Assembly: GCA_010094025.1 (NCBI GenBank)
Contig: ML991801.1
Coordinates: 268,335-332,334, forward strand
DNA from: Viridothelium virens
Taxonomy: Eukaryota; Ascomycota; Dothideomycetes; Trypetheliales; Trypetheliaceae
Direction: 5' to 3'
Length of the DNA: 64,000 nucleotides
The stretch's first letter is position 1, and every line of letters starts with the position of its first letter. The position numbers were made by a program, and so were the translations under genes. Positions 1-64,000 of this stretch are shown here, one piece after another. Below the pieces are notes generated by a model that worked only from the letters and a program-made list of their open reading frames with translations, ran no database searches and had not been told where the DNA came from.

Positions 1-1402
1 TTTGCTAATGTCAATACCCCTGGGTCAGCAAATGGAACCGTGATTGCCGCACAATCGACTGTCAACCCGGATTATGCCTATAACTGGGTACGCGACTCTT
101 CTCTCACCATGGATGTTGTATACCAGCTTTACAATGCTGCCACGTCTGCAGGTGCCAAAGCTGCGTATGCGCAGGTTCTATTTGCGTATGCTGGAGCTCG
201 GGCAACGGAGCAAAACGATCCAAATTTGCAGACTGGTCTGGGCGAGCCTAAGTTCTTCCTCAATAACTCTATTTTCACCGGTCCTTGGGGTAGACCACAA
301 AATGATGGACCAGCCACTTCAGCGATCACTTTAATGGAATTTGCCAACGCGTATCTCAAAAACAATGGTTCCATGACCACCGTCCGCCAGCTGATCTACG
401 ACTCCAATACCTATCCAACTCAAGCGCCGGTACTAAAGGACCTTTTGTTTGTGGCCAATAATTGGTCATCTCCGACCTACGATCTTTGGGAAGAGGAGGA
501 ATCGACTCATTTCTATGATCGTCTGGTCCAACGCCGTGCCCTGGTGATGGGAGCGTCATTCGCCCAGTCCATGGATGATAGTGACACCAGTAGTACCTTG
601 TCCAGCGCTGCTTCTGCCCTTACAGATACACTTTCGGAGTTTTGGAATAAAGGTCGCCAGCTTATCCTCTATGAATATGGACCTGTATTGAACAACAAAG
701 TCTCGTACAAAGACATCGCGGTTGTCCTTGCAATTTTGCATGGTTACGCCGGAGACGATGTCTATTCATACACGAACGACCAGGTGCTCGTAAGCTCGTA
801 TCAAATTGCGACGAGCTTTCTTTCCGTCTTTCCGATCGCTAATGTTACTACCGATAGCAGCGGTCAGGTCCTTGGCATCCCAGTTGGGTAAGTAGTCAAA
901 TCCTTTCCCGGTAATTACGCACTTTTAGGCTCACTCGAATGTTAGGCGTTACCCAGAAGATGTGTACAATGGTACCGGTACCTCCCTCGGTAATCCTTGG
1001 TATCTTACGACCGCCGCCATGGCCGAGTTTTTGTATCGCACAGCCGCCAGCTACAACACGTCAGGTTCCATTGCCGTCACCAACACCTCCCTACCCTTCT
1101 GGTCATACTTTGCACCAAACGCGAATGCCACCGCGGGGTCGACGTACAGCAGCTCAACCGCTACGTACGGTAGTCTGATCGCGAGCTTGGAGGGTTGGGC
1201 CGATGCGTTCGTGCGCCGTATCAAGTATCACACTCCAGCAGGAGGTCATCTATCTGAAGAGTTCAATCGTAACACTGGAGTTGCGCAAGGAGCGGCGGAT
1301 TTGACATGGAGCTACGCGAGTCTGTTGACGACAGCATTTGCAAGGGCAGAACTGACAGGTGATGCGACCTATATTCGTACTCTGGCGAATACGGGAATAT
1401 AA
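1..1402 (+). CDS. Glucoamylase, GH15 (5' end outside window)
   Basis: Exo-acting glucan 1,4-alpha-glucosidase that releases glucose from starch ends; secreted in other fungi. The reading frame is open from base 1, so the signal peptide and a few dozen N-terminal residues lie off the left edge. Two exons, 1-887 and 946-1402, are joined by a 58-nt GT-AG intron; splicing restores the family block GRYPEDVYNGTG. Family marks include NPDYAYNWVRDSSLT near the start, the WEE acid region (YDLWEEEE, where family enzymes carry the catalytic acid) and HLSEEF followed by DLTWSYASLLT (catalytic base region). The protein stops right after the catalytic (alpha/alpha)6 domain at TYIRTLANTGI; no linker or CBM20 starch-binding domain follows before the stop. 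Family assignment is firm; that it is a raw-starch-poor enzyme is inference from the missing CBM20. Confidence 0.95.
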
Positions 1403-1612
1403 CGGTTGGTAAGGTGACCATCAATGTCTTGAATAGATCATAATGATATCTATAATACATACATTAGCGTTGTAATCCCTATTCCCGAGCGCAGACTCCT
1501 CCCAATGCCTGACGCTGCACGACTCCCCATCCCATGACATAATCGCAAACCTCGTATTCATATCTCTTAACAAAACGCTTTGGCCATAGCTCCATATTAC
1601 TCAACAACACAG

Positions 1613-2764
1613 CTAAGTAGAAGCATCAAAATTCTGATATACGCAACTGCACTCATCTGCCTCCTCCACCTCCTCAGATTCCACCGAAACCCTTTCCCCA
1701 ACCGCCCCATTTACCAGCCGATAGCAGTCAGGTACTCCTTGCTCACCAGTCGCCAATTGCTGCACCTGCACTGCAAACGGCCACGGCGTGTAGCTCGCGC
1801 CTGCCCCTCCCCCGAAACCCGCACCCGCGCCACCCGCTCCTCCCTGTCCTTGCCCGGCACCAGGATACGTCGCGTTCATGCGCGTGTACAACTCCGCACT
1901 CAGTACCGTCCCATTATAAAAACACGTCGTCGCACCTCCATCACTCGTGATTGGCGATGATGGCGAGACCTGCTTCGGCAGCGTAAAGTTCAGCGCGTAC
2001 CTTTCCGTCGCCTGCCCCGCGTCGAGGAGGGTCAGCGGCTCCGAGGAGAAGGATATCGCAAACGGATTTGACGGAGCCGAGACGCTGTGGTTCGAGGGAG
2101 AGGAAGAGCCGATGGCCCAGTTGAAGGTCGCCAGCGAAGAGGCGGCGTTGGCGGAGTAGGTTGCGTAGGGGAAGCAGGTCCAGGTGGCGGGGTTGGCGCT
2201 GCAGTTGGTTTGCACGGTGGTGAGGTAGGTTTCTAGAGAGTAGATGCCTTGTGGGAAGGAAGGGGAAGAAGGGGGCACACCGTTCGTGCTGGGGACGGCG
2301 CTGCTGCTGCCGGCAGGAGGGGAGGAGGAGTCGGAGGCAGGAGTCGCGGTGGAAGAGGTGTGCGTTTTGCGCGTTAGGCCAAGGCCGAGACCTAGGCCTA
2401 AAGCGAGGAGGGTAAGGACGAGAAGGAGAAGGAGAAGGGCGAGTCGCTTCCAGCCTCCTCTCCGAGCGATATGTCTGTTTTCTGCGAGGCCTTTTTGCGC
2501 TTCCTTTTCGGAGGAGGGGCTTGTTGCCTCTGAGCCGGAGCTGCCCTTGTCGATGCTCTTACGCAGCGGGCTCTCTGCTGCCAGGAACTTCATGTGGAAT
2601 GGGTTTCGAGAAGGAGCCGCTTGTTGAGGCGCATTGCCGTTTTCCATGATGGTCGAAAGCCGCTTTCCAGCCGACGAGAGTATTCTTCTTGGCGGCGGCT
2701 GTCCCATTGGTTTGGGCCTTGAAGACTTGAAGACGAGAGACTCGAAGTTGCTGCTTGGTGCCAT
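1613..2764 (-). CDS. Type II single-pass membrane protein, unknown function
   Basis: 383 residues, single exon, start ATG at 2764. I do not recognise the family. Residues 1-107 are basic and Ser/Pro-rich and predicted cytosolic. A Leu/Gly-rich hydrophobic stretch at about 108-130, preceded by KR and followed by TRK, is a clear membrane anchor. The rest is outside: a Ser/Pro linker, then a roughly 220-residue domain with several N-x-S/T sites and four to six cysteines, including a C-terminal ECSCVYQNF segment. This layout is common for anchored extracellular or wall-facing proteins of Pezizomycotina. It converges on the glucoamylase gene (210 bp between stops) and diverges from the Clr2-like gene. 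Confidence 0.75.
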   Translation of the reverse strand: MAPSSNFESLVFKSSRPKPMGQPPPRRILSSAGKRLSTIMENGNAPQQAAPSRNPFHMKFLAAESPLRKSIDKGSSGSEATSPSSEKEAQKGLAENRHIARRGGWKRLALLLLLLVLTLLALGLGLGLGLTRKTHTSSTATPASDSSSPPAGSSSAVPSTNGVPPSSPSFPQGIYSLETYLTTVQTNCSANPATWTCFPYATYSANAASSLATFNWAIGSSSPSNHSVSAPSNPFAISFSSEPLTLLDAGQATERYALNFTLPKQVSPSSPITSDGGATTCFYNGTVLSAELYTRMNATYPGAGQGQGGAGGAGAGFGGGAGASYTPWPFAVQVQQLATGEQGVPDCYRLVNGAVGERVSVESEEVEEADECSCVYQNFDAST

Positions 2765-3817
2765 CTTGATTGGATTAACTCAATATCAATTGCTCTAATC
2801 AGCACGCAGAGGCCCGAGAATCGACCAACTCTTGAAGTAGCTGGCCGCGACGTGTGGTGGTCTCATAGCATTCTGATTGTGCCGTTCGGAGCAGGACAGT
2901 CTCGCGAGTGGACAAAGAGATCGATGTCAGAGCCCACTGCCTTGGCGCCCAAGGTGGTACAAAGGAAATAGGGAATTGGTCTCGTCTCTCAGGTCAGGAA
3001 CAAACAAGCATGACACAAGGTGCATTAAGCGATCAAGAAACTCCAGGATGTAGAGAGAGGAGAAGGTAGAGGGGCCGGCGATGAGAGACAGGTTGGATAA
3101 GGTCGGCAAGAGCCATGTGGAATTGATAGCTGGTGAATTGCCTGTTTGAGGCTGAATGCGGCGCCACGAATGACAATTTATCGTGACGGTCGTCCCAGCG
3201 TGGAAAAGTGCAAACAAGTCGGTGCAAGTGATAGTCGATCGGCGGCGCTCCGATCATGCAGACGAAGCCATCACCGCCATGATCACCAATCATCGCCAAT
3301 CAGTGCCAATCATCTTCCGCCCTCGCTTGAACACTTCCGAGCCGTCTTTGAACCCTCGCTCTCGCCATCACCATCGTCATATTAGCAGTGATGATTGGCT
3401 GTGAAAAGCTCGAGGAACCTCGAAGACTTCTCTTACTTTCACACAACTAATACGTCTTATCTCCACGGAACAGATGCAAACTTCAAGGAAGCGTTTGGGT
3501 GCAAACCACAAGTAAATCACTAGATTGCTTCTAGTACCCAACTCACCCCTTCCCTTTTCTTGACATTATCCGCCGGGAGTGTGTGTTCATGAAAATCCTT
3601 CGAAAGCTCCTCGCGGCCCATCGCATTCCACGAGAACCCTAACATTCACCACTATGCTGAAGTGGTGCAGTCATGCAAACTTTCTACATTCACTTCTTGC
3701 AAGCAGAATTTCTTATCTGTCGCATGATGAGTGCCACTCTGCTCCTTCGAGTTGGCTGCATTCCTTGGCTCCTGTCAACTTCTGAGAGTCTACAAAAGCT
3801 ATCGCGCTTGCACAACC
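2765..3817. other. Divergent intergenic region
   Basis: About 1.05 kb between two divergently transcribed genes. Small ORFs on both strands show no family signature. It holds a helically phased CCAAT cluster, listed separately. Confidence 0.6.
3286..3310 (+). promoter_or_regulatory. Triple CCAAT box, 10-bp phased
   Basis: CCAAT occurs at 3286-3290, 3296-3300 and 3306-3310, exactly 10 bp apart, with an inverted copy (ATTGG) at 3394-3398. CCAAT is the core bound by the fungal HAP/CBC complex. The same-face spacing in a divergent promoter is seen directly; function is inferred. Confidence 0.4.
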
Positions 3818-5935
3818 ATGTCTCTCAACCAGACGCAAGTCGTTACCATTGACACTTTTTCCGATGGAGATTCAACCCACGTGCCGAATTCCACATTGCA
3901 CTGGAAGGCAGACGCTACGCTCTATCTCGAGAAGATTGCTGCTTTATGGATGCACCATAGAGGTGAAGCTGTCACTGGAGTCCGATACATACTCAATCGA
4001 CTTCCTGACGGTTACACTCTGTGGGCAAAGCGCAGGTCCACCTCAGAAAAGATCATCGACAAGTGGCTATTCGGACATCCAAGCCACAAATACTTCGACT
4101 CTCCCAATAGATTTTTCCCGCATTTTCTGCATTTAATGGATCATGGCACAAATGCAGGGTGTCCATGCACAGTATGTGGAGCCAAAGGTAGCAAAATTCC
4201 CCCTGTAGGAGGAAATCGACTTCCCAGTATACCCATTATCGGAGCCAAGCCAAGGGGTCGACCTCCCACCAAAGAGCCCCCTCCGCCGCTGGATGCTGAA
4301 GGCACGCCAGATATCTATCGATCGTTAATTAACAAACTTCAACGAGACAGACAGATCGATGTCTCGATTGAGGAGCACATGTCGTTAGACTGGCGAGTCG
4401 AGAGCGAGCATCTCCAAGAAATGCTTGAGAAACTCCCCACTCAGCCATCATGGATACCTAGACTGGGGGAGCTCGTTCTCTTTGTTCGCCATCTTGACAA
4501 GCATGATATGATCCAACGTGATCCAAGTGGGGTATTCAAGATCTTTAAGCAGGACCAGAAACAATGGGAGGGCTTTCCGCTGTGGGAAGCAGGTGTCATT
4601 ACACAAGTCGCACAAGAGGAGCTACAAATGCAGGAATTGATACGACAGTCCAATAAAGACTACCAAGTTAACTACGCTGGTTTCAGAGTCGAGCCGATCT
4701 CAGATCCGAATAGCAAGGACAAACCATTCTCTCGGCAATACAAATACGTACCGCTGCATCACATTAGACCCTTCGCATTCTGGACAGAAATCCTGCATGG
4801 CACGCCTCAGGAGAAAATACATGAGACGGTCCAAAACGCCAAAACTCTCGCTTCTTCTCTCACGCTTCTTAGCAAACATCGTTTCCGGGGCACATGGCCT
4901 TCATCCGACATCTTCTGCAAAGGTCTCTACTTAGGTTCTGAACTAGTAGTCGTTGGTGATACTATACGCCTTTTGCCAATACTCGACACAGCGAAAGTAA
5001 CAGACATTTTGAAGATCACTGCAATCAAACTCAAGTTCTCGGATCTCCACCAAGCAAGCCATGACGACCAGAGTGATGGCCATCCATACAATAGTAGAGT
5101 CATTGTCACTGGCAAAGCTTACACCATAGACGTGAAAAAAGCATCACCGGGTGCGCAGCCCGTCAGGCCAAGCTTTGGTTTGATACCAGCCGGCATTCAC
5201 GGTTTTGGGAAATGGTATCCGATGCATGCTGGCGATCAATCAATGCAGATAACTTTCAACAGCATCCTTGGTCGTTGCTACGACAGCAAAGCTCTACAAC
5301 TCTGGTTTTCATCCTTGGAGCCCACTGCCAACGAAATCGTCAAGCAGTCAATGGAACTTTCTTCGGGTCTTCAGGGAACCTTGGAGGCAAGAAGCCATGC
5401 TCGAAAACGCGACAAGCGACTATCGAGGGAGGGACGAAAGTGGCTGTGGACGGATACTAGGGCCGAGGCGTTGGACGTGGAGAGCTTGAACGGCATTGAG
5501 ACCTCGAAACATGACGAAAATAGGAATCCCAGAAGATGGGTGAGGTATATCAAAGAATTGGATGGCATTGCGGGCCCTGAAGACAAGGCAGCTCTAAAGA
5601 GAGACGCAGAGAAGCGGAAGAGATCGATTGGCGGTCTGGCAAGTCAAAGTAGCTTCGTCCAGAGCGCATTGGCCCCCGTCAGTGGAACCACGTCAGAAGA
5701 GGCAGATGAAGGGGCTGGGGAAGAGGACGATGTTATCGAGAGAGCTAGCAAGAGAAGTAGGAATGCGGTCGTGGAGAGAGGGAATCGGAGCATCGATGCT
5801 CCCCAGCTTCGAGGGGAGAGGGCGGAATTTGTTGACGAGGAGACCGATAGCGTGATTGAAGTGCAAGAAAGCGAAGAAGACGAGGAAAGCGATGAAGTTG
5901 ATGATCTGATGATGCTGGATAGATTTCAATCCTGA
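3818..5935 (+). CDS. Clr2-like heterochromatin silencing protein
   Basis: 705 residues, single exon, ATG at 3818 (the frame is open further upstream but has no ATG there). The N-terminal block matches the cryptic loci regulator 2 N-terminal domain: YILNRLPDGYTLW, then a GHPSHKYFDSP..FFPHF segment and a zinc-type CPCTVCG cluster at about residue 115. A long central region with RLGELVLFVRH and a TILHGTPQEKIH-like helix fits the Clr2 transcription-silencing domain. The C-terminus is acidic and low complexity, with basic patches (KRSRNAV) suggestive of nuclear import. In fission yeast Clr2 belongs to the SHREC histone deacetylase/remodelling complex; the same chromatin role here is inferred. Family assignment rests on the N-terminal motif set. 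Confidence 0.85.
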   Translation: MSLNQTQVVTIDTFSDGDSTHVPNSTLHWKADATLYLEKIAALWMHHRGEAVTGVRYILNRLPDGYTLWAKRRSTSEKIIDKWLFGHPSHKYFDSPNRFFPHFLHLMDHGTNAGCPCTVCGAKGSKIPPVGGNRLPSIPIIGAKPRGRPPTKEPPPPLDAEGTPDIYRSLINKLQRDRQIDVSIEEHMSLDWRVESEHLQEMLEKLPTQPSWIPRLGELVLFVRHLDKHDMIQRDPSGVFKIFKQDQKQWEGFPLWEAGVITQVAQEELQMQELIRQSNKDYQVNYAGFRVEPISDPNSKDKPFSRQYKYVPLHHIRPFAFWTEILHGTPQEKIHETVQNAKTLASSLTLLSKHRFRGTWPSSDIFCKGLYLGSELVVVGDTIRLLPILDTAKVTDILKITAIKLKFSDLHQASHDDQSDGHPYNSRVIVTGKAYTIDVKKASPGAQPVRPSFGLIPAGIHGFGKWYPMHAGDQSMQITFNSILGRCYDSKALQLWFSSLEPTANEIVKQSMELSSGLQGTLEARSHARKRDKRLSREGRKWLWTDTRAEALDVESLNGIETSKHDENRNPRRWVRYIKELDGIAGPEDKAALKRDAEKRKRSIGGLASQSSFVQSALAPVSGTTSEEADEGAGEEDDVIERASKRSRNAVVERGNRSIDAPQLRGERAEFVDEETDSVIEVQESEEDEESDEVDDLMMLDRFQS

Positions 5936-6785
5936 GAGTAGGGGAGAAGTCATTTCCGTGGCTAGCTTAGGTGGACAATGGATCGACATGAGATGTAGAT
6001 TTAGGTTGGGCTTCTATGGCTATTTTTGACCCATGACAAGTATGCAACGCTGAGGCTGTGAAACATTGGTGTCAACACAATCAATTCTGCATACTTAGGT
6101 ATTTAGTTCAGGGAATACATTCGGAAGGGTGATACCTTTACAGCGGCGATCCGGGCGCACGGCAAGGCATAAGCGGCTCACCGGCTTCAGCAACAGTAGC
6201 ATTGCGATAGACCGGGAAGTTGCAGTTTGTCGCTCAATCGTCTCATCGCAAATGCGCATGTGACCGTCGATGGATAGCATTTGAAAAAGGTGCATTCGCA
6301 AAGGCCATGCTACGCCACCTGGACAAAAAGTTGGCCCAATGGTGTTGTTGAAGGATGGGACGGTCTCGACCGGTCGGACCCGGAGATGGCGACCGTGCAC
6401 CAAGTCTAGATTCTCACATCAGTGATCCCCATAAGGAAATTCATTCTTACCATGCCACCTCATTTGTTGATCGAGATGATCATCGACCTTTCTACCCCGA
6501 AACACCATGCCTTCCATCTCTCGGTTCGCCGGTGCATCGGAAATCTAGGAAAGATCCATCGTCCATGCCGCTCTTTTTGGTCCTGGTCCAGACCTCTCAA
6601 CCCCCTCGTGCAATCCTCTCCCCTGTCAATATGGCCTGCGGGCCAGTCTATGTCTCACGCACGCGTACGTACGATGGCAGCAGCTATGGCTGCGGTCTTG
6701 CTCCTGGCATGCTGTTGCGTGGAAGGGACGTCTCTTGAAATCTTTTATGGAACTTGAGAGGGCGACAAGAGGAACAACAGCAACA
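5936..6785. other. Intergenic, no gene seen
   Basis: 850 bp between two plus-strand genes. Only short overlapping ORFs without family features; presumably terminator plus promoter of the SAM/HMG gene. Confidence 0.5.
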
Positions 6786-7700
6786 ATGTCATTAGATACT
6801 ATTCTCGCCGAGCTCAACCTAAGTCAGTACCTGCAGATCCTTCTTGATAACGGCTTCGACACGTGGGATGTTGTCCAAGACATCACTGAAGAAGATCTCC
6901 GCCAACTTGGCTTCAAGTTGGGCCACCGCCGCATTCTCCAGAGAGCTATAGCCGAGAGTCCCATCTGTGACTCCAACTCTCGATCCTCGACGCCGCTTTC
7001 TCGAGGAAGCTACATCTCGCACTCCCCCAAATCTAGCGTAGGAAGCATCACAAAGAGAAGGTATCGAAGACACCCGCGAGCCGACCCGCACGCTCCCAAA
7101 CGCCCTAAGACAGCCTACGTTATGTTCGCCGACCATTTACGGACAGACCCAGTCATCTCCTCACTATCGTTTATCGAAATCTCCCGAGTGGTGGGAATGA
7201 GATGGCAGGCGATGCCACGCGAAGAAAAATTTCTCTGGGACATCCGAGCAGCACGAGCAATGCAGTTCTATACCGAAACGATGCAGCAATATAGGAGGAC
7301 GGATACGTTCCGAGAACACCAGAGATACCTCGAGGAGTTCCGGCGCAGGTATGAAGCCTCGCCCTCTATCGAGGGCTGCGATTCGGCGCTACCCCCGCAG
7401 AGACCGTCTCTGGAAGCTTTGAAGGGGCAATCGAGCTCCTCTGGCTCATCACATTCTATGCGAATGGAGCACAGCGATGACAGCGCACGACTGGCTAGCC
7501 CTGACGGATCGGAAATCACTGAATATGACTCAGCGGAAGTGCAGAACATTGGCGAGAGCGAGATCCGAAGAGGGGCAAGAAGCAGTATTCATGCTCTTTT
7601 GCAAGCTGCTGAAGAGAGTGAACGCATGGAAAGCGCCAGGAATATAGCTGAAGACTTTAGACATGGCGGGGAAAGACGGAGAGTGCACTTATATAACTAA
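6786..7700 (+). CDS. SAM domain plus HMG-box protein
   Basis: 304 residues from ATG 6786, which has a good CAACAATG context; an in-frame ATG at 6747 would add 13 residues. Residues about 1-58 form a SAM domain (LNLSQYLQILLDNGFDTWD, then LRQLGFKLGHRRILQRAI), a helical protein- or RNA-interaction module. After a Ser/Arg linker comes an HMG box at about 100-180: APKRPKTAYVMFADHLR, ISRVVGMRWQAMPREEKFLWD and a basic third helix. This SAM-HMG order is known in filamentous fungi. The protein probably binds DNA and partners in the nucleus (or, for some fungal HMG proteins, mitochondria); I cannot tell which. The C-terminus is polar and disordered. Confidence 0.85.
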   Translation: MSLDTILAELNLSQYLQILLDNGFDTWDVVQDITEEDLRQLGFKLGHRRILQRAIAESPICDSNSRSSTPLSRGSYISHSPKSSVGSITKRRYRRHPRADPHAPKRPKTAYVMFADHLRTDPVISSLSFIEISRVVGMRWQAMPREEKFLWDIRAARAMQFYTETMQQYRRTDTFREHQRYLEEFRRRYEASPSIEGCDSALPPQRPSLEALKGQSSSSGSSHSMRMEHSDDSARLASPDGSEITEYDSAEVQNIGESEIRRGARSSIHALLQAAEESERMESARNIAEDFRHGGERRRVHLYN

Positions 7701-9103
7701 ACCATTTGGCCGTCCCCATATTCGGAGTATCTGGAGAGGGGCCAAGGCGAAATGGGAAAGGGCGACTTAGAAGGGTAGACCATGTTGCGGGAGTGGATAG
7801 ATGTGACCATCTCTGATGAGTGAACGGCTTTGCTCAGGCGTAGACGGGACCGTGCTCTTCCACCACAGGAGTTCGATTGGTCTTCACTACCATTGATTCC
7901 CATGCCGTTATTTTTTTTTTCTCTCTCTTTTTGGCGTAACTTCATGGTTAGGGAAAACGTGGTTATAGTATCTCATGACCTTCTCATTGCGGCTTGGGGC
8001 TTCATCCCATTGAATCTTGCATACCGACCACCCAACAACAAATTTAATTGGATATCTGTCTGTTGACTCCATAGATTCTGTGTGATTTTATCCTGTTAAC
8101 CGACGAACTTACAGCAACCGTCCGTGTCATTGCACAGTGGCCGAGCCTGGCGCTGCCTGCCATAATTCCTAGCCAATGAATTGGAGCAGGGCGAGGTACA
8201 AGCTTTGCACCCATCATCAATCCTTGGCTGGCGATTGCTGTCGTGCTGTCGTGCTCCGCCAGCCTTAAGCACCAAGACAGATCTGCGTATGCCGAGAAGA
8301 AAAGAAAAGGGCGCTAGAAGGCTCGAAAGGGGACAGTCCACGTCGCAGACCGATAGTGGAACGGTAGGAAGATGGGGCGCCAGCATGGATTATCCTGCAA
8401 GGCCATCAATTCGTCAATTCCTACCGTATCGTGCGTCTCCCACCCCGTCATCCCCTTCTCCACACCCCACGACGAAAACTTGTCGCTCGGCCATGTGGAA
8501 AGTGCCTGAGCACCGCGGCTAGGTATGGCGGTATCCAGACACCGCAGAAGTCGTCGCTTATGTCTCGGCCTTTCATTGAGACGACGATGTTCCCACCTTT
8601 GGCAGCCCAGTAGAAGATCCACGCCCATACTTTAGTCACCAAGCCAATGGTTCAATGGTCGTTCCCTCATCATGCATGGCTGCAGCTCAATTTGACCGAC
8701 GACGCATCATTCGGGACGGCTCCGCCCGTTGGTCGGCCCATCGTGATACTCAACGAATCGTCTTACTGCACTTGACGTGGCTCCAATTGCTGCTGGTAGG
8801 GTCAGATTCCTTGCTCTGTGGTTCGGTGCAACTTCTACTAAGCGATGATTTGGTCTCTGACGTTTCGTATCTTTTCTTGTCAATCTGCAATTTCACTTTC
8901 CTAGTCACCTTCCGACCCTAATCGCTCTCTCTTTGGGTTATGCTTGCCATGATTGACATGCAATGACTTTCTATTCGTTACACCACTTCGCCCCTCACCT
9001 TCTCGATACAGCACCTGCTCACCTGCGCGATGAATACAAAACTCCCGTGGCTTTCCAAGCGTGATCGTCCTCGTGCCACCGCAGTGTTTCCCCGGTGTCA
9101 GCC
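7701..9103. other. Intergenic, no supported gene
   Basis: 1.4 kb with several overlapping ORFs of 60-115 codons on both strands, none with motifs, good start context or splice support. I see nothing else in it. Confidence 0.5.
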
Positions 9104-12100
9104 ATGGCTAACCTCCAGCGATTTGGACAAGCCCAAATATCCTTTTCTCCGTGGCAGGATCCATTTTCATCCGCGCCTACTCCATACAGAGTGCTACGCC
9201 CGGGTCCGGCAGCAGATGCACAAACATACAAGAGAGTAGTGAGACCCATTTATCTATATCACTCTTCCGAGGACGAAGATGAAGACGAGGAGGAAGAGGA
9301 GCAGCCCGCTGAGCCTGTAGAGAAAGGCAAGCACGCGAAACTTCGGCTTCTCGTCGATTAAGAGCTAACAAGGTTCCTATGATCTAGCCGAGGAGCCACC
9401 CCAACCCTCAGAACCCGCTCCAGGAGCCGATGAGGCCCCGTCGCCGCCTGAAGAGCCTCCGGTAGCAGCTCCGGAAGAGAGTGCTCCGCCTCCACCCTCT
9501 GAACCAGAAGCCCACGCGACGGAAGAGAGCAGTCCACCTGCAGAGGCCACTTCGACCGACACTCCCCCACCAGAGGAAGGCGGAGAAGAAGCACTCCCTG
9601 CGGACCCCGCCCCTGCAGAAGCTCCGGAAGATACTGGAGAGCCTGAGGCTGCACCACCTCCAGAAGCAGAAGAACAGCCAGCGCCAAGCCCAGATGATGC
9701 TACTCCTCCACCTGCCGATGAAGCTCAACCCGAACCTGCGGAAGAACCCGCTGTTGAACCTATCCCAGACGAAGCCCCTCCTGAACCTGGAGAAGCAGAA
9801 CCTTCAGAGCCTCCTGCAGAAGATGCGGATCCAGGACCTCCACCAGAGGTTGAAGAGCCCGAGGCTCCGCCTGCAGATGCTCCTCCGCCTGAGGAGCCTG
9901 TTGCCGACGAACCACCCCAAGACAGCACACCCGGTCTTGATGCAGAGCCTGAACCAGCAGCAGACGCTCCTCCAGAGCCAGCAGGGGAAGCTGCTCCCGA
10001 ACCACCGAGTGAGGCTCCTTCCGAGCCAGTAGAGGAAGCTCCTCCTGAGCCAGCAGGAGATACTCCTTCTGAACCCCCAGCGCCGGACCCTGAACCGAGT
10101 CCTACGGCTGCGGACGGTGAGAAGAAAATCTCGTTTGCTCCTGGAACAAAAGAACCCAAGCCTAGCAAAGGGAGAATCAAACTCTTCGGGAAATCGAAGG
10201 GCAAGAAGAAGTCCAAAGGCAAAAATAAAGCGGAGCCTCCTGCTCCACCGCCGGCGCCTGCCGCCCCCGAACCTGAGCCCGAGCCCGAGCCTGCACCCGC
10301 ACCTGCGGAAGAAGTGGCGGAGACTGCCCCTGACTCAACTGCTGAGTCAGCTGCAGGTGGTGACACCGAAGCGGTTAGTGAAATGCATGGGTACTTCTGA
10401 TATGAGGTGATCTTGCTGACGGGTTTAAGGTCGATGCCGCTCCTGCCGAGATACCTCCTGGATCTGAAGCAGCCCCTGCTGATGACGCTCCGCCTGCAGA
10501 AGAACCCCACGCCGAAGATGCAGAAGCTTCTGCAGATTCGCATGAGGATGCCTCTGCTCCAGAAGCTGCAGAAGAGGCTGCAGGAGATGATCAGCCACCT
10601 ACGGGAGAAAAGCCGGAAGGTGACGGCAGCACGGCCGCGCCTGCTGGTGATGCTGACTCTGCATCACCTGCTCCTGAAGAAGCTGATGCTGCCAGTGAGG
10701 AGCCTACTCCTACAGAAGCACCCGCCGAAGAAGCTGTTGCTGCTGCTGAGGAGCCCATTCCAGCGAGTGATCCACCCTTAGAGGAGTCGAGCCCGGCGGA
10801 CAAAGCTCCCCCAGCAGAGGAAGCCCCGATAGAAGAAGCAGCGCCAGTCTATGAAGCTCCCCTGCCAGAAGATACTCCGGCAGCGGAAGATCCAGCTCCG
10901 GCTGAAGAACCAGCACCGGCAGAGGTAGCTGCTCCACCAGAGGCAGCTCCACCACCGGCGGAACCCGCTCCTCCACCTCCTGCTCCCGCACCTCCCGCTT
11001 CAGAGGCCGTTCCCGTCAGTGCACCACCACAGCCCCCCAAGAAGAAGAGTAAAAAGGGCAAGAGCAAAAGGAGAAATAGTGACAAGTTGCTCAGTGAGAA
11101 ATTAGTCGAAGTACAGGAGGCGCTCATCCGGCAACAGACCGAACTTCTCAGACTACAGGCAGAAGAGAAGCTCATGATGCAGAAGAATGAACGATATAAG
11201 TTGAAAAAGGAGTTTGAATCTGCAAGAGCAGGTAAGGAAATGGCAGCCCCTGCTCCAGCGCCTGTGCCGCTGCCTGTGTCCCTGCCTATATCTCCGCCAA
11301 TGTCTCCCTCCCCGCCTCCGGTGGAAGAAGAAACACCTGCACCAGAACCTCCTCCAGCAGAAGAGCCTGTTGCAGCCGAGGAGCCTGCACCTACAGCACC
11401 TGAGAAACTGGATACCGTGGAAGAGGAAGACGGTGCTGCTGAGGACGCCGCCCAGGACGAAGCTGCCGGTGGTGAAGCACCAGAGGAGCCAGCTCCTAAT
11501 GAAGCCAAAGAGTCGGAGTTACAAGAAGAGCCAAGTCCTCAAGAGCCAAGTCCTCCAGAGCCAAGTCCTCCAGAGCCAAGTTCTGGCGACGAAGCGACCA
11601 CGGAGGTTCCTACAGCCGAGGCAGAGGCAGAACAAGCCGGTACTGACAATGCTGAACCCGACAGTGGCGATGCGACAGAAGGAAAAGAACCTAGTGCACC
11701 AGCAGACGCACCCGCAGATGCTTCGGTAAACGCTCCAGGAGAAGTGGCTCCAGCTGCCGGCGAGGGTGAGGATTCAAAGCCTGAAGCTGTGGACGCGGCT
11801 GAGTCAGGTGAGGGCGATGACGGCGGAGAGAAAGCAGGTGAAGAGCCGGCTGCAGCTGCGGAAGGAGCTGAACCCACAGGCGAGCCAGCCGAGGAGACGG
11901 CGGAAGGTGGAGAAGAAGCTAATCCGGAAGACGCACCGAAAGAGGATGAGCCTGCACCCCCTGCAGAGGATGTAAAGCCATCGGAGGGAGAAGCACCTGC
12001 TGGAGAGGCCGGAGACCCCGCTGAGTTCGCCGAACCCGGCGAACCGGTAGCAGAAGCAGAAGCAGAAGCAGAAGCAGAAGCAGAGGCGGCGGCGGAGGCA

Positions 12101-13627
12101 GAAGCTCCTCCGGCTGCAGAAGAACCCAAGGGAGGAGAGGAAGAGCAAGGTGCAGAAGAAGATCCTTCAGGCGACGCCGCAGGTCCTGAAGAGTCACCCG
12201 CCGAGGGGCCACCGGCTGGAGAGCAATCGGAGGAAGCTGGAGAAGCAGCAGCTCCCGCTGAAGAGGCTTCACCACCTGCGGCGGAGGCAGAAGCACCAGC
12301 CGAGGACCCTCCTGCGCCTCCCGAGAATCCTGAAGCAGCAGCAGCTGAAGAGCCCGCCCCTCCTGCTGAAGAGCCTGCACCTCCTGCTGAAGACCCCGCT
12401 CCTGAGCCAGCACCTCCAGCCGAAGAAGCTCCACGGCCCGCCGACGACAGTCCCGCCGCAGAAGAACCACCAGCCGCACCCGAAGAGCCCGCCGCTCCCG
12501 TCGAAGAGCCCCCTGCCGCACCCGAAGAAGAGCCCGCGCCTCCCGTTGAAGAAGTCGCGCCGCCTGCCGAAGAAGCCGCACCCGCCCCAGCCGAGGACGC
12601 CATCATCGAGGAAGTCGCGCCCGCCGAACCTGCCGCCTCCTCATCATCATCCGGCGATCCGCCACCCTCCCCGACTTCCTCGAAGAAATCGTCTGAGAAG
12701 CGTCCTGCTGGCGTCCCGAAGGATGCCAAAGTCGTCAAGGGACCGCGGGGGTCGGCGCGGTTTAGTCGGCCGCATAAGCGGCGGGAGAGCGATGCGGGGA
12801 GCGGAGGAGGGCAGGGGGTCAGCTTTAGCTTGCCGAAGGTGGCGCTTTTTGTGCCGCCTGGGCAGGGGCAGGGTGCGGATAAGAGGAGGAGTAGTCGGAG
12901 TGGTGGTGAGGGTGGTGGGAGTGGAGGAGGGAGTAAGAGGGCGAGGGAGAAAGAGAGGGAGCGGGAGAGAGAGAAGGAGAGGGAGAGGTTGAGGGCGGAG
13001 ATATTGAGGGAGGAAGAGGAGGCGAGAGCGAAGAGAAGGGAGGCAAGGAGGGAGGCGGAGAGGCGGAAGAGGAGGGAAGAAGAGGAGAGGCGGCTTAGGG
13101 AGGAGGAGGAGAGGACGAGAAGGAAAGAGGAGGAGAGGAGGTTAAGGCGGGAGGCGAGAGATCGGGCGGAGGCGAGGATTGCGAGGGAGAAGGAGTCGGA
13201 GCGGGAGGTCGAGAGGGAGGTGAGGAGGAGGTTAGAGAAGGAGGGTGGGAAAAGGGATAGTAGGGGTGGGGGTGAAAGGAGACGTCATGGAGGGGAGCGG
13301 TCGAGTGGGAAGTCGGAACGTCCACGAGAGAAGGCAGATGAGCAGAAGAAGGCGACGGAAGAGGATTTGAGGTCCAATGTGAGTCGAGGCGCAGGGTCCA
13401 GCCAGCAGGGCAGCAGTGGTCACGGAACGAGACGTCGTCATCATACTACGAGGAGCTCTGAGGGTTCAGGGCAGAAGTCAGAGAAGAAGCCTGAAGAGTC
13501 TTCGCGAAGTCGCGGTGAAGGCCGCCATTCAGAAGCGAGTCGAAGTCACAAGGCAGATCCACATCGTTCTCGACGTCAATCCACCAATGGAGGGCTCTTT
13601 TCGGGGTTGAAGAATATACTGTTCTAA
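9104..13627 (+). CDS. Giant Glu/Pro/Ala-rich low-complexity coiled-coil protein
   Basis: Three exons: 9104-9326, 9388-10373, 10430-13627 (1468 residues). The first intron fits only as a GC-AG intron (GCAAGC donor, CTAAC branch, CTAG acceptor); the second is GTTAGT..CTGAC..AAG. Layout: an ordered N-terminus (residues 1-55) and an acidic DEDEDEEEEE run; about 250 residues of E/P/A repeats; a basic patch at about 318-355 (FGKSKGKKKSKGK); more E/P/A; a coiled coil at about 612-675 (QQTELLRLQAEEKL); about 550 residues of E/P/A; a highly charged Arg/Glu helix at about 1240-1345; a Ser/Arg/His tail ending GLFSGLKNILF. No known domain. A scaffold or tether role is conceivable, but function is unknown. 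GC-rich, biased codons reflect the composition. Confidence 0.75.
11528..11584 (+). repeat. 15-bp in-frame tandem repeat
   Basis: Nearly four copies of GAGCCAAGTCCTCMA, encoding EPSPQ/EPSPP units inside the low-complexity gene. Copies two and three are identical. Confidence 0.9.
12050..12085 (+). repeat. (GCAGAA)n microsatellite in coding frame
   Basis: Five perfect GCAGAA hexamers followed by GCAGAG, encoding Ala-Glu pairs. The hexamer length keeps the frame, so copy-number change would only lengthen or shorten the protein. Confidence 0.9.
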
Positions 13628-14039
13628 TCTGTATAGCATTTCTTTGTATTTCTAAGTATCTTGTATCATCTGTCGTCTTCTCGGTTAGTTATTGAGCGAA
13701 GGCGTTGGGACGGACGTAGCGATCGGGTCTGATTTTCTGTTTGGATATGTTTTAATGATCTGTCCTAAGGTACGAAATATCATGTAATGAATCAACGAAC
13801 GTAACCCTAATCGTAACACATCGGTTGGATCCTAAATCCTTGCTGTCGTACTTGTCACCCCGAACCCAAACCCAAACCCAAACGCCATGATTCATAGAAT
13901 GAAACGAAGGAATATCGTAAAGTCTTCAAGCATAAGAGCAAAATGAGATCTGTCTCGCCCCATTTAGTGTCGAACCTTACAACACACATAACCTCGTTCC
14001 CAAATCCCAGCCGAAAATACGCAAACCCCCCCCTTCGCC
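13628..14039. other. Convergent intergenic region
   Basis: Shared 3' region of two convergent genes. Contains a short AAACCC-like run at about 13862-13882; no gene seen. Confidence 0.5.
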
Positions 14040-15845
14040 TCAATACTCCACCTTCGAGTTCCTCAACGCCCGCTGATACGCGCGATCCTCATCCTCGACA
14101 TACGCCTGCCACATCGACTTCGCCGCCGAGGGTCCGGCTCCCATCCCGCTACTCTCCGCAAGAGACGAACCAGCCACGGGCCCCTCCCCACCACTGCTGG
14201 CGCCATTCTCACTCCGATACGGATTGGGGCGATGACGAGTCACATACTCAGCCGTGTACGGGTTGTGTCGGCCCTGCCGGGCCAGCGTGGAGGACGAGCC
14301 TGGGAGGTGGTGCAGCGACTGGGAGCGGTGCAGATTCGCCAGACGGCGGAATTGTGGGGGTTGGCGCGGTGGCGCGGGTGGGCCGGTGTTGATTGTGTTG
14401 GTTGTCGTGGTCGTCGTAGTATTGTGGGTGGGGTTGGCGTTTTCGGGGGAGGGGACGTCTGGCATGAAGCGGACGACTTGCGGGGTCTCGAGCTTTTTGG
14501 GGGGTAGAGGGGGTGGTGGCGGGCCCTTGGGTGGGGCAGAAGAGGAAGAAGAATCGGTGGAGGAGGCGGAGGAGGGTGGTGCTACGGAGGGGCGGGACAG
14601 CGGGGTGGATTTAGGAGGGGGAGGCCACTTGGGGGGTTCGGTGGGGGGAGGTTCGGGTTTGCGAGCGAGGAAGGCGTTGCGGACGCGGCATTCGCGCTGC
14701 TGGAGTTTGTAGAGGTAGTCTAGAGCGGTTTCGCTTGGGTCGTCGGTCGGCTCGGGGAAGTAGGAGAACAGACTAGGGGCGATGTTGTGATACATGAACA
14801 TCTTTGCCATGTGGTGGAATTGGTCGCCCTTGAAACGAGCGTGAAGGCAGAAGCGGTAAATATTAAGACCGTAATCTTCGTACAGCTTTCGCCCGGCGGT
14901 TATGTCTTTCTCGGTATATTTTTTGTGCACCAGTTCCACCATAGCCTCATGTTGTGATAAGGCGAAGTGACGCACGAGTTCATTACACGCGAGGCCAACG
15001 TTTCCGTTCTCCATGGCATGCCTGGTGTCTGCATCAAGCGTCAACCACCAGGTCAAAGCTCGATTGCGCAGGCACGATCGAAGGCACAGGATTCGCTTCT
15101 CTTTTGCAACTCGGCGAACCCATTCGACGAAGAACATGACATCGTGATAGTCTCCGGACCTGGACGTTGTTCCGTCGTCTTCTTTAGGATCGAAGTACCC
15201 AATGTCCCCAGGTGTAGCTAGAGGAAGGCCTGCAACGGTATCTTCATCAGCCTTCTCGCCTTGGAGCGGCCACGAAGTCGTAGAAGAGGCAATCTCAGGA
15301 GGATCGAGATCCACGAGCTGAGTCGTGCTAGGCGCTGGGGTCTCGGGTGGAGTACCAGGTTCGAGACGAGACAGACGCTCCTCGAGTCTCTCATAACGAG
15401 TTTCGAGAAGTTCAAGACGAGCATCAAGCCCACGAACATCAGTGCGTAGAGCCTGGAAGAGTTGCCAAAATGTTGGCGCCCCAGGCTGAGGTAGCGGATG
15501 TGGGTGTACCGGGAGCATTGTCGTGTTCATTGGAGGCGCCCTGGCCTTGTCAGCATCCCGCAGGACATTGGAATAGTAGTTGTTCATCTCCTGAATTTCG
15601 GCTTTGATGGATTGGAGGGCTTGTTGGAAGGACTGCTCGTCGTGCTCAGCGGCACGAGGAGGGGTGACTGGGCAAGGCGATTCTTGGGAGTGGTAAGAGG
15701 GGCCCAACTTCGGCAAAGGGCGTGGAGCCTTGCCTTCGGCCTTATCGTGGTACTGGTCTGCGAAGTCCATTTGATACGGGATCTCCATGATGGTGAAGGA
15801 GGGAGAGGACGAGGTTGCAGCTGAAGTGCTTTCGGACTGTGCCAT
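14040..15845 (-). CDS. Retrotransposon Gag-like single-copy protein (no pol)
   Basis: 601 residues, one exon, ATG at 15845. N-terminus disordered, then a short coiled coil at about 135-160 (LDARLELLETRYERLEERL). Residues about 205-390 form a helical block with Gag-type features: DVMFFVEWVRRVAKEKRI, RNRALTWWLTL and regular helices up to QQRECRVRNAFL. The C-terminus is Pro-rich and intrinsically disordered. There is no CCHC zinc knuckle, and no protease, reverse transcriptase or flanking long terminal repeats in the neighbouring sequence. That suggests a Gag-derived host gene rather than a live element. The Gag relation is pattern recognition, not a search result; it could instead be an unrelated fungal helical family. 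Confidence 0.55.
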   Translation of the reverse strand: MAQSESTSAATSSSPSFTIMEIPYQMDFADQYHDKAEGKAPRPLPKLGPSYHSQESPCPVTPPRAAEHDEQSFQQALQSIKAEIQEMNNYYSNVLRDADKARAPPMNTTMLPVHPHPLPQPGAPTFWQLFQALRTDVRGLDARLELLETRYERLEERLSRLEPGTPPETPAPSTTQLVDLDPPEIASSTTSWPLQGEKADEDTVAGLPLATPGDIGYFDPKEDDGTTSRSGDYHDVMFFVEWVRRVAKEKRILCLRSCLRNRALTWWLTLDADTRHAMENGNVGLACNELVRHFALSQHEAMVELVHKKYTEKDITAGRKLYEDYGLNIYRFCLHARFKGDQFHHMAKMFMYHNIAPSLFSYFPEPTDDPSETALDYLYKLQQRECRVRNAFLARKPEPPPTEPPKWPPPPKSTPLSRPSVAPPSSASSTDSSSSSAPPKGPPPPPLPPKKLETPQVVRFMPDVPSPENANPTHNTTTTTTTNTINTGPPAPPRQPPQFRRLANLHRSQSLHHLPGSSSTLARQGRHNPYTAEYVTRHRPNPYRSENGASSGGEGPVAGSSLAESSGMGAGPSAAKSMWQAYVEDEDRAYQRALRNSKVEY

Positions 15846-16464
15846 AAGGTGGCACGGCGGGGAGAGGCACAGAGCGTCGTGAGCTACGGAAGTTGGCGGT
15901 GGCCTGAGGTAGCGTGGGCCTGGTCCTGGGTAGGTGAGGTGAGGCCTACCTCTTACAAGGACTTAGTGGGCCTTCACTGACCTTCTTACCCCTCCAGACA
16001 AAACCCTTGGCCTCTTGCCTCCCGAGAGGCACATTATCATACGGTAATCCATCTACGGCTCAGCAGTTGACAACTACTTCACTTTAAATTTGATGCAACC
16101 CAATCCAAGATCTTGCAGCTGCACCATTTATTGGAAGTCAGGCAGAAAAGGCGACATTTTGTGCGATGTAAACGACATTCGAGTGCGATCGACACTCAGT
16201 TTATACCTGTGAGCGAACTGCCCTTAGACGAACTAAATTTCTTCATTCAGGAGTTCGAGACGAGATCTACACGAAAGCTTCAGTTTCAATCATCCCCGGT
16301 GTTGGAAGCACCTTATCTATTTGTCAGGAAGCTTGGCTAGATGTGAACGAGATGGGACACCGACCGAGGTCGGATTCCGCCTCTCTCTGGGTATGCCCAT
16401 AGGCTTTTTAAGCCGACAACGGCTCCAATCCCAAATCGAAGGAGCTTGCGGCTCCAGGAGATCG
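15846..16464. other. Intergenic, no gene seen
   Basis: About 620 bp holding the promoter of the Gag-like gene and the 3' end of the membrane-protein gene. A GTGAGG/CCTACC-rich stretch lies at 15925-15960; nothing codes convincingly. Confidence 0.45.
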
Positions 16465-17784
16465 TCAAGCATCGACAGATCTTTTATGGGCTTCTCCGAG
16501 CTCATGGACGAAGTTTGGCGCGGCAAGCTCATGGAGGGCATTCGGCGCGGGAAGTTCGTGACTGGGCGCAGGTCCCAGCTCGTGACGATGCTCTGGTTCC
16601 AGTTCGTGACGCTCCTCCGGTTCTAGCTCTTGTCTTCTTTCTGAAGTATCGAGTTCTGTTGCCTGAGTGCTTTTCATATTCTGTTGCTCTGTATTCGCCG
16701 CATCCAGTTCAGGCTTGTCCCGATACTGCACCTCATCGAGAGCACCTGCTCCTTTTCTCCTTTGGCGAATGAGGATAGTCAGAAACCCGATCACTGTGAC
16801 AAGAACTACGATTGGAACTGTGACCCCAACCGCAACTTTTATCCTGGTCGGAACGCCCCTGGTTACTTGCAACGGAGCCACTGTAGGTACTGATGTCGCT
16901 GTGGGCAGAAGGTCGGATGATTTGCGATTAAGTTGTATCAAAGGGGCAAATAAAGAAAATTGTGGGACTGTTGATATTAATGTATAAAGCTCAGAAAATA
17001 CTGTAGTAGAAGGTTCAAGGGAAAGCGTGGTAGACTCAGAGCGAGCACTCAACAAAGGCGATATGGTGCCATTGTGTGAGTTAAACAAGACAGTACTTTC
17101 GACCTGCACCACCATTGGGAGGCTGACGGTCTTCGCCACGAAGGATGAGTTGCATTCTGTTAGAGTGATTGCGTTTGTGACAGCAGTCGAGAGGCATGTT
17201 TGGTATGGTTGGGCACCTGCAGCCCCAAAGCAACTATATCCACTGTCGCCACTCTCAATATCTTAGCAACATTTTCCGGAATGTCATAGAGAACTCTACT
17301 AACTCACATACCTTGGACAACATCCTACTGCAGTCTCACCTGGAACTAATGGAAATTGGAACTCAAAACTCTGACCATTAGCGATAGTGGACGATACACC
17401 ATTACTTAACAAAGCTGCTGAACAGGCAGAAGTATATCCATTGGGGCATAGAAGACCAGGAGAGTAAAATCCCCAGCCATCAAAGGTCGCAACGAAGAAC
17501 TCCATACTGTAGGAACCTGGACTCTTGGAAGACATTGCAGACGGCCAACAGTCCTCGTTATCATTAAGGAATTCGGCATCTTCGACTCCGTTTTCGACCA
17601 AAGTATAGACATCACATCTAATTCCTTGCGACGCACTATACACTGGACTGGTCGGAGCCTCGGAAAGATTGTCAGAAGCGGGGCTTGAAAATACAGCAGA
17701 ACAACTAGAGGGAGCTGTAAAGGTAGTTGTCAAAGGACCCAGAATTGGCCTTGTGGGCGTTTTCGTTATTAAGGTCGATCCCAT
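16465..17784 (-). CDS. Single-pass cell-surface protein with HEL-repeat cytosolic tail
   Basis: Two exons on the minus strand: 17784-17312 and 17251-16465, with a 60-nt intron (419 residues as modelled). Splicing restores the cysteine motif GCCPSGDSGYSCFG, typical of fungal glycine/cysteine-rich surface ectodomains (CCP.GYSC type). The ectodomain is Ser/Thr-rich with N-glycosylation sites. One membrane segment at about 296-319 (VAVGVTVPIVVLVTVIGFL) is followed by basic stop-transfer RQRRK. The cytosolic tail carries five His-Glu-Leu units at about residues 373-409, spaced 8-9 residues. No signal peptide is visible at the modelled ATG 17784. An acceptor (TATACAG) lies just upstream, so a further 5' exon with the signal sequence is likely but was not located. 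Confidence 0.7.
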
Positions 17785-19592
17785 CCCTGTATACAAGCGT
17801 TTGTCTTAGTGTACTAGTAAAATAACATGGTATTGTGGAACTGGCGTATATCTCTTTTTGACTAAACAAAAAACAAAAAAAAAGTTCTATGAGGCGGCAT
17901 TGGGGTGTTTTATGGTCTTGCGTTACTCAGTATCCATATTAGCCTTGTTGGGACTAGGATAGAAAGCTGCAAGAACTAACATCGGATGGAAAGTCGGGAA
18001 TAGGCTTGAGCTCTGAGTCGTCAAGTTCCTAATAAACTTCTGTATGACATTGTTAATGGTCATCAAAAATGGAAGCAGCTGCATCTCTGTCTGTTCTGTT
18101 GATCCTTATTAGGAAGGATACATATAGCGCTAACTCGGAACGTAAAGGAACTGCAATCTGTGCGATAAGCCGAAAATCATATGAGGGAACAGATCAACAA
18201 TTTGGATACTGTTTAGTGTTTTGACAACGATCGTGAGATGTACGCCGCTTGAAAGGGAAGTATTCTTATAGAAACGGGCCATGCCAAAAGGTGGGACACA
18301 GCCGCGTCGCCACCTGCACCAGTCCTATAGGTATATAACCACTACCTAGGTTATCATAGCAGAACATGAGTCTCATTACCTCTGAACCCCCTTCCTCCAT
18401 AGTATCCTCTCTTACGTCTGCCGCGGAAAAGCACGACCCCTTCACCACTCTCCTCGCCCTCGCGCATACGCCACCGGCGACATGCCGTGGATATCTCTGC
18501 CGCTGGGTCGGAGGTGTTTGTTTAATGCGGACGATGTAGGGAAGGTAATAGGAGGCTGGGGATAGGGAAAGGAGGAGCAAGAAGGAAGGAAAGGAGGTAG
18601 GGTTTGAATGGATATTTGAGGTTGGTGGTGGATGAAAGGGCTTTTTTTGAGAGGCGAGCGAAGTCGGTGGAGGTACTCCGTAGAGTTGAAGAGGTAGGGA
18701 TGTGGTAATGGCTAACATTAATTTGGGATGGTGTATTTCGCCAAAGTGAAAAGGTCCCGGATCGAGGAAAGATGAGATTGAAAAATAGTTAGATGCTCTG
18801 GATAGGATCACGTCGTGGAATGACGAGGTAAATTTGGAGAACCTTACCCATGTCCAAAATATGAGAAATTGCAGAACTCACTCTGAGGGGCTTTGCCTTG
18901 AAACATGTAGGCCAGACATGGCCGATAAAATTCTTTAGAATACAATACGCACCTTATGTGAGACCTATGTTGGCACTTCCAATGGCGGTGTTGGTTTCTG
19001 TGGTCTTGTCTCTGAAGCTCCTTGATTGTACAGGTCGCCGAGATAATCCAGGTGAAGTTCAAAGAGGTCCATAGACTCTACACTCATCAGTATTCCTAGC
19101 ATTACTCAACAATCTACCGATCAGCCGGTACCTCGGCTTGGAACAGTCCAAGCTTCGTTTACGCGATATGCTGATATCGAAATGTCATGCAGGTGCGTCG
19201 ATTATATACAAACGCAACGCCATCACGCGGCTCAAAAGGGAAATCGAGATGTCCCTCATGCAATTGCCCTTAGTGCATCATGCACATCATCGTCGCCGCA
19301 ACGCCAGTTCCGTTATTTCCAATCCTTCCCCAAAAGCATTGTGTCATTCCCGGCATCCTGATTCGCCCCAAAAAGCGCCAAATGTGAAGGCGGATCGTCT
19401 CGCTGCATCTGCCCGAGCCATGCAGTATCTTTCCAACACACGCCCGGCATTCTCAGCTAAGGCACATAATGTTGTTTTTTGCTCAAGAAACTATCCGCTG
19501 TGCCGCAATCCATGACAACAGACGATTCTGAGCATTTTCCTTTGCTGGTCTAAGGCAATCGGCAAAAGATTCGCTGATTATCCTCTCCAGAT
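17785..19592. other. Intergenic, possibly with a missed 5' exon
   Basis: 1.8 kb. It may hold the missing signal-peptide exon of the gene to its left. A 181-codon minus ORF at 18266-18811 has no domain, bias or splice support. Nothing else seen. Confidence 0.4.
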
Positions 19593-22041
19593 TTACGTCA
19601 CCGGAGGTTCACTGGAAGGCGCCGCACCAGCAGCAGCAACGGCAGAATCAGAGCCAGCCGGCAGAGGCTCACCACCCGGAGACTTCGGCACGGGCTGGAT
19701 CGCAATCGTGCCCAAGATCGCATTCGTCTTGTCACGCACAAGTCGCCCATGCTGCATCATCACATCTGCAGACGCGCGCACAACCGTGAGCGCCGCCTCC
19801 AAGCTCCTGACGCGCTCGGCCAACCGAACAATCTCAGCCCGAAGCGTCCCCACCGATCGCGACGCCAACGCCGAAGGGCGTGCAGCAGCAGCAGCAGCAG
19901 CCTCGGGCATCGTCGCGCTTGCAGACCCTGGCCTAGCGTCGCCGGCAGTATCCGGCGCATCCGACGCGTCCGCCACCACCGGCGCTGCTGACACATCCTC
20001 GCTTCCAACGGCAACCACGCCCTGGTCGCCAACATTGACGTCGCCGTCGTCGCTGTCGTTTTCGACATCGTCGACGCCACGAAGACGACGATGAGGGGAG
20101 GTAGAAGATGAGCGCCGTGATGGCTGTGGCTGTGGCGGCGGCGGCAAGGACGGTTCCGACCCGGCCGCTGTTGCTGTTAGCGTCCGAAGACGGTGCTCGA
20201 GCTCGTCCCGCTCGCGCATCCACTGCCGCTTCTCCCCGGCATTTTGCTCCTGCAGCAAGCTCGCATTCTCGAGGATCTTGAGGTACTGTGCGTGGTGTGC
20301 GTCGTGTTCGCGGCGTTCGTCCTCGCGCTTCTGCTGCAGGTCCTCTACCTGCATCTCCAGCTCGCCGACTTGGGCCTGCAGACGTTCCTTCTCGTCGGTG
20401 AGGCTGTTGATTTCGGTATCGCTGACTTCGAACTTCTTTTCTAGGGTTGCGCATTTGGTGCGTTGGCGGTTGAGATTCTCGATCAGAGAGTCGTATTCGC
20501 GACGCAAGGTCTCGTATGCTAGCGTTTTGATACTGATTTGACGCTGTAAATCCTGAAGGTGGGCTATGTGCGCTGACCTATCATACGATGCGGCGGGGGA
20601 TGAGTTCGAGGGTAAAGTTGGAGGCGCAGTAGGAAAGTTAAGCGAGGATGGTGAAGGAAGCATGCGGGCAGAGTAAGAAGCTTGCAGAGGTGATGGAGGA
20701 GGCAAGAATCCGGATCCAGGAGATGACCCTGCTCGAGGGGGCGAATGTGACGGAGGAACAGGAAATGCTTGATGATTTCTCTGACGTTCAGCTTCCATGC
20801 CTGTGGTCAACTTCGATAATCGAAACCCTTCGAGGGAAGAAATCTCTCGAGGTTTTTTGAGAGATCTCTGGTATTCATCGCCATAATCCTCAGCTCGTCT
20901 TTTTTCCCGCTCTGAAGTAGCTATCGTGGCGTCCTTGAGCTCTGTAGTAGGCGATGAGGGCTTCGAGGTTTGGGCTTCCGCAATACTTTGTCGCTGCCGT
21001 TGTGACAGATCTTTCATAGAAGAGGAGGCGCCCCTAATTGCCTTCAGGACCCAATCAAGTGCATGTGGTAGTCCGTTCTGCAAAACCTGGTGAACATGAT
21101 TCGATGGGGGAGGCACGCCGTCTAAAGATGAAAGCTCAGAAACAATGTCCCCAACGATTGTATGAAGGCCGGAGCATCCAGAACATTGGCCAATTGAAGG
21201 ACTAATTATCGACCTGGTATTTCCCAATTGAGGCTGATCCATGAATGGGCGATGCTGCTGCTCATGCGGCGTCGAAAATTGGGTCACCGTTGTGGATTCT
21301 AGAGGCTGAGGCTTGTAATCGCTTGGAGCAGTCATGAAGGGGCCTGCTAGGAGCCATCACTTGTCAGCCCCTACTCACATTGCAATGGCCAATCCCAAAT
21401 GGAGTGCTTACCAGAGTGAGAGCCACGTGCTGATTCTTGGAAAAGTGAGGGAGCAAACGAAGAGCCATTATGGTCGCCCGCGGTGTAATACAGAGGTCGC
21501 CAGCCAGAGTGCTTTTGAGTTGGAGGCGTTTGGGTGCGCAAGGATTGCTCTAACGAGTCTGTGGCATTGGCATGTCCGGATAGTCTTCCGGAAAGCTGTA
21601 TAGAAGGTGGCGAAGACGCCTCTCGGAATGCATGAGCGAAAGAAGGTAACGAGGTGGTATGGGCTGACGAATCATGAGGTGGTGTGGTCAAGGGAGTATT
21701 GCTATTCAAGGGCGTGAACGATGTCTCTGGCGCAGGCGTCGTTTGGCGGGCAGTGTATTCTCCAAGCCTAGGGTCGTCCCAAGTAGTTCGCCATGTTCGG
21801 CCAGATCCCATAGCTCCCTCCTCCTCGTAAATAGAGTCCGCGAGTCTTGGCGCAGCTCCATCCGCTGGCAACACGCCCTGAGGAGTGCAATTCCTGCTTA
21901 CTCGGGCATGACAGGACTGACAAAGGCGAGTAGTAAATCTTTGAGAGTTACGTGTGCATTCTCCAGAGTAGCCAAGAAAGCAGGCGGCTCTAGAGTTCGG
22001 CCTAGGTCTTGGGACGAATTCCGCAGTAGATGCCACAACAT
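19593..22041 (-). CDS. Fungal coiled-coil protein, unknown function
   Basis: Three exons: 22041-21902, 21845-21412, 21343-19593 (774 residues). The introns have GTAAGC donors; the downstream one has a CTGAC branch and CAG acceptor. Both are needed to connect otherwise broken frames, and ATG 22041 is the first in-frame ATG. The N-terminus is helical (PPAFLATLENAHVTLKDLL), then a Ser/Thr/Pro-rich region, a CSGC pair near residue 250, a small helical segment (VHQVLQNGLPHALDWVLKAI) and a long coiled coil in the middle (LIENLNRQRTKCATLEKKFE onward). A second coil near the C-terminus starts at TLRAEIVRLAERVRSLEAAL. I do not recognise the family. A DNA-independent scaffold or transcription co-regulator is possible. 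The first intron ends with an AAG acceptor, so the N-terminal model is less certain. Confidence 0.65.
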
Positions 22042-23002
22042 CGGTGGCCTAATAGGGGACGTGCAGCTCTGAGAAGAATCTCGGTTGGACAAATGAATGA
22101 ATGAAATGCAGTCAGCGTGGGGCGCCAGCCGGCGTCAATGAGCGAGTCAAAGACGAGGATGACGGCAGAGCAAGATGGGGAGAGGCGGCGCGTCATTGCA
22201 TGGGCGTTCGTCTCGTTCCAGCTCGCCCATCGCTGCAAACCTAGCACAGAACTTGTCAAATGTTTCGGGATGGCCAGAAGGTCAGTCCACAATCAGCAGG
22301 ACGGAGCTCTGTCCGAGAGCGGGAACACCTGATTGGGCCAGTAGGCCGGCGGGATCCGCGTCAGCGCGAAGGTCAAGGTGGTCAAGGTGAAAAGGAGGGA
22401 AAAAAAAACGCTGCGGGCTGGTGAACCGTCGTGTTGGCTTCGTGGAACACTTTGCCGACAGTAGTGACGTGCTGTGTCGACCAGCCAATCGCCGACCTTT
22501 CCTGCGCCGTTGCTAAGACGGACCCAAATGCAGCTACGTAAGATGAATAATCAGATGCTAGTTCCATCAGCGTCATCCCATGTTTATTCTCAAGCCCGCC
22601 AAGAGCATGGGCCGAAGCTTGGTCAGCACCCGTACTACCTGATTGAGCTTCATGCGCCATCGTCTCTGCGACTTCTGTGCTTCCCCCCAGCTTCACTGCG
22701 ACCTAGTCGATCCCCATGTGACCGAGTTTCGCGCACTCTTCCTCACCAAACCTTCGTATATTGCGGATGCTGACACAGTATAATCATTGGACGGGATCTA
22801 CGACACTAGCGCCAAGCTTGACCGGTCTCTCATTTATAGCTTGCAAATGGATGCCAGCAGTAAGCGACAGATATGCTCATTAACGTCGTGACAGGTCGCC
22901 GATCAACCTGAGTGAGCTCAATGCCAAGAATAAGTCATAGCCGTCAACCATTGTCCTCGAATTACCCCATCAGGTCGCATGCATATCCACTCTCCTCGCA
23001 AA
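22042..23002. other. Intergenic, no gene seen
   Basis: About 960 bp upstream of the coiled-coil gene and downstream of the next minus gene. Short ORFs only. Confidence 0.5.
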
Positions 23003-24677
23003 TCAGGATCCCCAAATTGATCCTAGGTTCCGTGATGCACCATCAATATCCCCCTGAATTTGTGACAGCTCTGCATCAATTCGCAGCCTCTCTCTCGTAG
23101 AGACATCTGCCTTTAGGGCAAGCATCGTCCGAAGTTCGTCAAGTATTCCCTTGATGAGTTTCCTGCAGGTTAGGGTTATGAGCGTGATGCTGGCATCGTT
23201 GGCTTGATCTGGTAGCTGTTCTACATCTCGAGCCATGCCTGTCAGCTTCCGTGTCAGAGCTGCGTGCTCGGCTGTCCAATCTTCATCCAGATCATCACTA
23301 AAAGAAAATGCGGAGATTTGTAATTTATTCTCCGCCGTCTCGAACCACTGACTGAATCTGTCATAGAGGTTGGTGTATCTACCATGACCGGCAGAGAGTG
23401 ATAAAACCTCGTGGAGGTGCTTGCTGAGACATTGAATGTTGTCTTCTATCGCCACGGCGGAGTTACCTTCAGTCCATTGTTGAAGCCCCGCCTGGTTGAT
23501 GTTGGCCTGTGCCAAGTACTCATCTTCAATCAACTTCCTATGCTTGCAAATGATACTGTCAAATTTTAGTTTCAGCGACCTTTCAGCACTGTCTTCCCAG
23601 TTTTTGAGCACTCCTATGGAAGACTCGTGGAGCATGTGAAGCTGAAGCAATTCAGTCTGAAGCCGGAAGTCTTCCACCGAAGTTTGATTCTGAGCTACGT
23701 TAATGTCATCTACCGCTGGTGCCGCCTTGACAGTTTTCTTGGGGGTGAAATGTTGTTGATATGTTGAGAAAGCTGGCCGTTGTGATTTTGGCTCATGCAC
23801 AGCAGTCTCATCATTCACTTGAATGGGATTGGATGGAACTTGGCCTGCATTTCTTGATACGTTGCTTTTGGATCGCGCATGAGATGCAGTGGGGCGAACA
23901 GGATGATCTCCAGGTTTCAAGAACGCGCTTTGTGCTCTCTTGTGAAATATAGTAGCCTTTCCAGCCCGGTGGAAGCCACTACGCGGCTGAGTGGCCGTTG
24001 TGCTATTAGGAGCTGCCACTGAAGACTCCTGATCTGGTGCAATGCCTGCCGGAATGTTTGTTGTGTGTGCATTTGGTATCGAAATTCGTGCATTCTGCTT
24101 GAGCTCAGACTGCTGTGCGAAAGTGTTGGTCTTGTCTGCATTAGTTCCGGGCCTCCGCAAGCTCTGCGATCTTGTCAAAGTTTGCGGAGCGCGGATGGAT
24201 TCCGGTACCGAGGACTTGAGCGGCGTTTGAGCATTCCATTTTAAATTCGCATCTTTATCGGAGTCATCGTCCCGCCCATTGAATTCTATATCTGATTCGA
24301 GCTTTTGACAGGCATCTGATGGAGGATGAATTGTGGGGGAACGATATCCTTCCAACTCCGTCGATGGAGATTGTGGACCCGCGACTGCAATATCAGTTTG
24401 AGGTTCCCATCTCCATTGCGGAAGTAGACTCCTTCGCTTGTCCGCTTTATTTAGTCTTGCGGCCGAATCAACAGTCTTAGAGGGCGATCGTGTAGGACTT
24501 GGTAATCTCGAAGGAAGGATAGAGTTGGTGCGGGTCGTCGAAGGTGTACTGCTTGTATTCTGACAACCGTTACTCGCATTTTTGGAAGCAAATGGAACGA
24601 CCGACCTTATATGCGGATTCGGAAGAGGACCCTTTCTCTGTCAATTGCTTCTTTCGCTGGAGAGTTGGGAGAGGCAT
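23003..24677 (-). CDS. Basic/helical fungal protein, unknown function
   Basis: Two exons: 24677-24606 and 24559-23003 (542 residues). The long frame has no ATG of its own near its 5' end. A 46-nt intron (GTCGGT donor, GTAAC branch-like site, CAG acceptor) links it in phase to the short first exon that starts MPLPTLQRKKQLTEKG. Residues 1-300 are Ser/Pro/Arg-rich and probably disordered, with typical phospho-site stretches (SRLPSPTRSPSK). A motif RPAFSTYQQHFTPKK comes next, then about 220 residues of helix starting LQTELLQLHMLHESS. This layout resembles conserved fungal cytoskeleton- or spindle-associated proteins, but I cannot name a family. The weak donor makes the first exon tentative. Confidence 0.6.
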
Positions 24678-25084
24678 GTTTGCAGGGAGATAAAAGTTCC
24701 AGGTACGGAGTACTCCCCACATGTAAGCAGAGGCGCGTCCACGCGTCCGCGGCACGCGCGCGTGTTCGCTATGGAGATTAAGAGCCCAGCAGCGAAGGAG
24801 CACAGCTTTATGGCAATTGACCTATACGTGGAACAAGGGGGCTTATCAGCCTCACAGGATTGCAATCGAATCTTGTCTTTCCTTAGGTAAGGTCTAGATT
24901 GGATATCTAATGATAGCAATCGATCACAACCTCCCAATCTCGTGAAAATATTGACCCTTTTCTTTTTTCTAAAGGATCCTTAGCTGTTGTGATCTCTGAC
25001 TCGCCTGTGGATGCCGAGAATCATTCATTCGCCGAATCGTCCCCTACTACGAGAGCGTACCGCCGCATCATCGACTTGACGACT
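24678..25084. other. Intergenic, no gene seen
   Basis: About 400 bp with the promoter of the helical protein gene and the 3' end of the lactonase gene. Confidence 0.5.
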
Positions 25085-25876
25085 CTAAAGACTTCCTCTT
25101 CTCGGAAACGTAACGCCATCTACCGCAGCATTATCCGTGAACCAATTGACCTTCTCCGCAGCGCCTTCGTTGACCAGACCACTTGGCAATGCTCGCCCTT
25201 CTTCGGTATCAAAAATCTGACGCAAGATATCCTTTTTGCCTCCACCAGTCGCAACAAACCCAATTCTAGATGCGGCTGTCACTACGGGCAGCGACAGTGT
25301 GATCCTCTTCGGTGGAGGTTTGGGTGAGTCCTCGATCGCGCAGACCCAGGCAGCCTTCTCGCGCAATAGTGCGTGAGCTGGAAACAGACTGCAGGTGTGA
25401 CCGTCCGGCCCGCAGCCTAGAAGAAGGAGATCGAAGATGGGCAACTTAACGCTGTCTTTCGCCGCAAATTTGGAGACTAACAGTTTCTCGTACTGGTCTG
25501 CCATCTCATCCACATCGTCGAGGTACTTGATATCGATAGGGTAAACCTTTGGCTTTCCCAGATTTGCCGGGATTTGATCGAGGAGTTCTTCCTGCACGAG
25601 CTTGTAATTGCTGTCTGGGTGATCCAGAGGTACAGCACGTTCGTCCGCAAAGAAGACCTCCCAAGTGTCGAACCTAGGCGTGTCTGCCGAACTACCATCG
25701 CCAGGAGCCAGCAACGCTTGTGCTAGGGTCTTTGGTAGGGATCCGCCGGAAACTGCGACGCGGAACGAGCCATGATGGTCGATGCCAGCATTCTGCGCCG
25801 AAAGGACGAATGCTCGCAGTTGGGGAGCAAGCTCGTTGACCGACGGATACGAATATAGATTTGGAGGTTTGCCCAT
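25085..25876 (-). CDS. 6-phosphogluconolactonase
   Basis: 263 residues, single exon, ATG 25876; the usual length for the family. It hydrolyses 6-phosphoglucono-delta-lactone to 6-phosphogluconate, the second step of the oxidative pentose phosphate pathway in the cytosol, supporting NADPH supply. Family marks: FRVAVSGGSLPKTLA near residue 40, FFADERAVPLDHPDSNY near 80, LLLGCGPDGHTCSLFP near 155, and RITLSLPVVTAASRIGFV near 195. No oddities. Neighbours are unrelated, so it stands as an isolated housekeeping gene. Confidence 0.96.
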   Translation of the reverse strand: MGKPPNLYSYPSVNELAPQLRAFVLSAQNAGIDHHGSFRVAVSGGSLPKTLAQALLAPGDGSSADTPRFDTWEVFFADERAVPLDHPDSNYKLVQEELLDQIPANLGKPKVYPIDIKYLDDVDEMADQYEKLLVSKFAAKDSVKLPIFDLLLLGCGPDGHTCSLFPAHALLREKAAWVCAIEDSPKPPPKRITLSLPVVTAASRIGFVATGGGKKDILRQIFDTEEGRALPSGLVNEGAAEKVNWFTDNAAVDGVTFPRRGSL

Positions 25877-27195
25877 AATTGGTAACTGCTAATGAATGGA
25901 GGTTGCAAAATCAAGTACGTTTGCTGACCACAGAAGGTGTTTGACTTTGACGTAGCTATAACGCCACCATGTAACATTCGCCTGAAGCTACCTGCTGTCT
26001 ACCGAGTGGGCGATCTTCGGTATCACAGTGGAGGAAAGTATTCGTGTCCTTGTCGTTATCCGGATAATTCAAGTTATATCAGAGGGAAGACCAGGGTACC
26101 GTGCCCCTCCACCCCACCCCACCTTCGTAATCCCTACTATATCATTACCTCAGATACCCAAATACACCCTTCATACCCCGTACTGTATCATGCACGTTCG
26201 CGTTTTTCTGAATGGCTGTCACTTCTCGTTCCTCATTGACCCATCGACGATGATATTCATATTCCCTTGGTCTCGTCTCGTCTCGCCTCGTTTCGTTCCG
26301 TCGTTTTCATTTTCTTTTCATTTGCCCGGGAGCAGACCTTGGCTTGGTACTCTGTATGTTTATCTAATTTCCCGTAGCCATTTTAGGTAAGGGTCAGTCC
26401 TTTATTATTCAGAATCGTGACCCTTGCGCGAAATCTCTGCTTGAAGTTCCGCCTCGCTATGTACTTCTGCACAAGCAACGAAATGAATTTTTTCTTAGTT
26501 GTCTTTCGCCCAGTCTGTGTTGCCTAGCTCGCCATGTTAGGTGCAATTGACAAAGGCATTGGTCACCCTGTTACTGCCACGTGCGAATATCTCCAAAGTG
26601 AGTGCAATGTTCTTTTTATAATCCTCCGAATGCCAAAATTAGATGTCAACGGCGCCTCTCAACTATGATTATTCGATGAAAAACGTTCAGTCTAGCAAGA
26701 AAAATTTCTGAAGTCACGCTTGAGAGTTTCGAGCTTCACTATGACAGCACTTCCGAACACGTTCCAGAGCTATTCTTTGACTCCTTTCGTGCTTGATAGA
26801 CCACGTTGCGCACTGATTCCACTCTGAATGTTGGTAGCTGCCGTACTGAATTTGCAGATGTGACAGTTGCCTTATACGCTACTCTCTACACGGTCGCATC
26901 TCAAAGGCATATCTTCTTAGATAAGGTGTCCAGAAATCTGAGATTACGGCTCAGACCATCGTTTCTCACACCCACACCAGCGCGAAATGCCTATTGATTA
27001 CCATTACACGTTTGGAGGGATACTCTCCCTGCACCGGGTCGACTTCCTGCTGCTTTCTCGCCCGGTGTGACCCCTAAACCAACTACGACACGGAATCTCA
27101 TTTTCCGTCACAAGAACAATCTATCGAACTAGAAAGACCCCGGCAATCGGGACCAGAGATACTTCAGCACTACGGTCCATCACGAATTGCGAAGA
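25877..27195. other. Intergenic, low-complexity stretch, no gene seen
   Basis: 1.3 kb without a convincing ORF. Contains TCTCG-type pentamers at 26271-26295 and pyrimidine-rich tracts; probably promoter of the lactonase and 3' region of the next minus gene. Confidence 0.5.
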
Positions 27196-30100
27196 CTAGC
27201 TCAGGAATACTCCAATATTCGCAGCAGCCTCTTTGTGGGACTCAACTAGCTCCAGCGGGCCTTCGACCGCAAGCACTTCTATCATTCTTTCGTCCCAATA
27301 CCCTTCCAAAAAATCCTCAACATTTAGCGCAAGTTCCTCATATTTCATCTCAAATTCTGTCACCAATTCCTCCAGCTGCGCGATGGTGTACCTCTCTTCT
27401 TCTTGAATCTCCTGGATCTCCGCCGGATCCAGAATGTGCTGCTCACCATTACATTGACGGAATGATTTCCTGTTGCCATGACAGCATACGTGCGTAATAC
27501 CAAGTCTCTCAAACGTCCAGAAGCGTATGAAAGCTGTACACAAACACTGGGATTGATTTATCTGTTCAGATAAACTCGGAAACTTTCGTATGAGGGTGAC
27601 GAACTCCCCTAGGATCAGAGCATGGAAAAATGGACTGTGTGTTTCGTAAATCGTATCTCTGAACTCGACCAAATCATAGCCTTGCTGATATCCAATCAGT
27701 AGTGCAGAAATGGCCGAGCATCCACCCTTAGAACAGACGCAGCTGCATGTGTCATGAATGGGTACAGTCATCAACTTTTCAAACAATGTAAGGAGCATCG
27801 ACACTCGAGCGAGACCCTCATCGCCTAGACTATCTAGTAAGTGGCCAGCTCGGGGTATGACGAGCCTTAGAGCAACCCAAGAGTCTGACAGGTCCTGATG
27901 ACCTGTCATTGGCTCAGTCATAGAAAGGTCCCGGAGGTCGACCCCAATTCTGTGAGCGATATTGACAGGGACAGTCCAGGGCTTGCACAGACTCGGGTCC
28001 GACGTAGACAAAGTCATGTCAGCGTCCTTGCATATCAACCAAGAAGCAACATCTAGGTCACTTCGCGGGTGTTGCACATCGTTGATTCTCTGATCCATAA
28101 TAGTCTGCCACTCCCCAGGCTGCATTATAGCAATTCCTGCCAAAGGGGACAGACCTGTATGATCCACGGCATCAAAGTCTCGGAAATCAAACTCGTAAAC
28201 AGTGTCGAGATGCATGGATGGCACTGAAGATCTGGCTGATGCGATTGCATGATAAACAGTGGTCCGAAGTGATGGGCCGCGTAGAGCTCTCGTTAACATA
28301 ACGCCGAAACGCCGGAGCGATGCACAGATGGCACCAACATTGATGTCAGGGACGTGATATGAGGAAATATTGAGCAGTTCGAGTGTATGAACGGGCAATA
28401 CCTCGAGTGCTACTGTACGCAATCTTCCTCTTCTAACCTTCAAAGCACGAACGAGATGCTTTGCGACGATTGGATCCAGATGGAATACTCGTGCCATTGC
28501 GGCACGCCACTTTTCAGTGGCCACGCCATAATCTGCATCTTTGCAACACCAGTCCTCGCAGGGTATGGGAATGTCTTGATCTAAGAACAAATCCACTGCT
28601 TCTAAGACCTGGGTCTCTGAGAGGTGTCTTGTCCTGAATGTGTGACACATATAGATGAGAGGAGACCTTCCCATCAAGTCAAAGACATATGGATCACTTC
28701 CTACATCAAGCAACATAGCTATTCCAGCAGGCCAGATGGTGGAGATATGCAATGGAGTCTGCCCAAGCTCGTTCCGATCGTTGACAGAAGCTGTAGCACG
28801 ATATAGAATTTCCCGGCATTCTGACTCACATTGGCGTGTAATGGCTTGGCTCAGCCGTCCATTACCGCAACCTACTGACAATCAGCAACTAGTCTTAGCG
28901 ATAAGGGAGATTACTAACTTTCTCCAGAATCTGGCCAAGCGGTAAAGTGCTCGGCTAGGAGAGCTAGTGGACTTTCGGTGGAAATAAGAGTGTTCTTGAG
29001 CGCATTACGGAACCAGCGGTGAACTTGGATCACTGCCTCTGGCGTGACAATACCAGAGTCCAGTAGAAATTGAATGACAGTTATTGCTCCTACCGTCTTT
29101 GCGTATGCTCTGCCCGGTCTCCAGAAACAGTGGAGAGCCGACAGAATGTCGCCATGTATGGTCCATGCCGAGCTGTAGTAGGATTAGACTGATAATTAGT
29201 TGTAAGGATTCGATGTCTCGTGCGTACTTGCCATTGTTGTCATGCTCGTTTGAGGGCACTCCACAGGCCATGAGAAATCGGCAAAAATCAAGGTAGTGCT
29301 CTACGCTTCTCGGGCTTCCCCATGCGAATTTTACCATCGTGATTAACTCCTGCGTCAGTTGGCACGTTGAATATTGGGAACATGCGTCAGACTCACAATC
29401 ATTAATGTCCTTCCGCGGTCATTGATGTCGGTTGGCAACGCGTCTCTGGTTCTGAAAAGATGCAGTAGATCTGATCTCGCAGATTCGTATGACCTCCCCA
29501 TATCAGTTTCGCCTTCTCTGAGCAGGGTAAGTCGAAGTCGTTTCATGGCCTTGAAGGCAGGAGCGTCTGGAGGTACCATTCGGATCGGCCTCAGGAATGG
29601 TGGAATCGCAGTTCCGCCGGACCCTTGCCCAATAGAAATGTTGATTTCGATCGTCCAAGAAAGCAGAAACGTACAAAACGGCAGCCGAAACCGCCAGCAT
29701 ATGATCGGATCGGCAAATGGATGGCGAGGACACTGACATGGACCCCCCTCAAGTTGTCCCCAAGATTTCAGCGAGTATGGTGAATCGAAACTTATCTGCA
29801 GCATCTGCAGACACGTACAGCATTGCGAATGAGAACCCACCTCCGGAACTCTCACAGCAGCAATACCATCTTCGTCCTCGAGTCCGCCTTCCTTGCTCTT
29901 TTCGCAGACCTTCTGGAATAAGGCAGGCTTCTTCAGAAGTTGCAATTGAATATCTTGAAGTTCATCTTTCAACTGGGTCATGTTAGCCACGCCGAACCTT
30001 GACTCAAATCACAGGGTATACGAGAATACTTACCGTGGCAGCGTCTCTCTGGTCGTCCAGATCAGGTGTCTTCTTTCCTACATTTGCTAAGGACTGCCCA

Positions 30101-30622
30101 AGAGTTTCGATCTTCGAAGCAATCTCGGCAGACTTGTCACTAAGATGGTGATATAGTCAGAGCTGTTCATGCAAGGGCTGAGACCGTGGGCGAAGCTTAC
30201 TAAGTCAGGACTTGAATTGCCAATCCCACATCGCTTAGTAGAGAACGAAGAGTATCCCGCAATTTCTTCAAAGATTCTTTCTGGAAAGGAAATATAACTT
30301 TTTGGCCATTCCTCCGCAATATCAAACCAGACCCTGTACCAGTCTGTGTACGCCGCCAGAATGTTTCAAGGTCGCGAATGCCTTCTTGTGCAGAGTCTAT
30401 GCATGCAGTCAAGACTTTTATCTTGTCATTGTGGGAGTCCTTCAGGAGGTCCTGCAGTTGCGTTATAGTTGCTTTGGTGGTTTCAAGCTGGCGGCATATG
30501 CGGGATAATTCGATATCAACGGACTTGTAATCTTGGTAGTAAATATATAAGCGATTGCAGAGCGTTACACCGGATGAAAGAATGCCAACGGTGCCAACAA
30601 CGACAGAGAAGGGATCGGTCAT
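27196..30622 (-). CDS. STAND-type N-terminal domain, ankyrin-like, Cys-rich protein
   Basis: Six exons on the minus strand: 30622-30201, 30139-30034, 29972-29397, 29349-29228, 29172-28919, 28874-27196, giving 1052 residues. Introns are 61, 61, 47, 55 and 44 nt with CTGAC/CTAAC-type branches, and each join keeps the frame. Residues 1-140 (MTDPFSVVVGTVGILSSGVT.., helical) match the fungal N-terminal domain found on STAND and ankyrin proteins (PigL_N-like). A cysteine cluster follows at 227-230, with CQCPRH downstream. Ankyrin-like units lie at about 525-570 (ELGQTPLHISTIW, GRSPLIYM). A second cysteine group lies at 870-879 (CSCVCSKGGC), and the tail is acidic and helical. There is no NACHT or NB-ARC P-loop. 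Role unknown; proteins with this N-terminus are often linked to fungal self/non-self or stress responses. Confidence 0.8.
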
Positions 30623-31774
30623 AGCGGCATGTGCACTGAGACTTCAGAACGAAGTATTGCTCGGCGATTAAGCCGTCTCAGAATCGGACATGAGCAGAAA
30701 AGTCGTTTCCAAAGATAACATACCTCTGGCCAATTTGTTATTTGCCTGGCCTTATAGAAGCATCGTTTGCGTTTCTCTGCGAGGCTGAAAGGGCATTGCT
30801 TATACTCGTAACGATAACACACTTCCAATAGAGCAGGCAAAGAACCGCTTGAGGCATTCCGTGGGCTTCGTGAAAAGGTTGTGAACGGACAGGTCCTCTG
30901 TAGATCTTGCTAACGTCTGGGTCTCGGAGTTTTCCATTGGCCCAAAAGTCGAGTAATCTCGGAAACTCCGAACAGCGAGGCTATCCGATGCCATTCCAGG
31001 TGAAGTTCCAAGCATCATATCTTGCTCAATTGCGTAGTGACTCGTTAGTGGGTGGAGGCAGGTAGTCCAGGGCTAACCCTCCAACGACCAGTTACTTTGC
31101 GCTTGTACCCTCCAGACAATGGGATCCACATTGCGGCATGACTGGTCGTGACTTCGCCAGCGCCTAATACTGTCATACAACTCCCGATGCACTACCTGAA
31201 CCCCTAAATAAGGCTGGATGCAGAGATTTTGCCCGATGCAAGGATGTTGAATGCGAGATTTTGCCTTGCTCGGACACGCCGACGGAACGATCGTTCTTGG
31301 GCTTTGGATCCACCCATTCTGCAGCATTGCTGCTATAAAACCGTCGTCGAGCACCAAGAAGAGTAGCTTTGTGTCTATCGCTGACGCGTGCGGCAATCAT
31401 CGCTGAATTGAGAACGATGGTGTGTGGAGGGAAGAGATCATAATTCCAGCTGGCATGGAGTACCTACCTAGGTGCATTTGCGCTACTCTAACATAAGAGA
31501 CTGCGCCAAGCGACCTTATCAATCAGGACCCAGGGGTCGCCGTGTGTAAATATCTTGCTAGACCAAGCATCAAGTGCGAAACAAACATCCCTGGTTGAGC
31601 AAGCGGACACTTGTTTCTGTCCGTAGAGCTGGGTAACGAAAAAGGGTGGTTGGATCAAGTGTCCGGCCCTAAACTTCTGCTTAATCCACCAGTCTAAAAG
31701 GGGTTGACCACGTTCCCTACTAAAGTGCGATCTTGGGCCAACGATTCTGATCCTTCTGATCTACAAGTCTATAT
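30623..31774. other. Intergenic, no supported gene
   Basis: About 1.15 kb. Only short ORFs without motifs. Confidence 0.45.
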
Positions 31775-32144
31775 TTACCCACGATCTCCCGTCTTCTTCA
31801 TTTCTTCTTCCGTTGCATCCAAGGTCTGATCTCTGGTTACGATTACCAATTGATGCACGAAGGACGGACCAATGATAGTTAATGCATTCCCCATGGCATT
31901 TCCACTGCTCATGGCCTGCGTCTATTGAAACGTATTTAATGGACCAAATGTCCTGGCCCAAGGCGTTGTAGTCCGAGACAAGCAGGCGACTGGTTACACC
32001 TGGCGTGCGAGGCGCAGGACTGAGATTGGGGGAGTCTTGGGAATAGGACTGGGCATGAAGAATCCTCAAAAGTAAATTGAAAGTTGCCCCACCTTCACCA
32101 GGTACAGTAGATCTCGGTAAAAAGGATACTTCATAGAATGACAA
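31775..32144 (-). pseudogene. Possible frameshifted small gene
   Basis: Two adjacent minus-strand frames both look protein-like. The upstream frame (from 32144) reads GGATFNLLLRILHAQSY.. to ..YNALGQDIWSIKYVSID, then degenerates. A second frame takes over near 31905 with SSGNAMGNALTIIGPSFVHQ and ends QTLDATEEEMKKTGDRG at 31775. A join is possible either through a frameshift close to 31905 or through an 82-nt intron with a GTAACC donor, which would delete the plausible segment between. I favour a frameshift, hence pseudogene or sequence error. No family recognised. Confidence 0.35.
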
Positions 32145-32373
32145 GTAGTCTGAAGGCGTCGGCCGTCAAATTCCTTTTAAGACATAGCAATAGCGACATG
32201 TTCGTAACCATACTGCACGCTAGATCGAGAAATCTCTGCAAGCCATGAAGCCAAGGAGCTATCCGAACGCCGCCTCTATTCAACTTTGTATACCTAATCA
32301 GAACGCTTCATACCATATCATTGACCATAGCCAGTTAGCACATTGACTGGCAATTGCTTCCTTGTCGCGTTGC

Positions 32374-33151
32374 TCATTTCCCCAGCTCCTCCCAGTAATC
32401 AGCCCAAGACTGCGATTTCCTATGGAATGGCGTGAGCATTGTCCCTTCAGCAATACAATTCAATGAATACTTACTTCTTGGCCTTCTTCTCCTTGTTCTT
32501 CCCAGACTCCTTCTGGCGCAGACCATCCTGTCCGTATGCGAGGTCCCCTTTCTGCTCCTCCTTGTCCAGTCTCTTATTTGCCTCCTTTCTATGCTTCTTC
32601 CACTGGTTCTCTAGGGCATTGGCAGCAGCAGCACCAGCAATCGCGCCTGCAACACTTGCATAGGTACTCCGATCCCCAACCTTACGCCCAATGGCGGCTC
32701 CCGCCAAGCCACCTCCCATGCCGGCAATCAAGCCCATATCGCTCCGGATGTCGAAATGATCGTCGAGGAACCCCTTTGCGCCGCGACTCTTCGATCTCTT
32801 TCTATGTTCTCGGTCGTCCTCGCTATCCTCCGACTCCGAATGCCACTCTCGTCTCCCCCTCTTGTCGCTGCGGTGACGTCGCTGTCTAGCGCGGCGATCG
32901 GCCTCCTCGTCTTCTACGCCTTGGCGGAATGCACGGTCGTAGGCCTCAGCCTGCAGATTCCGCTGTCGTGGATCATAGAGGTCGTTCGCACCGTCGCCGT
33001 TGTAAGGAACCATGGCCCCACCGGCTCCATAACCGGTCTGCAGGGCGCGATCCTCCTTTTCACGTGAGTAGTCCTGCCATCGGTTGCGATCGTCTCGAAG
33101 AAAGACCTCGCGGTCGTAATAGTCGTCGTACCGGTCGCGTTGGCTACGCAT
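32374..33151 (-). CDS. Glycine-zipper protein with charged flanks
   Basis: Exons 33151-32475 and 32419-32374, with a 55-nt intron (GTAAGT donor, CATAG acceptor). Without the intron the frame stops at once; with it the protein ends KSQSWADYWEELGK. 240 residues as modelled. The N-terminal half is rich in Arg, Asp and Glu. Residues about 140-185 form a glycine-zipper hairpin (GLIAGMGGGLAGAAIG then YASVAGAIAGAAAANAL), a membrane-interacting fold seen in many fungal stress-type proteins. The rest is Lys-rich. The frame stays open 110 nt upstream of ATG 33151 (RFSWEQPPGAKWELDLDFP), so a further first exon is likely and the given start may be internal. Function unknown. Confidence 0.7.
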
Positions 33152-34049
33152 ATTGCGAGGTTCCTGGCGACGAGGTCTGATGTTGCGGGAGGGCGGGAAG
33201 TCCAGGTCGAGCTCCCATTTAGCGCCAGGTGGCTGTTCCCAGGAAAACCGGTAAGGCCACCTTCATCTTGCTACAGTACATTGACTGCGTGCGGCACTCC
33301 GTTGCTATTTTCAATTCATTCGAGCAAGGCCACTTCTTGCGGATTTGGTGCGAGTCAAAGCCACAACGAATGCAGACATGAATTGACTGGTGTCCTTCCG
33401 AGCCAGCTGCAGCCCCGCTATCCATTTTCTGTATGTCCTTTGCTTGCAAAGACCAAAAGCTCCCATGGCCCTCAAGTATGCCTTTCATGGGGATCTGATG
33501 GTGTCATCATGGGCTTTGAAGAAGGCACAGAGCCTAGATCAAGTCAGTCCGCCCGTACATATGTCATCGAGTTTTAGTTTCGTCCGATCTACTAGGACGT
33601 AAAACGGTTCACTACTGCACCACAGAACCAGGGTACAGAACTGCATGCTTATCGATAAACAGAGGATGTTTGCAAGACCCCAGTTCAATCCTTCATGGAT
33701 CTCTCAACTGCTTTCTGCATGGGGAGTAGAAAGTATGCATCTGTTTAGGCAAAAGCCGCAAACAGTATGAATGATGCGTTCTGAATGCGAAAGCAAATCT
33801 GACAGAGCGGAGATCTATCACGTTTATTGACACCATTTTGCGAAACATTGACGATATCCAATGACGGCCTCTTACGAGCTTCCTCTTCAGGACCATGGTG
33901 AATTTGGATTGTGGTCGCCAAGGAAAACATTGTCCTCCTATCCGAGGAACAGATGATGATGGATTGTGCGCGAGGGGGTTATAAGTAATGATGTTGTTCT
34001 CTCTGCAATGGGTTGTCCACCCAGTCTGGCAGCTTCAGCATCATTGAAG
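33152..34049. other. Divergent intergenic region
   Basis: About 900 bp. The leftmost 110 nt probably belong to the glycine-zipper gene as an upstream part of its exon; the remainder has no clear gene. Confidence 0.4.
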
Positions 34050-35860
34050 ATGAAAAGTATCTTTCTGAGTCTATCTGTGCTCATATCCACGGCAGTGGGC
34101 TCTCACCCTCGCGATGCTTTCACCCGAGCCAAGCCTCGGGATGCTAGCCCTGGATTAATCACCAATTTGGGAGCCAGAACTTCCGCTCCGCAGCACGTAC
34201 ACAAACGCGCCTCGTACAGCTCGCCTTATCTGAACAATAACACCGAACGTCTGTAGAACATCGGGGCAAATTGAGAGTATCTTGGGAGCTGATTAAGTAT
34301 AGAGTTCGTCGTCAATGGTACGGCAATCCCAGATATACCTTTCGACATTGGAGAATCTTATGCCGGACTATTGCCCATTAGCGACCAGCTCAATGAGACT
34401 CGAAAGCTATATTTTTGGTGTGTTCCATGGCATTTCAAGAGTGCAATTGCCGAACAACATTGTCTGACTTGGCAATTTGCAGGTTCTTCCCTTCACAAAA
34501 TCCAAATGCAACGGATGAGATTACCATCTGGTCAGAAACTTCCATCTTAAGTGCTGATATGCGGCTGACTCAAGGAGAAGGTTTAATGGCGGTCCTGGCT
34601 GTAGCTCACTTACAGGTCTAATTCATGAGAATGGTCCCATATTATGGCAGACTGGAACCCAAGGATTCACCAAAAATTCGTACACATTCGTAAATTTGAC
34701 CAACATGGTCTATGTCGAGCAGCCTGTCGGCGTTGGATTTACTCAAGGCACTCCAGACATCTCCAACGAGGTTGAGCTCGGTCAGCAGTTCGTCGGCTTC
34801 TGGAAAAACTTTATGCAGGCTTTCCAGTTGGAGCAAAGGAAAGTGTATATCACAGGCGAGAGCTATGCCGGATACTATATCCCATACGTTGCCGATGCAT
34901 TTATTACCCAGAACGATGACGAGTACTACAACCTGAAGGGCGTTGCTATCAATGATCCTATCATTGGCGATAACACCGTCCAGCAAGATGGTAGGTTCGC
35001 TGTTCTCCATATATGTTCTATGAGGATTCGAGGAACCTGCGAGTACATCATGCTAACGGAACACAGTAATCCTCAGCCCGTACGTGGACTACTGGTCGAA
35101 TATCTTTAACTTCAACGAAACTTTCACCAATTACCTACACTCTTTGCATTCCTCTTGCGGATATGCATCTTACATCTCAAAATATCTCACCTACCCGCCG
35201 CCTCCGGGCCCCTTCCCAGTACCCCCGGATCCAGAGGCGGTACGTAACAGCTCGTGCGCGACCTGGGATATTGTATACGATGCCATCAACTACCTGAATC
35301 CTTGCTTCAACGTCTACCATATAACTGACTACTGTCCTCTTCTTTACAATCCGGAGATCCCCTACTTTAATCGCCTTGATGTTCAGGCCGCAATCAACGC
35401 GCCTGTAGGTACAGTGTGGCAACAATGTACCAATACAAATGTCTTTCCTCCGACAGGCGACCAATCACTCGGCGCAGCTCAGGATGGCGTTCTTCAGCGG
35501 GTCATCGAGCATAATAACAACACGATCATTGGAGTCGGAAACCTGGACTACATTCTACCAACAAACGGTACTCTATTGGCACTGCAAAACGTCACATGGA
35601 ATGGAGTGCAGGGTTTCCAATCTTATCCAGGCAGTAGGGAAGTCTTTGTACCGTACCATACGGAGTACAACCAAGGAAGTCTTGCTGCCAGCGGATACGT
35701 TGGAAGATGGGGTCAGGAGAGAGGCTTAGCGTTCTACCAAGTTGATTATGCAGGGCATCAGCAACCACAGTATGCCCCAGGAAGCTCTTATAGAGTCATT
35801 GAGCTCTTACTTGGTAGAATCGACGCCTTGGATCAGCCGGGCTCATTCTCGACGCAATAG
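34050..35860 (+). CDS. Secreted serine carboxypeptidase, S10
   Basis: Five exons: 34050-34248, 34303-34417, 34483-34530, 34581-34990, 35067-35860 (521 residues). All introns are GT-AG (50-76 nt), three with CTGAC or CTAAC branches. It removes C-terminal residues from peptides, probably outside the cell or in the vacuole. Signal peptide MKSIFLSLSVLISTAVGS. Family blocks: FVVNGTAIPDIPFDIGE, NGGPGCSSLTGLIHENGP, VYVEQPVGVGF. The catalytic triad is complete: Ser215 in TGESYAGYY, Asp418 in GNLDYILPTNG and His488 in YAGHQQPQYAP. Many N-glycosylation sites. The third intron has an AAG acceptor chosen because only it restores TIWFNGGPG. Confidence 0.95.
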
Positions 35861-37342
35861 TCGAGAAGGGCCTGTGCTCAAACCGCGTTGACTAGATCGT
35901 CGATCGTGTCCCGGGGCTGGTATCCTCACAGCTCCTGGGTCGATCACCAACCAACTCTTTGAGGGCTGCGGCGCTCGTGACGGTTGCCTTCGCCAGAGAT
36001 TGGGGATATGGAGCAGCCCAACCGGGCTCAGCCATGATATTGACAAATGAAATCTCTCGACGTCTATCGGAACGCATTAATCTCAATTTCGCCAAGAACT
36101 TTATAACATTGGTTTTAGCTGCTTGGCTCTCGTCACCGTGCGACCTTTTCGCCTCCTGCAGTAGGCCCATCTCACCTTACTCCCATCCTTTGTAAGCTTG
36201 TTGGACTTGCCATCAATTAGCATGCAGCGAGTATGTATTCAGCCATATGAAATCGTGGATTGCCATGTCTCCGTCTGCTTTATTGCCTCACTCTTAGTTC
36301 CCGATATATGAAGCATCATCCCTTAGATCAGCTTACTTAAAGCTAATATCCCTTTCTCATACTACTGAACCAGCACAACAAACGCCTCCCTGGTTATTCT
36401 CGGGATTACTGCATCCTTCAGTCCGAATCATTGACGAAGCAATCATCGTGCAGACTAGGGCTCCTTGTAACATTGCTCTGGACAGTAGTGGGCAACCTCT
36501 ATCTTTCCAAAACGGCGACTTTATCAGGTGGATAAATCATGCACACCTGAATGCGGAAATAGGTAAAGAGTGTCATTTTGCGACACTCCTGGGTTCGATA
36601 CTACCAGGACCAAATGTACGTTTTTTCATCTTCTGATCAATGATACTACATGACATTTTCTTATGCTGCTAGAGGTCCTTTGTGCAATCACGAACAGCCA
36701 AAGTGACAGAATGGAAGGCGAGATTTGCGTAGAGCTCCAAGCATTCGCAGGGAGTGTACAGCGCTTGTCCAACTCTCCTCTGCAATCATCCTCATTGACA
36801 CCACAAAAGCCTCATGACTGTTTTACTGAACGATCATTGGCCTCCGTCGCCAAGCTCTATCACTTTCCACAGCGAATATGCGTAAGGCGTTCATCGGTGC
36901 TGCTCTTCCCGTACAGGAGCTCTTAGAACGTCTCTGGGAACCCCGGAAGATCGACGCCGTCTGTGTTCGGGCGACCGACAATTTGATGCAATCGCATCTG
37001 AATAGTCGCAGCGACTGAACGGGCAGATGCTCAGCACAAACCTGCCAAAAGTGAACTCCGCAGTCAAAACGCTCGAGCGGACATAGAATCCATAGGACAC
37101 CAGGACACGATTTAGCACTGGTTTGGCCGATTTGTCCACGCCAGAAAAGTTATCGTGATATAACGGCTTTCACAGACTATGAAATTGTCAACCTTGGAGA
37201 AAGGAAAGTATAGAAAAAGATCCACCTATATAATACAAATTCCTGTTTATACTTTGAAGAAGCAGAGAGGCACGCAGTACGCTTTTTCTAAGCCTTGAGC
37301 ATCCGTGCCCCATGAATTCCATCACTCCCCCGTGCGAAGGTG
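35861..37342. other. Intergenic, no gene seen
   Basis: About 1.5 kb between the carboxypeptidase and NLR 3' ends. A small hairpin (CCTGG..CCAGG) lies near 36588-36606. No convincing ORF. Confidence 0.45.
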
Positions 37343-39799
37343 CTACCTTTCCTTCCTCATCAGCCTTTCCATTGATCTTCGAAAGCCAAACTTCACTGCG
37401 GAGCCTCGGTCGTTTTTCCTTGCCTGAAGCAAGTCCGTGAAATCTCCACGGCAGGCTCTGGTGTCGGGATGAGAAGCACCGAGTACTCTCTCGAAGCCGT
37501 CACATGCTCTTTCGAACAAATAAATCGACTCATCGTAGTGTCTGCGGTCCCCGAGGAAGAACGCAAGGCTCCGAGCGCTCCACAGCGTACTGGGATGCTC
37601 TTTTCCAAGAGCCTTCTCTCTTCCTTCCAGCGCTCGGCGACTCATCTCCTCCGCCCCGCTCTTTTGCTGTCGGGATAACGAATATCCCAGGTTCGCCAAG
37701 CTGGAAAGCGTATCAGGATGCTCCTTTCCCAAGACTTTCTCTCTTCCTGCTAGTGCTCGCCAATTTAAAGCCTCCGCCTCATTGTACTTCCTTAGCATAC
37801 ATAGTGTTGTAGCTAGATTACCTACGCTCACCAGCGTATCAGGATGCTCCTTTCCGAAAACTTTCTCCCTTCCTACCAATGCTCGCCGATTTAAATCCTC
37901 CGCCTCGTCGTACTTCCCTAGCCTGTGTAGCGTTACAGCTAGGTTACTCATGCTCAACAGCGTTTTAGGATGGTCCTTTCCCAATCCCTTCTCCCTTCCT
38001 GCTAGTACTCGCAGATTTAAATCCTCTGCTGCCTCGTGTTTTCCTTGCTCAGATAGTATTGAACCAAGGGCGCCGAAACTCGTCAACGTATTCAGATCCT
38101 CATCTCCGAGTTCCTTCGCTCGATCACGGAGGCAGATCCGAATCATGGCTTCTGCTTGCACCAGGAGTCCCTGTGCATTTGCGTAACATTCAGCTTTATT
38201 AAGTACATCCGCACGCTGTAAGATCTGTCGTCGGCCCAATGGCTCCTTTTCGGTCAAATATTGGACATGCGGAATGAGAGCTCGACATCTGGACCAACTC
38301 TCATAGTTTACGTAAGGAAAATCCCTTGCCATTGCCGCAGTAAATACTCCCCACCACTTTTCCTCAGCGCTACTCGACCTTAGCCACATCCTGGTGGCTG
38401 ACTGAACAAGTCTGTGCATTTCAAATTCATCTCTACTCGATATACCTTTTATCAATGAGAAGTCAAGTAATAATCGGATGTCCGCTCTAAGCTCGCGCTG
38501 CAAGTGGCTGAAGAATGTAGTACTGTCGTTAGAGTCGCGCTTCCTGTGGCCGCCTATATTGCTATTCTCATCTCCGTTAACATTAGCCTCCTTCTCGTCG
38601 TCAACATTGTCTTGTTCATCACCATTCTTGTCCTCATAATGGTAAAGCATGAATTCAGGTATGTTCTGCCGGTGGAAGAAGCTCATAAATGACAGTAAGT
38701 TTGCTGCAGATGGGCGTTTGGCTCTGATGTACTCGAATGAGATCTGCCATGTCGCGAAGACTGAATTTGATGAATACTCGTCCCGTCGCACATCCGGACT
38801 AATATTTTCAAGTAGAGGATTTCGCTCTCTAATAGTCCTGATTTCCTTCAAATATTCCAGAACCAAGTCTCGAGAGTGCAAATCGTTGATATAGGCTGCC
38901 GCTTGCGTGATAGCGAGGGGGGTATAGTCCAGAGCATTCAGTAATTGTGGCCCCAGTTCACCTAGTTGTCCGGAGAGCTTCTTCTGCAGGAGTTCATTCG
39001 CTTCCTGTTGATCCATCTCTGGGACAATTATGATGTCTTTATGATAACCGACGAGCTTTCTCGCCACGTCCATATTTCGTGATGTGATCGGCATGGCTCC
39101 GTTACTACTCTGAGGGAGAAAGCTGGCAAATGAAGAGCTTTCTCCGTGTTCCCCATTTTGCGGATCTATCATCACTTCATCGTCTACATTGTCCACAATC
39201 ACAAGCCACTTTCCATTGGCCTCCCTTGTAAGCCAATTGCACACAAGTCGCATTAGGCTCGCTGAAGTCTGTTGTCGCCCAGGAAGGTCAATCATGTCAG
39301 CGATATTCTTGTACGATCCTTCAATTCTAGCCGTGGTGGCGGCGTATACCCAGAATACCCAGGTCTCTGGTGATTGCTTCCTAACATGATGGGCATACTC
39401 GATAGCTAGTTGTGATTTCCTGTTCCTCTCAGTATTTCTGCAGTATATCGTAGAAATTAACATACCCGACACCCCCTAAGCCAACAAGCGCGGCGCGGCT
39501 GGCTGGTTGAGAGCATCGTTGCGCAACACGTGTGAGGATGTCGCCGCGGTTGACGAAGTCTTGATCCTGTCTAAATGGGATGTTGGAGTCTGGCTTTAGA
39601 GGTTCTTGTAGGTTGTCTATTATCTGGATATGTTAGCAATCTGCGGCTTTTACGGTCATTGCGCTACCAATTGTGATCTACCGCTATCAAAGTGGAAGCT
39701 GGTCGTTCCTCCTGTGGTATGGACGCCGGCGACAATATTCCGGGCAAGGCTCGGCCGATCAAAGCTGAGAGAGATAGGTCGGTCCCTCTGACGACTCAT
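37343..39799 (-). CDS. NB-ARC/TPR NLR with N-terminal amyloid-type motif
   Basis: Three exons: 39799-39682, 39616-39466, 39419-37343 (781 residues). The second intron (46 nt) splits the Walker A codons; splicing gives GLGGVGKSQLA (Lys91). NB-ARC marks: Walker B WLVIVDNVDD (Asp166 region), sensor GAMPITSRN, TPLAITQAAAY at 256-266 and an MHD-like MHRLVQ at 424. An acidic Asn/Asp-rich insert lies at about 353-381. Residues about 527-762 are TPR repeats of the kinesin-light-chain kind with GKEHPDTL signatures every 42 residues (one unit 41). There is no enzymatic N-terminal domain: residues 1-40 carry only the short motif also found in the divergent hydrolase. By analogy with fungal NLRs, ligand sensed by the TPRs would drive oligomerisation and amyloid templating of the partner. 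The first intron has two in-frame solutions that differ by a few residues. Confidence 0.88.
39686..39742 (-). other. Amyloid-signalling-type motif, NLR N-terminus
   Basis: Encodes residues 20-38, RNIVAGVHTTGGTTSFHFD. Compared with the hydrolase C-terminus it shares N, G, TTGGTT and F-x-F in register, with no gap (10 of 19 identical). Confidence 0.75.
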
Positions 39800-40565
39800 T
39801 ACAACAGCTATCTGAACAGCAAATGAAATTAAATGCTTTAGAAATTTGTGTTGAAGCCCCAGAAACAGCATACTCGTTGGAGGCCAGAGAGCAATGCATT
39901 TGGATACTCTATGCGGTCATTTCGGATACTCTAGAGTGGAGCAGCTAGGCTACATCACGTTGCTTTTTTGAGCGTATAGCCATCTCGATTAGGCTGCATA
40001 TTGGACATCTCTTAGGCTCGTAGTATCCGCCAATAGATGCCAACCATGCATTATGTAGGGTTTGGGCACACAGCACTAGTCTGCCTTTGATTGATTAGCG
40101 GCTATCTCGAAAGAATCAGGCTCTAAGGTTATTATCTCGACATTTTGAACTACAAAGATCCTTTAAAGATTGATTCCAACATCATCACTCTTGAACGAAC
40201 CTCGCTGGAAGTCTGTGGACGATAACTTGCGCTGGCTATCGGCTACTGATGATGTTAGGCACCGTTTTTTGGAGAAAAGGACTCGATTAATTTCTCTGTG
40301 TAACCTGAGATAAGGGCTCTATATAAACCTCATCGAAAATGAGGACAGTAAAAAACCTAATTAACTAGTAAAATGAGGACCTACGTAGTAGGTTCGAGAA
40401 TCTCGCGCATTGACCCTCGTGTAGAGCATAGCGAGATTACGCGCTACGCTAGGTTGATTGGATCAACTTCATGAAGAACATCATGAACATCATCAGCTAC
40501 ACCTTGACATTGTGACGAAAATACGGCCATCGCCTGTGTGACTACTCTATCACAAAATCCTGTCC
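39800..40565. promoter_or_regulatory. Divergent promoter of the NLR/hydrolase pair
   Basis: 766 bp between the two start codons, so both genes could be co-regulated. Contains a TATATAA box 240 bp before the hydrolase ATG, a CTACGTAG palindrome at 40381-40388 and 8-bp inverted arms AATCTCGC (40399-40406) and GCGAGATT (40431-40438). No ORF of note. Confidence 0.55.
40320..40326 (+). promoter_or_regulatory. TATA-like box, hydrolase side
   Basis: TATATAA in the divergent promoter, oriented toward the hydrolase gene. Match seen; use inferred. Confidence 0.35.
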
Positions 40566-42115
40566 ATGGCTGAGATACGTCGGGATGGCTTCACGAAGCT
40601 AAGTGGTGACAGTGGTGGTGGTGCAAACAATGATTACCGTCTCAAGTATGTAACGTCTATATCATTTCTGAAAGTTACCCAAACTGACCCTGTAAGTATT
40701 ATATTCGTGCATGGTCTAAGAGGACACCCCAGAGAAACATGGGAAGGGAGCCCTATGAAGCCAAAAAGCGGCCAGTCAAGCGCACCAAACATTTTCAAGT
40801 CGCTCTTCAAGCACAATCGACCAAGTCAATCAACACAACAAAGGGGTCAAGATGGAAATTCCCTGTCAGCAAAGCTATTCTGGCCGGAAGAATTACTCCC
40901 AGAAGATATGCCTCAAGCGAGGATCTGGACATATGGCTACAATGCTGATGTGATTAATGGACTTTTCCAGGCAAACAATAAGAATAGTGTGTCTCAGCAC
41001 GGGCGAGATCTTGCTGTTCGCGTTGAGAGAGAGATTGTGAACAAGGTATCGGAATTTTTGGGCTCATTGAAACCAGTGAAAACACTAACACGATACAGGA
41101 TCCCATATTCTTTGTTGCTCACAGTCTTGGCGGAATCGTTGTGAAGGATGTAATTGGTCTACGGCTCAGTATTTACTCTGCCTCCTACTAATTCTGCCTT
41201 CTAGGCCTTGCGCCGGTCTAAACTTTGCCGTATGCAGACTAAGCTCATCGTCTTCCTCGGGACACCGCATCGCGGAAGTGGAAGTGTGGGGTGGGGTGAG
41301 ATAGCACCAAACATAGCTGGCATGGCATTGCAAGAATCGAACAAGGATATCGTCCAAACCCTAGCTGTCAATAGCGAGGTGCTAGACAATATCCACGAAG
41401 AGTTTACTGGCATTGTTCAAGAGCTCAGGATCAAGATCCATTCTTTCCAAGAGGCGCAGGGTGTCTCTGGAATGAAGGGACTCGACAGAAAGGTGAGTTC
41501 ATGTCGTTTGCCAGTTTCCATTCTACCATCACCCATGGGTGCAACAAGAAGTAACGGCAGGTTACGCCAAGACGGAAGTGACGAGCTCTGGCTAAGGAGC
41601 TCTTTGCTCGACCTTGGTACGCATCTTACTGATGCCCTCAATACCTGTGAGAGTCAAAGTTTTTGCCAAGATTGATGGCGCTTATGTCTTTGGTTTCAAT
41701 CTTCGATGTCACTGACATAAAAATGGAATAACGAGAGCAGGTAGTCGATCCCTTCTCCTCAAAACTTGACCTGCCATTATCGATCGAGACGGTCGAGACT
41801 ATTGATGCAAACCATATGCAGATGGCGAGATGCAGTGGTAAAACGGATCCGCGCTATCTTGCCATCTGTGGAGTGCTTCAACGCTTCGTACGAATTGACC
41901 TGCTTAATGGAAACACCCAAGAAATGAAATTGACCCACCCAACCCAGATGGAAGCCCCGTCAAAAGCTGCAGCAGGTCCAGAATTGGAGCATCACTCATC
42001 TGCTAGAGCGCAGGGACGGACCGACGGCATCGTTTTTAGTGGACCGATATCAGGACATAATGTCATATCAGGCATGCAAACAACAGGGGGAACGACGAAC
42101 TTCACTTTCAACTAA
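40566..42115 (+). CDS. SesB-like alpha/beta hydrolase, amyloid-type C-terminal motif
   Basis: Four exons: 40566-41045, 41099-41149, 41205-41492, 41741-42115 (397 residues). The first two introns are 53 and 55 nt; the third is 248 nt. Lipase/esterase-type alpha/beta hydrolase: FVHGLRGHPRETW at about 47-59, WTYGYNADV, nucleophile elbow VAHSLGGIVVKD with Ser169, FLGTPHRGSG, and a His in DANHMQMARCSG at about 298. After the catalytic domain comes a polar linker, then a C-terminal motif at 379-397. In fungal NLR systems the SesB class of putative lipases pairs with an adjacent NLR and is thought to be activated through a shared amyloid motif, causing cell death. Family and pairing are supported by sequence; substrate and effect are not known. 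Confidence 0.88.
42056..42112 (+). other. Amyloid-signalling-type motif, hydrolase C-terminus
   Basis: Encodes residues 379-397, HNVISGMQTTGGTTNFTFN, and the stop codon follows immediately. The extreme C-terminal placement is where effector amyloid motifs sit. Confidence 0.75.
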
Positions 42116-43451
42116 ATCATGAAAGAGAGAGGGAAAGAATGCTTCTTCGCTGAGTCATTTCGACTCAAGCATGACCAAGGACCGATAGCCAAGCATCAAT
42201 TGTCCCGACTTCTTCACCTCCACGGGTTCTGGGGCCATTCAGTCAAAATCTCGTGTTATATGAGTTTTGGGCCAGTACGCTGCAAAATAACCGAAAGTCG
42301 GAGGAGGGAGAACGAGTCGAAAGAGCCTTTCGTAAGATGGAGACTCGAAAATTTCATCTCTACTCCGTATCGCTGCATAGGTCGCCAGAGATTTGCTCAA
42401 GTTTTAGATGTGAATAGCTCATAAGGCTGTTACCTGCCAGTGCAGTGATTTGAGTGAGGAGGCGGAGTGCTTGAAGGAAGTAGCAATCTAGATGCCAGCG
42501 GTTGACCACCATCTGGAGTAAGTAGCAGCTCAAAATGGAAAACAGAATTGAGCTAGAGCCGTCCGTCACAGCGTCATCAAAGCCTTCTCCACATCCACAT
42601 TGCACCACAATTACGCAGACCCCAAAAGGTCACCGGAATGATTTTCGGTCGGACAGGATAAGGGACAGTGATGAAGAATGAGCCGAATCCGCCGGGGAGC
42701 TTGGGAAGAGCTTTTGTCTTCGCGTTAGACGACGTATGTAACTGGTTACGGCTACGCCTGTGCAACTCTCAAAGGTGAACAACAGCATTCACCATCTCCT
42801 CACGCTATTCGAGACATTGCCCGCTAGGCGACCCACTTGAGACTGATCGCAATATATTTGAAACGTCATTCACGGAGAACGGCGGCGCAGAAAACATTAT
42901 CCTGAGCAACTGCCTGTAACACACCAAAAAGTTAGTCCTGAGTCCGGTCTGCATCAAGGTTCCATAGGGGCTGTATCAGGAAGTCCTCGTCCGGACCGAG
43001 TTGGTGCTTGATTATCAACGGAAACGAAGTGCGTTCGATTGACACTTAGGATCTCTTTGGCGAGTCTGTCGGTGTGAGACTGCAAGGTGGCGCCCAGACA
43101 TGACTCAAAAAACGGCCTGAGCACGCTGCATATCTGGTGGTCGGCCCGTTTCGGCCCGAGAATCACTAAAGTAGAGCACAAACATTGTTCTCTGACGTCG
43201 TTATCTTCGGATTCGCGGGCAAATACCTGTATTTGATGTGCACAAAGGGCTTGATTGAACGGTGTGGTGATGAGGAAGTATTGCTACGGGGTATTGTATT
43301 ATGGAGAATTTCCGGTCAGTGAAGTCAAGCCAGTTTCTTCATACAACCTCATCTCGCGTATATAAAGACCTCCGAGGGACGCATGCCGTGGGTTTAGCCT
43401 TCTTGCTACGACCAGAATCTGGAAATAAACTGCGAGATCTTTCAATCTGAA
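42116..43451. other. Intergenic, no gene seen
   Basis: 1.3 kb without a supported ORF. Ends with the promoter of the dehydrogenase gene. Confidence 0.5.
43359..43366 (+). promoter_or_regulatory. TATA box of the dehydrogenase gene
   Basis: TATATAAA about 86 bp before ATG 43452, a typical distance for a fungal gene with a short leader. Confidence 0.5.
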
Positions 43452-44675
43452 ATGGAATCCAAGCGTGTCCAACAACTACCTACACCTAGTCGTACTGACC
43501 ACTATGCCATCATCAACTCACATGTTCTTTCCGACATCCCCGCCGAGTTGGCTTCTTGGTCTTCCCAATCAGTCCTTATAGTCGCCAGCGCCGCTCTCAA
43601 CAGCAACCACAGCATCATCCGCGACCTCAAAGCCAAACTCGGTCCCATCGTCAAAGACGAGAAGCTCGGCGTGGGCAGCCACACCCCCTACGAAGACGTC
43701 ATCGACATCAGCCGACGCATCCACGCCATCCACGCTGACACCGTCGTCTGCATCGGCAGCTGCTCCTACAGCGACGCCTGCAAAACCGCCTGCCTCCTCT
43801 GCGCCAGCCTCCCCACGCCCTTCACCGAGGCCGACATGGAAGCGCTCGTCGACCAAGAGAAGGGCCTCACGCCTCCCGAGAAGCTGCAGCTCCTGCGCAC
43901 CAAGCTCATCCTAGTGCCGACGACGCTGTCCGCGAGCGAGTGGAACGCCGTCTCCTCGGCGACCAATTCGCGCGGCAAGAAGCAGCATTTCGGCTCCCTT
44001 GAGGTCGGCGCGCCTGACCTCATCTGCCTCGATCCGGACGTTGCGGCTACGACGCCGGAGGCGGTCTGGCTTCCGAGCGGCGTGCGCGGCATCGATCACT
44101 GCGTTGAGGTTCGGTGTAATGTTGGGTGTACTGGAGCGGCGGCCGAGTTGACGGAGCGCGGCTTGCGCGAGTTGCTGGGTGGGCTCTCTGCGTATAAGAG
44201 CGCGAAGGAGCAGGGTGAGGCGGGAAGAGAGAGGCTGTTGAAGGGGATTACTGATTGTCAGCTCGGCGTGCGCGATGCGATGACGGCGATGCTGGTGCAT
44301 GGATGGCGTGTTGGCATCTCCCACGCAATCGGACATCAGCTTGGGAGCGTGGCAGGCGTGATGCACGGAGTCACGAGCTGTGTGATGCTAGCTCCTGTGC
44401 TCAAGCACACGGAAACCTGGAATCCCGAGGCTCAGAAGATACTTTTGGATATTTTCAATGAAGTGCTGGGATGGAATGAGACGACTCTAGGTGAGGCGAT
44501 GAGGAAGTTTGTAAAGATGCTAGGGTTGCCGACAACCTTGAGTGAAGTGGGTGTTACTGATGAAAAGACGATCGAGACGGTTGCGGAGTACACATTGACT
44601 GACGTTTGGGGAGGTGAGAAGAGGTTGTTAAACAGTAAAGAAGAGGTGATGGAGATTTTGAACATGGTGAGATAG
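43452..44675 (+). CDS. Iron-type alcohol dehydrogenase family protein
   Basis: 407 residues, single exon. Group III (Fe-ADH/maleylacetate reductase/glycerol dehydrogenase-like) NAD(P)-dependent oxidoreductase. The metal-site pattern is present: Asp in RGIDHCVEV at about 218, His pair in GISHAIGHQLG at about 290, and a further His in MHGVTSC. The usual GGGS nucleotide loop reads VCIGSCSYSDACK, and the PTT motif is present (ILVPTTLSASEW). Physiological substrate is unknown; the maleylacetate reductase branch is possible given the fungal context. The ORF is GC-rich compared with its flanks. Confidence 0.85.
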   Translation: MESKRVQQLPTPSRTDHYAIINSHVLSDIPAELASWSSQSVLIVASAALNSNHSIIRDLKAKLGPIVKDEKLGVGSHTPYEDVIDISRRIHAIHADTVVCIGSCSYSDACKTACLLCASLPTPFTEADMEALVDQEKGLTPPEKLQLLRTKLILVPTTLSASEWNAVSSATNSRGKKQHFGSLEVGAPDLICLDPDVAATTPEAVWLPSGVRGIDHCVEVRCNVGCTGAAAELTERGLRELLGGLSAYKSAKEQGEAGRERLLKGITDCQLGVRDAMTAMLVHGWRVGISHAIGHQLGSVAGVMHGVTSCVMLAPVLKHTETWNPEAQKILLDIFNEVLGWNETTLGEAMRKFVKMLGLPTTLSEVGVTDEKTIETVAEYTLTDVWGGEKRLLNSKEEVMEILNMVR

Positions 44676-46157
44676 GATATTTCCTCAACTCAAATATGAC
44701 AGTAGAAGAGATCCACGACTTCAAGTTTAATGCAGACATCTGGTGACCTTCATCTTCGGCCAAGGGACTGGCTTGCATGCACTGGAAAAGGAAATGGAAG
44801 TTTAGATGGCTCAATAGCAAAAAATCCCAATTTTCCAAAAATGTAATGGAAGTCTGCAATACTTGCTTCCATTTCGGTGAGAGAGAGTGCCGATTTTTCC
44901 AGGGACGTCTTCAAATCAAGACTTCTCGACACGATGGAATGTCCAGATGGCCTTTCTCGGCTTTACTTACGATACTTGGGTGGAATCTCAGCTTCAGAAA
45001 TTCCCACTCCCATGCACTGTTCAGACTGTGCCCGATTCTTGCTGGTAGTAATCCACCTCCAGTGCAATTCAGTCTTCTCCTTTCTCGACCAATTCTATCC
45101 ATCCTGCATCTGTCGATCGACCATGCTGATTAACATATTTTGAAATAGTCGATTTTAACGCTCTGTTCTCTGATACATGTGTATTCACAACAAGAGGTGA
45201 GGCGAAATATATTGAACCGCGGTGGTGACCACAGCGGATCAAAAGTTCTGATGTTCTAGAATAGCTGCTTAAGGCTGCTTAATGACCTCGGAAATTAAGG
45301 AGGTGAAATCCCTGAAGTCGTCCATACCAGATCGGGCAACTAGCTACACCACCAAGGCTGAGCCAGTAGACGAGAGGATATACTAAGTAAAGAACGAGCG
45401 ATTGAAGTATTACCTCAGGTTCGACAAAATACATTCCTGCATTGTACCTTGTAATTACGTTTCCCATGTTGCATTTTTCCATCCAGTCTCCACTTGACGC
45501 TATTTTTGGCAATCGGTGGCTACGTAATTAAAAAGCGGGGTACCACCAGTACTCTAGCAAAAGGGGTAGAATAAAGTACGCAAGTGCCACGCTATAGTGT
45601 ACAGATGCCTACAAATATAGTAGCTGGCGAGAACATTCAGTCTTTAAACCACGATCAAGTTTTCCATACTTTTGACGAAGTGATTTTTCATATCTGATCC
45701 AGGGGCTCCATGTCGTAGAGGGAGACCCTACGGCGCCAGCCTCATTATCAGGACCTTGCCGGAGGGCCCAATCATCTCATGATGACAACGCATCAGTGCA
45801 ACATAGCAACTAATGCCAGTCTGGTCACAGCTATCCATGCTCGAAGATTGTCCGATACACTTTGGTAGGCCGCATCAATCGCACAAGCGGGGTATATCCC
45901 CAGCCTTTCGCACGAGCAGGCATGAACCCAAGCACATTCACAAACCTTACAATTGGTATTCGGTATCTATGCATGTTCTGGATAGCCTATCTTAGCTTTC
46001 GGGAATTCTTCTAGCTGAAAAGCCGGTAAGTCAATAGTGTGAGTTTATTAGCAAGACTCTGGGGAAGTGCCGTTGCAGCTGCGATTGTAGGGAGCTTCAA
46101 ATTATCAACTACTCCACCCAAGTGCGAGAGACATTTATATACCGCGCTTTCAGCATT
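44676..46157. other. Intergenic, no supported gene
   Basis: 1.5 kb. ORFs up to 118 codons lack motifs or good composition. TATATA at 46136-46141 is only 17 bp before the catalase ATG. Confidence 0.45.
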
Positions 46158-47757
46158 ATGGCCGAGTCGAAAGGCATTTCAAATACTTATACACTCGCAG
46201 AAGGTGTCCCATTTCGCAGTAATGACACAGACGAACGGCTCCTGACAGGCTCTGGTGGTGGCCATGTCCTCCTCACGAGCACACAGCTTATTGAGACACT
46301 CGCTCATTTCTCGCGAGAAAGAATTCCGGAGAGGAGCGTCCACGCGAAGGCTGCTGGGGCAAGAGGGTACTTTGAGGTCACAGATGATATATCCGACCTT
46401 ACCGATGCAGCATTCCTGAACGGCGTCGGTACCAAGACAGAGGTACTTGTCAGAGTCTCGACGGTCGGTCCAGAGAAAGGATCAGCAGATACGGTGCGGG
46501 ACTTCAGGGGGTTTGCCATCAAATTCAAGACGGCCCAAGGAAACAATGACTGGGTCTTCAATAACCATGTGAGGCAATCCTATCTCACGAGAGTATATGT
46601 ATCATCTGATAGCATTGGTCTGCTTCTAGCCTGTATTCTTTGTCCGAGATCCAGTCAAATTTCCTTCTCTCAATCGAAGCCACAAGAAGCATCCTGGCAC
46701 TAATTCCCCTAGTTCAGACATGTTCTGGGACTTTCATATTAACAACCAAGAGAGTATCCATGCCTTGATGTTTCTATTTGGTGACAGAGGCCTTCCATCA
46801 TCTGTACGTCATGTTAATGCCTACAGTGGTAATACGTACAAGTTCACCAAGGCCAAGGGGTCATACTCCTACGTACGTATCCACTTAATCTCAAATCAAG
46901 GGATCCATTACTACACCAATAGTGAGGGGGTTGAGATCGCCGGAAAAGTTCCAGACAGCCATCTACTGGACCTGCAGAATGCGATCCGTTCTGGTGACTT
47001 CCCTTCTTGGGAGGTATACGTCCAGGCAATCCAACCCGGCGATATCGGTGCAGCTCCCATCGATATATTTGACATGACAAAAGTATGGCCCAAGGCTCTG
47101 TATCCTCTTCGGAAGATTGGTCGTATGACCCTGGACCAGAATCCTCGGAACTGGTTTGCAGAGATCGAACAAGCCGCCTTCAGTCCCAGCAACATGGTTC
47201 CGGGAATTGAACCGAGTCCTGATTCAATGCTGCAGGCAAGGATGTTTGCATACCCAGATGCTGCACGGTATAGACTCGGAGTGAATTATCAGTTCCTTCC
47301 CACCAACGCTGCTAAAAGTGAGGTCTATTGTCCTACCCAGCGCGACGGGTTCATGAACTTCACTCAGAATTATGGTACGGACCCAAATTACGTTGGGACC
47401 AAGCTCAAACCTGTAGAGTTCAGCAACAAGGGCCAGCCACTGCATTCTGAAGCGGTAGAGATATCCTCTGAGGGGACTGCACAGGATCCGAAGACCTCTG
47501 CGCTCAATCACGTCCGTGTCGTTTTACCCCTCTCGACTGCATCAGAGGTTAAGGATAAAGATTTCGAGCAGGCTACTGCATTATGGCATCTTATGGGCAA
47601 GCAAGATGGAGCTCAAGCACGCTTTGTTGACAATCTCTCTGCTCACCTCAGTGATGTTAGCGAAATGTGGATTCGACAAGAGGCTTATAGTAGGTCGGAC
47701 TTAAGCACTGAAATAATAGACGCTGATGGTGTCCACAGAGATGTTCACGAAAGTTGA
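46158..47757 (+). CDS. Catalase, small-subunit heme type
   Basis: Two exons, 46158-46568 and 46630-47757, with a 61-nt intron (512 residues). ATG 46158 is the first in frame. Converts hydrogen peroxide to water and oxygen. Catalytic His62 sits in RSVHAKAAGARG; the distal-side Asn pair is at 135-136; the proximal heme ligand Tyr345 is in ARMFAYPDAARYRLG. PVFFVRDPVKFPS and the DMFWDFH block follow the intron as in the family. The segment after the Asn pair reads NNHPVFF where many catalases have NNTPVFF. No C-terminal peroxisomal SKL-type signal (ends DVHES), so cytosolic location is likelier. Confidence 0.94.
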
Positions 47758-48088
47758 TCTAACCCTTGGTGAAAGGGTCGAAAGTAGAACGGAAACAAAA
47801 CTCAGAGAAAATCATGCTCATCCGCACAAAACGGGCTGGCACTAATCTCCCAGAGTATACAACACCTTTTTGACCCGATGCCCTTTCCGAGACTCAGAGT
47901 CTGGTAGTTCAGTGAAGATCATTGGCAGAGCAACGAGCTTGCACGTCAGAGGTCATTGCAGTGAGTTCTATTCTTTGCGAACAGATTGAGCATGAAGATT
48001 GGACAGACAAGAAAAAGCCTCTCAATGAAAGCAGGTCGATGTGGTGATCTATTTGGTGAACCTACGGAAAAATAGATAGTCTCAGTCG
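47758..48088. other. Convergent intergenic region
   Basis: 330 bp between the stops of two convergent genes; no features seen. Confidence 0.5.
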
Positions 48089-49838
48089 TCAATCATCCAC
48101 GTCTCTTGGATCATTCTCCTCCCAGAACTGTTCATACTCTTCCCAACTCTGCGTCTGGAACTCTTCCGGCCACGTAAGAGGAGCCAAGGGAGAACCTGTC
48201 TGCTCAAACTTCTCTAAGCGCTGTCTAGTCCGAGCCCGACTCTTGTTCATGCTATAGACCTGAATCCTGTGCGCCGAGCTAGTCACATGGAGACCCCAGT
48301 TCCATGCGGCGCGGACCGTCAAAGGTTGCGTGTTGAGGGAATTGTCCCAGCACCTGCAGACGATCTCCACCCAGCCTTCCACATCACAAGGCAGGTCGAA
48401 TTCCCACGTCCGCCAAGTCCATTTATGCTTTGTGCTCAAGCTCGCATTTGGAACAGCATACCAGCTGAAGCCTCCATCAGCCGATAGCTCGACTCGCTCA
48501 GGCCATCTCCCTCCACCAGAGTAGGCCCAACCTTTGCAATGGATCTTGCCGTTGTGAATGACAACCTGCCTTTGCCAAGGAGACATAATCGCCGAGCTTA
48601 CTGGCATCTCTTGAATCTGAATGCCATCTGTTGGTCGTTGGTTGTGCTTGCCGATTTGCTGATTGAAGTAAAGGTATTCTTTGCTCTGAACTGGCGCTAG
48701 AGTAGGGTGCTCGATTGCCTTGACTCGATAAAGCCACTTAACACTTCGAGCTCCGATGTAGCCCAGTACAACCACTCGTAGAGGGTAGCCATGAATCTTT
48801 GGAAGCGGTTCGCCATTCATTTCCCACGCAAGTATCACTTCGTTAGCTTTGACTTTGGACCACGGAACACTAACGAGGTAGTTCATGACCTGGTTATCCT
48901 TGAAGTAGGTTTCAGCTCCGTACAACTCGAGATGCTTGGCGCCGTTAAGAAGGCCACCACAGGCCTTGATAACTTTCTTGAGACTAATGCCTACGTACTT
49001 TGCTGTCCCTATGGCACCTTCAGCCCACGGAGCTTGCGGAACCTCATCTCCCTGGCCGGCATACAGTGAGATTTGCTCAATGCGACGAGTCCCAGAGCAC
49101 TGCATCGTGACAAGCTTTTCCATCCGCAGGAACTGAGCTTCATCCATGAGATCATCAAGGGTGAAGGATCTAGGATTTGCAACCAAGCCGTCTAGTGAGA
49201 GAGACCATTTATCTTTCTCGATACGCGGTATACCGCCATGATTTCTGACGAAGTGGAGCGGATTCGGCGTGATTACTTTTGCGGTAACCAGTCTTTTGGG
49301 AGGTTCCCCGTTGTACGGGAATTGGAGAAGATGTAGCATTTCCGCATGCTTTTCACGGAGAACCATGTCCCACGAATCCTCAGGAACGTTGGTGAGCTCA
49401 CCGCCAACAGCGTGGTGCCACATCTTCCAATGCGTTCCAGGAAGGACTGGATTTGTGTCCGGAATCGCTCCCATTTGGAACTCTGGATTTGGAGGGAAAG
49501 ACTGCAGAGTCAAGATCCGATGCGCCAGCTTTTTCTTCTCTGGATACTTCTCCCACTCAACATACCTGGCCCACGATTAACCGCTATTAGCCTTGCTTGC
49601 TCGCATTAGTGATTGGTAAATAGAGACTGGCTTACCCTTTCCAACCTTCGATTTCTTGCACGAACAGCTTGTTACGGTCCCCGATGGCCGCAATGGCCGC
49701 CTCATCTTTGAACAATTTAGGCCATTTCGCAGGTGCAATGGCTACCGTATCTCGACAGGTTTGGTCTAAGAAGGGCAGTTTGGCCCCGGAGAGACCTTGC
49801 TCAATTTTCCATTCGTCTGGGCGATTGACCGTCTCCAT
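48089..49838 (-). CDS. Sulfite-oxidase-like molybdopterin enzyme
   Basis: Two exons, 49838-49636 and 49565-48089, with a 70-nt intron (559 residues). Molybdenum cofactor oxidoreductase of the sulfite oxidase/nitrate reductase core. Residues about 160-340 are the Mo-binding domain with the ligand Cys224 in VTMQCSGTRRIEQ, then WEMNGEPLPKIHGYPLRVVV and GARSVKWLYRVK. Residues about 360-500 are the Mo-co dimerisation domain (VVIHNGKIHCKGWAYSGGGR, VEIVCRCWDNSLNTQP). There is no cytochrome b5 or transit peptide at the N-terminus, so electrons must leave to an outside partner. The usual CAGNRR reads CSGTRR. It probably oxidises sulfite; another S- or N-oxide substrate is possible. Confidence 0.92.
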
Positions 49839-50843
49839 TGTGAATTTGATCGAAGCGTCTCTGGGAGCTTTGGTGAGGACCTACCTTTCCCAAATATTTT
49901 GACCGACCGGAAGATACCGGTGATGGATCGTTGCTACCCCTCATTGTGATACCTGTCGCTGCCGACAGATTTTGGGTTCACGAAGCGTGCAGTAGATCAG
50001 TACAGTAGTTGCCGCGGCGCGTCGGAAAAATGAGTGCACTCAGCGAGCTCCGTTCTGGCTCGTAGCTCTCTTTCATGTGTGACGCGAGCATGTAAAAGAT
50101 ATACTTTAACATGCCGTGCATGGAGCTTCACCTGAATGACGGCCATAGTCCGAACGTGACAATGCAGGAATGCTGCAGAGAGCCCTGAACCACCCCTGGC
50201 CTAGGGTGTCGCAGGAATCAATGCCGGCATGGTCGGATGGAGGGATCACTGGGACCGGAGCTCCAACAGGGTTGCTCGATCCGTAATCGAATAGGCTTTC
50301 ATCATTGGATGATTGGCGAGGACCAGATGACATCCTGCTCTAACAAACTTCTTGTTGACATTCCGTGCGAGAGAGGTAAGCTCGCTCACGGTGTTAGTAA
50401 GCACATCAGAGTATGTTCAGCCCGATACCTGATTGGGTAAGGTATCAATTTCAACGGTGGCGATGTTCGCCACAGCGATCGACAGTATATCAATGATTAT
50501 GGTGCATAACCATCTAATCGCATCTTTCAGACCCACTTTGAACTTGTACTCAATCGAACCAAATGGAGTTCCTGCCTTGCATCTGGCTACATAAGCTCCT
50601 TGATCATGCCTACGCTTTGGAGGCGATCATATGATAAAGTTCCACCTTCAATTTAAGCGACAAAGTGCAGATTTGGTACAATAGTCGTGGATATGGCGCG
50701 TCAATAACAACGTTTTGAGATTTAAGAGGTCAATGTTGTAATAGGAGCACACCTATCTCTAGTTTAACGAGCGCTCAAGCAAGAAGATAGTGCTAAACTG
50801 ATGAGTATCACCTTGGAAAAGATGGAGACGAATGTGCAAGGGG
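49839..50843. other. Intergenic, no gene seen
   Basis: About 1 kb with the promoter of the molybdoenzyme and the 3' region of the peptidase-like gene. No convincing ORF. Confidence 0.45.
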
Positions 50844-50945
50844 TCAAAAAGCAAGATGCGCGAACATGACCCCTACGGCAGCGACAAGCAAAGCAAGCCT
50901 TGACAGCGAGCTCGGGAGAGAAGCTGCCGCACTTGCATTTGCAGG
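50844..50945 (-). other. In-frame GPI-signal-like continuation after a stop
   Basis: Directly after the TAA at 50948-50946 the same frame continues without a gap for 33 codons to TGA. It begins PANASAAASLPSSLS and ends with a hydrophobic stretch (LALLVAAVGVMFAHLAF), the small-residue, Ser-rich, hydrophobic-end layout of a GPI-attachment signal. Confidence 0.6.
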
Positions 50946-53461
50946 TTAAGTTCCGTTCGGACTAGAAGAGTTCCTGGATGAACTTCGGTTGCTTGTGCTG
51001 GTTCCATTAATGCACAAGCTCTTGCCACCAGAGGCCATGCCTTTTGCAACTCGATCCCACGTATACGTAACGTTGAGTACGTCGCCAGCCATGTAGAACG
51101 TTCTGCAGCCAGCTTGGGGGGTTCTTGTGAACTGCAGAGGTGTTTGGCTCTCATCACCTTTTGCAATGTTGTCTCGAACATTGAAAGTGACGCTATTGAG
51201 ACTGACCGGCTGAATTGGCGGGGGCTCGACAAAAGGCGAAAGCGATTGATTGACCTTAGCGATGAGCCGGGTATCATTTGAGAGCGCTGCGAGCTTCTGG
51301 GTGATGCCGATAAAAAGTTGAATCGTGCCGATTGAGAGGACCTCACCGCCTTGCGTGCCACCGATGACAGCCATTGGATTTGTGTTCGGCCGACCCCCAA
51401 TTGCGACTGTATTAACGCTGGCTTGGTTCATGAGCAGGTTGGCGAAGTAGGCACATGCGGATTGACATGTACCATCTATGAGCTGTACGCTTATTAGTGT
51501 GACCAGGAAAATCTCCAAAGATTGGTTCTCTTAGAAAAACAAGACAAAACAGTCCTTCTAGGGAAGTCCCTGACTTACCAAGATGATGTTATCACTCGTA
51601 AAGGGCTGTGGTGGGGAATTGGAATTAGTAGTAGCCCCACTGATTGTGAGCGGCGCGGTAAAGGTACTATTTGATAGCTGGTACGCGCCAACATGGGTGA
51701 AGTTATCGCCATATACATCTGTGGGACCATAGAAAGCAGCCCAAGACGGAAATGATGTGCCGTTCGTCTGTGAATAGCTTGGTCCAAAGTAGGGCATGGT
51801 ACCAATGTTGCCACCTTGTTGAGCTAATTTCTGTAAAATCTGGGTCTCCGCTGCAGGAGGCAGATTGGACAAGACTTCGCCAACGAGGTTTGCTCCATCA
51901 AATGCGCGGAGGCGTGTTGCTGAATACGGTTTCTGATTCGGGAAAAGCTGACCGAAAGCGTCATAGACCAGATTGGTAAGACCGCCTACGTTCTGCCGAA
52001 TGTCAATTATTAGACGCTTCTTGTGCTGCTCTTGGCACGCCCTTAAGAATTCTCGGATAGCTTTTTGGAACCCCAGCTGTGCTGAATAGGAGCCGGGAGA
52101 AAATGTTTGCATAGTAAGAACAGCTGTGTCGTTTGCATCCTGGAGGAAGTAGCCTGACACAGAAGATCCGGGACTCAATGCTCCAGCAACCGGTTGCGGA
52201 TATCCAGGCAGAGTTACCAGCCCACTGGGGGAGTTCCCGCTCGCAGTGGTATTTGTGCTGGTGCTTGGCGTATTGAGGATGAAATTGTCGAAAAGATACT
52301 GGCCGCTCGTAACTGCCCCAAAGTCCAAGTTTGCGAACGCACTATTGGCTATCGTTTTCCTACTGCCATTCTCAAATATATATGAGGTCGTATCGTTAGC
52401 GTGAGCAAAAAGTCCTTGGGTGAAAGCGCCTAGAACTGGGAAACTTAGCCCAGGGATCGCGATCGGAGATGAAAAGAGCATGTTGAATTGAGCATCATCA
52501 TCCTGGTACCTCTGGTCGTATCCGAGGGCAATTAGTCGATTCGTAACGTCATCTTCGTCGATTTTTGACACAGCGGAAGGAATGATCGTTCCGTTTCCCG
52601 AAATATTGGCTTGTACGTCAGCTAGAATAGAAGCATATCAGCCGCTTTCAACTACCACGGAGAAACGGTACATCGTACAATAGAAATAGACCTTTGGTGC
52701 TTGTACGCCATCTGAAGATATCGAGACCAGCTCAACATTGCGCCTGATCTCGAAATTACCGACCAGCCAAGGTATGAATACAAGATGACCATCTCGCCCT
52801 CGCACTATAAGATTGTACAATGCAAGTTCAAAGTCGTACTCGCTAGTGTATTGACCCGCTAGTGCTTTTGTTTTGATCTCTTTCATGCCTTCGAGCAAAT
52901 CGACAGCTAATGGCTGGTAGGTAGGTGGTGGATTCTTCAGATATACAGTAGTAGTATGGAATTGCAAGTAAGTCTCGAGCCACTCAACCTGCTGAGCCGC
53001 GAGCGTGTTGTTGATGGGTACTTCCTGGAGACAGGCATACACTGCCGAGGGCTTAAAGGTCGGAGTCTCTATTGATCAGCATCAGCAAGATGCAACTGTG
53101 ACTCCGAATAGAATCGAACAGGTTAAAGAGAGGTACGGTTCGTTAATGGATGCTTTCGACGATGCCCTTTCACCAATATCACACATCGTATAATTCTGAA
53201 ATGCAATCGAAATCATGCATATCCTTCATTAATATCCTGAGTATGTTTCTGCTAGCGGAGAAGACCCTGTGCTTCTCTGCTCTGGGGTAGACGAGGGATG
53301 CCAAGAAACAACCACTCACTAGTAGCTTGCTGCGCTCCATATGAGCTCGCTAGGGCCGCACATGCATTTGACGCTGTTGTACTCGAAGATCGCAACGCAG
53401 ACGCTTTCTGTAACAGTGCAAGTGTAGATATGATAAGAAATGGTAATTGAGAGACCCTCAT
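50946..53461 (-). CDS. Secreted S41-type (CPAF-like) peptidase family protein
   Basis: Four exons: 53461-53320, 53068-52679, 52621-51579, 51482-50946 (703 residues as annotated). Signal peptide MRVSQLPFLIISTLALL with KASA cleavage. An N-terminal region (SAVYACLQEVPINN), a PDZ-like part (VYFYSDVQANISG, AVSKIDED) and a crotonase-fold catalytic part follow: RLIIDIRQNVGGLTNLVYD and DGTCQSACAYFANLL, the family nucleophile region where Ser lies between the two Cys. The lower half is Asn-glycosylation rich. The Ser/Asn tail ends in PNGT and an in-frame TAA, after which a GPI-signal-like peptide continues (separate entry). The first intron is unusually long (251 nt) and could hide another small exon. 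Whether the protein is an active peptidase is unproven. Confidence 0.85.
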
Positions 53462-55224
53462 GGCTGTGATGGAATGAAGGAATCCAAGTTTGAAAGCAGT
53501 CAAGACAATGAATTTGGAAGAAAGGGACTTTTCAAGAGGAGAAAAGGCGTACAGGAGAGCGAAATGTCTACGGAACTTTTAAAGATTCTCTGTGTTGCCG
53601 CATCATCTCGATCTAAGGGCGGTGATGAATCTCTCGCTCCCGGCACGTGACTGGACAAGACTGAAGAACGGAAACCGACTTTTATAATTAGGCACTCTAA
53701 CCGCAACGAGTCATGGAGTGATCCAAATCAGGTCGTCATTAAGCCATTCTAGGGCAGGAATAGCTTGTCTTCATTTGTTTGAACGGCGTCCTCGCCACGG
53801 TTTAGTAAAGCGGTTCCTCTGCCACTACTGTACTGAACGGAGAGTCGTAGAAGTCAGGACTGCGACGCGTGGACTCGCTGCGTCAGCTCTGAGCCTCCGA
53901 CAAACACCAGAAGGCTTTGATCATTGCTGATGCTTGCTGTTGGCCAGATACATTGTGCCTATAGATCAACGCCAGAAGCGGCGGACCTTTATGACGGGCA
54001 CGGGTCATGTGCTATGTCTCGAGAAGATATAAGTTCCTACATGAGAACGAATGGAAGCTGTCACGCAAATTGACGCATGAAGACGCTTTCTGAGAGCGGA
54101 TGGAACAATAGCACAGCTCGTTGACTGCAGTTGGAGTCGGTGGGCTGAAAGTGGAGCAACAAAAGCGCTCGAGGTGGGCCGTGCACTGCGTCTTCCGAAA
54201 AGGGTTAGGCGAATATCCCTGTAAACACAACTTTCTACTGATTCAGCTCAACACAACACATTGGCTGGTTCAAGTGGGAGTATTGAGCTCCTAAGGTGGA
54301 AAGATCGGCGGGCTGCAAAAATCTCCATTTGCCATGGTTTAGCACGTGGTCTCGCGGTACGGAGTACACACATACTTACGGAGTAGAGATTTGTTCATTT
54401 CGCGTACACGCGCTGTGGAGATGGCCCGTACGTACCTTGGCCCTAGTGTATTTCCTCTTGGCTCTTAGCTATTACCAACCTCTAGCACACGACACGCTAC
54501 ACTCTTTTGGGCTTTCATCTACGCCTTGTTGTTTCAACGCCGTAACCGCGCACGGTCCAGATCAGCGACTCTGACCACGCCACTTTCTGTTCTCTATCGT
54601 ATCATGCTAAAGAACAGCCAACGCACAAATGTTTCCAGCAGTATTCGGACATGGACTAGGTGATTGATTTCTAAGCGACAGGCCTCGTGATAGAAAGGAA
54701 GACTGCGACAGCTGATCCTATGGCGGCTAAACTACAGGCGGTGGTTTACGATACTCTAACAGACAATTCTATAGCCGCAACAACATTTACTCTCCCTCAT
54801 GACACTAAAGCCTTTCTAGATCAGTGGTGCTTTAAATCCCAAGTGAGTACATATAGTTGCGAAGTCATATTGCAGACTTTGACAGGATATGGTTTGTACT
54901 TTTGTGTCGTTAAGATTCCTCTAGAGTACACAAGACCCTTAGCAACACATCATCTGAAGAATCCGACCCTTAGGTATACAAGAATCTTTTAATTAGCCTG
55001 ATCTGCAGCCTCTATAGACTCTTAGGGTTCGAGCTCTCACATCCGGATCTCACCAGGACGCGAGAGCCATCCGAATTCCCGAAGGGAGAGTCCACGCCCG
55101 AATCCCGACTTCCGAATCCCAGCTCTGCCTGGCAATACACATACCTCCTTAGCTGACAGATAGACATGGCCATCAAGAAGCTAATGAAGTTCTGTACCCG
55201 CCAACCTTCATACTCCTTACCCTG
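53462..55224. other. Intergenic, left border of the polyketide locus
   Basis: 1.76 kb without a supported gene; short ORFs only. Separates the peptidase-like gene from the dehydratase gene. Confidence 0.5.
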
Positions 55225-55924
55225 ATGGCCAAATTTCCGAACTTCGAAGGTGAGTCGGAATGGTGTATTCAAAGTCTTACATGGCTCCCTCGATGCTAAC
55301 AGACTACGCGTAGAAGTCCAAGGCTGCCAAAGCGCTCTTTTCGAATGGGCAGATAGCTACGACACCAAAGTACGCTAACCCACATGTCCTCGTAAAGAGT
55401 CCAACCCTCCCTAACAAAAACACACGTCGACAGGATTGGGAGCGTCTCAAGCGATGCGCAGCTCCGACCCTCAGAGTCCGCCATCCCTTCTTCACTTGCC
55501 CAAAATCCCCTCACCTGACTAGGCTGCACCATAGATTGACTATCGCTCCTTCCTCAACAAGGTCTGGGAAGCTATGCCCATTGATGAGTTCGTCGCGATG
55601 GCCTCCGATGCCCATTTCCTTGGCAATCCACTCCTCAAAACGCAGCATTTCGTCGGCATCAGCAAGTGGGAGAAAGAAGGTGTGGATGAGATTGTAGGAA
55701 CCCACCAACTTCGCGTGCCGCATCAGCGGTATGCAGATGCCAGTTTGAGCGAGGTAGCGGTCAAAGGCCATGCGCATGGCATTGCAACGATGTGGTATCG
55801 GAGAGTAGACAGCGTCTGGAAGTTTGCGGGCGTGTGTCCGCACATAAGGTGGACGGAATATAATTACGCGGACGTTTTTTCAGAAGGAAGAGAGCATTTT
55901 GGGGAGAGAGAGGACAGTACGTAG
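55225..55924 (+). CDS. Scytalone-dehydratase-like protein
   Basis: Four exons: 55225-55249, 55314-55369, 55434-55475, 55535-55924 (170 residues). Introns of 64, 64 and 59 nt, with CTAAC, CTAAC and CTGAC branch sites. Small alpha+beta-barrel dehydratase of the NTF2-like fold. Conserved catalytic residues of the family are here: Tyr24/Asp25 ([10 protein letters not shown]), Tyr44 (IDYRSF), His79 (TQHF) and His104 (RVPHQRY). Two residues that bind scytalone in the rice-blast enzyme (Ser129, Asn131) correspond to Gly123 and Ala125. Next to a PKS without thioesterase, this fits the MdpB/ClaB-type dehydratases of anthraquinone clusters better than a DHN-melanin enzyme; that choice is inference from context and substitutions. 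Confidence 0.9.
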
Positions 55925-56614
55925 AACGGAATAAGCCACTAGAACCATCCTCAAATTCAACTTGCTTTTTGTGTAATCAGTTTCAAAATGGTACTGTGTA
56001 TTATTCCCTTTTTCTCCAATCAGGCAATTAGCCAAGTCTGTAACACTCTTTAGTCATTGTAGGAGTATTATTCGTTGCCGGCGGGTCTCCTGTGGCCCTC
56101 ATCCATGGCGACAATAGACTTTACACAACAAGACCGCGGCCAATGTATCGATTGACGTCCAGGTGCCTGCAGAACAAGGGTTTTGGGAATAATTCCCGAG
56201 GCGAGTGCTCAATTCTTTGACGAATCGAATCACTGGCAGTGAAGATTGGAAGGCTCGTATGTGCACCAGATATACCAGTGAGCAAACAAAAAACTTACAC
56301 ACAGATATGGTGAATGAAGTGGATAACGCTTTGTCAATATTCAGAAACTTCTCTGGCGGAAGATAGGCAAAAAGAACGATAAGAAGATAGAAACACATAC
56401 ACCTCTGTCCAATTACGATGTTTTGATACCTACGTGCTCCTTCGTTCAGAGAACTCTGTCTAATTTGGGACAATGAGAGATGTTAAAGTAAAGAGGCAAG
56501 TACATCTACTCCCAGCGCTTGCACTCCCACAGACACAGCCTTGGCCATAAAATTTTCTCTCGTCAATAAGAAACAAGAGATGGAATGAGAGTACCGGAAA
56601 ACAAACACTCGCCT
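55925..56614. other. Convergent intergenic region
   Basis: 690 bp between the dehydratase and PKS 3' ends. A minus ORF at 56099-56473 has no family features. Confidence 0.5.
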
Positions 56615-59600
56615 TTAGCTATAATACTCTAATAACCACGCCTTTAGCACGCCGATCGTTGGATACTCGAGGAACAAACTGCCCGCGACGTTCACACCCA
56701 GCTCCTCGCGGAACTTCTCGGCAATAACAAGGCTCATCAGGCTGTCGACACCCAGATTGGCGAATTCGGCGTCGTCAGTGAGCTCCGCCAGGTTGAAACC
56801 AGCTTCTTTGGCGATCAACACGAGGGCCTTGTGCGCTGTGCTGTCCTGATCGTCTGTTGCGGGTGTTGGTACTGCCGAAGACTTTTCGGGTAGGACCTTG
56901 GCCTCTACCGATGTCGGCACAACTTCCGTGGGCTGTGGCAACTGCGCCGACTGCGCTGGCTTTGGTGGTGAGGGCTCAGGATGGATCACTTTTGGTGGAT
57001 TCGGAGCATTGCCGGCGGCATGCGATTTTGCAACCGCCGAGTCAGGTGCCGAGAAGAAGCGGTTCAGTAGAATGCGTGGATAGCGGCGAAACTGGATACC
57101 ACCGACCATTCCTATGATCTCGCTTTTCTGAAGGACGTAGACGTCACCAAAGTGTACTGATGGATCTTCGGTGGTCGGGATCATTTTGACGTATGACCGG
57201 TAACTCTGACCGCCAACAAGTGGACGCGCGAAACGCATGCTCTTCCATCCTGGTGTCACACAGAAAGTTTCGGCGCTATTACTGGCATCTGAGACGTTCA
57301 TGATGAAACCTGCAAGATGCGCGACGCTGTCGATGAAATAAGGTGGTACCGTGTAATCGCCGTGGCCATGAACCTCCTTCAGCGTAACATCGGCGTATGC
57401 TTCGAACCCATTCAAAACAACTATTTGCATACCACGATAGTTGTCGGCGTAGTCCACCAGATTATGTGCAAACAGCGTGTATGCCATGTTGTGAGAAAAG
57501 CGGCTTGCAACGCCCTCTTCCGCAAGCTTCCCCAATGCGTCGATACGACCTTGAATAAGGTGGGTCAGTGAAGCCCAGGATGATAACCAATGGCTTGCAT
57601 TGCCATATAGGATACGGCATGTAGCGAAGGGTTCAGAGACGCCACCGTCATTGGAGACATTCTGCCAGATTAAGTCCGCCCCAACAGTAGACACATCAAC
57701 CGTCGATGCAGTAACACGAATCATTTGCGGCGTCTTTGTATTCTTTTGTGCAACAAGCCCCTTCGTTACCTCTAAATGTGTAATGTCGACGTGGATAGTT
57801 TCAACCTTGGGGACCAATTGTCTGTAGAGATACTCGCTCAATGTGTACGCGATGTCAGCGTGGATCGACTATGCGCTCAGATTAGTGTCTCCTTGGCTGG
57901 TCACTACACGCTTCACTTACCGAGGTCACAACGCCGCATCCGTTCATCCTATGCCCATGTGCAGCCGCAAGAAACGACGACTGCATTAGATCGGACTGCA
58001 TCACGACCTTACCGTGCGTTCCAGTGAACGTCTCCTCTAAAATGTTCTGAACGGTCGCTGTTCTTAGACTTGAAACTGGGGTACTTGTACCACTTGACGT
58101 TCCCCGGGAGTCATAGAACGTGTTGCCCTTAGTCAAAGCCCAGTCACCCTTATACTGGATCCAATGTCTCTTCTCGTTCCAACAGTAGGTGGGAAGATCC
58201 AGGAGACGGAGCGAGCCTTCGAAAGGTTGATGAAACTCGCCCCAACGAATCTGCAAACCAGCACAATGCAGTTGTCCTAAAGCCTGAGATAGAGTAGTCC
58301 AGTTATCCTCACCACGGCAGAATGAGCCCACAGTGACGGGAGCTGGTTCCATTATGGCTTTTATGAAGGCAGTGCAAACAGGATGCGGGCCAATCTCGAC
58401 CCAGACGGTGTCCTTGTCGATACTGGATGTCGTCTTTGCATTCTGTATGGCAGCCAAGAAATTGACAGTTTCACGGGTCGCTCGGCGTACGTACTCTGCA
58501 TTCACAGAATTTTCATCAAACACAACCTTACTAAGTAAGGCAGAAACGATCGGAAGAGTAGGTGCGCGGAAGAGAACAGCTTTCCTCAATAACTCCTCAA
58601 GCTCGTTGAGAATAGGATCCATTTGAGCAGAGTGGAACGCGAAAGGAACATCTAGAATAAAGCAGCGGAACCCCAGGTCTCGTAGTAACGATGAGATCTC
58701 GTCCATCTGTGCCGTCGTACCGCTAAGAACGGTCTCTTTGGGAGCATTGACACACGCCAGGTCATAGGACAAGCCGTTGACCGCGTCTTCAATTGCCGAC
58801 AGAGATGCCTTAATAGCCAGCATGCAGTGGCTTCCTGCTGTGCAGAGAGACTCTAGCATGCGAGCCCGAGAGCCGACGAGGAATATGGCATCGCTAGCTG
58901 AAAGTATACCTGCCACGCAGAAAGCAGCATATTCACCCAAGCTGTGCCCCATTACTAGCTCAGGTTTTACACCCAGCGTCTCCCAATATTTAGCTAAGGC
59001 GATTTGGACGCAAGTATGGGCGACCTGAGTGATGACTGGCGAGAAAACGTGATCTCTTGGGAAACTGCCATCGATAGCTGGAATGAAGGATGGGAATCTG
59101 TGCCCTTGAGCAAGAAGATTGAGGTGTGTTATCTGAGCATGGAAGAATGGTGAGTGGTGGTAAAGCTGCAAATTCATTGACTTTTCCGCCGCTCCTTGGC
59201 CGGTGAAGACAAATGCGACAGGAGGCGCATCCGGACCAGAGACATGCTTCTGAGTCTCAGTCTCTTGAAGATGAGAGATGAGTTGCTGTTTCAATGAGCC
59301 GACTTCCGCAGCATGGATCGCGAGACGATGGTTGTGGTGGTAGCGTCTTGCGGTCAATGAGTACGCCAGGTCGGCCAGGCAGACATCCGGATGTCCATCC
59401 AGGAAGTTGAGCAGTCGCTCCACGTTACCCTTCAGTGAACGCTTGCTCTTAGCAGAGACTGTAAAGACGTGACTAGGACGTGGATCGGTTCCTATCTTCT
59501 CTCGCAGTGGTGGCTCCTCTAGAGCGACAGTAGTATTGCCACCAGCAGCGCTGAAGTTATTAATAACAGCAATGCGCTTTCTGTCCGGTGTGCGAGTCCA

Positions 59601-62125
59601 ATCAGTGGGTTTGAAGGGAATGTGCAGGTTGCGTTTCTCCATATCCTGGGGAAAACCAGGATTGATGTCATTCTTGATACCGATGTGAGGTGGAATAGTA
59701 CTCTTTTGAAGCATCAGCAATACCTTAATAAGAGCAGTCACACCAGCAGCAGCCTCTCCGTGACCAACATTCGCTTTGACAGCGCCAATATGCAATGCTT
59801 GCTTCGCTGTCCGCCTTTTACCCTTGATAGGGGCGAAGACTTCTGTAATGGACTGCATCTCCTCCGCGTCCCCAGCCTGTGTGCCAGTGCCATGAAATTC
59901 GACATAGCTAACGTCAAGAGGATTGACACAGGCCCTTGACATGACTTGCCGGTAGAGGTCTGCCTGATGACCAGCGTGTGGATGTGTTATAGAAACCGCA
60001 TTGGCGGAATGATTGGTGGCCGCAGCTGTTATAACTCCAAGGATATTATCGTTATCAGCCTCAGCATCATCTAAGCGCTTTAAAACAATTGATCCAATAC
60101 CATCTGCACGGCAATATCCGTCGGCCTGGCAGTCCCAGGTTTTGCAAGCATTGGGGGTCTTGGTGAGGAAATGTCCATTGCAAAGACCAGCAAACGCATC
60201 TGAATTAGTTAAGACATTAAGCCCTCCAGCTACCACCGTGTCCACATCGCCTGCCCACAGAGCGGTACAAGCTGCTTGAATCGTGGCTAAACTGGAGGAG
60301 CAAGCCGTATCACAGTTAAAGCTTGGGCCGGAGAACTTGAAGAAGTAGTTGATACGGCCAGGACCAAAAGCCCGGCAGCCGCCGGGGATGAAGTATGTGC
60401 TAATCTCTTGAGCAGTATTCACCTCTCGATAATCGTCGCTTGCCTGGCCATACCACGTGCCTATTCGAGCTAGATTTGTTGCACGAGTCCGGTTAGCCAG
60501 ATATCCTGAGCGTTCTAAAGCCTCATATGCTGTAACAAGTGCTAGACGCTGCATGGGATCTGTTTGCTCAGCCTCGCGAGGAGACATATTAAAAAAGGGC
60601 GCATCAAATAAGCCTGGCTCATTGATAAAGCAACCATAAGCTGTATGACTGGTATTCATCTTCTTACCGGTTACATCATGGTGCGATTCTACGTCGAAAC
60701 GGTCGGCGGGTATTTTGCGATGAACATCGATACCTCCCTCAAGAAGTTCCCAAAATTTTTGGGTATCGGTGGCTCCTCCGGGCATGCGGCACGACATGCC
60801 GACGATGGCTATCTTCGACTGCATGGAGCCTCGCGGCTGATGGGGCTGTTGATGGTCGCTCATTGCTGTCCAAGAGAGTAAGTCATCTATATTCGTAGTG
60901 ACATTTGGTATCGCAGCTGTCAGTGCATCTGATAGTTGCTGTATTGGAAGAGACACCCGGAAGGCCTTCATGCTAGCGTGGCGAATCTCAGCCTTACCGA
61001 CCCGCTCAGTCACACCACGAACGACTCCATCCCATATGATCTGTTTGGTCATGATCTCAAAAACCACCTGGTGGATGAGGTTGGAGGCACTTGACGCAGC
61101 AAAGGGTTGTCCTGTATTAGTCGACATGACTGGTACTATGGGTTGAAACCGCGATGGCAGCGAAAGTGCTTGGACGACGATGTCAACATCATCATGGTTG
61201 TAGATATGAGGTGCATGACAAAGACCTCCGTACACTGGTAGCTGAGTGAACTTTCGATCGCGAAAGAATCCCGAAGTGCGAAAGAGGGCCTTTAGTCGAG
61301 ATGGTGGTCCACTCACGGTGACTGATGTGTCATTTAGAGCGCTGACGAAGACTCTACTAGCAGCTGGGATTGCCTATATGCGGAATTAAACACCTGCCAG
61401 TAGATGAGACACAGATATTGTCACTCACATCTCGTTCCTGAATTCTATCGAGCTCTTCCTGCGCATCATTCGCAGTGAGCCCATAAATGCACCATGCCCA
61501 CGAGTCGGAAGACTCGCCATCCGGAGCCTCCAGATTTAGAGATACGTCACGAACATGCAAGCCAAGACGAAATGCGATGCGCAAAACCTCGACTCCTGAC
61601 GTTACCAAGTCATCCAAAGACGTGGAGACTGATACGGCTGTTGAGACCAAAAGGCCAATACCAAGGCCAGCGAGGAGACTAGTCCCAGAACCACTGGTAT
61701 GTGGTTCCGGAGAGTTTTCGCAATAGCTGCTGCCATGTAAGCTCCTTTGGTAGACTATAGTCTATGCTGCCGAGTTCTTACCCAATGTACGTCGCCAACT
61801 GCAGGACACAGAGTAAGACCCCGTCGATTGACCCACAAAGAGGCCCTTTTCGGAGTTCCAACTCTCCGGCAAGCGTCGTTACTGATTCGAACGCAGGAAC
61901 AAGATGGGATAATTCAGTATGAAGCCTGCCGATCTCTTGCCGCAAGGTCTGCGTAGCCGCATCCAAGAATCTGCTGAGAACGGGATGATCGTGGCGCTTG
62001 CTAGATTCGCGAAGTCTTGTAAACAAGGATGAGAGATCGTCGCTAGGAAACTCGTTGCTAAAGTAGACAAGGTTGAGCTTGAGACCGCCATTCTCATCTT
62101 CGGATAGGGGCGTGCGGGAAACCAT
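56615..62125 (-). CDS. Non-reducing PKS, SAT-KS-MAT-PT-ACP, no TE
   Basis: Four exons: 62125-61782, 61729-61429, 61373-57921, 57868-56615 (1783 residues). Iterative type I non-reducing polyketide synthase. Starter-unit acyltransferase at about 1-370 with [13 protein letters not shown]; ketosynthase from about 402 with Cys573 in DTACSSS, His709 in EFHGTG and His753 in NVGHGEA; malonyl acyltransferase with Ser1026 in GHSLGEYA; product template domain with His1356 (HRMNG) and Asp1546 ([10 protein letters not shown]); one acyl carrier protein with Ser1742 in LGVDSLMSL. It ends 41 residues after that serine: no thioesterase, Claisen cyclase or reductase. Size and layout equal atrochrysone carboxylic acid synthases, whose product is released by a separate metallo-beta-lactamase enzyme; that gene lies next door. 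Exact product is inferred. Confidence 0.95.
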
Positions 62126-62544
62126 GGCGAAGGACGACGTTGACGATGGAGACGATGAAATCGCCGGATTTGGTGGCGAATTCCTCGCCGATGAATGAAT
62201 GGGTAAGGACAGATTGAATAGCTGACAGCCTTGTGGCTGTAGAAAACAACTGAATGGTTGATGCTACAGGATATTTTTGCAAGATGAACATGTCATAAGT
62301 ACGAATCCAAATGGAGGGAGCTGAATGCAGGGTCTCAGTAACAGCTGCATGGAGAAGATAGAGCCTAGGTTTTTTAGTCCGACCACCGGGAAAGCGCTGG
62401 TATCGGGAGTCGGATTTCTGGACTGTGACCGGAACGGCGGCTTTCACCTCTTCATACCGGGGCACATTCCATGATTTCCGTATCTTTTTGCACAGTAGTC
62501 TGTTGCTCTCATCTCCTGACACAGGTCTGTTGTTTCAGTCGACC
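62126..62544. promoter_or_regulatory. Bidirectional promoter, PKS and thioesterase
   Basis: 419 bp between the divergent start codons. CGG/CCG elements cluster in it, including CCG-N5-CGG at 62379-62389 and TCGG-type triplets at 62403-62416, as expected for Zn2Cys6 regulators. No regulator gene lies in the window. Regulation is inferred. Confidence 0.5.
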
Positions 62545-63571
62545 ATGGGCGAAGGCGGGTACCGCCAAATCAACAAGACTCTGAATGCCTGTGCGTTCGA
62601 AGATTATCTTGCCACTCAGCAATCGCGCCTACCGAAGTTGCTGGATGTCGAGCAGCTCAGCCCGCGGGTCATTCGTGTGCTGGGCCAGAATGCGGGAAAG
62701 GTATGTCCGCTTTCGCAACTGCTGTATCGTTTTCCTTTTACTTTTTGTTTGAGACTGATAGAGAGCTTACTCTACTCTACATCAGTTCACCTTGCAGGGC
62801 ACGAACACATACATTGTTGGGACCGGAGAGCATAGGCTTATCATTGATACGGCCCAGGGATACCGCGCGTGGGCAGATTTGATCGAAACAACACTAGATG
62901 AGAGGTGTATTGCCTTGTCTCATGTGCTGTTGACCCACTGGCATGGCGATCACACAGGGGGTGTACCTGATCTGATCAGACTGTATCCAAACCTAACGGA
63001 AGGGATTCACAAGAATTTTCCAGAGCACGGGCAGCGGCCAATCGAGGAGGGACAGGTATTCTGCGTTGATGGCGCTACCGTCCGGGCTATACACGGGCCA
63101 GGCCATTCCCATGACCACATGTGCTTCATCCTGGAAGAGGAAAACGCCATGTTCACAGGCGATAATGTACTGGGCCATGGGACAAGTGCGGTGGAAAAGC
63201 TCGGTCTGTACATGCACACATTGCGGAAGCTGCATTCACAGGAGTGTACTGTGGGCTATCCGGCGCACGGCGCTGTCATTTCAGACCTACCAGCCAAAAT
63301 CACTGGGGAGCTGGCGCAAAAGGTTCGCCGCGAGAAGCAATGCCTGTCCGCGCTGAGTCGCCTGGGTAAAGGACACTCGTCGGCGACACGAGGGAGCGCG
63401 ACTGTGAGCGAATTAATCGATGAGATCCATGGAGAGCAAGTGGATGCTGAGGTGCGAAAGCTAGCGCTGGAGCCGTTCATGGATGAGGTACTCCGCAAGC
63501 TGGCCGAGGACGGAAAGGTTGGCTTCCACGTACGGAAGGGGACGCGAAAATGGTTTGCTGTCGCAGTGTAG
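62545..63571 (+). CDS. Metallo-beta-lactamase-type thioesterase (ACTE-like)
   Basis: Two exons, 62545-62700 and 62786-63571, with an 85-nt intron (313 residues). Stand-alone hydrolase that would release the polyketide from the carrier domain of the neighbouring PKS, giving a free acid such as atrochrysone carboxylic acid. The dinuclear zinc motif THWHGDHTGG is at about 108-117. Further ligands fit GPGHSHDHMCF, FTGDNVLGHG and YPAHGAV. The N-terminus (INKTLNACAFEDYLATQQSR) and FTLQGTNTYIVGTG are standard for the fungal PKS-partner class. Divergent from the PKS, so a shared promoter is probable. Confidence 0.95.
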
Positions 63572-64000
63572 ATATGTTCAGTATGATAGACTTGACTGGG
63601 AGCCAAGTGGTGGTCAATTGGATGTTAGATGATGTGGTGCGAGATAAGTTGGATTGGGTAATTAAGTGCAGACTGGGCAACGATAGGCGCGATACGTATC
63701 GTACGATAAGCCCTATCGTACGATAAATTACCGCGATATCGCCGATATCGTCAGCGCCGACACACTTATCGTAATAAAATAAAATTCCTCCCCTTAATAA
63801 GCTATTGTATGAGATAATTTACTCTAAATTATATAATTGATTTTTTAAAATATTTGATCTTTTCTAATCCTTTAAAAGTTCTTAAAGTTTAACAGTATCT
63901 GGATTAAGCTGTGCTTTATCCTAAGAAATTGTATAACACGCATTAAAAAATACCTATTCTGGTTTATTACTTATTGCAGGAATTAAGAGAATGTTAAGAG
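63572..64000. other. AT-rich, RIP-like right edge
   Basis: From about 63760 the sequence becomes strongly AT-rich and TpA-rich with no coding, as in transposon remnants mutated by repeat-induced point mutation. Marks the right border of the polyketide locus within the window. Confidence 0.6.
63691..63750. repeat. Cluster of short palindromes (possible transposon end)
   Basis: GATACGTATC (63691-63700), TATCGTACGATA twice (63697-63708 and 63714-63725) and GCGATATCGC/CGATATCG (about 63733-63750) lie within 60 bp at the GC-to-AT transition. Could be the end of a DNA transposon; no transposase is visible. Confidence 0.5.

Follow-up and report, generated by a model that had tools for sequence, protein, structure and literature searches.

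A 25-residue motif shared by an NB-ARC/TPR receptor and an adjacent SesB-like hydrolase in Viridothelium virens, a candidate amyloid signalling pair

Two adjacent, divergent genes in a 64,000-nucleotide stretch of DNA (the window) from Viridothelium virens, a lichenised Dothideomycete, encode an NLR and a SesB-like hydrolase that carry a common 25-residue motif, near the N-terminus of the former and at the C-terminus of the latter. The motif recurs at the N-termini of a family of related receptors and matches none of the motif models tested. Judged from the sequences and by analogy with described systems, the pair is probably (roughly 80%) a receptor/effector unit in which a motif of a separate class transmits the signal by amyloid templating.

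Results

The receptor and hydrolase genes are adjacent and divergent, as the initial annotation had it, with 766 bp between the two start codons (39800..40565, unstranded). The receptor gene (37343..39799, minus strand) comprises exons 39799-39668, 39623-39466 and 39419-37343, and its spliced translation is 788 amino acids long. Pfam detects an NB-ARC nucleotide-binding region (PF00931, 24.2 bits against a cut-off of 23.5, E 2.4e-5) at residues 88-244 (38978..39494, minus strand, intron inside), together with DUF7779 and five TPR_10 stretches; the TPR core, spanning approximately residues 548-660 (37730..38068, minus strand), matches TPR_10 at E 3.1e-55 and also TPR_12, NPHP3 TPR and TPR_16. 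Coordinates for both regions were taken by hand from the exons. The translation, Pfam and the N-termini of homologs bear out the earlier statement that this NLR has a short N-terminal motif in place of an effector domain. The receptor copy of the motif (FDRPSLARNIVAGVHTTGGTTSFHF; residues 13-37; 39689..39763, minus strand) sits on the separate first exon, 39799-39668, and not in the 706-aa ORF; it is also contained in the deposited V. virens model EV356DRAFT_485845 (P0121), of 781 aa. An overlooked 5′ intron concealed the motif of the NLR HET-eN too, as described in PMC3321046.

For the hydrolase gene (40566..42115, plus strand), the 397-residue model proposed at the outset very probably misses an intron at 40646-40696. 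Its removal gives exons 40566-40645, 40697-41045, 41099-41149, 41205-41492 and 41741-42115, a protein of 380 residues in which the joint reads YRL-NIIFVHG, like that of P0002 and other homologs. The motif-bearing C-terminal tail is the same in both models. The effector copy of the motif (FSGPISGHNVISGMQTTGGTTNFTF; residues 355-379; 42035..42109, plus strand) ends one residue short of the C-terminus, and is present in the deposited P0001, the window's own hydrolase from a MAG. Serine 152 of HSLGG, D259 (the Asp chosen by inspection) and H281 of DANH are the catalytic candidates; across 40 aligned homologs the HSLGG columns are at least 90% conserved and the DANH histidine is invariant. The label SesB-like refers to these alpha/beta-hydrolase features, together with a strand/helix core in the P0002 model. 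The family profile matches the esterase BlEst2, and Pfam matches to DUF676/PGAP1 are weak and under the cut-off.

The two motif copies align without gaps, with 12 of 25 residues identical. Both 19-residue peptides picked out by the initial annotation are where it placed them in the translations and share 10 residues, but the full motif is longer, opening with F and P upstream of them. The best ungapped BLOSUM62 score of the pair is 77, against a maximum of 52 among 20,000 shuffles (0/20,000 as good). When the hydrolase motif was used as a six-frame query against the 30.7 Mb genome, its own copy (E 6.3e-12) and that of the neighbouring NLR (E 0.013) were the sole matches, and the N-terminal motif of a Dactylonectria NLR (P0178) had the hydrolase tail as its one match (E 0.012); residues 19-39 of the NLR recovered nothing but themselves, and so missed the hydrolase tail. 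In these searches, where scores were computed solely for the best candidates from a loose pre-screen, no third V. virens gene with the motif was found, a difference from the sigma locus. The receptor copy fits the profile of the class poorly (10.1 bits over residues 20-37, iE 0.08) and is without the glycines of the profile's first half. Its closest relative among 21 motifs is nevertheless that of its partner hydrolase (score 70; next 60), whereas the hydrolase motif is nearer to the receptor motifs of four other species (78, 78, 74 and 72) than to its partner's (70). A nucleic-acid element as the source of the match was rejected on the grounds that the motif DNA is 45/75 identical and that recurrence is at the protein level; 8 of the 12 shared residues are encoded by the same codon in both copies.

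Receptor homologs were taken as the best 120 of 1,624 passing, scores having been computed only for the 8,000 candidates with the most words in common. The motif, with the consensus FxGxIxGxxVIxGxHxxxGGTxNFxF, is present in the short N-termini of 21 of the 119 other homologs listed, from 14 genera; a regular expression matched just seven receptors and alignment was used instead. These genera presumably span the Dothideo-, Sordario-, Leotio- and Eurotiomycetes. Twenty receptor N-termini, chosen by eye as seeds for likeness to the window motif and not including the window itself, gave a profile that matches hydrolase residues 355-379 at 31.1 bits; the best of 2,240 decoys reaches 7.3. Because those seeds were picked by eye, a second profile was made from the N-termini of one NB-ARC clade by automatic alignment (20/25 rows used), the clade itself being selected with the motif labels already known. 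Its top match is again the hydrolase tail (P0001 and the window copy; 20.3 bits, iE 1e-4), followed by the window NLR at 16.4 bits over residues 13-55 and then by NB-ARC linkers at 9.4 or less. A region search with NLR residues 12-78 (10 candidates) returned the window's own protein only, and a text search of PMC papers did not find the motif sequence strings. Chance, or a shared low-complexity bias with no functional link, might be suspected for a motif that is short and rich in T and G, but the shuffles, the genome searches and the decoy-controlled and clade profiles together make this exceedingly improbable.

In the NB-ARC tree, all 18 of the 21 motif-bearing receptors that were included group with the window NLR in a clade of 30 rows (SH-aLRT 96). 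The nearest rows to the window NLR, P0125 and P0187, have no motif as annotated; P0125 begins without one, possibly because a first exon is missing, and P0187 has a PP-like start.

The profile-HMM comparison with HET-s, sigma and PP suggested by the initial annotation gave no Pfam match in 22 motif copies at E up to 10. The positive control covered PP only: the Ses_B model (PF17046) matched 14 of 16 PP segments, as against 0 of 22 segments of the window class; the window motif is without the NxGxQxGxN core, and C31 is not among the three matches of Ses_B in the genome. It might still be argued that what looks like another class is PP (Ses_B/RHIM-like) after strong divergence. IVFSG and GMQ in the hydrolase recall the PP consensus FxGx(x)NxGLQLxGxNxGxL (PMC3321046), a canonical PP pair elsewhere in the V. 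virens genome likewise has IVFSG, plus ATGGTI, and the start of P0187 points the same way. We consider this unlikely: apart from the Ses_B result, the pseudo-palindrome around Q is missing, the profile-profile probability between the two classes is 0.95%, and a separate PP profile gives no match to the window motif. PP and the window class fall on disjoint receptors (32 vs 21 of the 120 listed), none of the 21 also matching PP at 15 bits, and neither window protein is among the eight best matches of a PP-clade profile (28/31 rows).

Sigma (PF17106), with a length of about 40 residues (PMC5485727), is built of three A/B repeats, a structure that the single 25-residue window motif does not have; the sole match of its model in the genome, at C99, lies below the cut-off, and a SesA protein elsewhere in the genome has a weak sigma tail. 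The PUASM pattern FxGxGxQxxGxGxF is not found by eye in the alignment, and membership of GDQN was rejected as NxxxGxQYxxxGxGDQN... does not fit, also by eye. Within the scope of these tests the class is distinct from HRAM, PP and sigma, as judged by profiles, and from PUASM and GDQN, as judged by eye. This answers the question left by the initial annotation, sigma or a new relative, in favour of a motif in its own right that recurs on NB-ARC/TPR receptors.

Discussion

Oligomerisation, amyloid folding, templating, hydrolase activation and cell death are inferred here from NWD2/HET-S, PNT1/SBP and HET-eN/SesB. By that analogy the NB-ARC/TPR receptor would use its TPR repeats to sense a cue and would then oligomerise, and from the clustered N-terminal motifs (residues 13-37) a small nucleus of cross-beta (beta-arch) fold could form. 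This nucleus would template the matching C-terminal motif of the hydrolase, which, once gathered and activated, may attack lipid or another ester substrate and so kill or arrest the cell. The shared tag is probably part of a built-in self-destruct switch.

The arrangement is familiar. At the sigma locus of N. haematococca, HET-eN likewise carries an N-terminal motif beside a SesB hydrolase with a C-terminal one, although HET-eN is a NACHT/ANK receptor, its motif consists of A/B repeats (GxGxQFNxx, GGTQNINT) and the window protein has no NACHT_sigma match. PNT1/HELLP/SBP similarly joins an NLR to a putative lipase-type effector through a common short motif (PMC5485727). NWD2/HET-S (HRAM) supplies the model for amyloid templating between an NLR and an adjoining effector, but HET-S forms pores by a HeLo domain and carries two repeats, whereas the window effector is a hydrolase with a single copy. 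PUASM and GDQN, both recently reported fungal amyloid signalling motifs, pair with PNP_UDP and SesA effectors respectively; the window effector is an alpha/beta-hydrolase. A short common sequence is by itself no proof of amyloid, and the motif could be a docking tag that works by beta-strand exchange or simple recruitment. Its placement, its size and its G/N/T/aromatic make-up are those of known amyloid signalling motifs, and the HET-s-type NWD2 peptide (PMC5485727) and PUASM (PMC9815663) are described as aggregating as amyloid or prion, so that we regard a docking tag as distinctly improbable.

The receptor side of the motif may already have been catalogued. NLR34 in Table 1 of Wojciechowski et al. 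2022 (PMC9815663) is an unlabelled motif of 28 residues from 29 Ascomycota receptors, with no neighbouring effector given there, and by that table its length, taxonomic range and unassigned status agree with ours. Were the two the same, the effector partner alone would be new. The table also places NLR34 together with NLR19 in Tuber melanosporum, and this has no counterpart among the 120 receptors listed; we treat the identity as a tentative, somewhat doubtful one.

Returning to amyloid templating through a separate class, the sequences argue strongly for a receptor/effector pair with a common motif, as the initial annotation held, but its description of a complete two-gene unit is unproven because no motif-bearing effector from another species was found among the 120 hydrolase homologs listed (of 286 passing), the one bearer being the window's own protein. 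Fungal amyloid motifs comprise four named families, a second PUASM and GDQN in the account of PMC12261475; few families underlie this signalling, so a further one would matter. Whether we have here an additional unnamed family, inherited with one NB-ARC/TPR clade over several ascomycete classes and having a SesB-like hydrolase as its first effector, seems to us an even bet. If so, the motif would run beside PP and sigma-like channels in one genome, without sequence overlap in the profiles tested, and several prion-like wires, insulated from one another, may exist in a single cell. It would also mean that a lichen-forming fungus has immune wiring of the amyloid type. Such a family with its receptor-effector pair would offer two defined 25-residue peptides with which to study fibre structure and cross-seeding and a test of how parallel channels in one cell keep their signalling specificity, while the motif profile would annotate short 'empty' receptor N-termini.

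The best listed hydrolase homologs besides the window's own protein, P0002-P0005, are 60-64% identical over 71-85%, and in the AlphaFold model of P0002 (60%) the tail, residues 338-429, is predicted to be disordered (pLDDT <50); that tail looks similar by eye, but the class profile gives no match and we claim no motif there. Fusion to NB-ARC also occurs in the hydrolase family, in favour of the receptor/effector reading: 13 of the 120 listed matches carry PF00931. Against it, the five such fusions in the NB-ARC tree all fall in another clade than the window NLR.

A segment shared by receptor and probable effector

The claim in the initial annotation that the NLR and the adjoining SesB-like hydrolase of Viridothelium virens share a motif is borne out, both by shuffling and by a six-frame search of the genome. 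Aligned without gaps, the two termini score 77, against a maximum of 52 in 20,000 shuffles. The hydrolase motif, used as query in six frames against the whole genome, matches itself and the adjacent NLR only; NLR residues 19–39, searched likewise against the whole genome, match themselves and nothing else; in both searches the scores cover the best candidates from a permissive first screen. Across 30.7 Mb, DNA fitting the exact pattern that encodes TTGGTTxF turns up at two sites, the NLR and hydrolase copies. We refer to the common 25-residue segment (NLR residues 13–37, hydrolase residues 355–379) as the class motif.

This lichenised fungus is placed in the Trypetheliales, Dothideomycetes. 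In its assembly the window corresponds to C31:268335–332334, on a contig of 332,334 bp. Its NLR gene (database entry EV356DRAFT_485845) lies on the minus strand and has three exons encoding 788 aa, with the motif in a first exon of its own; the deposited 781-aa model differs in the splice sites after that exon and leaves the motif unchanged. Pfam detects NB-ARC, DUF7779 and TPR domains, and the Walker A region reads GLGGVGKSQ. The 397-aa hydrolase model proposed initially very probably misses one intron, the addition of which yields the homolog-like sequence RLNIIFVHGLRGHP in a spliced model of five exons and 380 aa. An alignment of 40 hydrolase homologs shows conservation of 90% or more at every HSLGG column and no variation at the DANH histidine. 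Pfam matches fall under their cut-offs (PGAP1 19.2 bits, DUF676 18.4 bits), and a search with the family profile retrieves BlEst2 (6wpx), an esterase, with an E value of 4.9e-7. For P0002, a metagenomic hydrolase 60% identical to that of V. virens, the AlphaFold model (mean pLDDT 68.5, pTM 0.67) has a confident strand/helix core and a tail that is disordered from residue 338 onward. The P0002 terminal sequence at about residues 400–429, FTGSINTSGGKAIYGNIFQSGGSMTF, is not matched by the class profile and is perhaps yet another motif. The homolog P0001, from a MAG labelled Trypethelium eluteriae, appears by eye to be the window hydrolase except for differently predicted introns; the MAG is possibly misnamed, or from a very close species.

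A recurrent receptor N-terminus

Among the best 120 of 1,624 receptor homologs above threshold, where some N-termini lack an anchor or are fragmentary and long ones were read in part, two types recur: the PP type and the class motif, exemplified by Dactylonectria P0178 (FHGPLSGKNVIPGAHASSGGTINFNF) and Phaeosphaeria P0144 (FHGPVDGQYVIPGTHTAAGGTTNFNF). At 15 bits the class motif is found in 21 of these 120 receptors, PP in 32 and both in none; the deposited window NLR (P0121), at 12.2 bits, lies under this threshold. By name, the 21 receptors span 14 genera. Against a profile of 20 sequences, the tail of the window hydrolase scores 31.1 bits and the window NLR 10.1 bits, compared with 7.3 bits for the highest-scoring decoy among 2,000 shuffled and 240 reversed sequences. 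Because these first seeds had been picked by eye, the test was repeated with an automatic alignment of N-termini from a 25-row NB-ARC clade, 20 rows of which were used. When run on 122 real sequences together with 4,000 shuffled ones, the clade-derived profile has hydrolase residues 355–379 as its top match (20.3 bits, iE 1e-4); the window NLR scores 16.4 bits, and NB-ARC fusion linkers follow at no more than 9.4 bits. The eight best matches of a PP-clade profile built in the same way (28 of 31 rows) are all shuffled sequences, at 5.8 bits or less.

The initial annotation had left the choice between the sigma class and a new relative. Sigma is not upheld, as a Pfam scan matched none of the 22 class-motif segments, both window segments included, and a separate recurrent type of receptor N-terminus is supported by the 21 of 120 (best of 1,624) receptors. 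As a positive control, Ses_B matches 14 of 16 PP segments. Profile–profile comparison of the class with PP gave no similarity, and the class profile matched no PDB chain. By eye, the motif also misfits the three-repeat sigma consensus, GxGxQFNxx/GGTQNINT (PMC3321046), and the PUASM (PMC9815663) and GDQN (PMC12261475) patterns. PMC12261475 counts four fungal families. NLR34, an unlabelled motif in Table 1 of PMC9815663, might be the class motif, and we make no claim that the latter is missing from the literature.

Inheritance of the motif

In a 96-row NB-ARC tree, built by a quick method with SH-aLRT support only and with N-termini labelled by regular expressions, a single clade of 30 rows (SH-aLRT 96) contains all 18 class-motif rows together with the window NLR. 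Another branch holds 25 of the 26 PP-labelled rows (SH-aLRT 90), and the five hydrolase-fused rows make up a third. The label requires six changes on the tree, against a shuffled mean of 16.9. The class-motif clade also includes rows with other N-termini, four of them labelled PNP fusions, and the rows closest to the window NLR (P0125, P0182, P0187 and P0203) lack the motif as annotated, the N-terminus of P0187 being PP-like. The motif may therefore be ancestral to the clade or have been swapped in.

Proposed mechanism and related genes

By analogy with NWD2/HET-S, the receptor would oligomerise, its motifs would then nucleate, and the nucleus would template the hydrolase tail, activating the enzyme through proximity or release of inhibition; this activation is the least certain step. 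The main weaknesses of the scheme are the single effector instance and the degenerate first half of the receptor copy.

Other candidate channels are present in the same genome. On contig C24 (320500–330400), a HeLo gene (about 4776–5591 of that stretch, minus strand; PF14479, 186.2 bits) is divergent to an adjoining NB-ARC/TPR receptor gene (5719–8320, plus strand), with canonical PP motifs at the end of the former protein and the start of the latter (Ses_B 42.0 and 28.7 bits). Above 6 bits, each profile matches only its own pair in 140 kb of V. virens sequence (the window and eight stretches). The C24 receptor may be broken, misassembled or carry an unrecognised intron, since one in-frame stop codon lies within its NB-ARC region. 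A paralog that shares 51% identity with the window NLR within part of the NB-ARC region (C2:891500–901000, at 3251–6226, minus strand) is probably an all-in-one receptor, with an exon for a SesA domain (66.7 bits) directly upstream. A SesA protein (C99:45000–54500, at 4147–4845, plus strand; 82.8 bits) has a sigma-like tail, at 20.1–21.7 bits under the NACHT_sigma cut-off of 27.6. Elsewhere in the window, polyketide synthase pieces (SAT, KS, AT, dehydratase and carrier) lie at 56615–61373 on the minus strand, near the contig end.
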